This document shows, in pieces, positions 1-64,000 of a DNA stretch of 64,000 nt. Origin of the DNA: an uncultured SAR86 cluster bacterium (GTDB taxonomy: Bacteria; Pseudomonadota; Gammaproteobacteria; Magnimaribacterales; AG-339-G14); NCBI GenBank assembly GCA_902596665.1, contig CACJUN010000001.1, positions 62,001 through 126,000 on the forward strand, read 5' to 3'. A program made the translations under genes and the position numbers. Position 1 is the stretch's first letter. Every line of letters starts with the position of its first letter. The notes below the pieces were generated by a model. The model was not told the DNA's origin. It saw nothing but the letters and a program-made list of their open reading frames with translations, and made no database searches.

Positions 1-748
1 TGCTGGCAGACCAGGGATGGGGAAGACTGCTTTTGCAATGAGCATAGCTTGTAATTTATTAATTGATGAAGTTCCTGTTCTTCTTTTCAGCATGGAAATG
101 TCATCAAGATCCATCATGTACAGGCTTTTTTCATCTTTTTCTAGAGTTGACTTCAAGAGACTTCAAGAAGCCAAAAACCTCTCAGAGGAGGATTTTAGAG
201 ATATTGATGATGCTTCAACTATACTTAGTAAGTCAAAATTATTCATAGATGACACGCCTGGCCTTAGTCCATCAGAGCTCATTTCGCGCGCGAGAAAAGT
301 TAAAAGAGAAAATCCTGACTTAGGACTGATAATTATTGATTATCTTCAGCTTATGAATTCTGATAGAAACTCTGAAAATAGAGTTTCTGAAATGAGCGAG
401 ATATCTAGATCAGTGAAATCTTTAGCTAGAGATTTAGATATTACTGTAATCGCATTATCACAACTTAACCGTGCTGTTGAAAATAGAAACAACAAAAGAC
501 CTCTAATGTCAGATTTAAGAGAATCCGGTGCTTTAGAGCAGGATGCTGACTTGATAGCCTTTGTATATAGAGATGAATACTATAATGAGACTCCAGAAAA
601 CAAAGGTTTAGCTGAAGTGAATATCGCTAAGCATAGAAATGGGAAAACTGGAAAGGTGAAACTTCATTTTGCATCTAACATAATAAAGTTTGAAAACTTA
701 GCTGATAACGATCCAGCAATGTCAATGCCAACGAATTATGAGGATTGA
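1..748 (+). CDS. dnaB: Replicative DNA helicase DnaB, 3' part (5' end outside window)
   Basis: Hexameric replicative helicase, C-terminal RecA-like motor domain. The reading frame is open from base 2, and the residues AGRPGMGKT around base 17 are the DnaB-type Walker A loop, so the ATG at 17 lies inside the gene and is not its start. Walker B is visible as LIIIDYLQLM, followed by the conserved ALSQLNR and RESGALEQDAD stretches that line the ATP site and the subunit interface. About 248 codons are present; the N-terminal domain and linker are missing only because the window begins here. The gene ends 3 bases before alr, the same dnaB-alr order as in E. coli. Confidence 0.97.
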   Translation, partial: AGRPGMGKTAFAMSIACNLLIDEVPVLLFSMEMSSRSIMYRLFSSFSRVDFKRLQEAKNLSEEDFRDIDDASTILSKSKLFIDDTPGLSPSELISRARKVKRENPDLGLIIIDYLQLMNSDRNSENRVSEMSEISRSVKSLARDLDITVIALSQLNRAVENRNNKRPLMSDLRESGALEQDADLIAFVYRDEYYNETPENKGLAEVNIAKHRNGKTGKVKLHFASNIIKFENLADNDPAMSMPTNYED

Positions 749-751
749 GAT

Positions 752-1828
752 TTGCCAAGGCCAACAACTGCAATAATAGATCTTTCATCAATTGAGCATA
801 ACTTTAATGTTATAAAAAAACATTGTCCTAAGTCTCAAATTTATTCGGTTGTTAAATCTAATGCTTATGGACATGGCGTAGAGAAAGTTGTTGGGGCGCT
901 AAAAAAGTCGGATGGGTTTTGTGTAGCTACAATTGAAGAAGCAGATGAATTTAGAGAATTTTCAAAGAAACCTCTTCTATGCTTACAAGGTTTTTATGAT
1001 AAGCAAGATCTAAAACTAGCTCATTCTCATAGAATAGAATTAGTTATCCATAATGAAGAACAAATTGGCCTTTTGGAGAAGCTAAAACTTTCTTTTCCTT
1101 CTTTATGGCTTAAATTTGATACAGGTATGAACAGGCTAGGTTTTATGCAAAATGAAATCGAAAATATGATGCATAGGCTAAAACCATTTTCAAAAAAGAT
1201 AGTCTTGATGACCCACCTTAAATCTTCATCTGGAAAAAAAATGTCAAGGAAGGTAACTAATAAACAATTTAATTTATTTACAAAAACAACTTTAAATTTA
1301 AAGCAGAAGCAGCACAATTTCCTCACAAGCGTTTCAAATTCAGGTGGAATTCTTAATTTTGATGACTTATTTTCAGATATAGAAAGACCGGGATTGTCTT
1401 TGTATGGAAGTCATTTTCACAATAAATCTAAAAATTTTAGGTTAAAAAATGTGACAACGTTAGTTTCAAAAATAGTTGCAATTAAAGATATCAAAAAAGG
1501 AGAAACAGTTGGTTATGACGGCTTATGGCAAGCAACAAAAAATACCTCAATAGGAATCATACCAATAGGATATTCAGACGGCATCCCTTTGAATTATGGT
1601 AATAAGGGTTATGTTTTAATTAATAAAGCTAAGGCTAAAGTAATAGGAAGGGTAGCTATGGATCTAATGGCTATTGAGCTTCCTAACAAAAAAGTGAAAC
1701 TAGGGGAGGATATAATCTTATGGGGAAAAGATCTTAAAGTAGACGAGTTGGCTTCGTTGACAGATAATATCCCATATTCTTTTATGACTTCACTATCAAA
1801 AAGAGTTAAGCGAAAATATATTAAATAA
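752..1828 (+). CDS. alr: Alanine racemase
   Basis: PLP-dependent racemase making D-alanine for peptidoglycan. Fold type III TIM barrel at the N-terminus, with the PLP lysine K35 in VVKSNAYGHG, then a C-terminal beta domain with the second catalytic base probably Y255 in the VGYDGLW stretch. 358 residues is the usual size. The start is TTG at 752, 3 bases after dnaB, chosen because PTTAIIDLSSIEHN matches the family N-terminus directly. D-alanine made here connects to dadA (60736) and ampD/ampG near the end of the window, which handle D-amino acids and muropeptides. Confidence 0.96.
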   Translation: MPRPTTAIIDLSSIEHNFNVIKKHCPKSQIYSVVKSNAYGHGVEKVVGALKKSDGFCVATIEEADEFREFSKKPLLCLQGFYDKQDLKLAHSHRIELVIHNEEQIGLLEKLKLSFPSLWLKFDTGMNRLGFMQNEIENMMHRLKPFSKKIVLMTHLKSSSGKKMSRKVTNKQFNLFTKTTLNLKQKQHNFLTSVSNSGGILNFDDLFSDIERPGLSLYGSHFHNKSKNFRLKNVTTLVSKIVAIKDIKKGETVGYDGLWQATKNTSIGIIPIGYSDGIPLNYGNKGYVLINKAKAKVIGRVAMDLMAIELPNKKVKLGEDIILWGKDLKVDELASLTDNIPYSFMTSLSKRVKRKYIK

Positions 1829-1830
1829 TT

Positions 1831-2943
1831 ATGAAAATAAAAGTATTAGAAGAAACTCCAAGGAAGGTTTTAGAATTTCCTTTAGATAACGATCTTAATT
1901 TAACAGAAAAAGAAGTTGAAGATGTTGCTGAGATTTTTAAGACTCCTCTGACTGGTTCTTACAATTGGGATTACACAATACAAGATAATCGTATTAAAAG
2001 ACTCTATGAGCTCGGAAAAGAGTTGAACTGGAATGTAGAAAAGGATATTGATTGGGATCAACCGTTGCCAGAAAAAGAAGACAATCCACCTGCTATTTTC
2101 TGGGATGAATATGAGCCTTACCAAAAGCTTTCTACAGAGGATAAATTCAAGTTTCTTCAACACAGGGCTTCCTGGTCTATTAGCCAATTTCTTCATGGCG
2201 AACAAGGTGCACTGTTAGTGGCTTCACAATTAGTTTCATGTGCACCAACCTATAATGCAAAACTATATGCTGCTTCTCAAACCTTTGATGAAGCAAGACA
2301 TGTTGAAGCATTCAATAAATATATTCAAAAAAGAGTGGGTCTATCTTATCCAATAGGACATGGCCTGAAATCTCTGCTTGATAAAATTCTTTCCGACCCT
2401 AGATGGGATTTAAAATTTATAGGCATGCAGATCATTATCGAAGGTTTAGCGCTAGCTGCATTTAATGTTGCAAGACAAGGAACAAATGATCCAGTTTTCA
2501 AGGATATGCTTTATCTAATTACCAGAGATGAAGCCAGACACGTGACGTTTGGTGTGAATTACCTAGAAGAATTTGTTCAAACTCTTTCCGAAGAGGAAAG
2601 AGAAGATCGTGCTATGTTTGCTTACGAAGCTGCTGTGGTAATGCGTTCTAGACTTATGGCAGCAGACGTTTATTCTAATTTTGGTTGGGATATTGATGAA
2701 ACGGTTGCATTCCAGAGCAAAGCAGATGTAACTGCAAATTTTCAGCATTTACTTTTCACTAGAGTAATGCCAAATCTTTCAAAGATAGGTCTTATAACGG
2801 ATAAGGTCAGACCGCTATACGATGACTTGGGTGTTTTAGATTTAGAAAGTTGGCCTAATGATGGCGAGATTGATTGGGTTTCTCTTGAAAGACCTCTTGA
2901 TGCTAACGAAGATAATTCAGAATCTGAAATCATAGCTATTTAA
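1831..2943 (+). CDS. Ferritin-like di-iron carboxylate protein, substrate unknown
   Basis: A 370-residue protein whose middle shows the six ligands of a ferritin-like di-iron four-helix bundle: E124 (HGEQGA), E154 and H157 (DEARH), E204 (IEGLAL), E234 and H237 (second DEARH). This E..ExxH..E..ExxH spacing is that of di-iron oxidases and oxygenases such as RNR R2-like, AurF-like and acyl-ACP desaturase-like families. It is not a convincing NrdB: no nrdA is nearby and the tyrosyl-radical surroundings cannot be recognised. No signal peptide or membrane segment is seen, so it should be cytoplasmic. It starts 2 bases after alr and is probably co-transcribed with it. The fold call is firm; substrate and reaction are unknown. 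Confidence 0.8.
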   Translation: MKIKVLEETPRKVLEFPLDNDLNLTEKEVEDVAEIFKTPLTGSYNWDYTIQDNRIKRLYELGKELNWNVEKDIDWDQPLPEKEDNPPAIFWDEYEPYQKLSTEDKFKFLQHRASWSISQFLHGEQGALLVASQLVSCAPTYNAKLYAASQTFDEARHVEAFNKYIQKRVGLSYPIGHGLKSLLDKILSDPRWDLKFIGMQIIIEGLALAAFNVARQGTNDPVFKDMLYLITRDEARHVTFGVNYLEEFVQTLSEEEREDRAMFAYEAAVVMRSRLMAADVYSNFGWDIDETVAFQSKADVTANFQHLLFTRVMPNLSKIGLITDKVRPLYDDLGVLDLESWPNDGEIDWVSLERPLDANEDNSESEIIAI

Positions 2944-2959
2944 CTGAATGATCTCAAAA

Positions 2960-2982
2960 TCAGATACTTGCGAAGTATCTGA
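2960..2982. other. Perfect 10-bp hairpin upstream of pyrG
   Basis: TCAGATACTT and AAGTATCTGA pair exactly around a 3-base loop (GCG). It sits 16 bases after the stop of the di-iron gene and just before the pyrG -10 box. No T-run follows, so it is not a typical intrinsic terminator; it may protect the 3' end of the upstream mRNA or be an operator-like palindrome. Confidence 0.6.
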
Positions 2983-2989
2983 AATCTTC

Positions 2990-4642
<1,653 letters not shown>

Positions 4643-4643
4643 A

Positions 4644-5471
4644 ATGGTTCAAATTACTGAGGTTCAATTAAATAATCGAAAAATATCCAACAGGGATCCT
4701 GCCATCGTTATAGCTGGGATGAACGTAATTGAATCAGAGGAGCTTTGTATCTCTGTCGCAGGAGAGCTGAAAAATATTTGCGAAAGAAATAATGTCGATT
4801 TCATATTCAAGGCTTCTTATGATAAAGCTAACCGATCTTCAATGGATTCCTTTCGAGGGCCAGGAATTGATCAAGGCTTAAAAATTTTAAAAACAGTAAA
4901 GGATGAATTTAATGTTCCTATAATTTCTGACATTCATGAGCCCTCACAAGCAGAAACAGCAGCGGAAGTTCTGGATGTAATTCAAATTCCGGCTTTTTTG
5001 TCCAGACAAACTGACTTAATTAAAGCTGCTTGTGAAACAGAAAAGGTGATAAACGTAAAAAAAGCTCAATTCTTATCGCCTGCACAAATGATGAACATTA
5101 TTGAAAAATGTAATCATTTTGGTAATGAAAACATTTTACTATGCGAACGAGGAAGTATTTTTGGTTATGACAATTTGATTGTAGATTTTTTAGGGATAGA
5201 TGAGATTAAAAAATTTGCCCCAACCATTTTAGATATCACCCATTCACTGCAACTTCCTGGCGGCAAAGGCAAATCTGCAGACGGGAGGTCCTCTAAGGCA
5301 AAAGTATTGGGAACTGCAGCTGCAGCCATTGGCCTAGCAGGTTTTTTTATTGAGGTTCATCCAAACCCTGAAAATGCTCTTTGTGATGGAGCTTCAGCCA
5401 CAAGGTTATCTGAATTTGAAAGTTTACTTTTAGAGTTAAAAAAATTTGATGAACTTTCAAAATCCTTATGA
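4644..5471 (+). CDS. kdsA: KDO-8-phosphate synthase
   Basis: Condenses phosphoenolpyruvate with D-arabinose 5-phosphate to make KDO-8-P for the LPS inner core. 275 residues, typical length. Family signatures seen: FKASYDKANRSS near the N-terminus, SDIHEPSQ, LSRQTDL, KKAQFLSP, and CERGSIFGY. It starts 1 base after pyrG and overlaps eno by 4 bases (ATGA), so translation is probably coupled. Its presence indicates a Gram-negative outer membrane with KDO-containing LPS. Confidence 0.97.
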   Translation: MVQITEVQLNNRKISNRDPAIVIAGMNVIESEELCISVAGELKNICERNNVDFIFKASYDKANRSSMDSFRGPGIDQGLKILKTVKDEFNVPIISDIHEPSQAETAAEVLDVIQIPAFLSRQTDLIKAACETEKVINVKKAQFLSPAQMMNIIEKCNHFGNENILLCERGSIFGYDNLIVDFLGIDEIKKFAPTILDITHSLQLPGGKGKSADGRSSKAKVLGTAAAAIGLAGFFIEVHPNPENALCDGASATRLSEFESLLLELKKFDELSKSL

Positions 5472-6748
5472 AAGTAGATCAATTAAAGTTTTATGAGGTT
5501 ATAGATTCGAGAGGTAATCCTACAATTGCCTGCAAGATTTTTTCTGGCAAATTTTCGTCTATAAGTATGGTTCCTTCTGGCGCCTCAACTGGTTCAAAAG
5601 AAGCTCAAGAAATTAGAGATAACGATAAAAAAAGATTTCTTGGTAAAGGACTTAAAGAAGTAATAAAGAAAACTGAGCATCAAATATTTGATGTAATTTC
5701 CCAAAAAAATTTATTGGATCAACAAGAAATTGATAACGGTCTCATTGAGCTCGATGGTAGTAAGAATAAATCAAATATTGGAGCAAATATAATTCTTGCT
5801 ACATCTATGGCGGTTTCTAAGTTAGCTTCACAATCAGAAAATATGGAGCTATTTAAATACATTAATCAAATTGCAAAAGCATATGAAATTGATTGTGATT
5901 ATTCATTACCTTTACCGATGATGAATATTCTTAACGGCGGCGCTCATGCAAACAACCCTCTTGAGTTTCAAGAGTTTATGATTCAACCAGCTGGATTTGA
6001 AGACTTTGATGAAAGCCTCAGATCAGGAATAGAAATTTTTCATAATCTTAAAAAAGAGTTACAGGAAAATAATTTTTCTACTTCTGTGGGGGATGAGGGG
6101 GGCTTTGCTCCAGATATCTCTGATACTAAGAAGGCCCTAGATTTTATCTGTTCTGCAGTTGAAAAGTCAGGCTACAAAATGGGAGAAGAAATTTTTATTG
6201 CCATGGACTGTGCTGCGTCTGAGATATTTATTAATGGAGAATATCTTTTTGAAGGCAAAAAGCATGATAATTCAGGTTTAATTCAAATTTATGAAGAACT
6301 TATCAAAAGTTATCCTATTAAATCAATAGAAGATCCTCTAGATGAAGATGATTGGGATGGATGGAGAGCTATTACGAAGCAAATAGGAGATGAAGTATCT
6401 ATTGTGGGTGACGATTTATTCGTTACCAATAAAAAAATATTGGAAAAGGGAATAAACAATGGCTCAGCTAATTCAATTCTGATTAAAGTGAATCAGATTG
6501 GAACAGTAAGTGAAACTTTAGAGACAATAAGCTTGGCAAATCAAAACAATATTAATACAGTTATTTCTCACAGGTCTGGAGAAACAGAAGATACATTTAT
6601 TTCAGATTTAGCGGTTGGAATAGGGGCAGGGCAAATAAAAACAGGGGCACCTTCCAGATCTGATAGAACCGCAAAATACAACAGACTTTTAATGATTAAC
6701 AGCGATAATAATTTTTCTTTTGAAGGAATGAATGGGATCAAACAATGA
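5468..6748 (+). CDS. eno: Enolase
   Basis: Glycolytic and gluconeogenic 2-phosphoglycerate dehydratase. The N-terminal capping domain starts with the family motif YEVIDSRGNPT. The barrel shows SVGDEGGFAPD, the catalytic and Mg-binding region from AMDCAASE through SIEDPLDEDDWDGW to VGDDLFVTN, and SHRSGETEDTFISDLAV. 426 residues, normal. It overlaps kdsA and ftsB by 4 bases each, the order kept throughout gammaproteobacteria. Confidence 0.98.
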   Translation: MKVDQLKFYEVIDSRGNPTIACKIFSGKFSSISMVPSGASTGSKEAQEIRDNDKKRFLGKGLKEVIKKTEHQIFDVISQKNLLDQQEIDNGLIELDGSKNKSNIGANIILATSMAVSKLASQSENMELFKYINQIAKAYEIDCDYSLPLPMMNILNGGAHANNPLEFQEFMIQPAGFEDFDESLRSGIEIFHNLKKELQENNFSTSVGDEGGFAPDISDTKKALDFICSAVEKSGYKMGEEIFIAMDCAASEIFINGEYLFEGKKHDNSGLIQIYEELIKSYPIKSIEDPLDEDDWDGWRAITKQIGDEVSIVGDDLFVTNKKILEKGINNGSANSILIKVNQIGTVSETLETISLANQNNINTVISHRSGETEDTFISDLAVGIGAGQIKTGAPSRSDRTAKYNRLLMINSDNNFSFEGMNGIKQ

Positions 6749-7038
6749 TTGATACATCAAAAAAATTACTGTTATTGAGCTTTTTTATTTTTTTCTTAAT
6801 TTTGACTCTCAATAATTTTTACAAAATAACCCTAGGAAGTTATTCTTCTTCTAATATTGAAAAAGTAAAAAGCGAAATTTCTCTCCTCAAGAGTTCAATA
6901 GAGATTCTAGAATTAGAGAATAGAATCCTTGAAGTTGAAATAGCATCTTTTTCAGATGAAGATGAAGCAATTATTGGCTTAGCTAGATCTGAAAGGGGTT
7001 TAATAAAAAAGGGAGAGCAATTAGTAGAATTTAAATAA
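6745..7038 (+). CDS. ftsB: Cell division protein FtsB
   Basis: Small bitopic divisome protein that pairs with FtsL and FtsQ. 97 residues: a short cytoplasmic N-terminus, one membrane segment at about residues 8-25 (LLLLSFFIFFLILTLNNF), then a leucine- and glutamate-rich coiled coil (about 38-70), and a short periplasmic tail. Sequence identity alone would be weak, but size, topology and position between eno and ispD are exactly those of ftsB. It overlaps eno by 4 bases. Confidence 0.9.
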   Translation: MIDTSKKLLLLSFFIFFLILTLNNFYKITLGSYSSSNIEKVKSEISLLKSSIEILELENRILEVEIASFSDEDEAIIGLARSERGLIKKGEQLVEFK

Positions 7039-7040
7039 TA

Positions 7041-7751
7041 ATGGAAGAATACTTAGCATTAATACCTGCCGCAGGAATGGGCAGCAGAGCGCAACAAAAC
7101 ATGGCGAAGCAGTTTCAAAAGATTGGAGCTAAATGTTTAATAGAATATTCTATAGAGCCATTTCTTAGAGATGAAAAATGCCAAAAAATTTGTGTAGTGC
7201 TTCAGGAAGAAGACGAAATTTGGGACAGTCTTGCAATATCTAAGAGTGAAAAAATAATCACTTGCGACGGAGGAACATCAAGAATGGAGTCTGTTCATCT
7301 TGGCTTAAAGTGCCTGCTTGAAACTGAAGACAAAAACGAACTTATTGCCATTCATGATGCTGCAAGACCTTGTTTAATTGAAGCAGAATTAAACCTATTA
7401 CTTTCTAAAGCGGAAGAAGAAATAAAAAATGAAGGAGATGGTGCTTTTTTAGCTTATCAGCCAGTAGAGAGCGTAAATATAGTTACGAACGGTACTGTTA
7501 AAGAATCATTGGAAAGAAACAAAATTTGGCTTTCATCAACTCCTCAAGTCTTCAGAATGATGGATGTTTATAGCTCTATTGAATCGGCGATAGCAGAAGA
7601 AAAGATTTTTTCTGATGAGGTATCATCAGTGAGTAATTATTTAAAAGGTCAAATTCACGCAGTTCCTTGTTCAAAATCAAATTTTAAAGTTACTAGGAAA
7701 GAAGATTTTGAAGTTGCAACAAAGATACTAAAAGAAATCGGTAGACTATGA
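7041..7751 (+). CDS. ispD: 2-C-methyl-D-erythritol 4-phosphate cytidylyltransferase
   Basis: Third enzyme of the MEP isoprenoid pathway, transferring CMP to MEP. 236 residues. Nucleotide-binding N-terminus LIPAAGMGSRAQQNMAKQF carries the glycine-rich loop and conserved Lys; DAARPC in the middle and STPQVFR and SDEVS near the C-terminus match the family. It lies between ftsB and ispF; ispG (36489) and ispH (59798) are also in the window, so the organism uses the MEP pathway. Confidence 0.96.
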   Translation: MEEYLALIPAAGMGSRAQQNMAKQFQKIGAKCLIEYSIEPFLRDEKCQKICVVLQEEDEIWDSLAISKSEKIITCDGGTSRMESVHLGLKCLLETEDKNELIAIHDAARPCLIEAELNLLLSKAEEEIKNEGDGAFLAYQPVESVNIVTNGTVKESLERNKIWLSSTPQVFRMMDVYSSIESAIAEEKIFSDEVSSVSNYLKGQIHAVPCSKSNFKVTRKEDFEVATKILKEIGRL

Positions 7752-8230
7752 CATCTGATCTCAGGATCGGATTTGGTGTTGACTATCATCAAATCCAAAA
7801 AGGCAATTCTATGATCCTTGGAGGGATTGAAATTGATTGTGGTTATTCAATCATAGCCCACTCTGACGGCGATATTATTCTTCATTCAATCTGTGATGCC
7901 TTACTTGGAGCAGCCAGCATAGGAGATTTGGGAACGGTCTTCACAGAAGATGAGTCAACAGAGAATATTTCTAGCTCGGTCCTTTTAAATCAAGTTTTAA
8001 ATCTAATAAGTAAAGGATCTTTTCAAATTGTAAATTTAGATATTACCTATGTAGGTGAAGTTCCAAGAATTTCCAAATACAGAGAAAAAATTTTATCTAA
8101 CTTATCAAAGCTAATGAATTTAAATGAAGAGTTTTTATCAATTAAATCAACTACTACCGATAAGTTAGGAGCAATTGGAAACAGAGAAGGAATAGCCTGT
8201 TACTGTTCAGCATTAATTCAAAAGAAATGA
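7748..8230 (+). CDS. ispF: 2-C-methyl-D-erythritol 2,4-cyclodiphosphate synthase
   Basis: Cyclises CDP-ME 2-phosphate to MEcPP with release of CMP. 160 residues; metal-site motif GFGVDYHQI at the N-terminus, AHSDGDIILHSICDALLGA in the middle, and the closing STTTDKLGAIGNREGIAC region. It overlaps ispD by 4 bases and surE by 4 bases. In many relatives truD stands between ispF and surE; here it is absent. Confidence 0.97.
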   Translation: MTSDLRIGFGVDYHQIQKGNSMILGGIEIDCGYSIIAHSDGDIILHSICDALLGAASIGDLGTVFTEDESTENISSSVLLNQVLNLISKGSFQIVNLDITYVGEVPRISKYREKILSNLSKLMNLNEEFLSIKSTTTDKLGAIGNREGIACYCSALIQKK

Positions 8231-8904
8231 AAATTCTCTTAACAAATGATGATGGCTTTGAAGCGCCTGGAATCGTGCAGTTGTACGAATCTTTAAAAGA
8301 TAAATACGAAGTATTTTTTTTAGCACCAAAAGAAAATATGAGCGGAAAAGGATCGGCAATTACAGTTTGGGATCAGCCATCTTTTCAAAATCATGGAAAT
8401 GGAATTCACAGTTTAAATGGTACTCCAGTAGATTGCGTGAAATACGCTATAAATTTTTACTGTCCATTTACTCCCGATTTGGTTGTCTCAGGTATAAACC
8501 CAGGGCCAAATCTTGGAACAGATATCCTATTTTCAGGGACTGTTGGAGCAGCCCTTGAAGGCAGAAATTTAAAATATCCTTCTATAGCTTTATCTGCTAA
8601 TTCGTTTGAACTTAATGACTACAGTCATCAAGTAAAAATATCAGAAGAAATCATTGGAAAAGTTGATCAGTTAGAATTTAATTCACAATGCATCCTTAAT
8701 GTAAACATTCCAAATTACTCAGATAACAATAACCCTAAGGTAGAATTTACTGTTCCATCTCTTGAAATAGATGAAAATAATATTTCAGAGGACAGGAAAA
8801 GTTTGGAGAAAGGAAACATATCTATTTCAGCGCTTACGCCAATTCTTTACTCTCATGATAACAATGATATTGCTCGCTCTTGGACTAAAAAACTGAACAA
8901 TTGA
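8227..8904 (+). CDS. surE: 5'/3'-nucleotidase SurE
   Basis: Metal-dependent nucleoside monophosphatase. The N-terminal metal site LLTNDDGFEAPGI (adjacent Asp pair) is intact, followed by APKENMSGKGSAIT and the VSGINPGPNLGTDILFSGTVGAALEG block. 225 residues, about 25 fewer than E. coli SurE; the shortening lies mainly in the C-terminal half, while the closing SISALTP stretch is kept. It overlaps ispF (ATGA) and pcm (TTGA). Confidence 0.95.
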   Translation: MKILLTNDDGFEAPGIVQLYESLKDKYEVFFLAPKENMSGKGSAITVWDQPSFQNHGNGIHSLNGTPVDCVKYAINFYCPFTPDLVVSGINPGPNLGTDILFSGTVGAALEGRNLKYPSIALSANSFELNDYSHQVKISEEIIGKVDQLEFNSQCILNVNIPNYSDNNNPKVEFTVPSLEIDENNISEDRKSLEKGNISISALTPILYSHDNNDIARSWTKKLNN

Positions 8905-9548
8905 TAACCAATAAAATAGAAAAATTAGTCAAAGTCCTTTCCGAGAAAGGTATATCCGATGTTCGAGTATTACAAGCAATGTTGGAAATCCCACGACATG
9001 AGTTTCTTGACGGTGTTTTTGATGCACAAGCATATGAAGATATGTCACTACCTATTGGACACAAGCAAACTATCTCTCAACCATTTATTGTCGCAAGAAT
9101 GACAGAATTACTTATATCAGAGACTGCTTTTGTAGATAGACCGCTTGGAGAGGTATTAGAAATTGGTGCAGGTTGTGGATATCAAACAGCCGTCTTATCT
9201 AAAATTTGTCGAAAGGTTTTTGCTATAGAAAGGATAGAACAGTTATGCTCTGTTGCAAAAAAGAATTTAAAAAAACTTAATATCAATAACTTTGAAATTA
9301 AATATGGCGATGGATATGAAGGTTGGAAAATTGAAAAAAAATTTGACGGAATTCTTTGTGCTGCAGCTGCTCCTTTAGTTCCAAAAAAATTAAAACAACA
9401 ACTAAACATAGGAGCAAAGCTAGTATGCCCAGTAGGGGATCAAGAAAATCAAAAATTAATGACTGTTAAAAGAATCTCTAAAGAAGGGTTTGAAGAAGAA
9501 TTGGTTGAAAATGTTTTGTTTGTTCCAATGTTAGAAGGAGTGGATTAA
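8901..9548 (+). CDS. pcm: Protein-L-isoaspartate O-methyltransferase
   Basis: SAM-dependent repair of isoaspartyl residues. 215 residues with the family block IPRHEFL...QAYEDMSLPIGHKQTISQP, then the SAM loop LEIGAGCGYQTAVLSKI and the DGILCAAAAPLVP region. The start is TTG at 8901, overlapping the surE stop. The surE-pcm pair is normal, but the nlpD-rpoS genes that usually follow are missing; a small gene on the opposite strand comes next. Confidence 0.96.
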   Translation: MITNKIEKLVKVLSEKGISDVRVLQAMLEIPRHEFLDGVFDAQAYEDMSLPIGHKQTISQPFIVARMTELLISETAFVDRPLGEVLEIGAGCGYQTAVLSKICRKVFAIERIEQLCSVAKKNLKKLNINNFEIKYGDGYEGWKIEKKFDGILCAAAAPLVPKKLKQQLNIGAKLVCPVGDQENQKLMTVKRISKEGFEEELVENVLFVPMLEGVD

Positions 9549-9557
9549 ATCCACCCC
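9537..9557. terminator. Hairpin at the pcm 3' end, possible terminator
   Basis: GTGGAT and ATCCAC pair around a loop that is the pcm stop codon TAA; with one mismatch the stem extends by two G-C pairs. It lies between convergent genes. No T-run follows on either strand, so an intrinsic terminator is only a possibility. Confidence 0.4.
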
Positions 9558-9578
9558 TTCATCCCCTTATAAAATCTA

Positions 9579-9983
9579 TTAAATGAACTTTGAGCAACTT
9601 CCTTTTTCAAAATAAGCTGCAAGTTTTAAATTATCTAAATCTTGAATAAATTCTTTTTGAATATCACAACTTCTTAGGTTTTTAATGGAGTTGTATTTAG
9701 AAAATTGAAGATAATCTGCATAAATACCCACCAAGGTTAATGACTTAATTTCTTTAGGAAGTGTTTTATCTATAAAAATAGTATTAGGCTGATCTGCCCT
9801 AAAGCATGCAGCCATTTTTCCTTCACACATTATTCTCAATTTTCTTTGATCAAGTTCCTCTACCTTAGGAGCATCAACAGATGAAATATTCGATAATTTT
9901 TGAGTATTTTCAAATAGATTGAGGTGATCGTTAGAGGATACAAGTCCTGCAACGAACATCAATACTAGTAATATTTTTGCCAT
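9579..9983 (-). CDS. Small exported protein with four cysteines, unknown
   Basis: 134 residues, not recognised. The N-terminus looks like a Sec signal peptide (Lys3, then a hydrophobic run to about residue 17, VAGLVSS), so it is probably periplasmic. The mature part has four cysteines (C53, C60, C106, C130), enough for two disulfides. It has a plausible upstream signal: TATAGT on the minus strand (10006-10001) and a weak AAGAGA ribosome site. It is convergent with pcm and lies downstream of fdxA on the same strand. Confidence 0.6.
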   Translation of the reverse strand: MAKILLVLMFVAGLVSSNDHLNLFENTQKLSNISSVDAPKVEELDQRKLRIMCEGKMAACFRADQPNTIFIDKTLPKEIKSLTLVGIYADYLQFSKYNSIKNLRSCDIQKEFIQDLDNLKLAAYFEKGSCSKFI

Positions 9984-10069
9984 AATGTCTCTTATTAGTG
10001 ACTATATTATGACAATTGTGTGACAAAAACTAGATAAACTTAAATATTTTTAATAATTTTTTACTATAA

Positions 10070-10396
10070 CTAATCTAATTCTAAATAACTTATCTTATCC
10101 TTTCTTTTTTCCCAATCTTTGTAATCTGGCATAGGATCTTTAGCTTCGGTGATATTGGGCCAGATTTTTGAATATTTTTCGTTAATTTCAATAAAATCTA
10201 ATTGATCTGCAGGAACTTCATCCTCAGCAAAAATAGCATCAACAGGACATTCTGGTTCACATAATCCACAATCGATGCATTCCTCTGGATCTATAACAAG
10301 AATGTTTTTGCCTTCATAAAAACAATCGACAGGGCAAACCTGCACACAAGTTGTATGCTTACAATTTATACAGTCTTTCCCGACAACGAAAGTCAT
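10070..10396 (-). CDS. fdxA: Seven-iron ferredoxin FdxA
   Basis: Low-potential electron carrier with one [3Fe-4S] and one [4Fe-4S] cluster. 108 residues. Cysteines C9, C12, C17, C21, C25 followed by C40, C43, C46, C50 give the 7Fe pattern, and the long C-terminal tail is typical of proteobacterial FdxA. In gammaproteobacteria fdxA often sits near mutS, cinA and recA, which supports the call. It could be an electron acceptor for the Kor enzyme at 27454-30338 (inference). Divergent from pncC with only 20 bp between the two start codons. Confidence 0.93.
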
Positions 10397-10401
10397 AAAT
10401 C

Positions 10402-10409
10402 ATTATAAT
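10402..10409. promoter_or_regulatory. Palindromic -10 box shared by fdxA and pncC
   Basis: ATTATAAT is its own reverse complement, so TATAAT reads on both strands (10404-10409 plus, 10407-10402 minus). The last base lies 8 bases from the pncC ATG and 6 from the fdxA ATG, which would place both transcription starts at or next to the start codons. Neither gene has a Shine-Dalgarno sequence. Confidence 0.55.
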
Positions 10410-10416
10410 TTGTTTC

Positions 10417-10908
10417 ATGGATGACAACCTAGGTAAAAATGCTACTGAACTTGGAAAAATTCTATTAAAGAATCAATTATTTATATCATTTGCAGAGTCA
10501 TGCACAGGAGGCCTACTGGGCTCAAGCTTGATATCAGTTCCTGGAAGCTCAAAGTGGGTAAGCCAAGGATTTGTTACCTATTCAAATATTGCAAAAATTA
10601 AATTTCTCGGAGTGAATAAACAAACACTTAAGGAATTTGGAGCCGTTGATACGAAGGTCACAGATGAAATGGTAAAGGGGGTTCTAAAATATGATCTTGC
10701 TGATATTGCAATAGCTATAAGCGGAGTTGCAGGCCCAACAGGTGGATCTAAGTCTAAGCCTGTAGGGACCGTTTGTATCAGCATCGGGAATAACGACGAA
10801 ATTTTATCTAAACAACACTTCTTTGAAGGAGATAGAAATCAAGTAAGAGCTCAGTCTGCAGAAACAGCAATAAAAGACACAATTAATTTTTTAAAAAATA
10901 TTGATTAA
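10417..10908 (+). CDS. pncC: Nicotinamide-nucleotide amidase (CinA C-terminal domain)
   Basis: Deamidates NMN to nicotinate mononucleotide in pyridine nucleotide recycling. 163 residues, the stand-alone CinA C-terminal domain as in E. coli YgaD/PncC, without the N-terminal MoCF-like domain. Motifs SFAESCTGGLL, VPGSSKWVSQGFVTYSN and ISGVAGPTGGSKSKPVGTV are intact. It stands directly upstream of recA, as usual. No ribosome-binding site precedes the ATG and a TATAAT box ends 8 bases before it, so the mRNA may be leaderless. Confidence 0.93.
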   Translation: MDDNLGKNATELGKILLKNQLFISFAESCTGGLLGSSLISVPGSSKWVSQGFVTYSNIAKIKFLGVNKQTLKEFGAVDTKVTDEMVKGVLKYDLADIAIAISGVAGPTGGSKSKPVGTVCISIGNNDEILSKQHFFEGDRNQVRAQSAETAIKDTINFLKNID

Positions 10909-10928
10909 TTCTTCAAAGTATTATTAAA

Positions 10929-10946
10929 TACTGTATAAATATACAG
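10929..10946. promoter_or_regulatory. LexA (SOS) box of recA
   Basis: TACTGTATAAATATACAG matches the gammaproteobacterial LexA operator CTGT-N8-ACAG almost perfectly. It covers a likely -10 (TATAAA, 10934-10939) with TTCAAA at 10912-10917 as a 16-bp-spaced -35, and ends 8 bases before the recA ATG, so LexA would block both RNA polymerase and the ribosome site. Confidence 0.9.
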
Positions 10947-10954
10947 GTGTAATT

Positions 10955-11971
10955 ATGGCTAAAACTTCAAAGGAATCTCAAACAAAAGATAAAGAAAAAT
11001 CTCTACAGTCCGCCCTTAGTCAAATTGAGACTCAATTTGGCCCCGGAACAATAATGAGGATGGGAGACAGAGAGGTTCAGAATATACCTTCTATTTCAAC
11101 TGGTTCATTAGGTCTTGATGTTGCTCTCGGAATTGGTGGACTACCAAAAGGAAGAGTGGTTGAAATTTTTGGGCCTGAATCTTCTGGGAAAACAACTTTA
11201 ACCCTTCAAATTATCGCTGAGTGTCAAAAAGCAGGTGGAACCGCAGCATTCATTGATGCAGAGCATGCACTGGACCCATCTTATGCCGAAAAAATTGGAG
11301 TAAATGTTGATGACTTACTTTTATCTCAGCCTGATACAGGAGAGCAAGCCCTTGAAGTAGCAGATATTATGGTTAAGTCAGAAAGTGTTGATGTGCTAGT
11401 AATTGATTCTGTAGCTGCCCTTGTTCCAAGAGCTGAAATTGAAGGGGATATGGGCGATCATCATGTTGGTCTGCAAGCTAGATTAATGTCTCAGGCATTG
11501 AGAAAAATAACTGGAAGCATACAAAAATCAAATACTTTAGTTATTTTTATAAATCAAATCAGAATGAAAATCGGCGTTATGTTTGGTAACCCAGAAACAA
11601 CAACCGGAGGAAATGCGCTGAAGTTTTATTCTTCTGTGAGACTGGATATTCGAAGAATCGGAACTGTTAAGGATGGAGATGAAGTAACCGGAAATGAAAC
11701 ACGAGTAAAAGTAGTTAAAAACAAAGTTTCACCTCCATTTAAGCAAGCTGAATTCCAAATAATTTATAACAAAGGGATCAATAGAACAGGTGAACTTGTA
11801 GATATGGCTGCTGACAAGAAAATAATTGAAAAAGCCGGAGCTTGGTATTCCTACGAAGGAGAAAAAATTGGCCAAGGTAAATCAAATGCCTGTGAATTTT
11901 TAGATGCCAATCAAAAAATATCTCAAGAAATAGAAAAAAAACTATTCGATGCCATTAAGGCTTCAGCTTAG
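10955..11971 (+). CDS. recA: Recombinase RecA
   Basis: ATP-dependent strand-exchange protein and LexA co-protease. 338 residues; Walker A is GPESSGKTT, Walker B is [11 protein letters not shown], and loops L1 and L2 follow ([34 protein letters not shown]). The C-terminal domain is intact although less acidic than in E. coli. Controlled by the LexA box just upstream. recX, the usual next gene, is absent; recA instead overlaps proS tail to tail by 17 bp. Confidence 0.98.
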
Positions 11972-13211
11972 TTAAAATATTTTGTTTATTTTCTTTGAGC
12001 GAAGTTCCCTCAGATCTAATCTTTAGCTCGAGAAGGTTTTCTTTCTGGTTTTTTTCACTAACAATTAATTGGAATGGAATGCCGGTAAGGTCTGCATCCT
12101 TGAATTTCTTTCCTGGTGATTCATTTCTATCATCTACTATCGAATCTACCCCGATTTTTGTTAGGTCGTCTTGAAGAGATTCAGCTTCACTGAGAAGATT
12201 TTTATCATCACCTATGATAATTATTATTGCTTCAAACGGTGCGATTGATCTTGGAAAGATAATTCCATCCTCATCATAATTTTGTTCTATCGAAGCAGCA
12301 ATAATTCTTGATATGCCAATTCCATAACACCCCATCAAAGGGTTTATATTTCCTTCACTAGTTTGAATAGAAAGAGATAATGATTTGCTGTATTTGTCAC
12401 CTAATTGAAATATATGACCAACTTCAATTCCTTTTTTAATTGAATATTTTTTCCCATCTTTTTTATGAAGTTGATCAATTATTTCTTGATCAGATTTATC
12501 TTCAAATAACTCGAGATTACTTGCAAATAATTCATCTTCACTAAAAATTATTTTATCTTCTCCTGAGTCTGCTAATACATGAAATTCTTCTGATGCAGAT
12601 CCACCAATTGCTCCAGAATCAGCTGATACTATTCTGTAATCAAACCCTATTGCATTGAATATTTTTTGATATGCATCTCTCATCAAACCGTAACTTTCTT
12701 TCATGCCTTTCTCATCAATATCAAATGAATAGGCATCTTTCATAAGAAACTCACGGGAACGCATTACTCCAAATCTCGGTCTAATTTCATCTCTAAACTT
12801 TGTTTGAATCTGATAATAGTTAGCAGGAAGATCTTTAGGGCTGTTCAAGGTTTTTCTAGCAATATCTGTAATTATTTCTTCATGGGTTGGCCCCAATACA
12901 AAACTTCTATCATTTCTGTCTACAAATCTTAGTAATTCTGGGCCATATTCTGACAATCTCTTGGATTCCTCCCATAAATCAGAGGGTTGAACCATAGGCA
13001 TTAGTATTTCTTGGGCTCCTGAATCGTTCATATTTTTTCTGACTATGTTCTCGACCTTTTTTAAAGATCTTAATCCTAATGGCAACCAGGTATAGATACC
13101 TGATGCATTTAACTTGATCATTGAAGATCTGAGCATGAGTTTATGACTTATTAACTCAGCATCAGATGGAGAGTCTTTTAACGTTTTATAGTGATATGAG
13201 CTAGTTTTCAT
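11955..13211 (-). CDS. proS: Prolyl-tRNA synthetase lacking the editing domain
   Basis: Class IIa aminoacyl-tRNA synthetase charging tRNA-Pro. 418 residues against about 570 for the E. coli enzyme. The catalytic core is complete: motif 1 region around [11 protein letters not shown], motif 2 in [17 protein letters not shown], motif 3 in [10 protein letters not shown], and the anticodon-binding domain at the C-terminus. What is missing is the insertion (INS) domain between motifs 2 and 3 that hydrolyses Ala-tRNA-Pro: after [15 protein letters not shown] only a short linker remains before EVGHIFQLG. The start ATG at 13211 lies about 5 bases after the probable transcription start. Confidence 0.96.
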
Positions 13212-13222
13212 TTAAAATAGTA

Positions 13223-13239
13223 ACTATACCTTCTATAAA
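13223..13239. promoter_or_regulatory. Divergent -10 boxes for proS and fmdB-aspS
   Basis: On the plus strand TATAAA (13234-13239) ends 9 bases before the fmdB ATG. On the minus strand TATAGT (13228-13223) ends 12 bases before the proS ATG. Both predict leaders of about 0 to 5 bases, and neither gene shows a ribosome-binding site. Confidence 0.45.
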
Positions 13240-13247
13240 TAAAAAAA

Positions 13248-13523
13248 ATGCCAATTTATGAGTTTCAATGCACAAAGTGCAACAAAAAATTTGAAAAGAT
13301 TTTGCCTATCTCTTCCAAAGAAATTGTTTATTGTGATTGTTCAGAGAAATCAGAAGCGAAAAAAGTAATTTCGGCGCCGTCGTTCAGACTTAGTGGTAAA
13401 GGTTGGTATGAAACTGATTTTAAAACAGGTTCAAAGAAAAACCTTGTACAATCTGAGCCTAAGGAAAAGAAGGCTAAACCTGAAAAAAAAGAATCTACAA
13501 AAAAATCAAAAAAGGTCGATTAG
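13248..13523 (+). CDS. FmdB-family zinc-ribbon protein
   Basis: 91 residues. The N-terminus MPIYEFQCTKCNKKFE is the FmdB/CxxC regulatory-protein signature; a second CDC pair near residue 29 completes the zinc ribbon. The fold is known but the function is not settled for the family. The C-terminal third is a lysine-rich, low-complexity tail. It stands 3 bases upstream of aspS, the usual place for this family in gammaproteobacteria, and is probably co-transcribed with it. Confidence 0.88.
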   Translation: MPIYEFQCTKCNKKFEKILPISSKEIVYCDCSEKSEAKKVISAPSFRLSGKGWYETDFKTGSKKNLVQSEPKEKKAKPEKKESTKKSKKVD

Positions 13524-13526
13524 TAC

Positions 13527-15290
13527 ATGAAATATTCTAGTTGCGGTCATGTAAATCTTGCTAACGTTGAAGAGCCAACACGACTTAGGGGTTGGATTGA
13601 TAGCGTAAGAGATCATGGTGGTGTAATTTTTATAGATTTAAGAGATGAAACAGGCATAACCCAGGTAGTTGTAGAGCCTGAAAATAAAGAGTTTTTCTCT
13701 ATAGCTGAAAGATGTAGGTCAGAATTTGTGCTATCAGTGGATGGAAAAATTAGAAGAAGACCTGACGGAACAATTAATAAACAAATACCTACTGGAGAAG
13801 TTGAATTATTAGTTTCTTCATTTGAAATTTTATCAGAATCAGATCCTCTGCCATTTCAGCTTGATGACTATTCTTCAGCAGGAGAGGAGGTAAGATTAAA
13901 ATATAGATTTTTAGATCTTAGACGATCTGAAATGCAAAATAACATTAGAGCAAGATCAAAAGTTTCATCTTCGATAAGAGAGTTTATGGACAAAGAAGGA
14001 TTTCTAGATATTGAAACTCCAATGATGACTAAAGCAACTCCAGAAGGAGCTAGAGACTTTCTTGTTCCAAGTAGAATTTCACGCGGCAGCTTTTACGCTT
14101 TGCCACAGTCACCTCAATTATTTAAGCAACTTTTAATGGCTTCTGGATTTGAGAAGTATTATCAAATTGTACGATGCTTTAGGGACGAAGATACACGGGC
14201 AGATAGACAGCCTGAATTCACTCAGCTCGATATAGAAAAGGCATTTACCGATGAAGATGAGATCATCAATCTATCCGAAAAATTGATTAAGTCCGTTTTT
14301 AAGAAGTTACTTGAAATAAAGCTGCCTAAATTTCCAAAAATGACTTACTCAGAGGCCATAGAAAGGTTTGGGAGCGATAAACCTGATCTAAGAATCAACT
14401 TAGAATTAAAAGAAGTAAAGGAAATCTTCCTAAATTCTGATTTCAAGGTCTTTTCTGGTCCTGCGAACGATCTAAATAGTCGAGTTGTGGCTCTAAAAAT
14501 TTCATCAGAACTTACAAGGAGTAAAATTGATTCTTATACAGAATTTGTTGGAAAGTTTGGAGCAAAAGGCTTGGCATATATCAAGGTAAATGATTTATCA
14601 AAGGGGAACGATGGATTGCAGTCGCCAATTTTAAAATTTTTATCTCAAAAAGAAATTGATTCTTTATTCAAATTTTTAGACGTAAAAGATGGAGATACTA
14701 TTTTCTTTGGAGCTGGGCATAAAAAAATTGTTTCTGATTCGATGGGAGCACTTAGAAACAAAATAGCTGAAGATTTTGATTTAATTGAAGAGTCTTGGAA
14801 ACCGGTTTGGATAACAAATTGGCCTCTATTTGAAGAATCTATTGGAGGAGATCTTTCTCCTGCTCATCATCCCTTTACTAGCTTCAAGGGCACTATAGAA
14901 GACCTCGAGGCCGATCCTGGAGCAGTAGAAGCCAATGCATATGACCTTGTTATAAATGGTACTGAAGTTGGGGGTGGATCGATAAGAATTCATAAATCTT
15001 CTGAGCAGGCAAAAGTTCTAGAAGTGTTGGGTATTTCTGAAAACGAGGCACAAAATAAGTTCGGTTTTTTTCTTGATGCATTGAATTATGGATTTCCTCC
15101 CCATGGCGGTATAGCTTTTGGTTTAGATCGCCTAGTCATGCTCATGATGGGAGCAGATTCGATTAGATCAGTGATTCCCTTTCCTAAAACGCAGTCAGCT
15201 TTATGTTTATTGACGGATGCCCCTGCTAGAGTGGATTCAGAACAGCTTGAAGAGCTAGGTATTTCATTAACTGATCCTGACGGAGATTAA
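13527..15290 (+). CDS. aspS: Aspartyl-tRNA synthetase
   Basis: Class IIb synthetase, bacterial type. 587 residues: N-terminal OB-fold anticodon domain (LRGWIDSVRDHGGVIFIDLRD), motif 2 in FRDEDTRADRQPEFTQLD, the bacterial GAD insertion domain in the middle (about residues 285-410), and motif 3 in GIAFGLDRLVMLM. Whether it charges only tRNA-Asp or also tRNA-Asn cannot be told from this window. Overlap-free, 1 base before yebC. Confidence 0.98.
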   Translation: MKYSSCGHVNLANVEEPTRLRGWIDSVRDHGGVIFIDLRDETGITQVVVEPENKEFFSIAERCRSEFVLSVDGKIRRRPDGTINKQIPTGEVELLVSSFEILSESDPLPFQLDDYSSAGEEVRLKYRFLDLRRSEMQNNIRARSKVSSSIREFMDKEGFLDIETPMMTKATPEGARDFLVPSRISRGSFYALPQSPQLFKQLLMASGFEKYYQIVRCFRDEDTRADRQPEFTQLDIEKAFTDEDEIINLSEKLIKSVFKKLLEIKLPKFPKMTYSEAIERFGSDKPDLRINLELKEVKEIFLNSDFKVFSGPANDLNSRVVALKISSELTRSKIDSYTEFVGKFGAKGLAYIKVNDLSKGNDGLQSPILKFLSQKEIDSLFKFLDVKDGDTIFFGAGHKKIVSDSMGALRNKIAEDFDLIEESWKPVWITNWPLFEESIGGDLSPAHHPFTSFKGTIEDLEADPGAVEANAYDLVINGTEVGGGSIRIHKSSEQAKVLEVLGISENEAQNKFGFFLDALNYGFPPHGGIAFGLDRLVMLMMGADSIRSVIPFPKTQSALCLLTDAPARVDSEQLEELGISLTDPDGD

Positions 15291-15291
15291 G

Positions 15292-16023
15292 ATGGCTGGT
15301 CATTCCAAGTGGGCAAATATTAAGCATAGAAAAGGTCGCCAAGATGAGAAAAAACAAAAAATCTTCTCCAAATTTATTAGAGAACTGACAGTTGCATCAA
15401 GGCTAGGAGGCCCAATTGCAGCAGATAATCCCAGACTTAGGTTAGCTCTAGATAAAGCTTTAGGAGCAAACATGCCTAAGGATACTATTGATAGAGCGAT
15501 TGCAAGGGGAGCCGGAAATTCAGAAGCTGATAATCTGGAAGAAATAAAATATGAAGGCTATGGCCCTAATGGTGTAGCAATATTAATTGATGCTATGACA
15601 GATAACAGGAATAGAACCGTTGCAGAGGTAAGACATGCTTTTACAAAAGCTGGCGGAAGCCTTGGAACGGATGGTTCGGTTGCCTATCAATTTGAATCTA
15701 AGGGAATAATCTCCATTTCAGGTTTATCAGAAGATGACACTCTCGAACTCGTCATTGAATATGATATTGAGGAAATTGAATCGCAAGGCGAGATTGTTAC
15801 GGTAATTTGCAAACCTGATAATTTTTTAAATATAAAAGAAATTTTGGAGCAATCTAATGCTGGGATTGAAAATGCTGAGATTACTATGCTTCCATCTAAT
15901 TCAGTAGAGTTAGGAGATGAAGATTCAGAAAAAGTCATCAGGCTAATTGATACTCTTGAGGACTTGGACGATGTTCAAAATGTTTATACAAATGCTGAAC
16001 TAAGTGAGGCATCAGTAACATAG
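15292..16023 (+). CDS. yebC: YebC/TACO1-family protein
   Basis: Family of translation-assisting or transcription-regulating proteins (TACO1 in mitochondria; PmpR-type regulators in Pseudomonas). 243 residues beginning with the hallmark MAGHSKWANIKHRKGRQDEK, followed by DNPRLRLALDKALGANMPKDT and KYEGYGPNGVA. The stop TAG directly touches the ATG of the next gene. In relatives ruvCAB follows yebC; here a nuclease of another family does. Confidence 0.95.
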   Translation: MAGHSKWANIKHRKGRQDEKKQKIFSKFIRELTVASRLGGPIAADNPRLRLALDKALGANMPKDTIDRAIARGAGNSEADNLEEIKYEGYGPNGVAILIDAMTDNRNRTVAEVRHAFTKAGGSLGTDGSVAYQFESKGIISISGLSEDDTLELVIEYDIEEIESQGEIVTVICKPDNFLNIKEILEQSNAGIENAEITMLPSNSVELGDEDSEKVIRLIDTLEDLDDVQNVYTNAELSEASVT

Positions 16024-16455
16024 ATGACTAATTCAAGAAACAAAGGTGCTTCTTTTGAAAGAGAAATTGCTAATGAATTAACTACAAGACTTGAATTAAA
16101 GCATCAACTTAAGAGAATCCTTGAACAAACTAGGGAAAAACATCTACCTGATTTAATTCTCGGAAGATGGTACCTGGAATGCAAAAGGTATGGTTCTGGC
16201 AATGAGCCAATGGATTCTTGGTGGGAACAAGTAGTATCAGCATCAGGGAAGGATAAAATTCCTGCTCTAATTTATAAATTTGATAGAAGGCCAATAAAGG
16301 TGAGAGTACCTTTGTCAGTTTTAAATGAAAATTTCAGTTTCAACGAAAATGTAACTTGTGATCTATCATTTGAGGACTTTATTACACTGATAAAAACTGA
16401 ATTTTCTGAAGATTTAGAAAATCACAACAATAAACTTAAAGACTTTCAGTATTAG
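16024..16455 (+). CDS. PDDEXK nuclease, Hjc-like; candidate Holliday junction resolvase in the ruvCAB slot
   Basis: 143 residues. The N-terminus NKGASFEREIANEL (E12, E14) followed by PDLILGRWYLECKRY (D43, E52, K54) gives the E...PD...ExK active site of the PD-(D/E)xK fold, arranged as in archaeal Hjc and phage-type resolvases; WWEQVVSAS follows as the usual helix. It lies exactly between yebC and ybgC-tolQ, where other gammaproteobacteria keep ruvC-ruvA-ruvB. Function as a junction resolvase is inferred from fold and position; a repair or phage-derived endonuclease of other specificity is possible. Base composition does not stand out from the neighbours. Confidence 0.72.
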   Translation: MTNSRNKGASFEREIANELTTRLELKHQLKRILEQTREKHLPDLILGRWYLECKRYGSGNEPMDSWWEQVVSASGKDKIPALIYKFDRRPIKVRVPLSVLNENFSFNENVTCDLSFEDFITLIKTEFSEDLENHNNKLKDFQY

Positions 16456-16459
16456 TTAA

Positions 16460-16876
16460 ATGCACAAGTTACCTCTTCGAATATATTATGAAGATACAGA
16501 CGCACAAGGAATTGTTTATCATTCCAAATATCTAAATTTTTTTGAAAGAGCGCGCGCTGAATGTTTGAGGGAAATTGGCTATCGACAAGAAGAATTATTA
16601 AAAGAAGATATTGCGTTTGTCGTAAAGAAACAAGAAATTGAGTACTTTTCTCCAGCAAAGCTTGACGATGAGATTGTAATAAAAACGATTTTATCCTCTT
16701 CAAAAAATGTTTCTTTTACATTCTTCCAATCAGCCAACCTTAAAAATGATGAGAAACAAGTTCTTTGTAAAGGGCAGGTTTACTGTGGCTGTATTTCTCT
16801 AAAAAGGAATGCTCCTGCTAAAATTCCAGAGGAATTAAGAGTTAAAATGAAATTTTTGGTGCAAAACAATGACTGA
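16460..16876 (+). CDS. ybgC: Acyl-CoA thioesterase YbgC (Tol-Pal associated)
   Basis: Hotdog-fold thioesterase, 138 residues, first gene of the Tol-Pal operon. The family motif YYEDTDAQGIVYHSKYLNFFERAR contains the catalytic Asp. In other bacteria it acts on acyl-CoA or acyl-ACP and associates with phospholipid enzymes. It overlaps tolQ by 8 bases. Confidence 0.94.
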   Translation: MHKLPLRIYYEDTDAQGIVYHSKYLNFFERARAECLREIGYRQEELLKEDIAFVVKKQEIEYFSPAKLDDEIVIKTILSSSKNVSFTFFQSANLKNDEKQVLCKGQVYCGCISLKRNAPAKIPEELRVKMKFLVQNND

Positions 16877-17525
16877 TTATTTTTCAATTTATTCCTTAAT
16901 TCTAAATGCAAGCATAGTTGTTCAATTAGTAATAGGAATTCTTCTGCTGGCCTCAATTTGCTCTTGGGTGGTAATAGTAGAAAAATGGATAGTCACAAAT
17001 AATGCTTTGAAAGAATTCTTTCTTTTTGAACAATTTTTTTGGTCAGGAGAATCATTGAAAGATATTTACGATGACCTAAAAGCAAAAGAAGATCTCGTTG
17101 GAATAGAATCAATTTTTTATGAGATTTATGAAGACTCAATAGCTCAAGATAGTCAGGAGCTACAAAAGGATGACTTAACTGCTAGATTTAAACGTGTTTC
17201 TAAAGTTTCTTTGATGCGACAAGAGGATCTTTTAGAATCAAGAATTTCATTCCTATCAACTATTGCCTCGGCAAGCCCTTATATTGGCTTATTTGGAACA
17301 GTTTGGGGAATAATGAATTCATTTAGAGGATTGGCTCAGACATCGCAGGCAACTCTTTCTGTGGTTGCGCCGGGAATATCAGAAGCCTTAATTGCCACAG
17401 CGCTAGGTTTGTTTGCTGCTATTCCAGCTTTAATCGCCTACAACTTTTTTGTGAAAAGAATCAATACTATCTTGAATCGATACGAGAGTTTCATTGAAGA
17501 ATTCCAAAATCTTTTGGCAAGGTAA
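16869..17525 (+). CDS. tolQ: Tol-Pal subunit TolQ
   Basis: Inner-membrane proton-channel subunit, MotA/TolQ/ExbB family. 218 residues with three membrane segments: about 15-38, and a pair in the second half containing SFLSTIASASPYIGLFGTVWGIMNSF and ISEALIATALGLFAAIPALIAYNFF. With TolR it converts the proton gradient into movement of TolA. It touches tolR directly. Confidence 0.96.
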   Translation: MTDYFSIYSLILNASIVVQLVIGILLLASICSWVVIVEKWIVTNNALKEFFLFEQFFWSGESLKDIYDDLKAKEDLVGIESIFYEIYEDSIAQDSQELQKDDLTARFKRVSKVSLMRQEDLLESRISFLSTIASASPYIGLFGTVWGIMNSFRGLAQTSQATLSVVAPGISEALIATALGLFAAIPALIAYNFFVKRINTILNRYESFIEEFQNLLAR

Positions 17526-17948
17526 ATGAGAAAATCAGATAGAAGTCAAATTAATGAAATAAATGTGGTTCCTTATGTTGATGTGATGCTTGTTTTGCTC
17601 GTAGTTTTTATGGTAACTGCACCTCTGTTAGTTCAAGGAATAAAAATTGATTTACCTGAAACAACTGCATCTGTGCTAGAGGAGAGTGAATTAGAAGAAC
17701 TTACTTTAACAATCGATAAGAAAGGGCAGTTTTTTATAGAATTTGAATCCTATAAAAATAAATCATTTTCCATTGATACTTTAAAACCTGTGTTGGAAGA
17801 CATATTCAAGATTAATAACAATTTGAATGTTTATATTAGGGGAGATAAAGATGTCGAATATGACAATGTTCTAAAACTTTTAGCAGTTATTCAGAATCTT
17901 GATCCAATATCAATCAATTTAATTTCTGATCCCATTAAAAATGATTAA
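17526..17948 (+). CDS. tolR: Tol-Pal subunit TolR
   Basis: ExbD/TolR family, 140 residues. One membrane segment near residues 18-36 (VDVMLVLLVVFMVTAPLLV) begins with the conserved Asp that carries protons; the NEINVVPYVDVMLVLLVVFMV context is diagnostic. The rest is a periplasmic domain. Overlaps tolA by 8 bases. Confidence 0.95.
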   Translation: MRKSDRSQINEINVVPYVDVMLVLLVVFMVTAPLLVQGIKIDLPETTASVLEESELEELTLTIDKKGQFFIEFESYKNKSFSIDTLKPVLEDIFKINNNLNVYIRGDKDVEYDNVLKLLAVIQNLDPISINLISDPIKND

Positions 17949-18531
17949 TTTAATAGCGGGTTTTTTTTGCTCTTTCTTTTTGCATGCATTTTTATTCAGC
18001 TTCTTTTTCAACATTAATTTCAATGATTATTCAGAAGAAAAGATCATTCAGCTGCCCGTTAACCTAATCTTTGAAGAAAAAATAGAGCCTAAACCAAAAA
18101 AATCTTCATCTAAAAATGTCAAAACCACTTCATCTTCTCTTTCAGAAGATGTCAAATCAAAAAATGATTTTGAGTCTGATGTGAATTCTTTTTTTTCTAA
18201 TCTTGAAAGAGATAGAGATAGAGTTGAACAAATTTCTACTCAGTCAGAAGTATTAAAAATAGCAGCTAAAATTAGAGCAGAGTATGAATTTTTGTGGCAA
18301 AAACCTAAAAATCTGCCTGAAGATTTATTTGTTAAAGTTCTCATTTCAATTGCTCCATCTGGTGAAGTTGTTAACTATGAAATTTTGAATAAAAGCGGCA
18401 ATGAGGTTTTCGATCGATCTATTAGGATAGCTCTTGATAGGATAAGCTCTTTTGACTTTATAAAAAATATTTCAAGAAATGATTTTGAGAAAAATTTTAG
18501 AGAATTTAACCTACAATTTTCTTCAAATTAA
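17941..18531 (+). CDS. tolA: Short TolA
   Basis: Periplasm-spanning arm linking TolQR to Pal and TolB. Only 196 residues against about 420 in E. coli. An N-terminal membrane anchor (about 3-24) is followed by a lysine/serine-rich linker of some 60 residues in place of the long alanine-rich helical domain II, then a TonB/TolA C-terminal domain (VKVLISIAPSGEVVNYEILNKSGNEVFDRSIRIAL). Identity rests on operon position and the C-terminal domain. A short arm suggests a thin periplasm (inference). Confidence 0.85.
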   Translation: MINLIAGFFCSFFLHAFLFSFFFNINFNDYSEEKIIQLPVNLIFEEKIEPKPKKSSSKNVKTTSSSLSEDVKSKNDFESDVNSFFSNLERDRDRVEQISTQSEVLKIAAKIRAEYEFLWQKPKNLPEDLFVKVLISIAPSGEVVNYEILNKSGNEVFDRSIRIALDRISSFDFIKNISRNDFEKNFREFNLQFSSN

Positions 18532-18532
18532 T

Positions 18533-19810
18533 ATGAGCCTTAAAGTATTTTTTGTTTCTATCTTTCTTTTTTCGTTATCTATTTTTTCAAATATAACTAT
18601 TGAAATCAGCAGGGGAACAGAAGAACCTCCAAGGATTGCTATTGTTCCTTTTCTTTATGATGATCAATCAATATCTTATTTATTAACCAATCAAATATCA
18701 GATAATTTATCTTTGTTTGGAGAGTTTGAAATAATTGCCAACAGCGATCTGATAGCCTTTCCGTCATCTCCAGAAGATTTTTTTTACAACGACTGGAAAA
18801 CTTTAGATATTGATTACGTCGTAGCAGGATTCATAAGTCTTGAGGAGGATACATCAAAATTTATTGTTAATTACTTCCTCTTTGATATAAGGCAAGGAAG
18901 AAATCTCCTCAATGGAACTGCAAGGTCATCAGCAGATTCTCTCGTGCTCTCATCGCACAAAATGAGTAATAGAATTTATAAGCAGATAACTGGAGTGGAC
19001 GGAATTTTTACAACAAAACTTATGTATATTCTCAATCCTGAAAAGGATAAATATCAATTAAACATATGTGATATCAATGGCGATAATGAAATTACTTTGT
19101 TTGACTCACCTGAGCCTATAATGTCACCAGATTGGTCTCCTGATGGGAAAAAAATAAGTTACGTATCATTTGAAAATGGTAATTCCGAAATTTTTATCCA
19201 AGATTTATCCTCAGGGAAAAGAAATTCATTAAGAAGGTATCCTGGAATCAACAGTGCTCCTGTTTGGTCTCCAAGTGGAAATTATTTAGCCTTTGTTTCT
19301 TCCAGGAGTGGCAATCCTGATGTGTATTTATATGATTTAAAGACGGAAAAGATTTCTAGAATTACTGCGCATTACGGAATAGATACAGAACCTTCATTCT
19401 CTGCAAACGGAAGGAAACTTCTGTTTACCTCTAATAGATCAGGAACTCCTCAACTTTATGAAGTTAGCCTAATAACAAGAAAAATTTCAAGAATAACTTT
19501 TGATGGAAACTATAATGCCAGAGGAAGATATTTCCCAGATGGGAAGAATATTGTTTTTGTTCATAGATCAGAAGAAAAGTTTCATATTTCAATAAAACGC
19601 CTCGGAAAAAGTGGTCTAAAGATGCTTACTGAGACTGCATTAGATGAATCTCCAAGCGTTTCTCCTAATAATAACTTCATTATTTATGCCACGAAAGACG
19701 CTGAAAACGGCTATTTAGCAGGAATTTCGCTCGATGGGCTGGCAAAGTTTAAAATACCTAGTAAAATTGGCGCTATTCGGGAACCTGTTTGGTCTCCTTT
19801 CTTGAACTAA
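18533..19810 (+). CDS. tolB: Tol-Pal translocation protein TolB
   Basis: Periplasmic beta-propeller that binds Pal. The start at 18533 is preferred because it is 1 base after tolA and is followed at once by a signal peptide (SLKVFFVSIFLFSLSIFSN); a longer in-frame start at 18479 would put hydrophilic sequence ahead of the signal. 425 residues. The N-terminal domain is followed by propeller repeats with PDWSPDGKKISYVS, PVWSPSGNYLAFVSSRSG and PSFSANGRKLLFTSNRSG. tolB, tolA, tolQ, tolR, ybgC and pal form one tight operon. Confidence 0.95.
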   Translation: MSLKVFFVSIFLFSLSIFSNITIEISRGTEEPPRIAIVPFLYDDQSISYLLTNQISDNLSLFGEFEIIANSDLIAFPSSPEDFFYNDWKTLDIDYVVAGFISLEEDTSKFIVNYFLFDIRQGRNLLNGTARSSADSLVLSSHKMSNRIYKQITGVDGIFTTKLMYILNPEKDKYQLNICDINGDNEITLFDSPEPIMSPDWSPDGKKISYVSFENGNSEIFIQDLSSGKRNSLRRYPGINSAPVWSPSGNYLAFVSSRSGNPDVYLYDLKTEKISRITAHYGIDTEPSFSANGRKLLFTSNRSGTPQLYEVSLITRKISRITFDGNYNARGRYFPDGKNIVFVHRSEEKFHISIKRLGKSGLKMLTETALDESPSVSPNNNFIIYATKDAENGYLAGISLDGLAKFKIPSKIGAIREPVWSPFLN

Positions 19811-19863
19811 TTCAAGAATTTTGAGTCAAACATAATAGAACGTTTAACTAGATGAGGATAAAA

Positions 19864-20331
19864 ATGGAACCAATAAGTATTTTTCTAATATCAATATTGG
19901 CATGTTTAGGTAGTGGTTGTGCTAATGATGTGGCTGACGATGTATCTGCATCTAGCTACGCTTCTGTTTCTGGTCAATCTGCTCAGATGGGACCAAAAAT
20001 GGATGTAAATTTGCCTGATAAGGTTTATTTTGAGTTTGATAACTTTGACCTTGGTGATGATGCCATGGATACCTTGGAGCAGTACATTCGATTTGCTAAA
20101 AGAGCAAAGGCAATCAGATTGGAAGGGCATTGCGACGAGAGAGGCACAAGAGAATATAACCTAGCATTGGGTGAAAAAAGAGCTCAATCCGTTAAAGAAT
20201 TTTTAATAGTCAACGGTATCTCATCTTCTAAGATTGATGTCGTTTCATATGGCGAAGAAAGACCAGATAGGCTTGGTTCTTCTGAATCGGCATATAAAGC
20301 TAATAGGAGAGTTGAGATATCTCTTTACTAG
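19864..20331 (+). CDS. pal: Peptidoglycan-associated lipoprotein Pal
   Basis: Outer-membrane lipoprotein with an OmpA-like peptidoglycan-binding domain. The start at 19864 is chosen over the in-frame ATG at 19852 because GAGG (19853-19856) then sits at ribosome-site distance. The signal peptide ends at a cysteine in LACLGSGC; the last one is the likelier lipidated residue, although the -3 position is unusual. The OmpA domain shows VYFEFDNFDLG, LEGHCDERGTREYNLALGEKRAQSV and VSYGEERP. A possible promoter region (TTGAGT at 19821) precedes it. Confidence 0.94.
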   Translation: MEPISIFLISILACLGSGCANDVADDVSASSYASVSGQSAQMGPKMDVNLPDKVYFEFDNFDLGDDAMDTLEQYIRFAKRAKAIRLEGHCDERGTREYNLALGEKRAQSVKEFLIVNGISSSKIDVVSYGEERPDRLGSSESAYKANRRVEISLY

Positions 20332-20337
20332 CTTTAA

Positions 20338-21024
20338 GTGATTAAAAGATCTCTTTTACTTTTATTTTTTTTAATAACCTCTTCGACTTGGGCACAAGAT
20401 TCTGAGTCGGAAAGGTTGTTATTAAATAAGATTAATTCCCTTGAAAAAGAAATTCAAACACTTTTGAGTCAGCTTGAAGAAATTAACTATAAATTAAACA
20501 GAATTGAAGATACGCAGCAACTCAGATATGTTGATTTAGACAAAAGAATCCATGAGTTAGAAGGTATTTTGTTGGTTCAAGAAGAAATAGAGGGAACAAA
20601 TATAGATGAATTAGATCCTTTAGCAGGCTTAATCGAAGAAGATGATGCTAGTAATGAATTTGAACTTTGGTCAGATTCTCTTCAACTCATAGAAGATGGG
20701 AGATTTGCTGAGGCATCAGAAAAACTAAGATACTTGATCCTTTCATTCCCTGAAGGAAATTTCATTGGAGATGCTTTATTTTGGTTAGGTGAAATATATT
20801 TTCTTCAAGAGAATTACATTGATTCCTCTGATTCTTTTAATGAACTAATTTCCACTTATGCGGAACATAGCAGGGTACCAGACGCAAATTTTAAATTAGG
20901 AATGATAAGTTTAAGGTCAGAAGATTCTAATAAGGCAAAAGAATATTTTAATTACTTAATTAACAATCACCCTGACTCTGGAGCTGGTATACTCGCAGCC
21001 GAAGAATTGAAAAAGTTTCAATAA
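20338..21024 (+). CDS. cpoB: Cell division coordinator CpoB (YbgF)
   Basis: Periplasmic TPR protein at the end of the Tol-Pal operon, coordinating outer-membrane constriction with peptidoglycan synthesis. 228 residues, GTG start. A signal peptide (IKRSLLLLFFLITSSTWAQ) is followed by a coiled-coil trimerisation region (about 25-80) and a C-terminal TPR block with the typical GDALFWLGEIYFLQENY and PDANFKLGMISLRSED repeats. It ends 5 bases before a tRNA gene, so the tRNA is probably part of the same transcript. Confidence 0.92.
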   Translation: MIKRSLLLLFFLITSSTWAQDSESERLLLNKINSLEKEIQTLLSQLEEINYKLNRIEDTQQLRYVDLDKRIHELEGILLVQEEIEGTNIDELDPLAGLIEEDDASNEFELWSDSLQLIEDGRFAEASEKLRYLILSFPEGNFIGDALFWLGEIYFLQENYIDSSDSFNELISTYAEHSRVPDANFKLGMISLRSEDSNKAKEYFNYLINNHPDSGAGILAAEELKKFQ

Positions 21025-21029
21025 TACGT

Positions 21030-21105
21030 GGGTCGTTAGCTCAGTTGGTAGAGCAGTTGGCTTTTAATCAATTGGTCATAGGTTCGAATCCTATACGACC
21101 CACCA
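21030..21105 (+). tRNA. tRNA-Lys(UUU)
   Basis: 76 bases with encoded CCA (21103-21105). Acceptor stem GGGTCGT pairs with ACGACCC. The anticodon loop CTTTTAA has anticodon TTT at 21063-21065; the D arm (AGCTCAGTTGGTAGAGC) and T arm (GGTTCGAATCC) are canonical. The sequence is close to E. coli tRNA-Lys, with a G-T pair closing the anticodon stem. It sits between cpoB (5 bases upstream) and crcB (7 bases downstream). Confidence 0.98.
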
Positions 21106-21112
21106 CTTTAAT

Positions 21113-21469
21113 ATGACTATTTTAATGATTTCTTTAGGTGGAGCTTTAGGCGCTTCATCAAGATATTTGATATCCTCTTTTTTGAATAACTATTCAATTC
21201 TAAGCTTCTCAATTGGGACTCTGGCAGTGAACATCATAGGATGTTTTTTTATAGGTTTTTATATTTCAGAGACTTCAGAAGTGATTTCAGAAAATATAAA
21301 AAATTTCTTCATCATAGGATTTCTAGGATCATTTACAACATTTTCAGCTTTTACCAAAGAGTCTTTAGAACTTTATCAAACATTTGGAATGACAAATTCT
21401 TTTTTGTACATTTTAGTAAATGTGCTTTTTTGCTTGAGTGCTACTTACTTGGGCTATAAGATTTCTTAG
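21113..21469 (+). CDS. crcB: Fluoride exporter CrcB/Fluc
   Basis: Small dual-topology fluoride channel, 118 residues with four membrane segments. GGALGASSRYLIS at the N-terminus, TLAVNIIGCFFIGF and GFLGSFTTFSAFTKE are the family signatures, including the Asn and TTFS elements lining the pore. The ATG is only 7 bases after the tRNA-Lys 3' end, so maturation of the tRNA would leave almost no leader. No fluoride riboswitch is visible. Confidence 0.93.
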   Translation: MTILMISLGGALGASSRYLISSFLNNYSILSFSIGTLAVNIIGCFFIGFYISETSEVISENIKNFFIIGFLGSFTTFSAFTKESLELYQTFGMTNSFLYILVNVLFCLSATYLGYKIS

Positions 21470-21820
21470 ATGTCAGAAGAAAAAACTATCTTTCAAAAGA
21501 TAATAGATAAAGAAATACCATCCACTACTCATTATGAAGATGATTTATGTATTGTTATTGAGGATATAAATCCCAAGGCTCCAATACATTTACTTATTAT
21601 TCCAAAAAAACCAATTCCAAAATTATCAGATGCTTCTGAGGAGGATGTATCAATTCTCGGACACTTGATGTTTATTGTTGGAGAGATGTCTAGAAAATTT
21701 AAAACAGAAGATTCATTTAACGTCGTGATAAATAATGGAGCCTCAGCCGGGCAGACTGTCTTTCATCTTCACTTACATTTATTAGCTGGAAGAGATTTCT
21801 CTGATTTATTCCCAGCTTAA
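21470..21820 (+). CDS. hinT: HIT-family purine nucleoside phosphoramidase HinT
   Basis: 116-residue histidine-triad protein hydrolysing adenosine phosphoramidates and aminoacyl-AMP. The catalytic triad motif is HLHLHLL near residue 100; EKTIFQKIIDKEIPS at the N-terminus and DINPKAPIHLLIIPKKPI are typical. It begins on the base after the crcB stop and its own stop abuts the bepA stop on the other strand. Confidence 0.95.
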   Translation: MSEEKTIFQKIIDKEIPSTTHYEDDLCIVIEDINPKAPIHLLIIPKKPIPKLSDASEEDVSILGHLMFIVGEMSRKFKTEDSFNVVINNGASAGQTVFHLHLHLLAGRDFSDLFPA

Positions 21821-23263
21821 TCAGCCCATTCTCTTTAAGGCTTCAGTAGTCTGATAAATTTCTTCCATTCTAGTCCTGATACTTTCACTTACCTCGAAGA
21901 AGTTTACAGCCAGTTTTGATGCCTCTCTAAGCTGCATGATTGCTGCTTCAAATCGCCCCGTTAAAAAGAAGTACTCAGCTCTAGACCTATGTAATCCTAT
22001 AAGGTTATTTGAGAAGCCTTGCACTTCTGCTAACTCATACCAAACGAAAGGGTCGGTAGGTCTTTTTTTTGAAATATCATTTAAAATTTCTTCAGCTTCA
22101 TCATACTTTTTGTCTCTGAACAACGCTTTTGATAACAACAGGGAGATTGAGTAATTATTAGGATGCAGGGAAATAAGGTTTTTTCCCAAAGAAACACTCT
22201 CAAGGATATTTCCAGCTTTCATGTGAGCTTCCATTAGAGATATTTGAAGATTGATATTGATAGGATCTAATTCTATGCATTCTCTTATTAACGAAAAGGC
22301 TTTTGAATAATCTTTATTATTTAGATACGCAAGGTGAAGGGCATACTTTGAAATAGTCTCATCTTTTTTTGTTTTTGCTTTTCTAAGTTCGCTGGAATAT
22401 TTTCTTATTAAACCTCTAGGATTTTGCTCTATTCCGCTTTCAATTCTTTTTTTAACTAGATGAAAGTCAACTGAGTCTCTGTAAGATACAAATGAGTTTT
22501 TTTCTACAAACTCAGTTTCCCTTATCCTGGCATCAGTAATACGATCCTTAGGAAATGGATGTGTCCTTAAGTAACCAAATTGATCTTCAGAATTATTACG
22601 AGAGAGATCCTGAAGTATCTTAAACATCCTTCCTTGTCCCTTGGGATCAAAACCTGATCTGACAAGATTATTGAAGCCTATTCGATCTGCTTCTTGCTCA
22701 TTAGAGCGAGTGAAATTAGTATTTAATTGTTGCATCAAGGCTGGTCCAGTTATGATCGCCTGAGGATTATTAGATGCAGCTGCCAAAGCTATGCTTCCTA
22801 GAATCATTAGAGCATTTGCCAAAGGCGATCCTCTATTTTGACTTCTTGCATAATGTCTCTGGCTTAAATGAGCTAATTCATGAGTCATAACTGACGAAAA
22901 TTCAGACTCATCATTTGTGTAAAAGAATAACCCAGTATTAATCCCTATTATTCCTCCAGCCGCTGCAAAGGCATTTATAGACTTATCATCAATGATAATG
23001 AATTCAAATCTTCTGTCTTTAACTTGTGAATTTTCTGCTAGCCTATATATCAAATCTTCTATGTATGACCTCACAAGAGGATCGGAATGCTCTTTAGCTT
23101 GCGATCTGAAAAGAGATAGCCATAATCTCCCCATTTCAAATTCACCAGATAACGACACAGATGCGGACGATCTATCTCCTAAAACTGGTAAATCATCCTG
23201 AATGTCCTGTGCACTCGAGAAAGATAGAACTACTAGAGTTAAAAATAAAAAAAATCTCTTCAC
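21821..23263 (-). CDS. bepA: M48 metalloprotease with TPR domain (BepA-like)
   Basis: Periplasmic zinc protease and chaperone for outer-membrane protein assembly. 480 residues, GTG start. Signal peptide residues 1-19 (ending SSAQD), zinc motif HELAH at 128-132, and the third ligand in EADRIG further on. The C-terminal half (from about 280) consists of TPR-like helices. The protease and TPR arrangement is that of BepA/YfgC. It fits with bamB and bamC also in this window. A minus-strand -10 (TATACT, 23275-23270) ends exactly 7 bases before the GTG, predicting a leaderless mRNA. Confidence 0.93.
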   Translation of the reverse strand: MKRFFLFLTLVVLSFSSAQDIQDDLPVLGDRSSASVSLSGEFEMGRLWLSLFRSQAKEHSDPLVRSYIEDLIYRLAENSQVKDRRFEFIIIDDKSINAFAAAGGIIGINTGLFFYTNDESEFSSVMTHELAHLSQRHYARSQNRGSPLANALMILGSIALAAASNNPQAIITGPALMQQLNTNFTRSNEQEADRIGFNNLVRSGFDPKGQGRMFKILQDLSRNNSEDQFGYLRTHPFPKDRITDARIRETEFVEKNSFVSYRDSVDFHLVKKRIESGIEQNPRGLIRKYSSELRKAKTKKDETISKYALHLAYLNNKDYSKAFSLIRECIELDPININLQISLMEAHMKAGNILESVSLGKNLISLHPNNYSISLLLSKALFRDKKYDEAEEILNDISKKRPTDPFVWYELAEVQGFSNNLIGLHRSRAEYFFLTGRFEAAIMQLREASKLAVNFFEVSESIRTRMEEIYQTTEALKRMG

Positions 23264-23269
23264 AATAAC

Positions 23270-23277
23270 AGTATAAT
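23270..23277. promoter_or_regulatory. Overlapping divergent -10 boxes for bepA and perM
   Basis: AGTATAAT contains TATAAT on the plus strand (23272-23277), for perM with a leader of about 33 bases, and TATACT on the minus strand (23275-23270), which puts the bepA transcription start on the G of its GTG codon. Confidence 0.5.
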
Positions 23278-23316
23278 TACTTTTGATTACTAGAAAACAA
23301 AATAGTTCAAAAGTTT

Positions 23317-24366
23317 ATGGCTTCATATTTTAAAAATCTTATTGATAAATATTTTCATACGGAAGATCAAATTTCTTTATCAATTTTATTAGTTTTTATA
23401 GGAATTATAGTGATTTTCTTCGGTTCAATTCTTACGCCGTTATTTATAAGTGCTCTTGTTGCATATTTATTAAACAGTGTAGTTACTGCTACCGAAAAAA
23501 GAGGGTTTTCAAGACCGATAGGTCTAACTATTTCTATAACTTTGTTTTTTGGTCTATATCTTTCATTATTTCTAATCTTCCCTTTACTCTCAAGACAAAT
23601 AATTGGGTTGGTAAATGAATTACCTAGAATCGTAGAAAACTTGGAAGACATTCTTGTAAATTTCTTTAATGATTACCCAGAATTTTTCACCTCAGAACAA
23701 ATCGAAAACTTGAGCGTAACTGTAACCTCTAGCTTGCCTAATATTCTTGAGCAAACCCTTTTACAGCTAAATGCTGGGTTTTCAGCAGCAATGAGCGCCC
23801 TTGTTTATTTGGTGCTAATTCCTTTTTTAGTGTTCTTCTTTTTAAAAGATAAGAAGCAAATGCTTGAGTACGTTGCTTATTTTCTTCCTAGCGATAAAAG
23901 TTCAGCCTCCAAAATCTGGATAGAGCTAGATTCTCAGCTTTTTAAATATCTTCGAGGTAAGGTTCTTGAATTAATCATTGTAGGGATTGTTACAACAACC
24001 GCATTCTCTATACTCGGTGCCAATTATTCTCTTTTACTTGGCATATTGGTTGGGTTATCGGTTTTGATACCATTATTTGGTGCTATTTTTGTAACGATAC
24101 CTGTTGCTATCGTTGGCTATTTTCAATGGGGCTTGGATATGAATTATTTAATTTTCCTAGCTACTTATCTGATCATTCAAGCTCTAGATGGGAATGTTCT
24201 ATTCCCGCTCTTGATTGGAAGAGAAGTAAATCTCCATCCAGTTTTAATTGTTTTGGCAATACTTATTTTTGGAGGTATTTGGGGATTTTGGGGAGTTTTA
24301 TTGGCGGTCCCATTAGCTACTGCGATAAGAGCAGTGATAAAGTCTTGGCCTGCAGTTAATAATTAA
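23317..24366 (+). CDS. perM: AI-2E family transporter PerM
   Basis: Integral membrane protein of the AI-2E/PerM exporter family, 349 residues. Two to three N-terminal membrane segments (about 20-45, 60-85) are followed by a hydrophilic stretch of about 90 residues and then a block of five or so membrane segments. The family signature PLFGAIFVTIPVAIVGYFQWG and the C-terminal HPVLIVLAILIFGGIWGFWGVLLAVPL are present. The substrate is not predictable. It overlaps bcp tail to tail by 4 bp. Confidence 0.9.
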   Translation: MASYFKNLIDKYFHTEDQISLSILLVFIGIIVIFFGSILTPLFISALVAYLLNSVVTATEKRGFSRPIGLTISITLFFGLYLSLFLIFPLLSRQIIGLVNELPRIVENLEDILVNFFNDYPEFFTSEQIENLSVTVTSSLPNILEQTLLQLNAGFSAAMSALVYLVLIPFLVFFFLKDKKQMLEYVAYFLPSDKSSASKIWIELDSQLFKYLRGKVLELIIVGIVTTTAFSILGANYSLLLGILVGLSVLIPLFGAIFVTIPVAIVGYFQWGLDMNYLIFLATYLIIQALDGNVLFPLLIGREVNLHPVLIVLAILIFGGIWGFWGVLLAVPLATAIRAVIKSWPAVNN

Positions 24367-24836
24367 CTTTTTAAATATTCTTCAAGAGTTTCTAAGACCT
24401 CTTGCGCATGTCCAGGAACCTTAACTTTCCTCCATTCTTTGATTAACTTATTATTTGAATCGATTAAAAAAGTACTCCTTTCTATTCCCATGTATTTTTT
24501 TCCGTACATACTTTTTTCCTTAATAACATCAAATAACTTACAAAGTTTTTCCTCAGGATCACTAATTAGTTCAAAAGGAAATTTAAATTTTTCTTTAAAA
24601 TTTTCATGAGACTTTAAGCTTTCTCTTGAGACGCCAAAAATTTCTGCATTTACATTTTTAAACTTTTTGTAAAGGTCTCTAAAATTTTCTCCCTCAGTCG
24701 TGCATCCGGGAGTATTATCTTTAGGATAGAAATAGATCACCAAATTCTTTTTATTATTTTTTAGATCAAAAACAGAATCATTTGTAGCTTCTGCCTTAAA
24801 AGTTGGAATTTTTTTACCTTCTATAATTTTTCCCAT
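24363..24836 (-). CDS. bcp: Thioredoxin-dependent peroxiredoxin Bcp (1-Cys form)
   Basis: Reduces hydroperoxides. 157 residues; the peroxidatic cysteine C45 is in YPKDNTPGCTTE. The second cysteine found five residues later in E. coli BCP is a glutamate here (E50), so this is a variant without that resolving cysteine. A clear ribosome site (AGAGG) precedes the ATG. It is divergent from dapA. Confidence 0.94.
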   Translation of the reverse strand: MGKIIEGKKIPTFKAEATNDSVFDLKNNKKNLVIYFYPKDNTPGCTTEGENFRDLYKKFKNVNAEIFGVSRESLKSHENFKEKFKFPFELISDPEEKLCKLFDVIKEKSMYGKKYMGIERSTFLIDSNNKLIKEWRKVKVPGHAQEVLETLEEYLKS

Positions 24837-24875
24837 TTTTTTCCTCTTAAAAAAGTAATTTATTTAAGTCAATAA

Positions 24876-24881
24876 TATACA
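24876..24881 (+). promoter_or_regulatory. Candidate -10 box of the dapA-bamC-purC operon
   Basis: TATACA lies 22 bases before the dapA ATG, giving a leader of about 16 bases. No convincing -35 is seen in the 67-bp gap between bcp and dapA. Confidence 0.35.
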
Positions 24882-24903
24882 ATTCAACTTTGCAAAAAGA
24901 AAT

Positions 24904-25782
24904 ATGTTAGTTAAGGGAAGTATAGTAGCAATTGTGACTCCTATGAAGGCAAACGGAGACCTTGATCTGGATGCTCTTGATAAACTTGTGGATTTTCATA
25001 TTGAGTCAGGAACTAAAGGAATTATTGCAGTTGGTACAACAGGCGAATCTGCTACTTTGGAAGTTTCAGAACATATTTCGGTTATTGAAAGAATAGTCAA
25101 AAAAGCAGATAAAAAGGTTTTTATTTTTGCAGGAACGGGTGCTAATAGTACAAAGGAAGCAATATTCTTAAGCATGGCAGCTAAAAGTGCTGGTGCCGAT
25201 GCATCTTTATCTGTTACGCCTTATTACAACAAGCCAACACAAGAAGGTCTATTCCAACATTACACTCAGATAGCAGATCAAGTTGAATTTCCTCAAGTAC
25301 TTTATAACGTTCCAGGAAGAACTAGTTGTGATTTATTGCCTGAAACTATAGCTAGGTTAGCACCTCATGAGAACATTTTAGGAATCAAAGAGGCCACTGG
25401 GGATCTATCAAGATTAGAAAAACTCAAAAAATTAATTAGAGATGAAACTTTTTTTCTATACTCAGGTGACGATGCCACGGCAACAGACTTTATTCTAAAT
25501 GGAGGCCATGGAAATATTTCGGTTACTGCCAATGTTGTGCCTGATTTAATGTCTAAGTTATGTGATTTTGCTCTTGAAAAATCTTCAGAGGCAAAGGTTA
25601 TAGAAAATAAAATTTCTAATTTAAATGAAATGCTTTTTTTAGAATCTAATCCAATACCTGTAAAATGGGCTTTAAGTAGAATGGGCTTGATAGATATTGG
25701 AATTAGATTGCCTCTAACTAACCTTTCTAAAGAGCATCAACAAACCTTGCAAGAGGAATTATTAAAACTTGAGTTAATTTGA
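24904..25782 (+). CDS. dapA: 4-Hydroxy-tetrahydrodipicolinate synthase
   Basis: Condenses pyruvate with aspartate semialdehyde in lysine and diaminopimelate synthesis. 292 residues, TIM barrel. GTTGESATL (substrate loop), SVTPYYNKPTQEG with the catalytic Tyr, YNVPGRT, and the Schiff-base lysine in GIKEATGD are all intact. First gene of the conserved dapA-bamC-purC operon. Confidence 0.98.
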   Translation: MLVKGSIVAIVTPMKANGDLDLDALDKLVDFHIESGTKGIIAVGTTGESATLEVSEHISVIERIVKKADKKVFIFAGTGANSTKEAIFLSMAAKSAGADASLSVTPYYNKPTQEGLFQHYTQIADQVEFPQVLYNVPGRTSCDLLPETIARLAPHENILGIKEATGDLSRLEKLKKLIRDETFFLYSGDDATATDFILNGGHGNISVTANVVPDLMSKLCDFALEKSSEAKVIENKISNLNEMLFLESNPIPVKWALSRMGLIDIGIRLPLTNLSKEHQQTLQEELLKLELI

Positions 25783-25783
25783 G

Positions 25784-26731
25784 ATGAGATTTTTTGTATT
25801 ACTTTTAATATTAGTTAGCTGTGTTTCTGATCCATCCAAGCAATCTAGAAATGCATATTTATTAGAAGAGGAAGATAATACTTTGTCTGAAGTCATTGAG
25901 GACATTACAGTTCTCTTAGATTTGTATCCTATAAATGGCGAAATAGATAAAGAGAAATTAAGTTATGAGCTTCAAAGACCAAGACAGTTTTTTTCTTCAG
26001 GAAGCAATAATGAAATAAGACTCCATAAACTGGGTCAAATTAGATGGTTATATGTTGAGTCATTGCCTAGCTCTGTATGGCCAATTCTTAATCAATATAT
26101 TGAAAATGAAAATGATTTATCTATTAGGATTTCTGATCCAGATGAAGGAGTCATTGAAACAGAAACCTTCAACAAAAAGGATAAAGAGGTCAAGTATCGA
26201 TTTAAAGTTGAGCATGGAATAAGACAAGCCAGCACCGAATTATTTTTTACTGAGCTGGTTAAACAGGAAAATGATTGGGCTATTCTGGATAATGATAATT
26301 CTGAAGCAGATGAATTTTTAAGGAATTTGCTGGATTATTTTTCTTCAGCTACTGTTTCTCAAGGTACTTCCTTGGTTGCTTTAAACTTAAATCAAGGCAG
26401 AAAGTCTGAGGTAATCAATACAAATGATGGAAAATCATATATTAAGCTGAGTATAGGTTTTGCTAGGACTTGGGCAGCTTTGAACAGAGCTCTTAAAGAA
26501 GCAGCAATTAATGTTAAGGATTTAAATAGAGAAGAGGGCTATGTTTTGATTAATTATGGGTTGCCTGAAGAAGAGGGAATCCTCGCAAGACTGAGAAAAA
26601 GTGAGCCTAAAGAGTATAAAATTATTGTAAGATCATCATCAGAAGATCTAACTCAAATAATGTTAGATTCAGAAGAATGGAATGATGAGCTTGAAAGTCT
26701 TTTGTCTGAAATTAATCAATCTCTATCTTAA
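25784..26731 (+). CDS. bamC: Outer membrane assembly lipoprotein BamC
   Basis: Accessory BAM-complex lipoprotein. 315 residues: signal peptide and lipobox in FFVLLLILVSC with Cys13 as the lipidated residue, then an extended N-terminal part and two helix-grip domains. Sequence similarity to E. coli BamC is low by eye, and the call depends on lipobox, size and its position between dapA and purC. It begins 1 base after dapA. Confidence 0.85.
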   Translation: MRFFVLLLILVSCVSDPSKQSRNAYLLEEEDNTLSEVIEDITVLLDLYPINGEIDKEKLSYELQRPRQFFSSGSNNEIRLHKLGQIRWLYVESLPSSVWPILNQYIENENDLSIRISDPDEGVIETETFNKKDKEVKYRFKVEHGIRQASTELFFTELVKQENDWAILDNDNSEADEFLRNLLDYFSSATVSQGTSLVALNLNQGRKSEVINTNDGKSYIKLSIGFARTWAALNRALKEAAINVKDLNREEGYVLINYGLPEEEGILARLRKSEPKEYKIIVRSSSEDLTQIMLDSEEWNDELESLLSEINQSLS

Positions 26732-26740
26732 ATATTAATT

Positions 26741-27457
26741 ATGAAAAAAATAGAACTTTTATCGAGCGGCAAGGCTAAATCTTTATATACCACTGAAAAT
26801 TCTGATCAGCTTATTATGGAGTATAGAGATGACACTTCTGCTTTTGATGGAAAAAAAATCGAAAAACTTGCTGGCAAAGGGACTGTAAATAACAGATTTA
26901 ATGCGCATGTTATGCAACAAATAGAAAAATCTGGCATACCTACTCATTTCATTGACGAGGTCTCAGAAAATGAAAGCCTTGTTAGGAAGTTAGAAATGGT
27001 TCCAATTGAATGTGTTGTGAGGAATATTACAGCTGGGAGCATATGCAAAAGATTGGGGCTTGAAGAAGGCATGGAGCTAAATCCTCCAACGTTTGAATTT
27101 TTCTATAAAGATGATGAGCTAGGCGATCCGATGGTAAATGAATTTCACATTATTTCCTTTAATTGGGGAACTGAGAAAGATATAGAAGAAATGAGAGAAT
27201 TAACTTTCAAAGTTAATGACGTTTTAAAAAAAATGTTTGCAGATGGAGGATTATTGCTTGTCGATTTCAAACTCGAGTTTGGGAGACAAGATGGAAAAAT
27301 GTACTTAGGCGATGAGATGACTCCCGATGGTTGCAGAGTGTGGGATGCTGAGACAAGAAAGAAACTTGATAAAGATAGATTTCGACAAGGCTTAGGTGAC
27401 GTAATTGAGTCCTATCAAGAAATTGCCTCAAGAATAGGAGTTAGTTTAGAAAACTAA
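26741..27457 (+). CDS. purC: SAICAR synthetase
   Basis: Purine biosynthesis enzyme joining CAIR and aspartate. 238 residues; [11 protein letters not shown] near the N-terminus, [41 protein letters not shown] and [11 protein letters not shown] with [12 protein letters not shown] are the usual motifs. It ends in a 4-bp overlap with korB on the opposite strand. Confidence 0.97.
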
Positions 27458-28509
27458 TTTAAACCCTCATTGATTGTCTTTAGTTTATCTGATCCTGGGC
27501 AGAGCTCTTTTTCATTTAGCGTATTAAGAGGCTTGTCGATGGCATTTAGAGTTTCGTAAAGGTCAGGAGCTTTAGTGTCAATATATAAAAGCCCTGTTGC
27601 AACTTTGCCCTCATCATTTTTCTCTCTGACAGTATTCAATGCGAGATTTGCATCAGTCGGATCATAACTACTGTCTAACTTTTCTAGAGACATTTTTGAT
27701 CCATCATGTAAATTTACTTCAACAGTCTCTCCCTCTTCATAGTTTGCAGTAATTTCTCTACCCAAAGGAACAAAATCTACTTTACCCAAAGCATCATTAT
27801 GTTCTCTAATGTGATCATAACTTTTTGTAGAAGCGTCATGATTATTAAAAGTTACACATGGACTGATTATGTCCAGCAGAGCAAATCCTTTATGTTGAAA
27901 AGCTCCCATTATTAATGGAACTAGTTGTTCCCTGTCTCCAGAAAAACTTCTGGCAACATAACTTGCTCCTAGTTGGATAGCCAAAGCAGCCAAATCAACA
28001 GGCGGGAAGGGATTTTCTTCTCCATATTTATTGGGAGAGTCTTTATCGTTAGTTGCTGAAAATTGACCTTTTGTTAGACCGTAAGTTCCATTATTCTCAA
28101 CGATATAAGTCATATCTACTTGTCTACGTATTGCATGAACAAACTGACCCATACCAATTGATGCGCTATCCCCATCTCCAGATACTCCTATGTATAAAAG
28201 GTCATCATTTGCACAGCTGGCTCCAGTTGCAATTGACGGCATTCTCCCGTGAACAGAATTAAAACCATGAGAATCATTTAAAAAATATGCTGGTGCTTTG
28301 GACGAGCACCCTATGCCAGATAGCTTTGCAACCTTATATGCTTCAATGTTCAACTCGAAGCATGCATCAATAATTGCAGCACTTATGGAATCATGTCCGC
28401 ATCCTGCACAAAGGCTTGATACAGCTCCTTCATAATCTCTTCTAGTTAAACCAAGTTTGTTTTTCTTTAAGTTAGGATGATGATTTATAGGTTTTTGTAT
28501 ATATGTCAT
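27454..28509 (-). CDS. korB: 2-Oxoacid:ferredoxin oxidoreductase, beta subunit
   Basis: TPP-binding subunit of the enzyme that oxidatively decarboxylates a 2-oxoacid to its acyl-CoA while reducing ferredoxin. 351 residues. CAGCGHDSI and GIGCSSKAP carry the cysteines of the subunit's [4Fe-4S] cluster, and [22 protein letters not shown] is the TPP/Mg motif. The two-gene korA-korB layout resembles 2-oxoglutarate enzymes, and no pyruvate-type delta ferredoxin subunit is present, so 2-oxoglutarate is the likelier substrate (inference). It lies 2 bases after korA in the operon. Confidence 0.85.
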
Positions 28510-28511
28510 GA

Positions 28512-30338
28512 CTAAATCTTTTCTGGTTCACGTTCTCTAATTTTCTTTGCTATAAAATTTGCTTCAATAGGTTGTCCATTAAACCAAACCAAAGATCTGA
28601 GCTTTTCTGCAGATATTCCACCTTCAGCCATAAGCAAAGTTCTCATCTGACTATCTCTATTTTGTTCTACAACATAAACATAATCATGCTTTTCAATGAA
28701 ATCCCAAACATCTAAATTGAAAGGAAAGGCTTTCACTCTCATCAGGTCTAACTCTATACCTTCTTCTTTAAGCATATCTCTTGCTTCTATCATTGCAGCA
28801 GACGTACTACCGTAATAAATAACACCGGAGCAATTTTTTTTATCTGAAAGTATTATTTCAGGATCGGGAACTAACTCAGAGGCTGTTTTGAATTTTTGCA
28901 CTAGCCTCCTTAGGTTGGTTGCATTTATTTCACCATCCTCAGAATATCTTGCGTACTCATCATGGGAAGTCCCTCTTGTAAAATATGCCCCTTTGCTTGG
29001 ATGAGCTCCTGGATAAGTTCTGTAACAAATACCATCACCATCCACATCATGATATCTTCCAAATTTTTCTTCCATTTTTTCCAAAGCATCAAAGTCCAAC
29101 ACCTTACCTCGATCAAACTTTCTGGAATCATCCCACTCCAATTCATCAACAACCCAGTCGTTCATCCCCATATCAAGATCTGTAACAACAAAAACAGGAG
29201 TTTGCAGCCTATCTGCTAGATCAAAGGCCATTGCAGAAAATTCAAAACATTCTTTTGGATCTTCTGGAAGAAGCATTACATGTTTAGTATCACCATGAGA
29301 AGCATAAGCACAAGCTAAGATATCTGATTGCTGTGTTTTTGTAGGCATACCAGTGGATGGACCTCCTCTTTGAACATCAAACACTACGACAGGAACTTCA
29401 GCAAAATATGCCAGACCAAGAAATTCACTCATCAACGAAATTCCAGGGCCGCTGGTCGCAGTGAATGATCTAGCTCCATTCCAGTTAGCCCCGATAGCCA
29501 TACCAATAGCAGACAATTCATCCTCAGCTTGAACGCTCGCATAAAGGTTTTTTCCAGTTTTTTCATCAACTCTAAATTTTTTGGCATATTTTTCAAAACC
29601 TTCTGCTAATGAGGTAGAAGGTGTTATAGGGTACCAAGCGCAGATAGTTGCTCCTCCATAAACAGCTCCCAATCCCGCTGCTTCATTGCCACTAATAAGA
29701 ATTTTTCCATCATTCTTGTCCATTCTTTCCAGCGTTAAACCAATTGGATAAGGCAAATTATTCAAAACATAGTCCCTTCCAATATTAAGGGCTTTTAGAT
29801 TTGGCTCAATTAAGTTCTTTTTCGATGCAAATTGCTCTGATACAAGTTCTTCAAAAATTTCATACTCCATATCTAGAAGAACAGACAAGGCACCTACATA
29901 GGCAATATTTTTGAAAAGGGCTCTTTGCTTTGCATTCGTAAAAGACTCAACACAGAGGCTAGTGAGGGGAATTTCTATCACGTTAATATCATCCCTGTAG
30001 AAATTTCTTTTCCAAGAAGAATCATATAAAAGATATCCGCCGGAGTTGAGCTCTTCAACATCTTGATTGTAGCTTTGAGGATTCATTGCAACTGAGAGAT
30101 CAACACTTCCTTTACTCCCAAGATACCCATTTTTATTAATTCTAATTTCAAACCAAGTTGGTAAGCCCTGAATGTTTGAGGGAAAAATATTTTTTGGACT
30201 TACAGGAATGCCCATTCTAAAAACTGCTTTAGCAAACATTTGGTTAGCACTTGCTGAACCAGAGCCATTCACATTTGCAAATTTAATTACAAAGTCATTC
30301 TTAGAAACTAAGGAATCAAAAGTTTGAAGTTTTTCCAC
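28512..30338 (-). CDS. korA: 2-Oxoacid:ferredoxin oxidoreductase, fused gamma-alpha subunit
   Basis: 608 residues. The N-terminal third (to about residue 190) is the gamma domain (VNGSGSASANQMFAKAVFRMG), joined to the alpha domain starting near residue 215 (ISGNEAAGLGAVYGGATICAWYPITPSTSLAEG). The alpha part has the QAEDELSAIGMAIGANWNGARSFTATSGPG signature. The fused form is known in actinobacterial KorA and other aerobes. The start is GTG at 30338, sharing one base with the stop of the upstream GltD-like gene. Confidence 0.87.
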   Translation of the reverse strand: MEKLQTFDSLVSKNDFVIKFANVNGSGSASANQMFAKAVFRMGIPVSPKNIFPSNIQGLPTWFEIRINKNGYLGSKGSVDLSVAMNPQSYNQDVEELNSGGYLLYDSSWKRNFYRDDINVIEIPLTSLCVESFTNAKQRALFKNIAYVGALSVLLDMEYEIFEELVSEQFASKKNLIEPNLKALNIGRDYVLNNLPYPIGLTLERMDKNDGKILISGNEAAGLGAVYGGATICAWYPITPSTSLAEGFEKYAKKFRVDEKTGKNLYASVQAEDELSAIGMAIGANWNGARSFTATSGPGISLMSEFLGLAYFAEVPVVVFDVQRGGPSTGMPTKTQQSDILACAYASHGDTKHVMLLPEDPKECFEFSAMAFDLADRLQTPVFVVTDLDMGMNDWVVDELEWDDSRKFDRGKVLDFDALEKMEEKFGRYHDVDGDGICYRTYPGAHPSKGAYFTRGTSHDEYARYSEDGEINATNLRRLVQKFKTASELVPDPEIILSDKKNCSGVIYYGSTSAAMIEARDMLKEEGIELDLMRVKAFPFNLDVWDFIEKHDYVYVVEQNRDSQMRTLLMAEGGISAEKLRSLVWFNGQPIEANFIAKKIREREPEKI

Positions 30339-32404
30339 TATGCAACTTCCTTGTATTTTTTCTTATCTTTCGAATTCAACGTTTGAGCTTCAGTGTAAGA
30401 AAACTTTTGAATATCCCATGCTCCAGTAGGACATCTTTCTGCACAAAGCCCACAGTGAACACAAACATCTTCGTCCTTAACCATAACTCTTCCAGTTTTG
30501 AGTTTGTCTGAAACATATAAACTCTGATCTAAATTTACCGCTGGAATTCTAAGACTTCCTCTTACAAACTCTTCAGTACCGTTATCAGTAAAGTTAATAC
30601 AATCGGTAGGGCAGATATCAACACAAGCATCGCACTCAATGCAGAGATCTTCTTTAAACACTGTCTGCATGTCGCAGTTAAGGCATCTTTGAGCCTCATC
30701 TAGCGCAAGTTGTTCGTCGTACCCAAGTTCAACTTCTACTTTTAAACTCTTCAGTGCTTCGGAATGATCGGCATGAGGAACAATGTTTCTATCCTCTTGG
30801 GAGATATCATTATCATAAGCCCATTCATGAACACCCATTTTTTGACTCACAAGATTTGTTAAAGGATCCGGTCTATCCAAAAGATCAACATCTCTACAGT
30901 AGTTATCAATCGATATAGCAGCTTGATGTCCATGAGCTACAGCCCAAATGATATTTTCCGGCCCCCATGCTGCATCACCACCAAAAAAGACCTTTGGTAA
31001 GGTTGATTGCATTGTAGTTTTATCAACAACTGGCATATCCCATTCACCAAATTCCATTCCAATATCTCTTTCAATCCAATCAAAGGCATTATCTTGACCA
31101 ATTGCTAATAAAACATCATCGCACTCAATGACTATCTCCTCGCCAGTAGGAACCATCTTTCTTTTTCCGTCATCAGAATATTGAGGTGCTACCTTTTCAA
31201 ACTTAACTCCTTTCAGTTTTCCATTATCATCTACAACAAATTCTTTTGGTGAGGTGTTCTCAAGAATCGGGATTCCTTCATCTATAGCTTCTTCAATCTC
31301 CCAATCTGAGGCCTTCATTTCTTCGAAAGGACTTCTTACGGTAACTTTCACATCTTCCGCTCCTAATCTGATAGCTGTCCTGCAACAATCCATTGCCGTA
31401 TTTCCTCCACCAATTACAACTACTTTTTTCCCAATAGAAGATATGTGTTCAAAAGCGATACTAGTTAGCCAATCAATACCAATATGAATGTTTTCAGATG
31501 CTTCATCCCTTCCAGGAATATTTAAATTTTTCCCTTTCGGTGCTCCTGTTCCCACAAAAACAGCATCAAATTTTTCATCATCTACAAGAGACTTCATGCT
31601 TTTGATTTCAGTATTGTTAATAAACTTCGCACCCATTTTGATGACTCTATAAACTTCTTCATCTAAAACTTCTTCAGGTAATCTAAAAGATGGGATATTG
31701 GTTCTCATTAACCCTCCAGGCTTAGGATCCTTCTCAAATACTGTTACCTCGTAACCTAAAGGAAGTAGATCTCTAGCTACAGTCAAAGAAGCAGGGCCAC
31801 CACCGATCAAAGCAATATTTTTTCCATTTTTTTCAGTCGGAATTTCAGGAAGAAGAGTATCAAAATCTTCTTTGTTATCGGCGGCAACTCTTTTTAATCT
31901 GCAAATTGCTACCGGCTCTTCATGTGTTCTAGATCTTCTGCAAGCTGGCTCGCAAGGCCTGTCACAAGTTCTTCCAAGAATTCCAGGAAAAACATTTGAT
32001 TTCCAATTTAGCATATATGCATCGGTATATTTTTTTTGAGCAATAAGTCTAATGTATTCAGGAACATTGGTATGAGCAGGGCAGGCCCACTGACAGTCAA
32101 CAACTTTATGAAAATACTGAGGATCAGATATATCTGTTTTGGGCATATACTCGCTTAAAGGAACATCTGATCTGTCAGAAATATCCTTGGATAGTTTAGA
32201 ATTTTCCAAAAGGTTTTTTTCAGTATTAATAACGTCTCTAAACTCTTGGACAATTTGATCTCTCTTTGTAATTGCCTCGTCTAGATTTGAGGTTCCTGTA
32301 GTTTGCCTCAGATCATAACCTAACTTATCTCTTAAAATTTTTGGAACTGAAAGTTTTACCCACCAAGTATTATGCCTTTTGTAAAGATACTTGTTTTTGC
32401 TCAT
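30338..32404 (-). CDS. GltD-like FeS flavoprotein with an integrase-type N-terminal domain
   Basis: 688 residues in one uninterrupted frame. Residues 5-60 (YLYKRHNTWWVKLSVPKILR...TTGTSNLDEA) closely resemble the DUF6538-type N-terminal domain of tyrosine recombinases. Residues 100-180 are the GltD FeS region (C104, C108, C147, C151, C155), followed by FAD motif GGGPAS (201-206) and NAD(P) motif GGGNTAMD (332-339). The C-terminus has two [4Fe-4S] ferredoxin motifs (C588-C602 and C648-C658). In the operon with korA-korB it probably passes electrons between ferredoxin and NAD(P). An internal start at M87 (32146) has no good ribosome site, so I keep the full length. First gene of the operon. Confidence 0.85.
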   Translation of the reverse strand: MSKNKYLYKRHNTWWVKLSVPKILRDKLGYDLRQTTGTSNLDEAITKRDQIVQEFRDVINTEKNLLENSKLSKDISDRSDVPLSEYMPKTDISDPQYFHKVVDCQWACPAHTNVPEYIRLIAQKKYTDAYMLNWKSNVFPGILGRTCDRPCEPACRRSRTHEEPVAICRLKRVAADNKEDFDTLLPEIPTEKNGKNIALIGGGPASLTVARDLLPLGYEVTVFEKDPKPGGLMRTNIPSFRLPEEVLDEEVYRVIKMGAKFINNTEIKSMKSLVDDEKFDAVFVGTGAPKGKNLNIPGRDEASENIHIGIDWLTSIAFEHISSIGKKVVVIGGGNTAMDCCRTAIRLGAEDVKVTVRSPFEEMKASDWEIEEAIDEGIPILENTSPKEFVVDDNGKLKGVKFEKVAPQYSDDGKRKMVPTGEEIVIECDDVLLAIGQDNAFDWIERDIGMEFGEWDMPVVDKTTMQSTLPKVFFGGDAAWGPENIIWAVAHGHQAAISIDNYCRDVDLLDRPDPLTNLVSQKMGVHEWAYDNDISQEDRNIVPHADHSEALKSLKVEVELGYDEQLALDEAQRCLNCDMQTVFKEDLCIECDACVDICPTDCINFTDNGTEEFVRGSLRIPAVNLDQSLYVSDKLKTGRVMVKDEDVCVHCGLCAERCPTGAWDIQKFSYTEAQTLNSKDKKKYKEVA

Positions 32405-32439
32405 GATTCTGTACCTATAATCATTTTTATTTGATTAGA

Positions 32440-32468
32440 GTGTACCTTATTTTTTTTCAAAGGTACAC
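32440..32468. promoter_or_regulatory. Perfect inverted repeat GTGTACCTT-N11-AAGGTACAC, candidate operator
   Basis: Nine-base arms, exact reverse complements, separated by an A/T-rich 11-base spacer, so the centres are about two helical turns apart. As RNA it could also fold, but the lone copies elsewhere in the same gap favour a protein-binding site. Confidence 0.65.
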
Positions 32469-32512
32469 ATGAAGATATAGAAGATCTTCTAAGAGTACTG
32501 AAATTTAAGTAT

Positions 32513-32540
32513 TTGATCTATTTTCCAGTTTCTTTATAAT
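32513..32540 (+). promoter_or_regulatory. Candidate promoter of the isc operon
   Basis: TTGATC (32513-32518) and TATAAT (32535-32540) with a 16-bp spacer. The start point would be near 32547, giving a leader of about 87 bases that contains TGTACCT copies at 32566 and 32586, a placement suited to repression. Confidence 0.55.
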
Positions 32541-32633
32541 TAAAAGTTATAAAGTAGTCTATTAATGTACCTTTTTTCTTTACTCTGTACCTGAATGAGA
32601 ATAGAATACACTCAAATTTATTGGTAGGTAATT

Positions 32634-33839
32634 TTGAAACAAATTTATTTAGATTATGCATCAACTACTCCCGTAGAAGAAGGCGTCGTTAAAAAGATGA
32701 CAGACTTTATGTCTTTTGATGGGAATTTTGGAAATCCTGCTTCCAGATCTCACTCCTTCGGTTGGAAAGCTGACGAAGCAGTTGAAGAGGCAAGAAATAA
32801 TCTTGCAACATTAATAAGTTGTGATCCAAGAGAAATCATTTGGACTTCAGGTGCAACTGAATCTGATAACCTGGCAATCAAAGGCGCAGCAAGATTTTAC
32901 AAGAACAAAGGCAATCATCTTGTCACTTCGAAAATAGAACATAAAGCAGTTCTAGATCCCTTTAGGCAACTTGAAGAAGAAGGTTTTGAAGTTACATATT
33001 TAGAACCAAGCTCATCAGGAGAGATCACTGTTGAACAAGTTGCAGAAGCAATCACTGATAAAACAATTTTAGTGTCACTCATGCATATGAACAATGAATT
33101 AGGAACGATTACTGATATTGATTCAATAGGTGAATTAACTAGAAGCAAAGGAATAATCTTCCATGTTGATGCAGCCCAAAGTATAGGGAAAATCTCCATT
33201 AATATGTCTTCGAACAAAATTGATCTTTTATCAATATCAGCTCATAAATTTTATGGCCCCAAAGGTGTAGGCGCATTATTTGTTAGGAGAAAACCCAGAG
33301 TTAGATTAGAACCTTTATTTCATGGAGGCGGTCACGAGAGAGGTTTTAGATCTGGTACTTTGGCTACACACCAGATAGTAGGTTTAGGGGAGGCAGCAAG
33401 AATAGCCCATGAACAAATGGATGATGACTTAAGAAAGCTAGAAAATCTTAAAAGAATTTTTTGGGAAGAAGTGAAAGATATTGAGGAAATCTATGTCAAT
33501 GGAGATTCAAAAAACAAATTCCCTGGCATATTGAATATATCTTTCAATTTTGTTGAGGGAGAATCTCTAATTATGGCTCTTAAATCAATTGCAGTTTCTT
33601 CTGGGTCTGCATGTACTTCAGCGAGCTTAGAACCTTCCTATGTTCTTAGAGCGCTTGGCAGGAAAGATGAGCTAGCCCATAGCTCTATTAGATTTTCTTT
33701 TGGTAGATATACTACTGAACAAGATGTAAAGGAAACTGCTTTGCTTGTTAAGTCTTCAGTTGAAAGATTGAGAGAAATCTCTCCTCTGTGGGAAATGTAT
33801 CAAGATGGAGTAGATTTAGATAAAATAGAATGGGCTTAA
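32634..33839 (+). CDS. iscS: Cysteine desulfurase IscS
   Basis: PLP enzyme supplying sulfur for FeS clusters and thiolated tRNA. 401 residues, TTG start preceded by [17 protein letters not shown] at the N-terminus, PLP lysine in [10 protein letters not shown], and active-site cysteine in [21 protein letters not shown], with the C-terminal [14 protein letters not shown]. iscR, which normally precedes it, is missing. tusA (49226), a downstream sulfur acceptor, is also in this window. Confidence 0.97.
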
Positions 33840-33857
33840 TAGCTAAAGAGGATAAAA

Positions 33858-34280
33858 ATGGCATATTCACAAAAAGTAGTAGATAAGTTCGAAGAAACTT
33901 TAAATAATCCTGAAAAGGCCAGCGTTGGTAGATGGAAGCCTGGCGATGAAGATTTTCATCGAGTAGGTACTGGAATCGTTGGTGCTCCAGCCTGCGGAGA
34001 TGTGATGAAACTTCAAATAAAATGCCAGAATATAGATGGCGAAAACAGAATAGTAGATGCAAGATTCAAAACATACGGTTGTGGTTCAGCCATTGCATCA
34101 AGCGGACAATTAATTGACATGCTTAAGGGCAAAACTTTGGAGGAGGCTCAAGCTATTTCTAATCAAGAAATTGTCGATATTTTAGAATTACCCGCAATTA
34201 AAATTCACTGTAGTGTTCTCGCAGAAGAGGCAATTCATCGCGCAATAGATGACTTTAAGAGTTTAAGAAATAATGACTAA
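33858..34280 (+). CDS. iscU: FeS scaffold IscU with altered chaperone motif
   Basis: Scaffold on which [2Fe-2S] clusters are built. 140 residues against 128 in E. coli: about 9 extra residues lie between the first helix and GTGIVGAPACGD. Cluster ligands C46, C75 and C118 and the Asp in ACGD are intact. The HscA-binding motif LPPVK reads LPAIK (111-115) here. Together with the absence of hscB and hscA next to it, this suggests relaxed or lost chaperone-dependent transfer. Its last base is the first base of the next start codon (TAATG). Confidence 0.95.
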   Translation: MAYSQKVVDKFEETLNNPEKASVGRWKPGDEDFHRVGTGIVGAPACGDVMKLQIKCQNIDGENRIVDARFKTYGCGSAIASSGQLIDMLKGKTLEEAQAISNQEIVDILELPAIKIHCSVLAEEAIHRAIDDFKSLRNND

Positions 34281-35014
34281 TGCCCAAGATAACTATTTTG
34301 CCACATGCAGAGATATGTCCTGAAGGAGCAGTTCTAGAAGCTGAACCCTCTAAGTCAGTCTGCGAAAATTTACTCGATAATAATATCTTAGTAGAACATG
34401 CTTGTGAGATGTCATGTGCATGCACTACCTGTCACGTAATTGTTACTGAAGGGTTCGATACTTTGGAAGAATCATCCGATGACGAGGAAGATATGCTTGA
34501 TAAGGCATGGGGTCTTGAGCAAAGATCTAGACTTAGTTGTCAATTAAGAAATCTCTCTAATGATATTACAATCCAGTTTCCACGATATACTATCAATATG
34601 GTTTCAGAATTACATCCAAATAAGAATAATTTAGGGGCAGAAGATAAGAAGTCTCTCAGTAAGGACGATTTCAGTGTCTCTAGCTCTGCAGCAAGTCATC
34701 TTGTTGAGATGATGAAGTCCAATCCAGGCTCAAATGGTATTAGAATATCTTTAAAAGACTCTGGATGCTCAGGATATGCTTACAATCTAGATTACGTAAA
34801 AGATGAAGATCCTAATGATTATCATGGAAATTTCTCCGGTGTTGATGTTTATATCAAAGACACAAGTTTGATTTTCCTCAAAGGTACAGAATTGGATTTT
34901 ATTCAAGAAGGCGTAAATCATAATTTAGTCTTTAAAAATCCCAATGTTGAAAATGAGTGTGGATGCGGTGAAAGTTTTACATTTTCTAACAAACCATTTG
35001 CGGAGCTTAAATAG
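34280..35014 (+). CDS. Ferredoxin-IscA fusion protein
   Basis: 244 residues in one frame. Residues 1-108 are an Isc-type [2Fe-2S] ferredoxin very like E. coli Fdx (LPHAEICPEGAVLEA, ligands C42, C48, C51, C87, ending PRYTIN). Residues 109-130 are a polar linker. Residues 131-240 are an A-type carrier, with C163 in KDSGCSGYAY and C227/C229 in ECGCGESF, the three IscA cysteines. Normally fdx and iscA are separate genes with hscBA between them. The fusion would tie the electron donor to the cluster carrier. Confidence 0.9.
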   Translation: MPKITILPHAEICPEGAVLEAEPSKSVCENLLDNNILVEHACEMSCACTTCHVIVTEGFDTLEESSDDEEDMLDKAWGLEQRSRLSCQLRNLSNDITIQFPRYTINMVSELHPNKNNLGAEDKKSLSKDDFSVSSSAASHLVEMMKSNPGSNGIRISLKDSGCSGYAYNLDYVKDEDPNDYHGNFSGVDVYIKDTSLIFLKGTELDFIQEGVNHNLVFKNPNVENECGCGESFTFSNKPFAELK

Positions 35015-35032
35015 TTTCTAATCTTTGACAAA

Positions 35033-35227
35033 ATGCTTTGGACAGATATTTATGAAATCGTCGATGAGCTTATTGAAAAGCACTCTGAAACTGATCCAGA
35101 AAAAATTTTGTTTGTTGATTTAAGAAAAATGGTCATAGATTTAGATGGTTTTACCGATGACCCAGACAGATCAAATGAAAAGATATTAGAAGCAATTCAG
35201 GCAACTTGGATTGATGAAAAAGACTAA
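35033..35227 (+). CDS. iscX: IscX
   Basis: Small acidic protein that binds IscS and iron, thought to modulate cluster assembly. 64 residues; the N-terminal LWTDIYEIVDELIEKH and C-terminal DDPDRSNEKILEAIQATWIDE are diagnostic. It ends the reduced isc operon. Confidence 0.94.
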   Translation: MLWTDIYEIVDELIEKHSETDPEKILFVDLRKMVIDLDGFTDDPDRSNEKILEAIQATWIDEKD

Positions 35228-35243
35228 TTCTTAAGGAGGAAAT

Positions 35244-35648
35244 ATGGAAAATACTTTATGCATAATTAAACCTGATGCTGTAAAGAATGGCTTCATTGAA
35301 GATATAAATGAAAAGATAAAAGAATCGGGAATAAAAATTACTAAATCTAAACGCCTTACTTTGGATAGAGAAATAGCAGAAAACTTTTATGCAGAGCATT
35401 TCGAAAGACCTTTTTATGGAGAGCTTGTTGATTTTATGACATCCGGTGATTGCGTTATTCAGGTTTTAGAAGGAGATGACGTTGTTTCTAGGTACAGAGA
35501 ATTGATGGGAGCTACTAACCCAGCTGAAGCAGATGAAGGAACACTAAGAAAATCATTTGCCACTTCTTTGGGAGAGAATGCTGTGCATGGCTCTGATTCT
35601 TTGCAGTCAGCTGAAAGAGAGATTGCTATCATGAATGATCTTTTCTAG
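35244..35648 (+). CDS. ndk: Nucleoside diphosphate kinase
   Basis: Balances NTP pools through a phosphohistidine. 134 residues, a few fewer than E. coli Ndk (143). [13 protein letters not shown] at the N-terminus, [18 protein letters not shown], and the catalytic histidine in NAVHGSDS. A strong ribosome site (AGGAGG) stands 6 bases before the ATG, among the best in the window. In relatives rlmN and pilF follow; here rodZ comes next. Confidence 0.97.
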
Positions 35649-35656
35649 AGAGAATT

Positions 35657-36511
35657 TTGGATTTTGACCTAGCAAAATTCCGCGAAGAAAAAGGAATTTC
35701 ACTACATGAGATTTCTACTAAATTAAATATTCCAGAAAAATTTCTTTTAGCCATAGAGGAATTAAATTTTGATGAACTGCCAGCGCCTATTTTTGCTAAA
35801 TCACAAATCAAGAAATATTGTTCATTTTACGATCTAGAGCCTTCAATAATTCTTGAAAAATATGAAAAATTTCTGAAGGAAAAAAATATTTCTAATGAAG
35901 ATGAAGATCAAGAATCATCAGAGAACTTTTTTTCTAATTTTGTATCTAAGTTACTAGAAAGAAAGATTATTATTCTTTCAATTATTATTTTTTCTTTGAT
36001 AATTCTTTCCTACTTGATATTTGGAGGCGATGATCAAAAAAAAGATGTCAGTTCCATTGAAAATATTTCAGACGATCAAGAAATTATTAATGACGAGTTA
36101 GTTTCTGAAAGCGCTATAGAGAAAGACCTAAACATTCCAAATAATATTCTTGAAGACCAATTAGCTTTTGATCAAGATCCAGATGTTCCAACCATTGATA
36201 TTGACTTTGGGGGGGATGATAAGAAAATTCTCTCAGATGATAATGTCAGTGAAATTGAAATAATAGTCCAAGGCGAAAGTTGGGTAGAAATTATTGATAA
36301 TGAGCAAATTCTTTTGTTTGAACTTCTTCAAACAGGTCTTTACGAAGTTACTGGTTATGGCCCTTTTAAATTTAAAATAGGACACTCTCCATCTGTGAAG
36401 ATATACTTGAATGGAAAAAATATAGATTTTTCAGAAACTGTGAGTCAATACACCGATTATGCTCACTTTCTATTTGAGAACGGAGTAGTTGTTGAACTTT
36501 TTAAAGATTAA
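35657..36511 (+). CDS. rodZ: Cell shape protein RodZ
   Basis: Links MreB to the envelope. 284 residues, TTG start. An N-terminal helix-turn-helix (about 4-70, [28 protein letters not shown]), one membrane segment near 100-122 ([19 protein letters not shown]), an acidic low-complexity linker, and a C-terminal beta domain ([19 protein letters not shown]) of the RodZ type. ispG starts inside its last codons (23-base overlap). Confidence 0.9.
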
Positions 36512-37601
36512 AAGACGAAATTCTCTAAAAATTAAAGTTGGCAATGTAGAAATTGGTGGCGATGCCCCAATTAGTGTTCAAAGCATGACGAACACTAAAA
36601 CAGAGGATGTCCAAGCGACATTAGATCAAGTAAAACAGCTTGAAGATGCTGGAGCAGATTTAGTCAGAATTTCTGTACCAAATGAAGAAGCAGCAACGGC
36701 TTTCAAATTGATAAAAAAAGATTCCAATGTTCCTCTCATCGCAGATATACACTTTGATTATAAGATGGGTATTCTGGCTGCAAAAAACGGAGCCGATTGC
36801 TTAAGAATTAATCCTGGCAATATTGGCAACATCGATAGAGTTAAAGAGGTAGTTAAATGTGCGGAAGATAAAGATATTCCAATTAGAGTTGGCGTTAATG
36901 CTGGTTCTTTAGAGAAAAAACTACAAAAAAAATATGGTGAGCCTACACCTGAAGCCTTGGTCGAATCAGCCATGAATCACGTGGATATATTGGAATCTCT
37001 TAATTTTCAAAATTTTAAGCTCAGCATCAAGGCATCTGATGTTGGCATGATGGTAGAAAGCTATAGGATTATTGCAGAAATGATAAAACAACCATTACAT
37101 CTTGGTCTCACAGAAGCAGGTGGGTTCAGATCTGGAACAGTTAAATCATCCATAGCTATGGGTGCATTATTAATGGATGGAATAGGGGATACAATCAGGG
37201 TGTCACTTGCATCTGATCCCGTTGACGAAATAAAAGTAGGTTTTGATTTATTAAAAAGCTTAAAACTTAGATCAAAGGGAATTAATTTCATAGCTTGTCC
37301 AAGCTGTTCAAGACAAAATTTCAATGTAATTGAAACTATGAATCAATTAGAAGCAAGATTAGAGGATATAAGGGAAAATATTGATGTTGCTGTAATTGGC
37401 TGTTATGTGAATGGACCCGGGGAATCTAAAGCAGCTCATGTTGGTATAACTGGGGCAGATCCAAATAATTTGATTTACATTGATGGAGAGCCTGATCACA
37501 AAGTAGGGAATGAAAATCTCGTAGAGCATTTGGAAAAACAAATAAGAGATAAAGTAAAATCTATTGAGATTGAGAACAAAAAAATAATTGCTAAAGGTTA
37601 G
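36489..37601 (+). CDS. ispG: 4-Hydroxy-3-methylbut-2-enyl diphosphate synthase IspG
   Basis: MEP-pathway [4Fe-4S] enzyme converting MEcPP to HMBPP. 370 residues, TTG start at 36489 giving an N-terminus ([19 protein letters not shown]) aligned with E. coli IspG. TIM barrel with [12 protein letters not shown] and [10 protein letters not shown], then the C-terminal FeS domain with CPSCSRQ and the last cysteine in GCYVNGPGE. It depends on the isc products encoded just upstream. Confidence 0.97.
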
Positions 37602-37604
37602 ATT

Positions 37605-38858
37605 ATGTCGAAAGTAACAAAGCCCAGAGGTTTCAATGATCTGGATCCGAGTGAGTTTGAGCATAAATCAAATCTTCTAAATGAAATAAAAAACATTTTT
37701 AATGGTTATTTTTTTAAAGAGATTGAAACTCCCATAGTCGAGAAGAAAGAACTTTTTATCAGATCTGTTGGAGAAGAAACAGACATAGTAAACAAGGAAA
37801 TGTTTACCTTTCAAGACAGGAAGGGTGAGGGTTTAGTTCTCAGACCAGAGGGCACAGCAGGTTGTCTGAGGTTTGCCATTGATTCAGGTTTGCTTGATTT
37901 AGGTCCAATTAAACTGTCTTACGCAGGTCCAATGTTTAGATATGAACGACCTCAAAAGGGTCGATCAAGGCAATTTTTTCAAGTAAGCGCAGAAACATAT
38001 GGCGTCAGAGGGTTTGAGGCAGATCTTGAGTTGCTGATGATGGCAAATGAAATTTTCCAAAGATTTGGAATAGGCAATGTTTCACTAAATATCAACTCTC
38101 TCGGTGATGAGGAATCTCAAAAAAAATATGCTTCAGAATTAAAGAAGTATTTAAGTGATTTCTCTGAAGCTCTTGATGAGGATAGCTTGAGAAGACTTGA
38201 AACTAATCCTCTAAGAATCTTAGATTCCAAAAATGAAGAAACTCAAAAAGTCATTAAAGATGCGCCCAAAATATCCTCATTTTTAAGTCAAAAATCAGCT
38301 GACAATTATGAGTTGATCAAAGAAGGCCTTAATGATTTAGGAATATCGTATACAGAAGACGAGAAATTAGTCAGAGGTCTCGATTACTACAACGACCTCG
38401 TTTTTGAATGGACATCTCCAGATCTCGGAAGTCAAAACACTTTTTGCGGAGGGGGAAGGTACGACAGATTATCCAAACAACTTGGCGGAAGAGATTGTCC
38501 GGCTGCTGGTTTCTCGATTGGTCTGGATAGACTTGCTTTGATTACTCAAGCAAACGAATCAACTTCTTCATCGTCTCTTCAAATAATACTTACCGATGAA
38601 AGCTATGTTTCAGATGGGCTTAAGCTCTCACAAGAGTTAAGAAAAGATAATAAAGATTTAAGAGTTTTGTTCTCTGGTTACCAATCTTCACTAAAAAATC
38701 AGCTGAAAAAAGCTGACAAGAATAATATTGATTTTGCGGTTATAATCGGCCCGGAAGAAGTGAGGTCAAAAAACTTTTCACTAAAAAAATTAAAAGAGGA
38801 TGAGGATCAACTCACCCTTGAATATGATCAACTAGTTAAAGAGCTAAAAAATGAATGA
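37605..38858 (+). CDS. hisS: Histidyl-tRNA synthetase
   Basis: Class II synthetase, 417 residues. Motif 2 in GPMFRYERPQKGRSRQFFQ, the histidine-binding LVRGLDYYNDLVFEW, and motif 3 in GFSIGLDRLALI, with a C-terminal anticodon domain. It starts 3 bases after ispG and overlaps yfgM by 8 bases. Confidence 0.97.
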   Translation: MSKVTKPRGFNDLDPSEFEHKSNLLNEIKNIFNGYFFKEIETPIVEKKELFIRSVGEETDIVNKEMFTFQDRKGEGLVLRPEGTAGCLRFAIDSGLLDLGPIKLSYAGPMFRYERPQKGRSRQFFQVSAETYGVRGFEADLELLMMANEIFQRFGIGNVSLNINSLGDEESQKKYASELKKYLSDFSEALDEDSLRRLETNPLRILDSKNEETQKVIKDAPKISSFLSQKSADNYELIKEGLNDLGISYTEDEKLVRGLDYYNDLVFEWTSPDLGSQNTFCGGGRYDRLSKQLGGRDCPAAGFSIGLDRLALITQANESTSSSSLQIILTDESYVSDGLKLSQELRKDNKDLRVLFSGYQSSLKNQLKKADKNNIDFAVIIGPEEVRSKNFSLKKLKEDEDQLTLEYDQLVKELKNE

Positions 38859-39498
38859 AGATCCGTTTAGTTCATCTGCAGAAGCGAGACTATCTGGTTT
38901 TTTTGCTTGGATAAAATCTAATGCAATATCAATAACTCTTGTTTTAGGTCTTCTAATTGCTGCATTTTTTATCTATCTATACTTCCAAAATAAAAACGAA
39001 GAAAGATTGTCTGAAGCTTTTGAAGCTTATCAAAATATTTATGAATCTTTTAATAATGCGGAATCAACTCTAGAAGATTTCATGATGCAAATGGATTCAG
39101 CGCAGTCTAGCATCGAAAAAACAGTTTACGAGACAGCATCTGATCTCTTAGTTGCTAAGAAAGCTTTCGACGAAGCCAATCTTGATTTAGCAAAAGGAAA
39201 ACTAACTAAGATAATCACAACTGCCAATAACTCTAATAACCCGCTGCACGATATTGCTGTTATAAGATTAGGATATATTTTGATCCAAGAAAGAAATTTT
39301 GACGAAGCTAAGAAAAATCTAGCTCAAAAATTAGATTTTTATGAACCTAAGAGACTTGAGTTATTGGGAGATATAGCAAGCTTTGAGGAATCATATGAAG
39401 CAGCAAACACATATTACGAAGAGGCTATAAAGGCTACAGGCGATCAAGGATTCATAGAGTTGATGAATATAAAATTATCACTTCTCCCGTCATCTTAA
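38851..39498 (+). CDS. yfgM: YfgM-like TPR membrane protein
   Basis: Ancillary SecYEG translocon protein, anchored by one membrane segment (about 24-43, ISITLVLGLLIAAFFIYLYF) with a periplasmic TPR-like domain behind it. 215 residues. Placed between hisS and bamB as in other gammaproteobacteria. Confidence 0.87.
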   Translation: MNEDPFSSSAEARLSGFFAWIKSNAISITLVLGLLIAAFFIYLYFQNKNEERLSEAFEAYQNIYESFNNAESTLEDFMMQMDSAQSSIEKTVYETASDLLVAKKAFDEANLDLAKGKLTKIITTANNSNNPLHDIAVIRLGYILIQERNFDEAKKNLAQKLDFYEPKRLELLGDIASFEESYEAANTYYEEAIKATGDQGFIELMNIKLSLLPSS

Positions 39499-39503
39499 AT
39501 TTC

Positions 39504-40637
39504 ATGAAAATAGCAAATTTAATAGTTTTATTGATTACTTTTTTTGTTTTGCTAGGTTGTGAATCAGATGGAGAGGAAATTAATCTGCCTACTCCCTTGC
39601 AAGAAATAGAATCTGAGGTTAGCGGTGAAATTCTTTGGAAAAAGAAAATTCTCAAGAATCCTATTTTTGGAAGGTTTGATATTCACTTCGATGATAATTT
39701 TTTCTACTACATAACTTCCGAAGGTTTTTTGATCAAAGGCGATATAAGAAACGGTCAAGAAATTTGGAAAAAAGAAATTTCCAATAGCCTTTCTGCTGGT
39801 TTGGGACATAGTTTTAGAACATTGTTTGCTGCCTCTTCAGATGGGGATGTTTTTGCTTTGGATGATGAAAACGGTGAATTGAAATGGCAGGCTAGCGTCA
39901 ATACAGAAGTTCTGTCTTCTCCGGTTGCTAATGGGAGAATTGTTGCCGTGCAATCTGTTGACGGAAGAATAACAGCGTTGGATTTTAAAACTGGGGAATT
40001 TAAATGGGAGTATTTGGCAGTAATTCCTCAATTGACTCTGAGAGGTACGTCAGAACCTTATTTTTCTAACAATATGCTATTTATAGGTTTTGCCAACGGA
40101 AACTTAGCTATGATTGATCCAGATTCAGGAGTAGTTAGATGGGAAATTCCTTTAACTTTAAGCGAAGCAAGTTCAGAATTTGAAAGGATTATAGATGTCG
40201 ATGCTAAACCGATAGTAACCTCTGGATTAGCAATAGGAGCTGCCTATCAAGGAAGTATTTCTGCTATTGAAATTCAATCAAGCAGAACAGTATGGAGACA
40301 AGATTCATCAATCTTTCAAGATTTTATCTCTTATCGAGGTGATATTTTCTTTGTTGATCAGTACGATGAAATTTTTTCACATCGGACTGTGGATGGTGAC
40401 TTAGAATGGAAAAATTCTGAACTCAAATACAGAGAATTAACAAAACCTATTAGATACAAAAATAATCTGGTTGTTGGAGATTTAGAGGGCTTTCTTCACT
40501 TTATAGACTTAAAAACTGGTAGTTTGGTTGGCAGAATACAGCCTACTAAAAATAAATTAGTTTCATTATTTTTTCAGGATAACTTACTATTTGGAGTTGA
40601 TTCGAAGGGCGCTTCCTTTTTACTTTCTGTAAAATAA
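39504..40637 (+). CDS. bamB: Outer membrane assembly lipoprotein BamB
   Basis: Eight-bladed PQQ-type beta-propeller lipoprotein of the BAM complex. 377 residues: signal peptide with lipobox VLLGC (Cys19), then repeating blade motifs such as DVFALDDENGELKWQASVN and RITALDFKTGEFKWEY. With bamC and bepA in this window it covers part of the outer-membrane protein pathway. Confidence 0.94.
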   Translation: MKIANLIVLLITFFVLLGCESDGEEINLPTPLQEIESEVSGEILWKKKILKNPIFGRFDIHFDDNFFYYITSEGFLIKGDIRNGQEIWKKEISNSLSAGLGHSFRTLFAASSDGDVFALDDENGELKWQASVNTEVLSSPVANGRIVAVQSVDGRITALDFKTGEFKWEYLAVIPQLTLRGTSEPYFSNNMLFIGFANGNLAMIDPDSGVVRWEIPLTLSEASSEFERIIDVDAKPIVTSGLAIGAAYQGSISAIEIQSSRTVWRQDSSIFQDFISYRGDIFFVDQYDEIFSHRTVDGDLEWKNSELKYRELTKPIRYKNNLVVGDLEGFLHFIDLKTGSLVGRIQPTKNKLVSLFFQDNLLFGVDSKGASFLLSVK

Positions 40638-40651
40638 ACCCTAAAGCAGTT

Positions 40652-42028
40652 ATGAAACCAATTATTACGATATTGGGCAAACCAAATGTGGGAAAATCCT
40701 CCCTGTTTAATGCTTTATTAGGAAACAACGAATCCCTTGTTGCAAATATAGAAGGTCTTACCAGAGACAAACAATACGCAAATTTAATTATTAACCATAG
40801 CAGTTATGTTCTTGTTGATACTGGAGGAATTGGCTTAACTAACAATGAGATTGATTTTGCTGTAACAAAGTCATCGTTAAGTTCATTTGAAGAATCTGAC
40901 TTAATTATTGCGTTATTCGACTCATCAACCAATTTATCAAAAATAGATGCAGAGATCTTAAATTACATAAGAAAAGCATCTGTCCCTTTTATTCCTGTTT
41001 TAAATAAATGTGATTTAAAAGAAAGCGAAAATAATAAAGATCTTTATTACCAGGAAGGATTACAAAATATTATTGAAATATCAGTAACAAAAAAACAGGG
41101 AATAAGAACCCTTGAGAAGAAAATAGAAGAAATTCTTCCTTCAAGAGAGCAGGCAGAAGAGGGCATGCAAAGTAATTTGAGAGTTGGAATAATTGGTAAA
41201 CCAAATGCCGGAAAATCAACTTTTTTTAATAAACTTCTCCAAGCTGAAAGATCTTTAGTAGATAAATCAGCAGGCACAACAAGAGATTCAATTTCACATA
41301 AATTAGATATAAATAAGGCTGAAATTATTCTTACTGATACAGCGGGGATAAAAAGAAAAAGTAAATTAAATGATCAAATAGATAATCTGATCACCAGAGA
41401 ATCAATAAATACCCTAAAGAATGTTGATGGAGTCGTTTTTTTGATAGACGTTCACCAGTCCATTTCAGATCAAGATCTTCAAATTATTTCCCTATGCCTT
41501 ACTTCAGGGAAGCCAATCGTCATAGGTTTAAATAAAAGCGAGAATCTAAGTAAATCAGATAAATTAATCCTTAAAAAAGAAATTAATAGAAGGTTGTCCT
41601 TTGCGAGTCATTTAGAAAGTAAATTTATTTCTGCAAAAAAAAATATAGGAACAAAGGCTTTAGTCAGAGGGTTAATTAAAATTATAAAAAATTCAAGAAA
41701 CAAAATATCAAAAAAAGAATTAAATGAAATTTTAGAAAGAATTGTAGAAAAAAATCCACCGCCAATTTCAGGAAGATTTAGACCAAACCTCAAATTTGTC
41801 CAATTGCAATCGAATAGACCTTTCGCCATTTCAATTCATGGTAATAAACTCAAAGATATCAGTAATTCCTACACGAAATACATAGAAAAACAATTCAGAA
41901 AAGAACTGGATTTAAAGGGAGTTCCAATCAAAATTTTTTATAAGACTGATGACAATCCTTTTAAAGATAAAAAGAATAAGTTGACAGAAAGACAATTAAA
42001 AAAGAGGGCAAGGATAAGAAGGCGTTGA
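40652..42028 (+). CDS. der: Ribosome assembly GTPase Der
   Basis: Double-GTPase involved in 50S assembly. 458 residues: first G domain with GKPNVGKSSLFN (about 8-19) and DTGGIG, second with GKPNAGKSTFFN (about 182) and DTAGIKRKSK, then a KH-like C-terminal domain and a basic tail (RQLKKRARIRRR). The end of the isc-to-der string. Confidence 0.97.
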   Translation: MKPIITILGKPNVGKSSLFNALLGNNESLVANIEGLTRDKQYANLIINHSSYVLVDTGGIGLTNNEIDFAVTKSSLSSFEESDLIIALFDSSTNLSKIDAEILNYIRKASVPFIPVLNKCDLKESENNKDLYYQEGLQNIIEISVTKKQGIRTLEKKIEEILPSREQAEEGMQSNLRVGIIGKPNAGKSTFFNKLLQAERSLVDKSAGTTRDSISHKLDINKAEIILTDTAGIKRKSKLNDQIDNLITRESINTLKNVDGVVFLIDVHQSISDQDLQIISLCLTSGKPIVIGLNKSENLSKSDKLILKKEINRRLSFASHLESKFISAKKNIGTKALVRGLIKIIKNSRNKISKKELNEILERIVEKNPPPISGRFRPNLKFVQLQSNRPFAISIHGNKLKDISNSYTKYIEKQFRKELDLKGVPIKIFYKTDDNPFKDKKNKLTERQLKKRARIRRR

Positions 42029-42046
42029 TCGTTTTATTTTAAGCAT

Positions 42047-42052
42047 TATAAT
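42047..42052 (+). promoter_or_regulatory. Candidate -10 box of the sdhCDAB-sucCD operon
   Basis: TATAAT in the 47-bp gap between der and sdhC, predicting a leader of about 17 bases. No ribosome site is obvious before the sdhC ATG. Confidence 0.4.
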
Positions 42053-42075
42053 TCTCTTGCCCTCCGATAAATAAA

Positions 42076-42447
42076 ATGTCAAAACCGCCAGTTAATTTAA
42101 ATTTATTTACAATTCAGTTTCCAATCACTGCATTGTCTTCTATTTCGCATAGAATTTCTGGAGTCATTTTATTTTTCTTAACCTTCCCCTTTATTTCATT
42201 GGTATTAGTTGCAATTCAATCGCAAGAGGGGTTTGATTATGCGTCAGTTCTGATGGCTCATTTCATCATGAAATCAGCATTAACTTTATACGTCGCGGCA
42301 ATTGTTTATCACTTTTTCTCTGGGTTAAGACATTTGGCAATGGATTTTGGATATTGGGAGACACTCAAAGCCTCTAGATATAGCGCAATGATTGTTTATC
42401 TTTTATTTTTAGTTATGACTTTAATTTTTAGCTTTTTAATATGGTAA
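42076..42447 (+). CDS. sdhC: Succinate dehydrogenase cytochrome b subunit SdhC
   Basis: Membrane anchor of complex II, 123 residues with three membrane segments. SSISHRISGVILFF carries the quinone-site residues; the heme-ligand histidine lies in YHFFSGLRHLAMDFG. Overlaps sdhD by 7 bases. Confidence 0.94.
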   Translation: MSKPPVNLNLFTIQFPITALSSISHRISGVILFFLTFPFISLVLVAIQSQEGFDYASVLMAHFIMKSALTLYVAAIVYHFFSGLRHLAMDFGYWETLKASRYSAMIVYLLFLVMTLIFSFLIW

Positions 42448-42806
42448 CCAAGTTAAGAACATTTAAGAGGACTGGAGTTTTTGAGTTCTTTGTCATAAGA
42501 CTGACCGCAGTTTTTCAGGCACTCTATTTTTTAGTTATATCCTTCTATTGGTTTCAGGTTGAACCTGTTAATTTTTCGGATTTAACGGCATTATTTGACA
42601 ATATTTTGTTTAGGATTTGGACTTTCTTGATACTTGTTTCAATTTCCTACCATGCAATGTCTGGAATGTTGAATATTGCACACGATTATTTGACTTCTAG
42701 GCTTTTAGGAAACGTATCAGGATTTATAAAAAACTCTTTTCTAGCTTTATGTTGGATACAAGTTTTAGGTTCAATTACGGTAGGAATTTTATTAATAGTG
42801 AGTTAA
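42441..42806 (+). CDS. sdhD: Succinate dehydrogenase membrane anchor SdhD
   Basis: Second membrane anchor, 121 residues, three membrane segments. The second segment ends in [17 protein letters not shown], with the heme-ligand and quinone-site His and Asp-Tyr residues of the family. Confidence 0.92.
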
Positions 42807-42810
42807 CTCT

Positions 42811-44616
42811 ATGGCAATGAATGGAAAAGGTGAGGAATTAGACGCAAGTAAACTGAAAGTACTAGAGTTTGATGGAATTGTCGTAGGAGGCGGTGGATCT
42901 GGCTTGATGGCTTCCTTGCAATTAGCCCAATCCGGTTTCAAAACCGCTGTAGTTTCAAAAGTTTTCCCAACAAGATCTCATACTGTTTCCGCTCAAGGAG
43001 GCATCACTTGTGCAATACAAAGTGCTGATCCGGATGATGACTGGAGATGGCATATGTACGACACTGTTAAAGGTTCGGACTTTATTGGCGATCAAGATTC
43101 TATCGAGTACATGTGCCAAGAAGGCCCCAAAGCAGTTTTTGAACTTGAGCACATGGGATTACCTTTTTCTAGAACAGAGGAAGGAAAAATTTATCAGAGG
43201 GCTTTTGGAGGCCAATCAAAGGATTACGGGAAAGGCGGTCAAGCAGAGAGAACTTGCGCAGCCGCAGATAGAACCGGCCATGCTCTTTTGCATACTCTTT
43301 ATCAAGCAAACCTTAAAGCCGGAACAAATTTTCTAAGCGAATGGTTTGCAGTCGATCTGGTAAAAAATGGAGATAATCAAGTCGTAGGAGTCATAGCTTT
43401 CGAAATAGAAACGGGAGAGCCTTATTTTCTTAAATCTAAAGCTACAGTTTTAGCAACAGGCGGAGCTGGAAGGATATATCAAACGACATCAAACGCGATG
43501 ATCAACACTGGCGATGGAACAGGAATGGTTCTAAGAGCCGGCTTCCCAGTTCAAGATATGGAGATGTGGCAGTTCCATCCTACTGGCATCTATGGTCACG
43601 GCACTCTAGTTACTGAAGGATGCAGAGGTGAGGGCGGTTACCTGGTGAATAAAGATGGTGAACGATTCATGGAAAGATATGCACCTAACTATAAAGATCT
43701 TGCCAGTAGAGATGTAGTTGCAAGATCAATGATGCTAGAAATTCTTGAAGGCAGAGGTTGTGGCCCCGATGCAGATCATGTTTACCTTAAATTAGATCAC
43801 TTGGGACCTGAGATTGTTCATAAAAGACTTCCAGGTATTACAGAACTTTCTAAAACATTTGCTCACGTTGATCCCGTTGAACACCCTATTCCTGTAGTGC
43901 CAACATGCCACTATGCAATGGGGGGAATACCAACCAATGTTCATGGTCAAGTACTTACTCAAGCAACAGACGGAACTGACAATGTAGTTCACGGTCTCTA
44001 TGCCGCAGGAGAAGCAGCTTGCGTCTCTGTTCACGGGGGCAATAGACTGGGTGGAAACTCTCTCTTAGATCTTATTGTCTTTGGAAGATCTGCTGGGCTT
44101 CATATCGAAAATGCACTCAAAGATGGAATAACTTTATCTAAGGCTACCAATGACGATATTGATCTAGCTTTGGTTAATTTAAATAGGGTGAATATCAGTT
44201 CAACTGGTGAGGATGTTGCAACTGTAAAAGCTGAGTTACAAAAAAATATGCAATTAAACTTTGGTGTATTTAGAACCGGGGACTTAATGGAGAAGGGGTT
44301 AGTTGAGTTAGAGAACATTAGAGAGAAAACACAAAACATACACTTAACGGATAAATCGTCTAGGTTTAATACCGCTAGAGTCGAGGCATTGGAGCTTCTG
44401 AACTTAATAGAAGTTGCGCAAGCTACTGCTGTGTGTGCTAATGAAAGAAAAGAAAGTAGAGGCGCTCACGCTAGGGATGACTTCCAAGAAAGAGATGATG
44501 AGAATTGGTTGAAACACTCTATTTATTTTGCTGACACAAAGGAAGTGACTAAAAGAGACGTCAATTTCCGTCCTAAAACTGTTCAGGCCTTTCAGCCAAT
44601 TGTGAGAAGCTATTAA
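42811..44616 (+). CDS. sdhA: Succinate dehydrogenase flavoprotein SdhA
   Basis: FAD subunit oxidising succinate. 601 residues; dinucleotide motif [16 protein letters not shown], covalent-FAD histidine in [12 protein letters not shown], and catalytic residues in [26 protein letters not shown] and [19 protein letters not shown]. Normal length and order. Confidence 0.98.
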
Positions 44617-44617
44617 G

Positions 44618-45355
44618 ATGGATGCAATCGCCTCAAAGTCTATTTCTTCAATAAATCTTTCTATCTATAGGTATGACCCTGACAGCGGTAAAAAGCCCTA
44701 CATGCAAGATTTATCAATAGACATTCCTGAAGGGCAAGACATTATGGTTTTGGATCTTTTGAATATGGCAAAAGAACAAGATCCAAGCATATCTTTTAGA
44801 AGATCTTGCGGAGAAGGTGTATGCGGCTCGGATGGAATGAATATTAATGGAAAGAATGGATTGGGTTGCATCACTCCGCTTTCTGAGGCTTTGAAAGGCA
44901 ACAAAATTGTTCTCAGGCCTTTGCCAGGGCTACCAGTTATAAAAGATCTGATCGTTGATATGAAACAGTTTGTAGATCAATACAAAAAGATCAAACCGTA
45001 TTTGATCAACGATGAAGAAAAACCAGAAAGAGAAATAAAGCAAACTGTTGAAGAAAGAGAAAAACTAGATGGGCTTTATGAATGCATTATGTGTGGATGT
45101 TGTTCAACAGCTTGTCCTTCATTTTGGTGGAATCCTGATAAGTTTTTGGGTCCTGCAGCTCTTCTTCAGGCTCACAGATTTATTAGCGACAGCAGGGATA
45201 CTGCAACTGAAGAGAGACTTGATCAACTTGAGGATGCCTTCAGTGTCTTCAAATGTCATGGAATCATGAATTGTGTTTCCGTATGTCCTAAGGGTCTTAA
45301 CCCCACAAAGGCAATTAACGAAATAAAGAAAAAATTAGTGAAAAGAGCTTTATAA
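44618..45355 (+). CDS. sdhB: Succinate dehydrogenase iron-sulfur subunit SdhB
   Basis: Electron-transfer subunit, 245 residues. [2Fe-2S] cysteines in RSCGEGVCGSDGMNINGKNGLGC, then CIMCGCCSTACPSFWW and CHGIMNCVSVCPKGLNP for the [4Fe-4S] and [3Fe-4S] clusters. In related bacteria sucA-sucB follow sdhB; here sucC starts 7 bases later. Confidence 0.97.
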   Translation: MDAIASKSISSINLSIYRYDPDSGKKPYMQDLSIDIPEGQDIMVLDLLNMAKEQDPSISFRRSCGEGVCGSDGMNINGKNGLGCITPLSEALKGNKIVLRPLPGLPVIKDLIVDMKQFVDQYKKIKPYLINDEEKPEREIKQTVEEREKLDGLYECIMCGCCSTACPSFWWNPDKFLGPAALLQAHRFISDSRDTATEERLDQLEDAFSVFKCHGIMNCVSVCPKGLNPTKAINEIKKKLVKRAL

Positions 45356-45362
45356 TAAAAGC

Positions 45363-46520
45363 TTGAACATTCACGAATACCAATCAAAACAGATTTTCAA
45401 AGAGTACGGACTTCCCGTTCCTAACTTTTTAACTGCAAACACAACCGAAGAAGTATTAGCCTCTGCAAAAGAAATTTCTGATACAAATTGGGTTGTCAAA
45501 GCTCAAGTTCATGCAGGAGGAAGAGGAAAAGCAGGCGGGGTGAAAGTAACGGATAATTTAAAAGAAGTTGAAGAATTCGCTGACAAGTGGATAAACAATA
45601 AGTTAGTAACTTATCAGACAGATGATCAGGGCCAGCCAGTATCTTGTATTTTAGTAGAGGAGTGTACTGAGATAAAAAAAGAATTTTATCTTGGGGCAGT
45701 AATAGATAGATCAACAAGATCCCTAGCAGTTATGGCTTCTCCTGAGGGAGGCATGGACATAGAGAAAGTGGCAGAGGATCATCCCGAAAAAATATTTAAA
45801 GTCTTTCTTAAGTCTCCATCAGTAGGAAATGAAGATCATTTGCCTCTTGCAGAAGGTCTTGAATTATCTGAAGAACAAACAAAAGAATTCAAAGATATTT
45901 TCAGAAACTTGGTCAAACTTTTTTTCGAAAAAGATTTATCTTTAGTTGAGATTAACCCACTAGTCCTTAATGGATCGGACAACTTAGTATGCTTAGATGG
46001 AAAAATTAATATCGATTCTAATGCTCTGTTTAGACAGGATGAAATCTTAGAATTAAGAGATATCTCTCAAGAGGAAGAAAAGGAGTTAAGAGCTTCTGAA
46101 TGGGATTTAAACTATGTGTCCCTTGAAGGAAACATTGGTTGTTTAGTTAACGGAGCAGGTCTCGCAATGGCAACCATGGACATTATTAAATTAGCTGGAG
46201 GAGAGCCAGCAAATTTTTTAGATGTTGGCGGTGCAGTTGATGAAAAAAGGGTTGCAGAGGCATTTAAAATCATCTTAGAAGATGAGAACGTAAAAGCAAT
46301 ACTAGTAAATATATTTGGCGGCATTGTAAGGTGCGATGTGGTGGCTGATGGAATAATTTCTGCTGTAGAGGGAGTGGGCGTAGATGTTCCGGTAGTTGTC
46401 AGACTGAAAGGGAATAATTCTGAGATCGCAAAGGAAATGCTGGGTAAAACTAATTTAAATATTATAGCTGCATCTGAATTATCTGAAGCTGCAGAAAGGG
46501 CTGCTGAAATAGTTAAATGA
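45363..46520 (+). CDS. sucC: Succinyl-CoA ligase beta subunit
   Basis: ADP/GDP-forming subunit with an ATP-grasp fold, 385 residues, TTG start. [20 protein letters not shown] at the N-terminus, [21 protein letters not shown] and the C-terminal [15 protein letters not shown] are typical. It overlaps sucD by 4 bases. Confidence 0.97.
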
Positions 46521-47383
46521 GCATCCTCGTCAACAAAGATACCAAAGTAATTTGTCAGGGCTTCACCGGTTCTCAAGCCACATTGCATTGTTCCCAAGCT
46601 ATTGAGTATGGGACAAGCATCATTGGAGGGGTAACACCAGGAAAGGGTGGAGAAAGTCATTTAGATCTTCCTGTATTTAATTCTACAAAAGAGGCTCAAC
46701 AAGAGTTGGAAATAGACGCAACAATAATTTTTGTTCCTGCTAAGTTTTGTAAAGATTCTGTTCAAGAGGCTATTGATGCAGAAATTCCATTGATCATTTG
46801 TATTACTGAAGGAATACCTACTTTGGATATGATGAAGTTAAAACAAAATGCTGACTCTGCAGGTTGCAGAATTATTGGTCCAAACTGCCCTGGTGTGATT
46901 ACGCCAGATCAATGCAAACTTGGAATCATGCCCGGGTATATTCATAAGCCAGGGAAAATAGGAATCGTTTCAAGATCGGGAACTTTAACTTATGAAGCTG
47001 TTGATCAGACCACTCAAGCTGGTTTAGGTCAAAGCAGTTGCGTGGGAATTGGCGGAGATCCCATTCCAGGATCAAGTTTTATTGATATTTTGCAGCTTTT
47101 TGAAGAAGATTCTGAAACAGAAGGAATCGTGATGGTTGGTGAAATTGGAGGAACTGCTGAAGAAGAGGCTGCTGAGTTCATTCAGTCTAATGTTTCCAAA
47201 CCTGTGGTTGCATATATTGCAGGAGTCAGTGCTCCACCCGGGAAAAGAATGGGACATGCCGGAGCAATAATCGCTGGTGGAAAAGGAACAGCGGAAGATA
47301 AATTCTTAGCTCTTGAAAAAGCTGGAGTTCATACAACTAGAAGCCCTGCCAAAATAGGAGAAGAAATAAGCAAACTGGTATGA
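46517..47383 (+). CDS. sucD: Succinyl-CoA ligase alpha subunit
   Basis: 288 residues. CoA-binding Rossmann domain with [12 protein letters not shown] and GGVTPGKGG, and the phosphohistidine in [20 protein letters not shown]. It yields ATP from the succinyl-CoA that a 2-oxoglutarate oxidoreductase would make. Overlaps the next gene by 4 bases. Confidence 0.97.
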
Positions 47384-47991
47384 AAAATTTCCATTGGTAT
47401 TTTTTCATTCTCTTTTATTCGATTTTTTTTATCTGGTATTCAAATCTTTCAGGTCCACTGAATGATGAAGAGATTGATTCCTTTATGAAAGTCATTTCTG
47501 AAAGAAGCGGCAACGACGAACAAAACATTCAGCGTTTAAGAAAATTCATGGAAGAAGACGACGGAAAGGATTTTTTCATGGTTAACTTTTTAGACTACAA
47601 CGAATCTCCAGAAACAATGCCAGCAACTGGCAAAGGAGCATCCTCTTCAAATCTTATGAATTACTACATGGAATACATGTATCCTGAAATGTTTAAAAGA
47701 GCATCTCATCCAATTTTTTTCTCAGAAGTTTTTTTTCCAGCTATGGACATTGTGTCAGCACAAGGCATGGAGGAATGGGATAACGTTGCTTTCGTTAGGT
47801 ACAGAAGCAGAAAGGATATGTTGGAAATTGGCTTAAACCCAATTTTTGATGAAAGACATCTTTATAAAATAGAAGCCTTAGAGAAAACAATAGCTATACC
47901 GGTAGAGACACCTCTCTTGAACGATTTAAGACTGATCCTTTTTTTTCTATTACTGACTTTAGGCTTAGTAATTGATCGGATTCGAGCTTAG
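47380..47991 (+). CDS. Membrane-anchored protein with a DUF1330/ferredoxin-like domain, unknown
   Basis: 203 residues, translationally coupled to sucD (ATGA). Two membrane segments, near residues 5-22 ([16 protein letters not shown]) and 183-200, enclose a domain whose pattern (FFMVNFLDY...[10 protein letters not shown]...[18 protein letters not shown]) suggests a dimeric alpha-beta barrel of the DUF1330/EthD type. Function unknown. Its place at the end of sdh-suc may be mere read-through. Confidence 0.55.
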
Positions 47992-47993
47992 TT

Positions 47994-49127
47994 TTATTTA
48001 TGAGGTGTAACTAAATACTTCTCCCCAGTAGCCTGTTTTGCATAAGTCAGAATTGAATCTGCATCCAACATCTCAGAAAGAGAAACCTCTTTAGTATAAT
48101 TACTAGCAAAAGTTGTTGTAATCTCATCAGCCACGCGTTGCCTCATCTTTTGGAAAATTTCATTTCCTGCTTTTGCAATAAAGGGAGTCAGAAGCCATCC
48201 GCCAAGCCCCCAATTCAGTCCATAAGATCTATTTAAAACTGTTGGAGTAGGGTCTAAGCCTCCATAAATATAAACTTGTTTGTAAGTATCTGAACCATAA
48301 CGGCTGTATTCTTTCATATTTCTATTTGCAGCAGTTTCCATAGCGGATAATATCTGACCGGCTAATTTACCTTCATTTCCACCACCTGTTGCATCAAATC
48401 CAAGAGTGGCGTTATTTTCAGCTATTGCATCAATGAGACTTTCCATAAAATTGTCGTTCGTAAAGTTACAAACATGAGTAGCCCCCAGACCTTTTAGTAA
48501 TTTTTCATGTTCTTCTTTTCTTATTATGTTCACCAGAGGAATGTTATCTGCCAAGCAAATCTTAACTAGCATTTGTCCTAAGTTTGAAGCAGCTGCAGTA
48601 TGAACAAGAGAAGAGTGATTTTCCATTTTCATGGTTTCAATAAACCCTAAGGCGGTAAGAGGGTTCACAAATGAAGAAGCAGCGTCTCTAGATGATGTTC
48701 CCTCATGCATCACAAGACAACTCTGCGCAGGTAAACATCTATACTGTGAGTACATTGCTCCACCAGCGACACCAACAGTTTTGCCAATCATTTCCTTTGC
48801 ATCTTTTCCTGCATCAATGACTACTCCAGCACCTTCATTCCCAACTTGCATTGATTTATCTAACCTTGCCTGCATTGTCCTTAGTAGTTTTGGATGAACG
48901 TTCATCGTTGCTTTTTTGTCATCTCCTTCACCTTCAACTTTCAAGGATGTGACATCAGCTGCAAAACTTATTAATAACCCAAGATCTGATGGATTTATTG
49001 GGGAAGCTTCAACCTTAATTAAAACTTCATGATCTTTTGGTTTTGGAATTTCCGAAGAGGAAATGGATAAAGTTAATAATCCATCCGAGTTGATTTCAGA
49101 CCTAATTTCTTTTGATATTTCTCCCAT
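47994..49127 (-). CDS. MDR-superfamily oxidoreductase (quinone-reductase-like, no zinc)
   Basis: 377 residues. GroES-like N-terminal domain with HEVLIKVEASPINPSDLG, and a Rossmann domain with HTAAASNLGQMLVKI. The zinc cysteines and histidine of alcohol dehydrogenases are absent, and the protein groups with quinone or enoyl reductase-like members. A long insertion after position 55 carries acidic and basic residues. Substrate unknown. A very good ribosome site (AGGAG) precedes the ATG. Confidence 0.8.
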   Translation of the reverse strand: MGEISKEIRSEINSDGLLTLSISSSEIPKPKDHEVLIKVEASPINPSDLGLLISFAADVTSLKVEGEGDDKKATMNVHPKLLRTMQARLDKSMQVGNEGAGVVIDAGKDAKEMIGKTVGVAGGAMYSQYRCLPAQSCLVMHEGTSSRDAASSFVNPLTALGFIETMKMENHSSLVHTAAASNLGQMLVKICLADNIPLVNIIRKEEHEKLLKGLGATHVCNFTNDNFMESLIDAIAENNATLGFDATGGGNEGKLAGQILSAMETAANRNMKEYSRYGSDTYKQVYIYGGLDPTPTVLNRSYGLNWGLGGWLLTPFIAKAGNEIFQKMRQRVADEITTTFASNYTKEVSLSEMLDADSILTYAKQATGEKYLVTPHK

Positions 49128-49145
49128 TATTCAATCTCCTTTGAT

Positions 49146-49229
49146 TTAAGAAAAAAGCTGGACTACAGCTAGGATCAACATTACAGACAAAGCCATGTAG
49201 ATCATCGAGCTTAAGATGAGTTTTTTCAT
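49146..49229 (-). CDS. 27-residue membrane peptide overlapping tusA
   Basis: Reads MKKLILSSMIYMALSVMLIL and seven further residues (AVVQLFS). Two lysines followed by a single hydrophobic helix give it the look of a small membrane protein. Its ATG overlaps the tusA stop as ATGA, the coupled arrangement seen at nearly every junction in this genome. Too short to identify by similarity; whether it is translated is not known. Confidence 0.45.
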   Translation of the reverse strand: MKKLILSSMIYMALSVMLILAVVQLFS

Positions 49230-49444
49230 TTTTTTATAACCGTGAATTCAAATAGATTATCTGATTCCTTTATTTCTTTCAATTTATGCTCTAAATATTC
49301 ACAGAATTTCTTAACATCAGGAACACTCATGGGATCGGTAGAAATTAAGAGAACTTCTTCACCGCTTTCAGCTTCATAAATCGCCTTATGTAAAAGCATA
49401 AGAGGCTCAGGACATTTGAGACCTTTTGCGTCAATTACTTTCAT
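49226..49444 (-). CDS. tusA: Sulfur carrier protein TusA
   Basis: 72-residue sulfur relay protein taking persulfide from IscS for tRNA 2-thiolation and other uses. The active-site cysteine C11 is in KGLKCPEPLMLLHKA. It overlaps the MATE gene by 14 bases and a small ORF by 4. Confidence 0.94.
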   Translation of the reverse strand: MKVIDAKGLKCPEPLMLLHKAIYEAESGEEVLLISTDPMSVPDVKKFCEYLEHKLKEIKESDNLFEFTVIKK

Positions 49445-50846
49445 AAGATTGTTGGAACTGAGTGGAAGTCTTGGATACTAAATTTAATCTCCAGAGGACC
49501 AAGATAGATAAAATGAACATGCCTGCTGCCATTCCAATCCACATGCCAAGCGCTCCTATGGGCTCAATAATATTATCTGTTAAGGAAATGTTGTAACCAA
49601 GCGGCATACCAACGACCCAATAGGCTATTATCATTATCAAAAGAGGGACTCTTGTGTCTTTGTAACCCCTTAATGCACCCATACCGCTAAATGCAATGCC
49701 ATCGGTGATTTGAAAGATGGCTGCAACAATTAAGAGGGTAGAAGCTAAAGAAATTATCAAGCTGTTTGGATTAAAAAAACTTGCAAGGTATTCACCATAT
49801 AGAATCAAAATTGCAGCATTGATAAAGGCAAGAGCTATGGAAAATCCTATTCCACAAAAGGCTGCAAATCTAGAATCCTGAGAGGCATTTGCGCCTACTA
49901 AATTTCCAACTCTTACAGAAGCTGCTAAGCCAATAGCTAGCGGTATCATAAATGTCACTGTTGAAACATGCATGGCAATAGAATGACTAGCTATTACGTC
50001 TGCCCCTAATTGACCTAAAATTAATCCAGAGCCGCTGAACATACTGATTTCGACAAAAAGGGTTCCTCCAATCGGTAGCCCTAAAACAACTATTTCTTTA
50101 ATGACTTTAAAATCAGGTAAATCAAACTGGTCGAAGAGCCCACAGTCTTTGTAATTATCGCTCGTATAAATATAGATCGCTAAAATAATTAGAGATAGCC
50201 ATGCAGATACCGCAAAAGAAATCCCACAACCAGCACCACCTAACTCAGGCAAGCCAAACTTGCCAAAAATGAATCCATAATTGAGTATTGCATTCACAGC
50301 TACCATAAAAAGGTTTATGTAAGTTATAGGCAAGGGTTTTGTTATACCTTCGCTCATCGATCTCAAAGGTTGAAAAAAATATAAAGCAGGAAGCCCAACC
50401 ATTAATCCATACATATATTTTCTGGTTATCTCTCTAACTTCTTCAGGAGTACCAAGCAAGTTAAAAGCCCAAGAAGATTGACTCATTGCCCAAATTCCTA
50501 AAATAATCAGGGGAATACTTACCCAGAAAGACTGCCGTATTATTTTTCCAACATTGGCTAAAGTATTGGCTCCAAAATTTTGAGCTACCATTGCGGTAAC
50601 AATGAATAAGGTTCCCATCAATCCCATAGAGATTGGGAAAAAAAACATATTTCCAGTAGCTACCGCTGCTTGATCTATAGTGCTGTAATTTCCTGTCATC
50701 AGAGCTGCAATTATTCCTGTTGCATGTCCTGCAAGCTGAGAAAAAAACATCGGTATGGCTAATTGCCTAAATTTTGATAGTTCAAACGAAACCTTGGGCA
50801 GAATTTTGTTTGGTCCTTCGTAAATTAATCTAGCAGTATTTGACAT
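49431..50846 (-). CDS. MATE-family efflux transporter
   Basis: Sodium- or proton-driven multidrug antiporter, 471 residues with about twelve membrane segments in two bundles. FRQLAIPMFFSQLAGHATGIIAALMTG at the N-terminus is the typical MATE opening, repeated as VVLGLPIGGTLFVEISMFSGSGLILGQ in the second half. Sits closest to the NorM/MdtK branch. Substrate not predictable. Confidence 0.9.
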   Translation of the reverse strand: MSNTARLIYEGPNKILPKVSFELSKFRQLAIPMFFSQLAGHATGIIAALMTGNYSTIDQAAVATGNMFFFPISMGLMGTLFIVTAMVAQNFGANTLANVGKIIRQSFWVSIPLIILGIWAMSQSSWAFNLLGTPEEVREITRKYMYGLMVGLPALYFFQPLRSMSEGITKPLPITYINLFMVAVNAILNYGFIFGKFGLPELGGAGCGISFAVSAWLSLIILAIYIYTSDNYKDCGLFDQFDLPDFKVIKEIVVLGLPIGGTLFVEISMFSGSGLILGQLGADVIASHSIAMHVSTVTFMIPLAIGLAASVRVGNLVGANASQDSRFAAFCGIGFSIALAFINAAILILYGEYLASFFNPNSLIISLASTLLIVAAIFQITDGIAFSGMGALRGYKDTRVPLLIMIIAYWVVGMPLGYNISLTDNIIEPIGALGMWIGMAAGMFILSILVLWRLNLVSKTSTQFQQSYESN

Positions 50847-50857
50847 AAAAGGACGCT

Positions 50858-50863
50858 ATCATA
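50858..50863 (-). promoter_or_regulatory. Candidate -10 box of the MATE-tusA operon
   Basis: TATGAT on the minus strand (50863-50858), 12 bases before the MATE ATG, predicting a leader of about 5 bases. No -35 is obvious in the 46-bp divergent gap. Confidence 0.35.
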
Positions 50864-50892
50864 TCACTTAGCACCGAAGTAGGAGTTATAAA

Positions 50893-51615
50893 ATTAGAAA
50901 AGATAATCGACCATTTTGGTTAAAAAGAATTCATTGGTTTTTAGATAAACTTTATATTGAAAAAATTATCAGACCGCAATTTGACTACCTTGGAAAGGCT
51001 CCTTTGATCATGGGTGTTAAGTATGTTCAAATCTTTGGTACAGGAATAAAAATGGGTGATTTTGCGACTCTAATTACCTCACCAGATGCTCATATTCATC
51101 TTACTACTTGGATAAGCGGCGGGTATGAAGGAAAAATAACTATTGGAGATTTTTGTTTAATTAGCCCTGGAGTCAGAATTTCTGCTGCCACAAAAATTGA
51201 GATAGGTAACTCTTGCATGTTTGCTAATAATGCATACGTATCAGATTCAGATTGGCACGATATTTACGATAGAGCTCAACCAGTTGGACAATCAGAACCC
51301 ATTAAACTAGAAGAAAATGTTTGGGTTGGAGATAGAGCAGTAATCTGTAAGGGAGTAACGATAGGAAAGAATAGTATTGTGGGTGCTGGAGCGATAGTCA
51401 CTAAGGATGTGCCACCAAACGTTGTTGTAGCTGGGAATCCTGCAAAAATTGTAAAAGAGTTAGATCAAACAGCAAAAATGAAATCAAGAGAAGATATGTT
51501 TTCTGACCCTAAAGAAATGGATGATTTGTATTTAGCTCTCGATAGATATAATCTCAAAGGTAATACCTTTTTTGGATGGATTAAAAGCAAAATTTTGCCC
51601 TCAAGCAAAAATTGA
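50893..51615 (+). CDS. Hexapeptide-repeat acyltransferase, probably starting at ATT
   Basis: Left-handed beta-helix (LbH) acetyltransferase-like protein; repeats such as KITIGDFCLISPGVRISAATKIEIG and VWVGDRAVICKGVTIGKNSIVGAGAIVTKDV, with NPAKIVKEL at the end. The first ATG/GTG/TTG codon in frame is TTG at 51004, but the frame is open further up and encodes a family-like N-terminus (DNRPFWLKRIHWFLDK...RPQFDYLGKAP). Just ahead, AGGAG (50881-50885) stands 7 bases before an ATT codon at 50893, giving a protein of 240 residues. Substrate unknown; similar proteins occur as polysaccharide acetyltransferases. Confidence 0.7.
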   Translation: MRKDNRPFWLKRIHWFLDKLYIEKIIRPQFDYLGKAPLIMGVKYVQIFGTGIKMGDFATLITSPDAHIHLTTWISGGYEGKITIGDFCLISPGVRISAATKIEIGNSCMFANNAYVSDSDWHDIYDRAQPVGQSEPIKLEENVWVGDRAVICKGVTIGKNSIVGAGAIVTKDVPPNVVVAGNPAKIVKELDQTAKMKSREDMFSDPKEMDDLYLALDRYNLKGNTFFGWIKSKILPSSKN

Positions 51616-52739
51616 TAAAACTAATAATAGATAAAAATATCCCTATCTCAGAGGAGTCTTTTGAGGGCCAGAATATTGATTTCGATTTTTTGCCTTTCGA
51701 TAAAATAAATGCTTCAACAGTTAAACATGCTGATGCTCTTTTTATCAGAACTACAACTAAAGTAACCAAGGAGCTCATTTCAAAATCCAACATTTCATTT
51801 ATCGGATCTTTTGCTTCTGGAGAAAATCATATTTCTGATGACTTATTAGATGATAGTGAATGTTTAATACAAACCGCCAAAGGTTCAAATTCTCAAGCTG
51901 TTTTTGAATATGTGCTTAGTTGTATATTAGAAAATGATTTTGAGGCATGTTCGGTTGGCATAGTGGGCCACGGCCACGTTGGAAAAAAAATCGATTCAAG
52001 TTTAAGCGATCTTGGTTTTAAAATAGAGATATATGATCCTTACTTATATGATCATTCTCGTGATGAGTTTAATAAAGTTTTATCGTGTGAGGTATTGAGC
52101 ATCAATTGCTCATATTCAAAGGAAGGAAAATATCCCTCTCATAATTTAATCTCAAAAGATCAGAGACCGAAAAGTAAATTAGTAATTAATTCATCAAGAG
52201 GCGAAGTAGTTGATTATTCTGAAATAGCAAAATCTTCAGAAATATTCAATGATGTTTGGGTAAATGAACCAAAAATTTCCTCGAATGATATTTATTCTTT
52301 CATGAATCACTCAAATGCTTTCGGTACGCCTCACATAGCGGGTTATACATTCTCATCTAAAGAAAGACAGATAGATTTAATTCTGGAAAAGTTTAATGAT
52401 CTTTTTTCTAAATCTGTAGAACGAAAAGAAATTAAAAAGTTTACAAAACTCTCAAGCTGTCTTTCAGACAAATTAATAAAATCAAAGAGTCTAGATTTTA
52501 AATCCATGATTTCAGAAGTTTTTTCAACGAGAAAAATCGCTACACAATTCAAGGCTCTATTGAGTGAATACAACGAGACAGGTAAAACATTTGGGCCAGA
52601 GGAGTTTGAAAAGCTAAGAAAATCAAAAATGAGACAGGGCTTTGATGAAATTAATATAGATATACCTATGGATAAAGATCTTTTACAAAGAATGGAGCTT
52701 TCTGGCTTTAAAAACCAAAAGAAAGAAAAATTTTCCTAA
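51612..52739 (+). CDS. pdxB: Erythronate-4-phosphate dehydrogenase
   Basis: Second step of the DXP-dependent pyridoxal phosphate pathway. 375 residues, TTG start overlapping the previous stop. NAD motif VGIVGHGHVGKKIDS, catalytic Arg in NSSRGEVVDY, Glu in VNEPKIS and His in GTPHIAGYTFSSKERQ, plus the PdxB-specific C-terminal dimerisation domain. Confidence 0.92.
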   Translation: MIKLIIDKNIPISEESFEGQNIDFDFLPFDKINASTVKHADALFIRTTTKVTKELISKSNISFIGSFASGENHISDDLLDDSECLIQTAKGSNSQAVFEYVLSCILENDFEACSVGIVGHGHVGKKIDSSLSDLGFKIEIYDPYLYDHSRDEFNKVLSCEVLSINCSYSKEGKYPSHNLISKDQRPKSKLVINSSRGEVVDYSEIAKSSEIFNDVWVNEPKISSNDIYSFMNHSNAFGTPHIAGYTFSSKERQIDLILEKFNDLFSKSVERKEIKKFTKLSSCLSDKLIKSKSLDFKSMISEVFSTRKIATQFKALLSEYNETGKTFGPEEFEKLRKSKMRQGFDEINIDIPMDKDLLQRMELSGFKNQKKEKFS

Positions 52740-52753
52740 AAAACTCACTTAGT

Positions 52754-52759
52754 TATAAT
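52754..52759 (+). promoter_or_regulatory. -10 box directly before the desaturase gene
   Basis: TATAAT whose last base is 7 bases before the A of the ATG at 52766, so transcription should begin on the start codon. No ribosome site is present between them. Confidence 0.5.
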
Positions 52760-52765
52760 TAGCAT

Positions 52766-53680
52766 ATGAATGATTACAATTCTCTTCTAAGTGATCAAGA
52801 AATTGCAATTTTAAGAGAAAAAAAAGATTGGAAAACCACAATGACAATTATTTCAATGTGGGCTCAGGTTCTTTTCGCTTTTTCTTTATTCATTTACCTG
52901 CCGAATGCCCTAACTTTTATCATTTCTTCAATGATCGTAGCTGCCAAGCAGTTCCAAATGACAGTTCTTATGCACGATGGTGCTCATGGTTTGATGTATA
53001 AAAATAGAAAATTAAATGACTTTGCATCGCAGTGGTTTTGCGCTTTTCCAGTGATGACTGATACTTTTCCTTATCGAAAAATACATTCACAGCATCATAA
53101 ATATACCGAAACAGATAAAGACCCCGATATAGGTTTAACCAAAGCTTTTCCTACATCCAGAGCAAGTCTCATCAGAAAATTTACGAGGGATCTAACTGGA
53201 GTCGCAGGACTACGAAGATACTTTGGGGCTCTAAAGTCTGCTTGGGGATCAAACTTGAGCCTATCTGCTCACATTTCACGATTTTTAAGCAAAATGCACG
53301 GATTTCTCTTAACTAACTTGATTCTTTTTACAATTCTTTATCAAAGCGGCAACCCTTGGCTTTACCTTTTTTTATGGTGGGTACCGATGATTACTCTGTT
53401 CAGCCTTTTTTATAGAATAAGAAGTATCACTGAACACTCAGGCGTGGAAGGTGGCGATGACTTCAAAAACACCAGGACGACAAAAGTGCCATGGTATTTA
53501 AGCTACTTTCTAGCCCCTCTGAATGTAAATTATCATGTTGAACATCACCTTTTTACATTTTGTCCTTGGTATAACTTACCAATGGCCCATAAAATGCTCA
53601 GAGCAAAGGGCCATACTTCTAAAATGGAAATTGCCAATGGTTATGGAGATGTCTTTAAAAAAATACTTCTAACAAATTAA
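52766..53680 (+). CDS. Membrane fatty acid desaturase-family protein
   Basis: Di-iron membrane desaturase or hydroxylase, 304 residues. Three histidine boxes: H70-D-G-A-H74, H107-S-Q-H110-H111, and HVEHH near residue 265. Four membrane segments, around 30-60 and 185-220. The substrate could be a fatty acyl lipid or a carotenoid. It overlaps msrB by one base. Confidence 0.85.
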   Translation: MNDYNSLLSDQEIAILREKKDWKTTMTIISMWAQVLFAFSLFIYLPNALTFIISSMIVAAKQFQMTVLMHDGAHGLMYKNRKLNDFASQWFCAFPVMTDTFPYRKIHSQHHKYTETDKDPDIGLTKAFPTSRASLIRKFTRDLTGVAGLRRYFGALKSAWGSNLSLSAHISRFLSKMHGFLLTNLILFTILYQSGNPWLYLFLWWVPMITLFSLFYRIRSITEHSGVEGGDDFKNTRTTKVPWYLSYFLAPLNVNYHVEHHLFTFCPWYNLPMAHKMLRAKGHTSKMEIANGYGDVFKKILLTN

Positions 53681-54069
53681 TGTCAAAGCAAGATAAAGAA
53701 AAAAAGCAGATCTCAGCAGAGGCCTATTATGTGACCCAGCAGCATGGAACTGAGCCTGCTTTCTCTGGGAATTTGAATGATAATAAAGAGCCGGGAGAAT
53801 ATGTTTGCGTTTGTTGTGGATCAAAGCTATTTGATCATACTGCTAAGTACGATTCTGGTTCCGGTTGGCCAAGTTTTTATAAGCCATTTGAAAAAAATTC
53901 CGTTGCTTACAGTGATGATTATGAAATTGGTTATTTAAGAAAAGAAGTTCATTGTTCTAAATGTTCGGCTCACTTAGGTCATGTATTTGATGATGGACCA
54001 CAACCAACAGGTTTAAGGTATTGCATAAATTCAGTAGCTCTTGATTTTATTCCTGAAGAAAAAGAATAA
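53680..54069 (+). CDS. msrB: Methionine-R-sulfoxide reductase MsrB
   Basis: Repairs the R form of oxidised methionine. 129 residues; zinc cysteines in C43-V-C-C46 and C92-SK-C95, catalytic cysteine C115 in GLRYCINS, and the signature YDSGSGWPSFYKP. It is in a chain with the desaturase and murJ. Confidence 0.96.
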   Translation: MSKQDKEKKQISAEAYYVTQQHGTEPAFSGNLNDNKEPGEYVCVCCGSKLFDHTAKYDSGSGWPSFYKPFEKNSVAYSDDYEIGYLRKEVHCSKCSAHLGHVFDDGPQPTGLRYCINSVALDFIPEEKE

Positions 54070-54071
54070 TT

Positions 54072-55631
54072 TTGACTACACCTTCTAAATTGGAGAGCCC
54101 TGAAAAAGGTTTATTTTTTAAGACGGGCTTAGTTTCATTTTGGACTTTTATTTCTAGAATTTTTGGTCTTATAAGAGACGTTGTTACAACCAGCCTTTTA
54201 GGATCATCACTTGCACATGATGTTTTTGTGGTCATGCTAAAAATACCTAATGTTTTTCGGAGACTAGTTGCTGAGGGGGCTTTTAATCAAGCCTTTGTCC
54301 CTGTACTCACTGAGTATAAAAATTTAAATAGTTTTGAAGAGACAAAAGAGGTTATTAACAAATCATTTACTTTAATATTTTTAGCTTCAGGAATTTTGGT
54401 GGGTTTGGTTTTTATTTTTACTCCTGTATTCGTTTTTATTTTTGCTCCTGGTTTTTTTTACGATGAGTCTAAGCTTGCACTGTCTCAAGATATTCTAAGG
54501 ATAACTTTCCCTTATTTATTTTTTATATCTTTGGTTGCCTTATCGGGTAGTATTTTAAATTCATTTGGTAAATTTTCAGTTCCTGCAGCTACCCCTGTTT
54601 TTTTTAATTTAAGTATCATTCTCTGTGCTATTTATCTTAGAGACTATTTTGAGAATCCAGTATTTGCACTTGCTTATGGTGTGATAATCGCTGGAATAGT
54701 CCAATTAGCCTTTCAAATAAAATTTTTGTTAGATTTAAAACTTTTGCCAAGACTTGATTTGAAAATACTCAATAAAGGCACTAAAAGAATATTTAATTTA
54801 ATGATCCCTGGTATTTTGGCTGGTGGAGTCGTTCAGTTGAATATTTTAATTGATACTATTTTTGCTTCTCTTCTTGAAACAGGGAGCCCAACATGGCTTT
54901 ACCTTTCCGATAGATTAATACAACTTCCCCTTGGAATTTTTGGAATTGCCATCGCCACTGTTATTCTTCCTAAATTATCAAGCGAATATGTCACTGAAAA
55001 ATATTTTGAATTTAAAGAAAATTTAAAATGGGGAATAGAACTCATTTTAATCTTTGCAATCCCTTCTTCTGTTGCACTTTTTTCTCTAGGGTTACCCATC
55101 ATTGAATTACTTTTTGTAAGAGGAAACTTCAATGAAAGTGATGCAATTATGACTGCTATGAGCTTGCAAGCTTTTTCGCTTGGCTTATTTGCTTTTATGT
55201 TGATTAAAGTTTTATCAGCTAGTTTTTTTGCAAGACAAGATACTTTTACCCCATTAGTTATTACCATTCTTTCTTTTGTTATGAATGTTCTTCTGAATTA
55301 CTTTTTGGCTTTTTATCTAGGATATGGCCATGTTGGTCTTGCTTTAGGAAGTTCTGTTGCTGCTATATTTTCTGTCATCATTTACTACGTTATTTTGTCA
55401 AAAGACTCTTTCATTGAAGTAACTAAAGAAAGTTTAATTTCAATGGTAAAGATAATAAGTGCAAATATAGTTTTTTATTTCGTTATTAATTTCTTCGCAA
55501 AAAATATTTCAGCTATTAATGTTCAATGGCTTTCTAACCTAGTTCTTTTGTTTGGGATATTATTTCTAATATTAATTTATTTTTTAATACTGTATTTATT
55601 AGGATACAGAACATCTTTTTTTAGAAGATAA
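54072..55631 (+). CDS. murJ: Lipid II flippase MurJ
   Basis: Moves lipid II across the inner membrane. 519 residues, about fourteen membrane segments, TTG start 2 bases after msrB. TFISRIFGLIRDVVTTSLLG and RVSLFRRLVAEGAFNQAF-like IPNVFRRLVAEGAFNQAFVP identify the family, as does the order murJ-ribF-ileS-lspA-ispH. It shares a base with ribF. Confidence 0.96.
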   Translation: MTTPSKLESPEKGLFFKTGLVSFWTFISRIFGLIRDVVTTSLLGSSLAHDVFVVMLKIPNVFRRLVAEGAFNQAFVPVLTEYKNLNSFEETKEVINKSFTLIFLASGILVGLVFIFTPVFVFIFAPGFFYDESKLALSQDILRITFPYLFFISLVALSGSILNSFGKFSVPAATPVFFNLSIILCAIYLRDYFENPVFALAYGVIIAGIVQLAFQIKFLLDLKLLPRLDLKILNKGTKRIFNLMIPGILAGGVVQLNILIDTIFASLLETGSPTWLYLSDRLIQLPLGIFGIAIATVILPKLSSEYVTEKYFEFKENLKWGIELILIFAIPSSVALFSLGLPIIELLFVRGNFNESDAIMTAMSLQAFSLGLFAFMLIKVLSASFFARQDTFTPLVITILSFVMNVLLNYFLAFYLGYGHVGLALGSSVAAIFSVIIYYVILSKDSFIEVTKESLISMVKIISANIVFYFVINFFAKNISAINVQWLSNLVLLFGILFLILIYFLILYLLGYRTSFFRR

Positions 55632-56584
55632 TGTATTTGATTAGAGGTCAGTCCAACATAGAGCTTTTTAAAAAAAAGCATCCAGATGACTCATTCATTG
55701 CAACTATAGGAAATTTTGATGGCTTACATTTAGGCCATAAAGAAATTCTTAAAAACATGCTTTCAATTGCTAATAGAAAAAAGCTAAAGAGGATGGTTAT
55801 TTTTACTGAACCCCATGCAAAAGAATTTTTTGCTGAAGAAATATCTTCTGTTGAGGCACCACCAAGAATTTCCCCCTGGAGAGATAAATATTTAAGCTTA
55901 AAAAAGAATGGAGTTGATGTTGCTTTCTTTCTCAAGTTCAATACTAGCTTAAAAAGAATGACGCCTGAGATTTTCGCTCAAGACATCCTTGGTAATCTTC
56001 AAATTAAGTCACTGATGATTGGAGATGATTTCAAGTTTGGAAAGGACAGAAAAGGCGATTTTAATTTTCTTTCAAATTGGGGCAAAAAAAAAGGGATTGA
56101 AGTACTTAAAACAGATACATTTAAGGTTAAAGGCAAAAGAGTAAGCAGCACTCGAATAAGGGAGGTTCTATTAAATAATAACTTTGATGAAGCAAAAGAA
56201 CTTCTTGATAGACCTTATACCTTTTCTGGAAAGGTAGTTCGCGGAAATCAGCTAGGAAGAACAATAGATGTACCGACCGCTAATCTTTGGTTGCCTAAAA
56301 CAAATTTACCCATCAATGGAGTTTATGGAGTAAAAATTCAAATCAAAGATAGAAATTTTTTTGGCATTGCTAATATGGGTCTTCGTCCCACAATTGGAGG
56401 AACTATGCCTGTGCTTGAGGTACATATATTTAATTTTTCAGAAGATATCTATGGCCAAAGAATTCAAGTAGAATTTTGCTTTAAAGTAAGAGATGAAAAG
56501 AAATTTTCAGGTTTAGAAGAGCTTAAAGAACAGATAAAAAAAGATATTTCCTTCACGTTGAGCACATTTAATTCGATTCTATGA
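55631..56584 (+). CDS. ribF: Bifunctional riboflavin kinase / FAD synthetase
   Basis: 317 residues. N-terminal adenylyltransferase with IGNFDGLHLGHKEIL and STRIREVL, C-terminal flavokinase with GNQLGRTIDVPTANL and GVYGVKI. Makes FMN and FAD needed by SdhA, the GltD-like protein, and DadA. It overlaps ileS by 4 bases. Confidence 0.96.
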   Translation: MYLIRGQSNIELFKKKHPDDSFIATIGNFDGLHLGHKEILKNMLSIANRKKLKRMVIFTEPHAKEFFAEEISSVEAPPRISPWRDKYLSLKKNGVDVAFFLKFNTSLKRMTPEIFAQDILGNLQIKSLMIGDDFKFGKDRKGDFNFLSNWGKKKGIEVLKTDTFKVKGKRVSSTRIREVLLNNNFDEAKELLDRPYTFSGKVVRGNQLGRTIDVPTANLWLPKTNLPINGVYGVKIQIKDRNFFGIANMGLRPTIGGTMPVLEVHIFNFSEDIYGQRIQVEFCFKVRDEKKFSGLEELKEQIKKDISFTLSTFNSIL

Positions 56585-59340
56585 AAGATACCCTAAATCT
56601 TCCAAAAACTAAATTCTCCATGAAAGCAAATTTGGCTCAAAAAGAGCCAGATATTCTTAAATATTGGGAAGAAATAAATTTATATGATTCTCTCCAAGAA
56701 CAAAATAAGAATAAACCTAAGTTTACTTTTCATGATGGGCCTCCTTATGCAAATGGCCCCATTCATCTGGGTACAAGTATCAATAAAACTTTGAAGGATA
56801 TTGCCTGTAAATCTAGATTGCTATCTGGATATAACGTTTCTTTTGTTCCGGGATGGGATTGTCATGGATTACCTATAGAGTTGAATGTGGAACAAAAATC
56901 TGGGAAACCAAATATAGACTTACCAGCTAAAGACTTCAGGGCTAAGTGTCGTGATTATGCAAACCAACAAATAGCTATCCAAAAGAAGGATTTCAAGCGA
57001 TTAGGTGTTTTGGCTGACTGGAACAATCCTTATAAAACTATGGATTTTTCTTTTGAGGCAGGAATAATTAGAGCCCTTTCTGAGATTGTTAAATCAGGCC
57101 ATTTAGTTAAAGGAGATAAGCCAGTTTATTGGTGCCCTGATTGCAATTCTGCTCTTGCTGAAGCGGAAGTGGAGTACAAAGATAAATTGTCTGTTTCAAT
57201 AGATTTTCTATTTGAGGTGGAAACATCCGCAGTGAATAAAATTTTTAACACATCAGTGAAAGGTGATATAAAAACCTCCTTCCTTTCATGGACTACAACT
57301 CCTTGGACTATTCCTGGGAACGTTGCTTTATCAGTCAATTCAAATCTTGAGTATTCTTTAATGGAAGTTCAGATAGAGAATAAGAAACAGTGTCTAATTA
57401 TTTCCAAAGCATTAGTTGAAAGCGTTATGAAAAGATGTTCAATAACTGATTTTTCTACCTTGTCGACAATACCCGGATCAAACCTAGAGTCTATTGAAGC
57501 AAGGCATCCTTATTTTGATAGAAAGTCTACTGTCATATTGGGAGATCACGTAACTATTGAAATGGGTACGGGAGTTGTTCATACAGCTCCAGCTCATGGG
57601 CTTGAAGATTTTCATGCAAGTAACAAGTATAACCTCGAGATACTGAATTACGTTGGTCCGGATGGAACTTTTACCGATGATGCAAAAGATTTTTCTGGAA
57701 TGAATTTAGAGGAGGCAAATAAAAAATCAATAGAAATGTTGGAAGAAACTTCAAACCTTTTATCCAAAGAGTCTTATCAACATAGTTTTCCTCATTGTTG
57801 GAGACATAAAACGCCCCTATTTTATAGAGCGACACCGCAGTGGTTTATTTCTATGACAGCTGAAAACTTATTGCAAAATTCTATAAACTCGATTGATTCT
57901 GTAAATTGGATGCCAGATTGGGGTAAGTCTAGGATCACTAGCATGATGGAAGAGAGGCCAGACTGGTGTATTTCTAGGCAGCGAACATGGGGCGTCCCTA
58001 TCGCACTTTATTTACACAAGAAAACAGGAGAACTCCATCCAGATACATTATCAATCATGCAAAAGGTTGCTGATGAGGTTGAAAAGTCTGGAACAGATGT
58101 ATGGTTTGAGCAGAACCTAGAAACAGTCAATGTGGGAGAGGATTATGAGCCAGTAATGGATATTTTAGATGTCTGGTTTGACTCTGGTGTAACACATTAT
58201 TGCGTTCTTAATGAACAAAGAGGTTTATCACAACCAGCAGATTTATATTTGGAGGGATCTGATCAGCATAGAGGTTGGTTCCAATCATCTTTGCTAACAG
58301 GAATGACTATTAATGATCTGCCCCCTTTTAGAAATGTAGTTACTCATGGATTTGTCGTTGATAGTGAAGGAAAAAAAATGTCTAAATCACTAGGAAATGT
58401 TGTCTCTCCTCAATCTATTTGGAATCAAAAAGGTGCAGACATTTTAAGGGCTTGGGTTGCATCAACAGAATTTAGAAATGAGATGAATTTTTCCAATGAA
58501 ATTCTCGATAGAACCACCGACTCATATAGAAAAATAAGAAATACTATAAGATTTCTTTTAAGTAACTTATATGATTTCGACCAAAAAAATAATCTAGTAC
58601 AAAGTAAAGATCTTGTCGAATTAGATTTATTCATAGTCTCTAAAGCAATGAATATTCAAAAAGACATTGTAGCGGATTATGAAAACTTCGATTTTCACCT
58701 TGCTTTCCAAAAAATCCTTAACTTTTGTTCAAATGAGTTAGGTAGCTTTTATTTAGATATCATAAAAGATAGAGCTTATACGTCACATCAAGATGGTCCT
58801 GCTAGGAGATCTTCGCAAACGGCAATGTTTCATGTGCTTCAAATGCTCTTAAGGTGGGTTAGCCCAATAATAAGTTTCACTGCTGAGGAAGCATGGCAAG
58901 AGTTAAGTCATAATGGAAGGTCAATATTTGAAGAAGAATGGTACTTTCTAGATGATAATTTTGATATTGATCTAGATGTTTGGAATGATTTAATCAATTT
59001 AAAAGATGAAGTTAATAAAAAAATTGAAATTTTTAGGGAGAAAGGATCAATCGGCTCTTCTCTTGATTCAGAAGTTCATATTTCATGTAATGAGAATGAC
59101 TTTTTTAAATTTTCAAAATATGGCGATGAGCTTAAGTTTCTTTTTTTGGTTTCAAAAGTAACATTATTGGTTGCAGATGGAATAGAAGAAATTCAGATAG
59201 ATATCAATTTATCGAGTCATGAAAAATGCGAAAGATGCTGGCATCGATTGCCAGATTTGTCTCTTTATCAAGGCAGCAAAATTTGTTCAAGATGTTTGTC
59301 TAACCTGTCTTTTCCCGGGGAAGTAAGACTCTTGATATGA
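56581..59340 (+). CDS. ileS: Isoleucyl-tRNA synthetase
   Basis: Class Ia synthetase, 919 residues. HIGH motif in PYANGPIHLGTSINK, KMSKS in KKMSKSLGN, a full CP1 editing domain (about 190-400, with WTTTPWTIPGN), and the bacterial C-terminal zinc finger (CERCWH and CSRC). It overlaps lspA by 4 bases. Confidence 0.98.
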   Translation: MKDTLNLPKTKFSMKANLAQKEPDILKYWEEINLYDSLQEQNKNKPKFTFHDGPPYANGPIHLGTSINKTLKDIACKSRLLSGYNVSFVPGWDCHGLPIELNVEQKSGKPNIDLPAKDFRAKCRDYANQQIAIQKKDFKRLGVLADWNNPYKTMDFSFEAGIIRALSEIVKSGHLVKGDKPVYWCPDCNSALAEAEVEYKDKLSVSIDFLFEVETSAVNKIFNTSVKGDIKTSFLSWTTTPWTIPGNVALSVNSNLEYSLMEVQIENKKQCLIISKALVESVMKRCSITDFSTLSTIPGSNLESIEARHPYFDRKSTVILGDHVTIEMGTGVVHTAPAHGLEDFHASNKYNLEILNYVGPDGTFTDDAKDFSGMNLEEANKKSIEMLEETSNLLSKESYQHSFPHCWRHKTPLFYRATPQWFISMTAENLLQNSINSIDSVNWMPDWGKSRITSMMEERPDWCISRQRTWGVPIALYLHKKTGELHPDTLSIMQKVADEVEKSGTDVWFEQNLETVNVGEDYEPVMDILDVWFDSGVTHYCVLNEQRGLSQPADLYLEGSDQHRGWFQSSLLTGMTINDLPPFRNVVTHGFVVDSEGKKMSKSLGNVVSPQSIWNQKGADILRAWVASTEFRNEMNFSNEILDRTTDSYRKIRNTIRFLLSNLYDFDQKNNLVQSKDLVELDLFIVSKAMNIQKDIVADYENFDFHLAFQKILNFCSNELGSFYLDIIKDRAYTSHQDGPARRSSQTAMFHVLQMLLRWVSPIISFTAEEAWQELSHNGRSIFEEEWYFLDDNFDIDLDVWNDLINLKDEVNKKIEIFREKGSIGSSLDSEVHISCNENDFFKFSKYGDELKFLFLVSKVTLLVADGIEEIQIDINLSSHEKCERCWHRLPDLSLYQGSKICSRCLSNLSFPGEVRLLI

Positions 59341-59801
59341 AAATCTATCTAGGGATATTTATTTTTGCTCTTTTTACAGTCGATCAATTTTCTAAATATT
59401 TAGTTAGATTAAACTTTGAACTTTATCAATCCAAAAGCATCTTCAATTTGCTTGATTTTGTGTACATCCCTAATTACGGAGTAGCTTTTAATATCCTTAA
59501 TAATGAAAGCTTGAATCTAGGATTTGTATTTAGCTTGCTTGTCTTTTTAATCTGCCTTTACTTAGTTTGGTTGATATTTATAAATCAAGAAAGGCCTAAA
59601 AAAACTCAATTAATATCTTTGAGTTTAATTCTTGCAGGAGGATTTGGTAACTTGTTTGATAGGGTTTTTTTAGGATACGTGGTTGATTTTATTGCTATTA
59701 CATTCAACCCTTATGTATTCAATTTAGCCGATGTATTTATAACAATTGGAATAGTACTTTATCTGATAAATTACTTTAAAGTTAAGGAGCAAAATTTTTG
59801 A
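59337..59801 (+). CDS. lspA: Signal peptidase II
   Basis: Aspartyl membrane protease cleaving lipoprotein signal peptides. 154 residues and four membrane segments. The two catalytic aspartates are in FDRVFLGYVVDF and NLADVFI; NYGVAFNIL is the matching substrate-site motif. Overlaps ispH by 4 bases. fkpB, which stands between them in E. coli, is missing. Confidence 0.95.
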   Translation: MKIYLGIFIFALFTVDQFSKYLVRLNFELYQSKSIFNLLDFVYIPNYGVAFNILNNESLNLGFVFSLLVFLICLYLVWLIFINQERPKKTQLISLSLILAGGFGNLFDRVFLGYVVDFIAITFNPYVFNLADVFITIGIVLYLINYFKVKEQNF

Positions 59802-60739
59802 AAAGAGAGATTAAGTTAGCAAATCCAAGAGGATTCTGTGCTGGAGTAGACCGTGCCATTGAAATTGTAAATCAGGCATTATTGAAATTCGGTCCGCCAG
59901 TATATGTCAGACATGAGGTGGTTCATAATCGAAATGTTGTAGAAGATCTAAAATCTAAAGGAGCAATCTTTGTTGAACAAATTGATGAAATACCAGAAGG
60001 TGCAATAACTATCTTTTCTGCTCATGGGGTTTCTAAAAAAGTTGTCGATGATGCTGAAACAAAGAATTTGAATTATTTTGATGCAACATGCCCTCTGGTT
60101 ACAAAAGTTCATATGGAGGTCATCAGATATGCGAGGCAAGGCTTGGATATTATTTTAGTTGGGCACGATAACCATCCTGAAGTGGAAGGAACTCTGGGAA
60201 GATTTCCTCACGACTCAAAAGGTAAAATTTATTTAGTTGAGTCAGAAATCGATGCAAAAAATATAGAAATAGATCAGCCTTCCAAACTTGCTATGGTTAC
60301 TCAAACAACTTTATCTGTGGATGATACAAAATCGATTATAGATATTTTGAAAAAGCGTTTCCCTAAACTAATAAGCCCATCTTCTGATGATATTTGTTAC
60401 GCAACACAAAATAGGCAAGATGCTGTAAAGCAGCTCGCATTAGAAACAGAACTCATAATAATCGTAGGTTCAAACAACAGTTCTAATTCAAATAGACTAA
60501 AGGAATTATCAGAAAATTGTGGTGTAAAATCCATATTAGTTGATGATCCTAATGAGATAGCTCCTGAACAACTAGATGGAATTTTTAAATTAGGAATATC
60601 CGCTGGGGCTTCTGCTCCCGAGTCTTTAGTTCAAAGCATTGTTACAAAATGTCAAAAATTGGGATTCGAAATGTCTCAGGAACTGGACGGCTTAAAAGAA
60701 TCGGTAAATTTTAAACTTCCAAAAGAATTAGTATCATGA
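59798..60739 (+). CDS. ispH: 4-Hydroxy-3-methylbut-2-enyl diphosphate reductase IspH
   Basis: Last MEP-pathway step, producing IPP and DMAPP with a [4Fe-4S] cluster. 313 residues, TTG start. Cluster cysteines C14 in RGFCAGVDRAI, a second in DATCPLVTKVH and a third in DDICYATQNRQ, with VGSNNSSNS and SAGASAPE near the C-terminus. Confidence 0.97.
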   Translation: MKREIKLANPRGFCAGVDRAIEIVNQALLKFGPPVYVRHEVVHNRNVVEDLKSKGAIFVEQIDEIPEGAITIFSAHGVSKKVVDDAETKNLNYFDATCPLVTKVHMEVIRYARQGLDIILVGHDNHPEVEGTLGRFPHDSKGKIYLVESEIDAKNIEIDQPSKLAMVTQTTLSVDDTKSIIDILKKRFPKLISPSSDDICYATQNRQDAVKQLALETELIIIVGSNNSSNSNRLKELSENCGVKSILVDDPNEIAPEQLDGIFKLGISAGASAPESLVQSIVTKCQKLGFEMSQELDGLKESVNFKLPKELVS

Positions 60740-61974
60740 AAAGAATTGGTGTCGTAGGGTCAGGTATAGCAGGGATTACAACTGCTTATTCTTTAGCTAA
60801 AAGGGGTCATAAAGTTACGCTTATAGATGCCAGAAGATATCCTGCAATGGCCACCAGTTATGCAAATGGGGGCCAATTAAGCGCCAGTAATGCTGAAACA
60901 TGGAACACAACAAAAAATTTATTTAATGGAATAAAATGGATGTTCCAGAAGGATGCTCCTCTTCTCTTTAATCCAACCCCAAATATAAATAAGTACAAAT
61001 GGATGCTTGGATTTCTTGCAGCAACTTTTTCTGGTAAGCACAAATCTAATACCCTAAAAACAATAGATATGGCAAAAAAAGCTAGAGAGCATTACTTCAA
61101 AATTGCTGATGATGAAAAAATTGAATTTAATTTATTAAAAAAGGGACTACTTCATATTTACGATAATGAAAATGAATTGCAAGCTGCTAGAGAAAAAAAG
61201 AATTGGATTGAGCAAGATGGAATGGAATGGGATTATTTAGATCTTGATGAGATTGAGGACTTGGAGCCAGCATTCAAGACAGACAAAAATACAAAAAAAA
61301 TTGTCGGCGGTATTTATACAAAGTCAGATGCAAGTGGAGATATCCATAAATTCTGCGTGAATCTTCATAAGGTGCTTGAAGATAAATATAAACTCATTTC
61401 TAAATTTAATTCTGAGGTAGAAACAATTTATAAAGAGAAAGATTGTGTCATTGTTTCAATTTCTGATGGAAATATTACTGAAGGTTTGGAGTTTGATAAG
61501 GTGGCAATTTGTGCAGGTGTTGACACTCAAAAGTTTGCCAATGTGTTAGGCGATAGAATGCAAGTCTATCCAGTAAAGGGTTACAGCGTAACCATCAATC
61601 TAAATGATCAAGTTTCTCAAGAAGCTGCCCCTAAAGTTTCCCTGATCGATGATCCAGTAAAAATTGTTTCGAGTAGATTAGGCAATAGACTCAGGGTTGC
61701 AGGAACAGCAGAGTTAGCAGGATACAACAAAGATATTAGGCAAGACAGAGTCAGACCATTACTAAATTGGGTAAAAAAATATTTTCCAGATGTGAGTACT
61801 GAGAGCTACACACCTTGGGCAGGACTTAGGCCAATGACTCCAGATATGATGCCGCTTCTTTTTGAAAGCAATCTTGGAGATATTTTTTATAACACTGGTC
61901 ATGGGCATCTTGGATGGACACTTAGTGCAGAGACTGCAGAAATATTAGCTAAAAAAATATTAAATGAGACTTGA
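60736..61974 (+). CDS. dadA: D-amino acid dehydrogenase
   Basis: FAD-dependent quinone-linked oxidation of D-amino acids. 412 residues; GVVGSGIAGITTAYSLAKRG binding FAD, ATSYANGGQLSASNAETW, and the C-terminal PWAGLRPMTPDMMPL and GHGHLGWTLS motifs of DadA. With alr it could recycle D-alanine. It overlaps ispH by 4 bases and ampD by 11. Confidence 0.93.
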   Translation: MKRIGVVGSGIAGITTAYSLAKRGHKVTLIDARRYPAMATSYANGGQLSASNAETWNTTKNLFNGIKWMFQKDAPLLFNPTPNINKYKWMLGFLAATFSGKHKSNTLKTIDMAKKAREHYFKIADDEKIEFNLLKKGLLHIYDNENELQAAREKKNWIEQDGMEWDYLDLDEIEDLEPAFKTDKNTKKIVGGIYTKSDASGDIHKFCVNLHKVLEDKYKLISKFNSEVETIYKEKDCVIVSISDGNITEGLEFDKVAICAGVDTQKFANVLGDRMQVYPVKGYSVTINLNDQVSQEAAPKVSLIDDPVKIVSSRLGNRLRVAGTAELAGYNKDIRQDRVRPLLNWVKKYFPDVSTESYTPWAGLRPMTPDMMPLLFESNLGDIFYNTGHGHLGWTLSAETAEILAKKILNET

Positions 61975-62506
61975 AAAAGGCTGGTTGGATAAAGCAAACA
62001 GATGTCCTTCTCCTAATTATGATGTCAGATCCAACGAAGAGATAGATTTAATTGTGATCCATTCTATAAGTCTTCCACCGGGAATTTTTGGCAATAGCTT
62101 TGTAGAAGATTTTTTTCAAAATAAACTTGACCATTCAAAAGACAAATATTTTCAAGAAATAAAAGATTTGAAGGTATCAAGCCATTTTTTGATAAAAAGA
62201 GATGGAGAAATTACCCAATTTGTTTCAATTTTAGACAGAGCTTGGCATGCAGGGGTTTCGAGTTTTGAAGGAAGAGAAGATTGTAATGATTACTCAATTG
62301 GAATTGAGCTTGAAGGCACTGATGTTGATTCTTTTGAAGAGAATCAATACGAATCCCTGGTATCTCTTACAAGCACCTTAATCTCAGAGCTTCCAAAAAT
62401 CACTCTCGATCGAATTGTTGGACATAGTGATATAGCTCCAGGAAGGAAATCTGATCCAGGAAAAGGGTTCGATTGGGATAAATTTAAAGATAGAATAATC
62501 AAATAA
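61964..62506 (+). CDS. ampD: 1,6-Anhydro-N-acetylmuramyl-L-alanine amidase AmpD
   Basis: Cytoplasmic zinc amidase of peptidoglycan recycling. 180 residues; the first zinc histidine is in VIHSISLPPG, the others in VGHSDIAPGRKSDPG (His and Asp). No signal peptide, as expected. It is followed, after yajQ, by an ampG-type permease that imports its substrates. Confidence 0.94.
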   Translation: MRLEKGWLDKANRCPSPNYDVRSNEEIDLIVIHSISLPPGIFGNSFVEDFFQNKLDHSKDKYFQEIKDLKVSSHFLIKRDGEITQFVSILDRAWHAGVSSFEGREDCNDYSIGIELEGTDVDSFEENQYESLVSLTSTLISELPKITLDRIVGHSDIAPGRKSDPGKGFDWDKFKDRIIK

Positions 62507-62988
62507 TGCCTTCTTTTGATATCGAATCCAAAGTTGATCAACATGAGCTGACCAATGCCATAGATCAAGCTAATAGAGTTATTGGAAACAGATTTGATTT
62601 CAAAGGCACTGATTCTGAGATTCTTCAAAATGAAAATAAAATTACTTTGAAGTCTCAACAATCTTTTCAAATTGATCAAATGCTTCCGATATTGAAAGAA
62701 TCTCTCGCCAAAAGAGGTATTGATATTAAATGTCTTTCTGAGGATGCAACAATTGAATCCAATAACCAAGCATCAAAAGAGATTATTGTTAATGAAGGCA
62801 TCTCTCAAGATATTGGTCGGATGATAAATCAAGCTGTTAAATCCTCAAAAATCAAAGTTCAGTCTTCCATCCAAGGGGATACGGTTAGAATTTCTGGAAA
62901 GAAGAGGGATGACTTGCAATCAATTATGGCTGAAATTAAATCGCTTGATATTGAGCTGCCTTTGCAATTTAAAAATTTTAGGGACTAA
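62506..62988 (+). CDS. yajQ: YajQ-family nucleotide-binding protein
   Basis: 160 residues, beginning with the family signature MPSFDIESKVDQHELTNAID and containing FDFKGTDSE. Members bind cyclic di-GMP or nucleotides in some species; the role here is unknown. The TAA stop and the ATG of the following gene share a base. Confidence 0.92.
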   Translation: MPSFDIESKVDQHELTNAIDQANRVIGNRFDFKGTDSEILQNENKITLKSQQSFQIDQMLPILKESLAKRGIDIKCLSEDATIESNNQASKEIIVNEGISQDIGRMINQAVKSSKIKVQSSIQGDTVRISGKKRDDLQSIMAEIKSLDIELPLQFKNFRD

Positions 62989-64000
62989 TGGCTTCATTTA
63001 GTCAATCTTTTCTGGCTTATTTTCAGAAGAAAAATCTACAAATTATATTATTGGGTTGTTTATCTGGGATCCCTTTAGGATTACTGATAGATCCTTTAAA
63101 TTATTGGCTCGCAGAAGCTGGTATTGAAAAGAGCACTATCGGTCTTTTTAGTTTGATTCTTATCGTCTACACAATTAAAGCTTTATGGGCTCCATTAATT
63201 GATAGATTAAGTTTGCCGATTCTCAATGGCTTGGGGCAGAGAAGAAGTTGGCTTATTTTTTCTCAGACTGTAACAGGCTGCTTTGTGATCTCATTAGGGA
63301 TGATTGATCCAAATTCAAATATCTTATTTTTTGCTTATATAGCTTTTTTCATAAGTATCTTTTCTGCAACCCAAGATATTTGTGTAGATGCACTAAGGAT
63401 TGAACTTGTTCAAAAAAAAGAGCTGGGAGAAGCTTCATCAGTTTATGTAATAGGTTATCGAATTGGAGCTGTTTTAATCTCTCAAGTTATCGGTTTATAT
63501 CTTGCTGAAATTTTTGGATTCCAGACTGCTTATGTTTTTCTTGGGTTATTTTTTATTGGCTTCTCTATTATTACTTTTTACTTTTTGGATGAGCCAGATA
63601 GGATTGCAAAACCCATGCAATCTCCATTCACAAACTTTGGTAAATGGCTTAAGGATAGTTTTCTTGACCCATATTTAGATTTATTTCTAAGGTATAAAAA
63701 TCATTTAATTATTTTGTTACTGGTTATGTTTACCTATAGATTGAGTGACATTTTTCTTGGCCCTATGGCAATGCCTTTCTATCAATTTCTTGGATTTACT
63801 AAGTCTGAGGTGGCTACCTATACAAATCTTTACGGTCTTTCCATGACGATTTCAGGAGGTTTATTTGGTGGCTTGTTAATTCATAGATTTGGAATTGCCA
63901 GCATGCTTATTGCGGGCTCAATTTTAGCTCCTTTGACTAATTTATTATTTTTACTTCTTAATAATGCAGGCAAAGATTTAAGCTTTCTTATCTTAACGAT
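62988..64000 (+). CDS. ampG: AmpG-type muropeptide permease, 5' part (runs off the window)
   Basis: MFS protein importing anhydromuropeptides. About 337 codons are present and the frame is open to the last base. LSGIPLGLLIDPLNYWLAEAG, KALWAPLIDRL, GQRRSWL and FSATQDICVDALRIE match the AmpG family closely. About ten membrane segments lie within the window. The 3' end is outside. Confidence 0.88.
   Translation, partial: MASFSQSFLAYFQKKNLQIILLGCLSGIPLGLLIDPLNYWLAEAGIEKSTIGLFSLILIVYTIKALWAPLIDRLSLPILNGLGQRRSWLIFSQTVTGCFVISLGMIDPNSNILFFAYIAFFISIFSATQDICVDALRIELVQKKELGEASSVYVIGYRIGAVLISQVIGLYLAEIFGFQTAYVFLGLFFIGFSIITFYFLDEPDRIAKPMQSPFTNFGKWLKDSFLDPYLDLFLRYKNHLIILLLVMFTYRLSDIFLGPMAMPFYQFLGFTKSEVATYTNLYGLSMTISGGLFGGLLIHRFGIASMLIAGSILAPLTNLLFLLLNNAGKDLSFLILT

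Follow-up and report, generated by a model that had tools for sequence, protein, structure and literature searches.

A phage-related PD-(D/E)XK nuclease in the ruvCAB slot of the SAR86 order Magnimaribacterales

Ocean bacteria of the SAR86 order (Magnimaribacterales) lack ruvC, ruvA and ruvB, whose products normally resolve crossed DNA strands after recombination, and carry in the slot of these three genes a single gene, here called X, that encodes a 143-residue PD-(D/E)XK nuclease with phage relatives and a fold like that of the archaeal Holliday junction resolvases Hjc and Hje. We consider it probable that X has taken over from RuvABC in acting on recombination junctions; this is an inference, made without biochemistry. 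RuvABC is commonly regarded as near-universal core machinery, and here an entire order is without it. In a survey from 2005, RuvAB was missing from only two of 117 RecA-positive genomes (PMC1193525).

Along with the first SAR86 isolate, Ramfelt et al. (2024) described 28 of 280 gammaproteobacterial marker genes as missing in SAR86, several of them belonging to DNA recombination and repair (PMC11582366). As far as the accessible part of that article goes, its main text names neither a ruv gene nor a replacement, and the absence of ruv may already be recorded in its supplement. Full-text literature searches returned no paper that links SAR86 with ruvC or Holliday junctions, and no published report of a replacement of ruvABC by X in SAR86 was found. 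The ruv genes are misleading completeness markers for SAR86 genomes, and X gives a clue to the function of a family of phage proteins that is labelled merely putative in Pfam.

A single gene in the place of ruvCAB

The window, a stretch of 64,000 nucleotides, covers G000:C1:62001-126000 of a SAR86 genome of 1.28 Mb in 14 contigs (94% complete). Its gene order in the region of interest is recA, proS (minus strand), fmdB, aspS, yebC, X, ybgC, tolQ, tolR, tolA, tolB and pal (Table 1). X starts on the base right after the stop codon of yebC and ends four bases ahead of ybgC. With flanking gaps of only 0 and 4 bases, ruv remnants hidden in the slot could be ruled out. X occurs as a single copy in this genome. 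A preliminary description of the same DNA, made from its letters alone, had reported the gene string aspS-yebC-X-ybgC-tolQ, the 143-residue gene with its coordinates and a retained recA; open reading frames and synteny bear all of this out.

Table 1. Features around the ruvCAB slot, in coordinates of the window.
Feature	Position	Strand	Basis
recA, strand-exchange protein, retained	10955..11971	+	open reading frame
aspS, syntenic, upstream	13527..15290	+	open reading frame and synteny
yebC, flanking the ruvCAB slot upstream	15292..16023	+	open reading frame and synteny
X, 143-residue PD-(D/E)XK nuclease, predicted junction resolvase	16024..16455	+	open reading frame, PDDEXK_15 / PHROG 244 profiles, models
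codon of catalytic E12, KGxxFER motif	16057..16059	+	invariant; aligned with E9 of P. furiosus Hjc
codon of catalytic D43 (PD)	16150..16152	+	invariant; aligned with D33 of Hjc
codons of E52-C-K54 (ExK)	16177..16185	+	invariant; aligned with E46-V-K48 of Hjc
ybgC, flanking the ruvCAB slot downstream	16460..16876	+	open reading frame and synteny
tolQ, first gene of the tol-pal operon	16869..17525	+	open reading frame and synteny

The arrangement is not restricted to the source genome. X was detected in 181 of the 203 SAR86-order genomes, nearly always in single copy. Among the 40 with a completeness of at least 90% it was found in 38; the two exceptions in this latter set (G044 and G091, in 20-30 contigs) remain unresolved. 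At all 80 loci taken from genome contigs X lies behind yebC, followed by ybgC or tolQ where the contig is long enough, and the chromosomal loci fetched from four families all read yebC-X, then ybgC or tolQ where the contig reaches. For comparison, 20 RuvB-positive Gammaproteobacteria were inspected: ruvA stands beside ruvB in 19 of them, yebC or ybgC/tolQ is close by in 18, and one locus that was read whole gave yebC-ruvC-ruvA-ruvB. Gammaproteobacteria with RuvB thus keep ruvC-ruvA-ruvB in this very slot, so that X stands where ruvCAB stood ancestrally. The earlier claim that one gene has replaced the three is thus upheld by an order, yebC-X-ybgC/tolQ, that is common to all host loci checked. 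A small variation was seen in a family represented by a single genus (f4, L067-L072), where X directly precedes tolQ and no ybgC was found between the two.

Profile searches of the source genome, 94% complete as it is, found none of ruvC, ruvA and ruvB. Across the order RuvB (TIGR00635) was matched in 0 of 203 genomes, RuvC (PF02075) in 0 of 202 and RuvA (TIGR00084) above its cut-off in one of 202, and control genomes were matched by each of the three profiles. The sole RuvA comes from G149, a genome with 3% contamination in which neither ruvB nor ruvC was found, and its contig is 3.3 kb long. For these reasons we treat it as probably a contaminant of the bin. The locus as such (L041, G149:C98) is a genuine ruvA and adjoins an apparent RND transporter gene. 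Hidden ruv genes were also considered: order-wide, the profiles matched nothing else than unrelated proteins, and these weakly, and at a looser threshold the RuvB matches in 40 genomes of the window's own family reached at most 29 bits and fell on long open reading frames of other AAA-type ATPases. An intact ruvABC elsewhere, named in the preliminary description as an observation that would refute its reading, was found neither in the source genome nor in about 200 genomes of the order, so that the loss it had claimed from one locus extends to the order.

Within the class, RuvB was detected in 285 of 304 Gammaproteobacteria (an even sample of genomes at least 90% complete), and the 19 negative genomes take in the four SAR86 members of the sample and three genomes of 300-400 kb. 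Close relatives of X were confined to the SAR86 genomes of this sample. More distant copies occurred in three other genomes, all RuvB-positive; none of the four loci concerned carries host operon genes, and one that was read whole lies among phage-type genes. In two further families with genomes of about 1.0-1.1 Mb (f38 and f128), both sampled members of each lack RuvB and gave no match to X; these are other ruv losses without replacement by X.

Family, active site and fold of X

X matches the Pfam family PF24608 (PDDEXK_15) with E = 5.5e-12 and 46.3 bits at a cut-off of 27, and PHROG 244 with E = 3.3e-15; an NCBIfam search returned no model of note. PF24608 is matched by each of the 54 members aligned, from hosts and phages alike, none of which matched Pfam Hjc at E values up to 1, and Pfam RusA and RecU were absent among their profile matches. 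Judged by its sequence, X is a member of the phage family PDDEXK_15 / PHROG 244 and not of Pfam Hjc, and it agrees with the putative endonucleases of this family in size and active site as well. PHROG 244 itself is annotated as RusA-like Holliday junction resolvase. While PDDEXK_15 / PHROG 244 is known from phages and prophages, X is a fixed core chromosomal gene of a bacterial order and lies in the ruvCAB slot. Its presence and place are not a matter of chance, given the matches to both profiles and a syntenic occurrence throughout the order, in single copy in nearly every genome.

The active site was proposed in the preliminary description to consist of E12, D43, E52 and K54. These residues are as claimed, and they are invariant in 31 SAR86 homologues as well as in the set of 54 host and phage homologues, in which K7, G8, R13, R31, Q35, W66, W67 and Q69 do not vary either.

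Two AlphaFold2 models of X were obtained (pLDDT 86-88, pTM 0.83-0.84). In Foldseek searches the 18 best PDB matches of the first model were all archaeal Hjc or Hje, as were the top 14 of the second, for which RecU appeared only at ranks 26 and 33. The best E value against Hjc/Hje was 8.8e-4, with moderate TM-scores of 0.4-0.6. A sequence search of the PDB with the X profile gave nothing useful and matched no chain, those of Hjc included. A comparison by hhalign of the X profile with the four solved Hjc/Hje sequences (1gef, 2wcw, 1ob8, 2eo0; the P. furiosus Hjc sequence used is identical to 1gef) yielded a probability of 91% and an E value of 9e-7, aligning the KGxxxER motifs, R31 of X with R25 of Hjc, and the D and ExK residues as given in Table 1. 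The archaeal enzymes are thus the closest solved folds, and KGxxxER, R, D and ExK follow one another in them as in X, but they share only 16-20% identity with X, which is found in bacteria and phages. RuvC has an RNase H-like fold, in contrast to the Hjc-like fold of X. The structural comparison with Hjc that had been suggested speaks for the claimed likeness, as does the profile comparison, and what stands of the label Hjc-like is the fold and the succession of E, D and ExK; membership in Pfam Hjc does not, as the family is the phage family PDDEXK_15 instead.

Exonucleases, nickases and restriction enzymes, too, are built on PD-(D/E)XK folds, and X could be imagined as a nuclease of defence or restriction that was domesticated and lies at the ruv site only incidentally. 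We regard this as very improbable. The fold is indeed frequent in restriction enzymes (PMC1189080), but the PADLOC models gave no match to X even at E 1, the operon has no methyltransferase partner, and X has been kept vertically across the order with a median dN/dS of about 0.06 within genus. X is under purifying selection. Its median identity to the window protein across the order is 63%, which places X above its neighbours in the cluster in conservation, recA excepted.

Branch migration and the proposed role of X

With regard to the loss of the RuvAB motor, the preliminary description was right about ruvA and ruvB, which are absent; not every motor has gone, however, since RecG is kept in the source genome at full length (G000:C3:211919-213832, E 1e-196). 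It is full length in most of the order as well. For RadA (TIGR00416), a search of 116 genomes of the SAR86 order at E 1e-50 gave no match, and ten bacterial controls were matched. RecG matches were of partial length or missing in the members sampled from five genera of family f2 (g6, g7, g11, g12 and g13), in which X is kept. The partial ones fall on open reading frames mostly near 1000-1100 residues. Such matches, with E of about 1e-100 on reading frames of mostly about 1000 residues, we read as Mfd-type helicases, based on reading-frame length and partial coverage and without use of an Mfd profile. RecG appears to have been lost in these five genera. If this reading is right, they are without all three known motors, RuvAB, RadA and RecG. 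That homologous recombination in the SAR86 order, whose members are abundant and free-living, is brought to completion by a resolvase captured from a phage, in some genera without any dedicated branch-migration motor (RuvAB, RadA or RecG), is a suggestion we can make only tentatively.

YqgF, once proposed as a resolvase, was found in 40 of 40 genomes of the order that are at least 90% complete. One might therefore speculate that YqgF or an unknown enzyme resolves the junctions and that X has another role in repair, for example nicking at mismatches or crosslinks. The PD-(D/E)XK fold is common to mismatch and repair nickases (PMC1189080), which would agree with such a role. However, in most bacteria YqgF occurs alongside RuvC or RecU, and at the time of a survey no resolvase activity had been shown for it (PMC1193525); the replacement of ruvCAB in place by an Hjc-like fold would be left unexplained. 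We find this explanation improbable.

Non-orthologous replacement of the resolvase, as initially proposed, is in contrast supported by the slot, by the loss of ruvABC across the order and by the Hjc-like fold, with junction cleavage inferred. A precedent is RecU, which stands in for RuvC in Firmicutes and Mollicutes and is likewise a lineage-wide swap to a different nuclease (PMC1193525, PMC3403352). There, RuvAB was kept and recU lies elsewhere, whereas in SAR86 RuvAB was lost too and X sits in the ruv slot. In the explanation we favour, the SAR86 ancestor acquired a PD-(D/E)XK endonuclease of phage origin that came to resolve its Holliday junctions, and the entire ruvCAB cluster gave way to this gene at the same site. 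X would, by inference, dimerise and bind branched DNA, four-way junctions included, that arises from RecA or fork reversal, and may nick two opposing strands near the crossover, with E12, D43, E52 and K54 as predicted metal site. No dedicated RuvAB motor would be required, which again is inferred; the junctions might be moved by RecG where this is kept, as in the source genome, and elsewhere by RecA or by migrating spontaneously. Neither biochemical nor genetic data were found for any member of PDDEXK_15.

Phage relatives and origin

A tree of 139 sequences places every SAR86 host copy, together with six phage sequences, in a single clade (100/99), apart from 56 other phage-type sequences. Five of the six phage sequences adjoin the host part of this clade and one (L166) is nested inside it. 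The alignment comprises only 141 columns and the tree was rooted at its midpoint, so the direction of transfer is not proven. The simplest reading would be that the SAR86 ancestor captured the gene once from a phage and passed it on vertically, and that it returned to a phage at least once, with direction and timing inferred.

Several phages carry their relatives of X beside genes for DNA polymerase, primase/helicase, RecE-like exonuclease or SSB. The nearest phage copies, 61-64% identical to X, sit among virion genes and not among replication genes. Debranching of DNA ahead of packaging would fit such a virion module. X could accordingly be a broad debranching or flap nuclease of the T7 endonuclease I type that serves replication repair and has Holliday junctions as one substrate of many, and phage resolvases are typically promiscuous (PMC3864405). 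However, the fold matches are specifically to Hjc and Hje, and X stands in the exact ruvCAB slot and co-occurs with the loss of ruvABC across the order. Broad debranching is therefore possible but rather unlikely in our view. It also overlaps with the action of X in place of RuvABC, because such an enzyme would resolve junctions too.

Four marine phage contigs from IMG/VR (L158, L160, L164 and L165) carry copies of X in this range of 61-64% identity and are possible SAR86 phages; in L158 and L165 the gene is flanked by a head-protein gene on one side and further virion genes on the other. One SAR86 bin contains a second copy of X, 40% identical, beside a RecE-like exonuclease gene and a primase-like gene (L074, G135:C4:50525-53902), and this locus is a phage contig or prophage.
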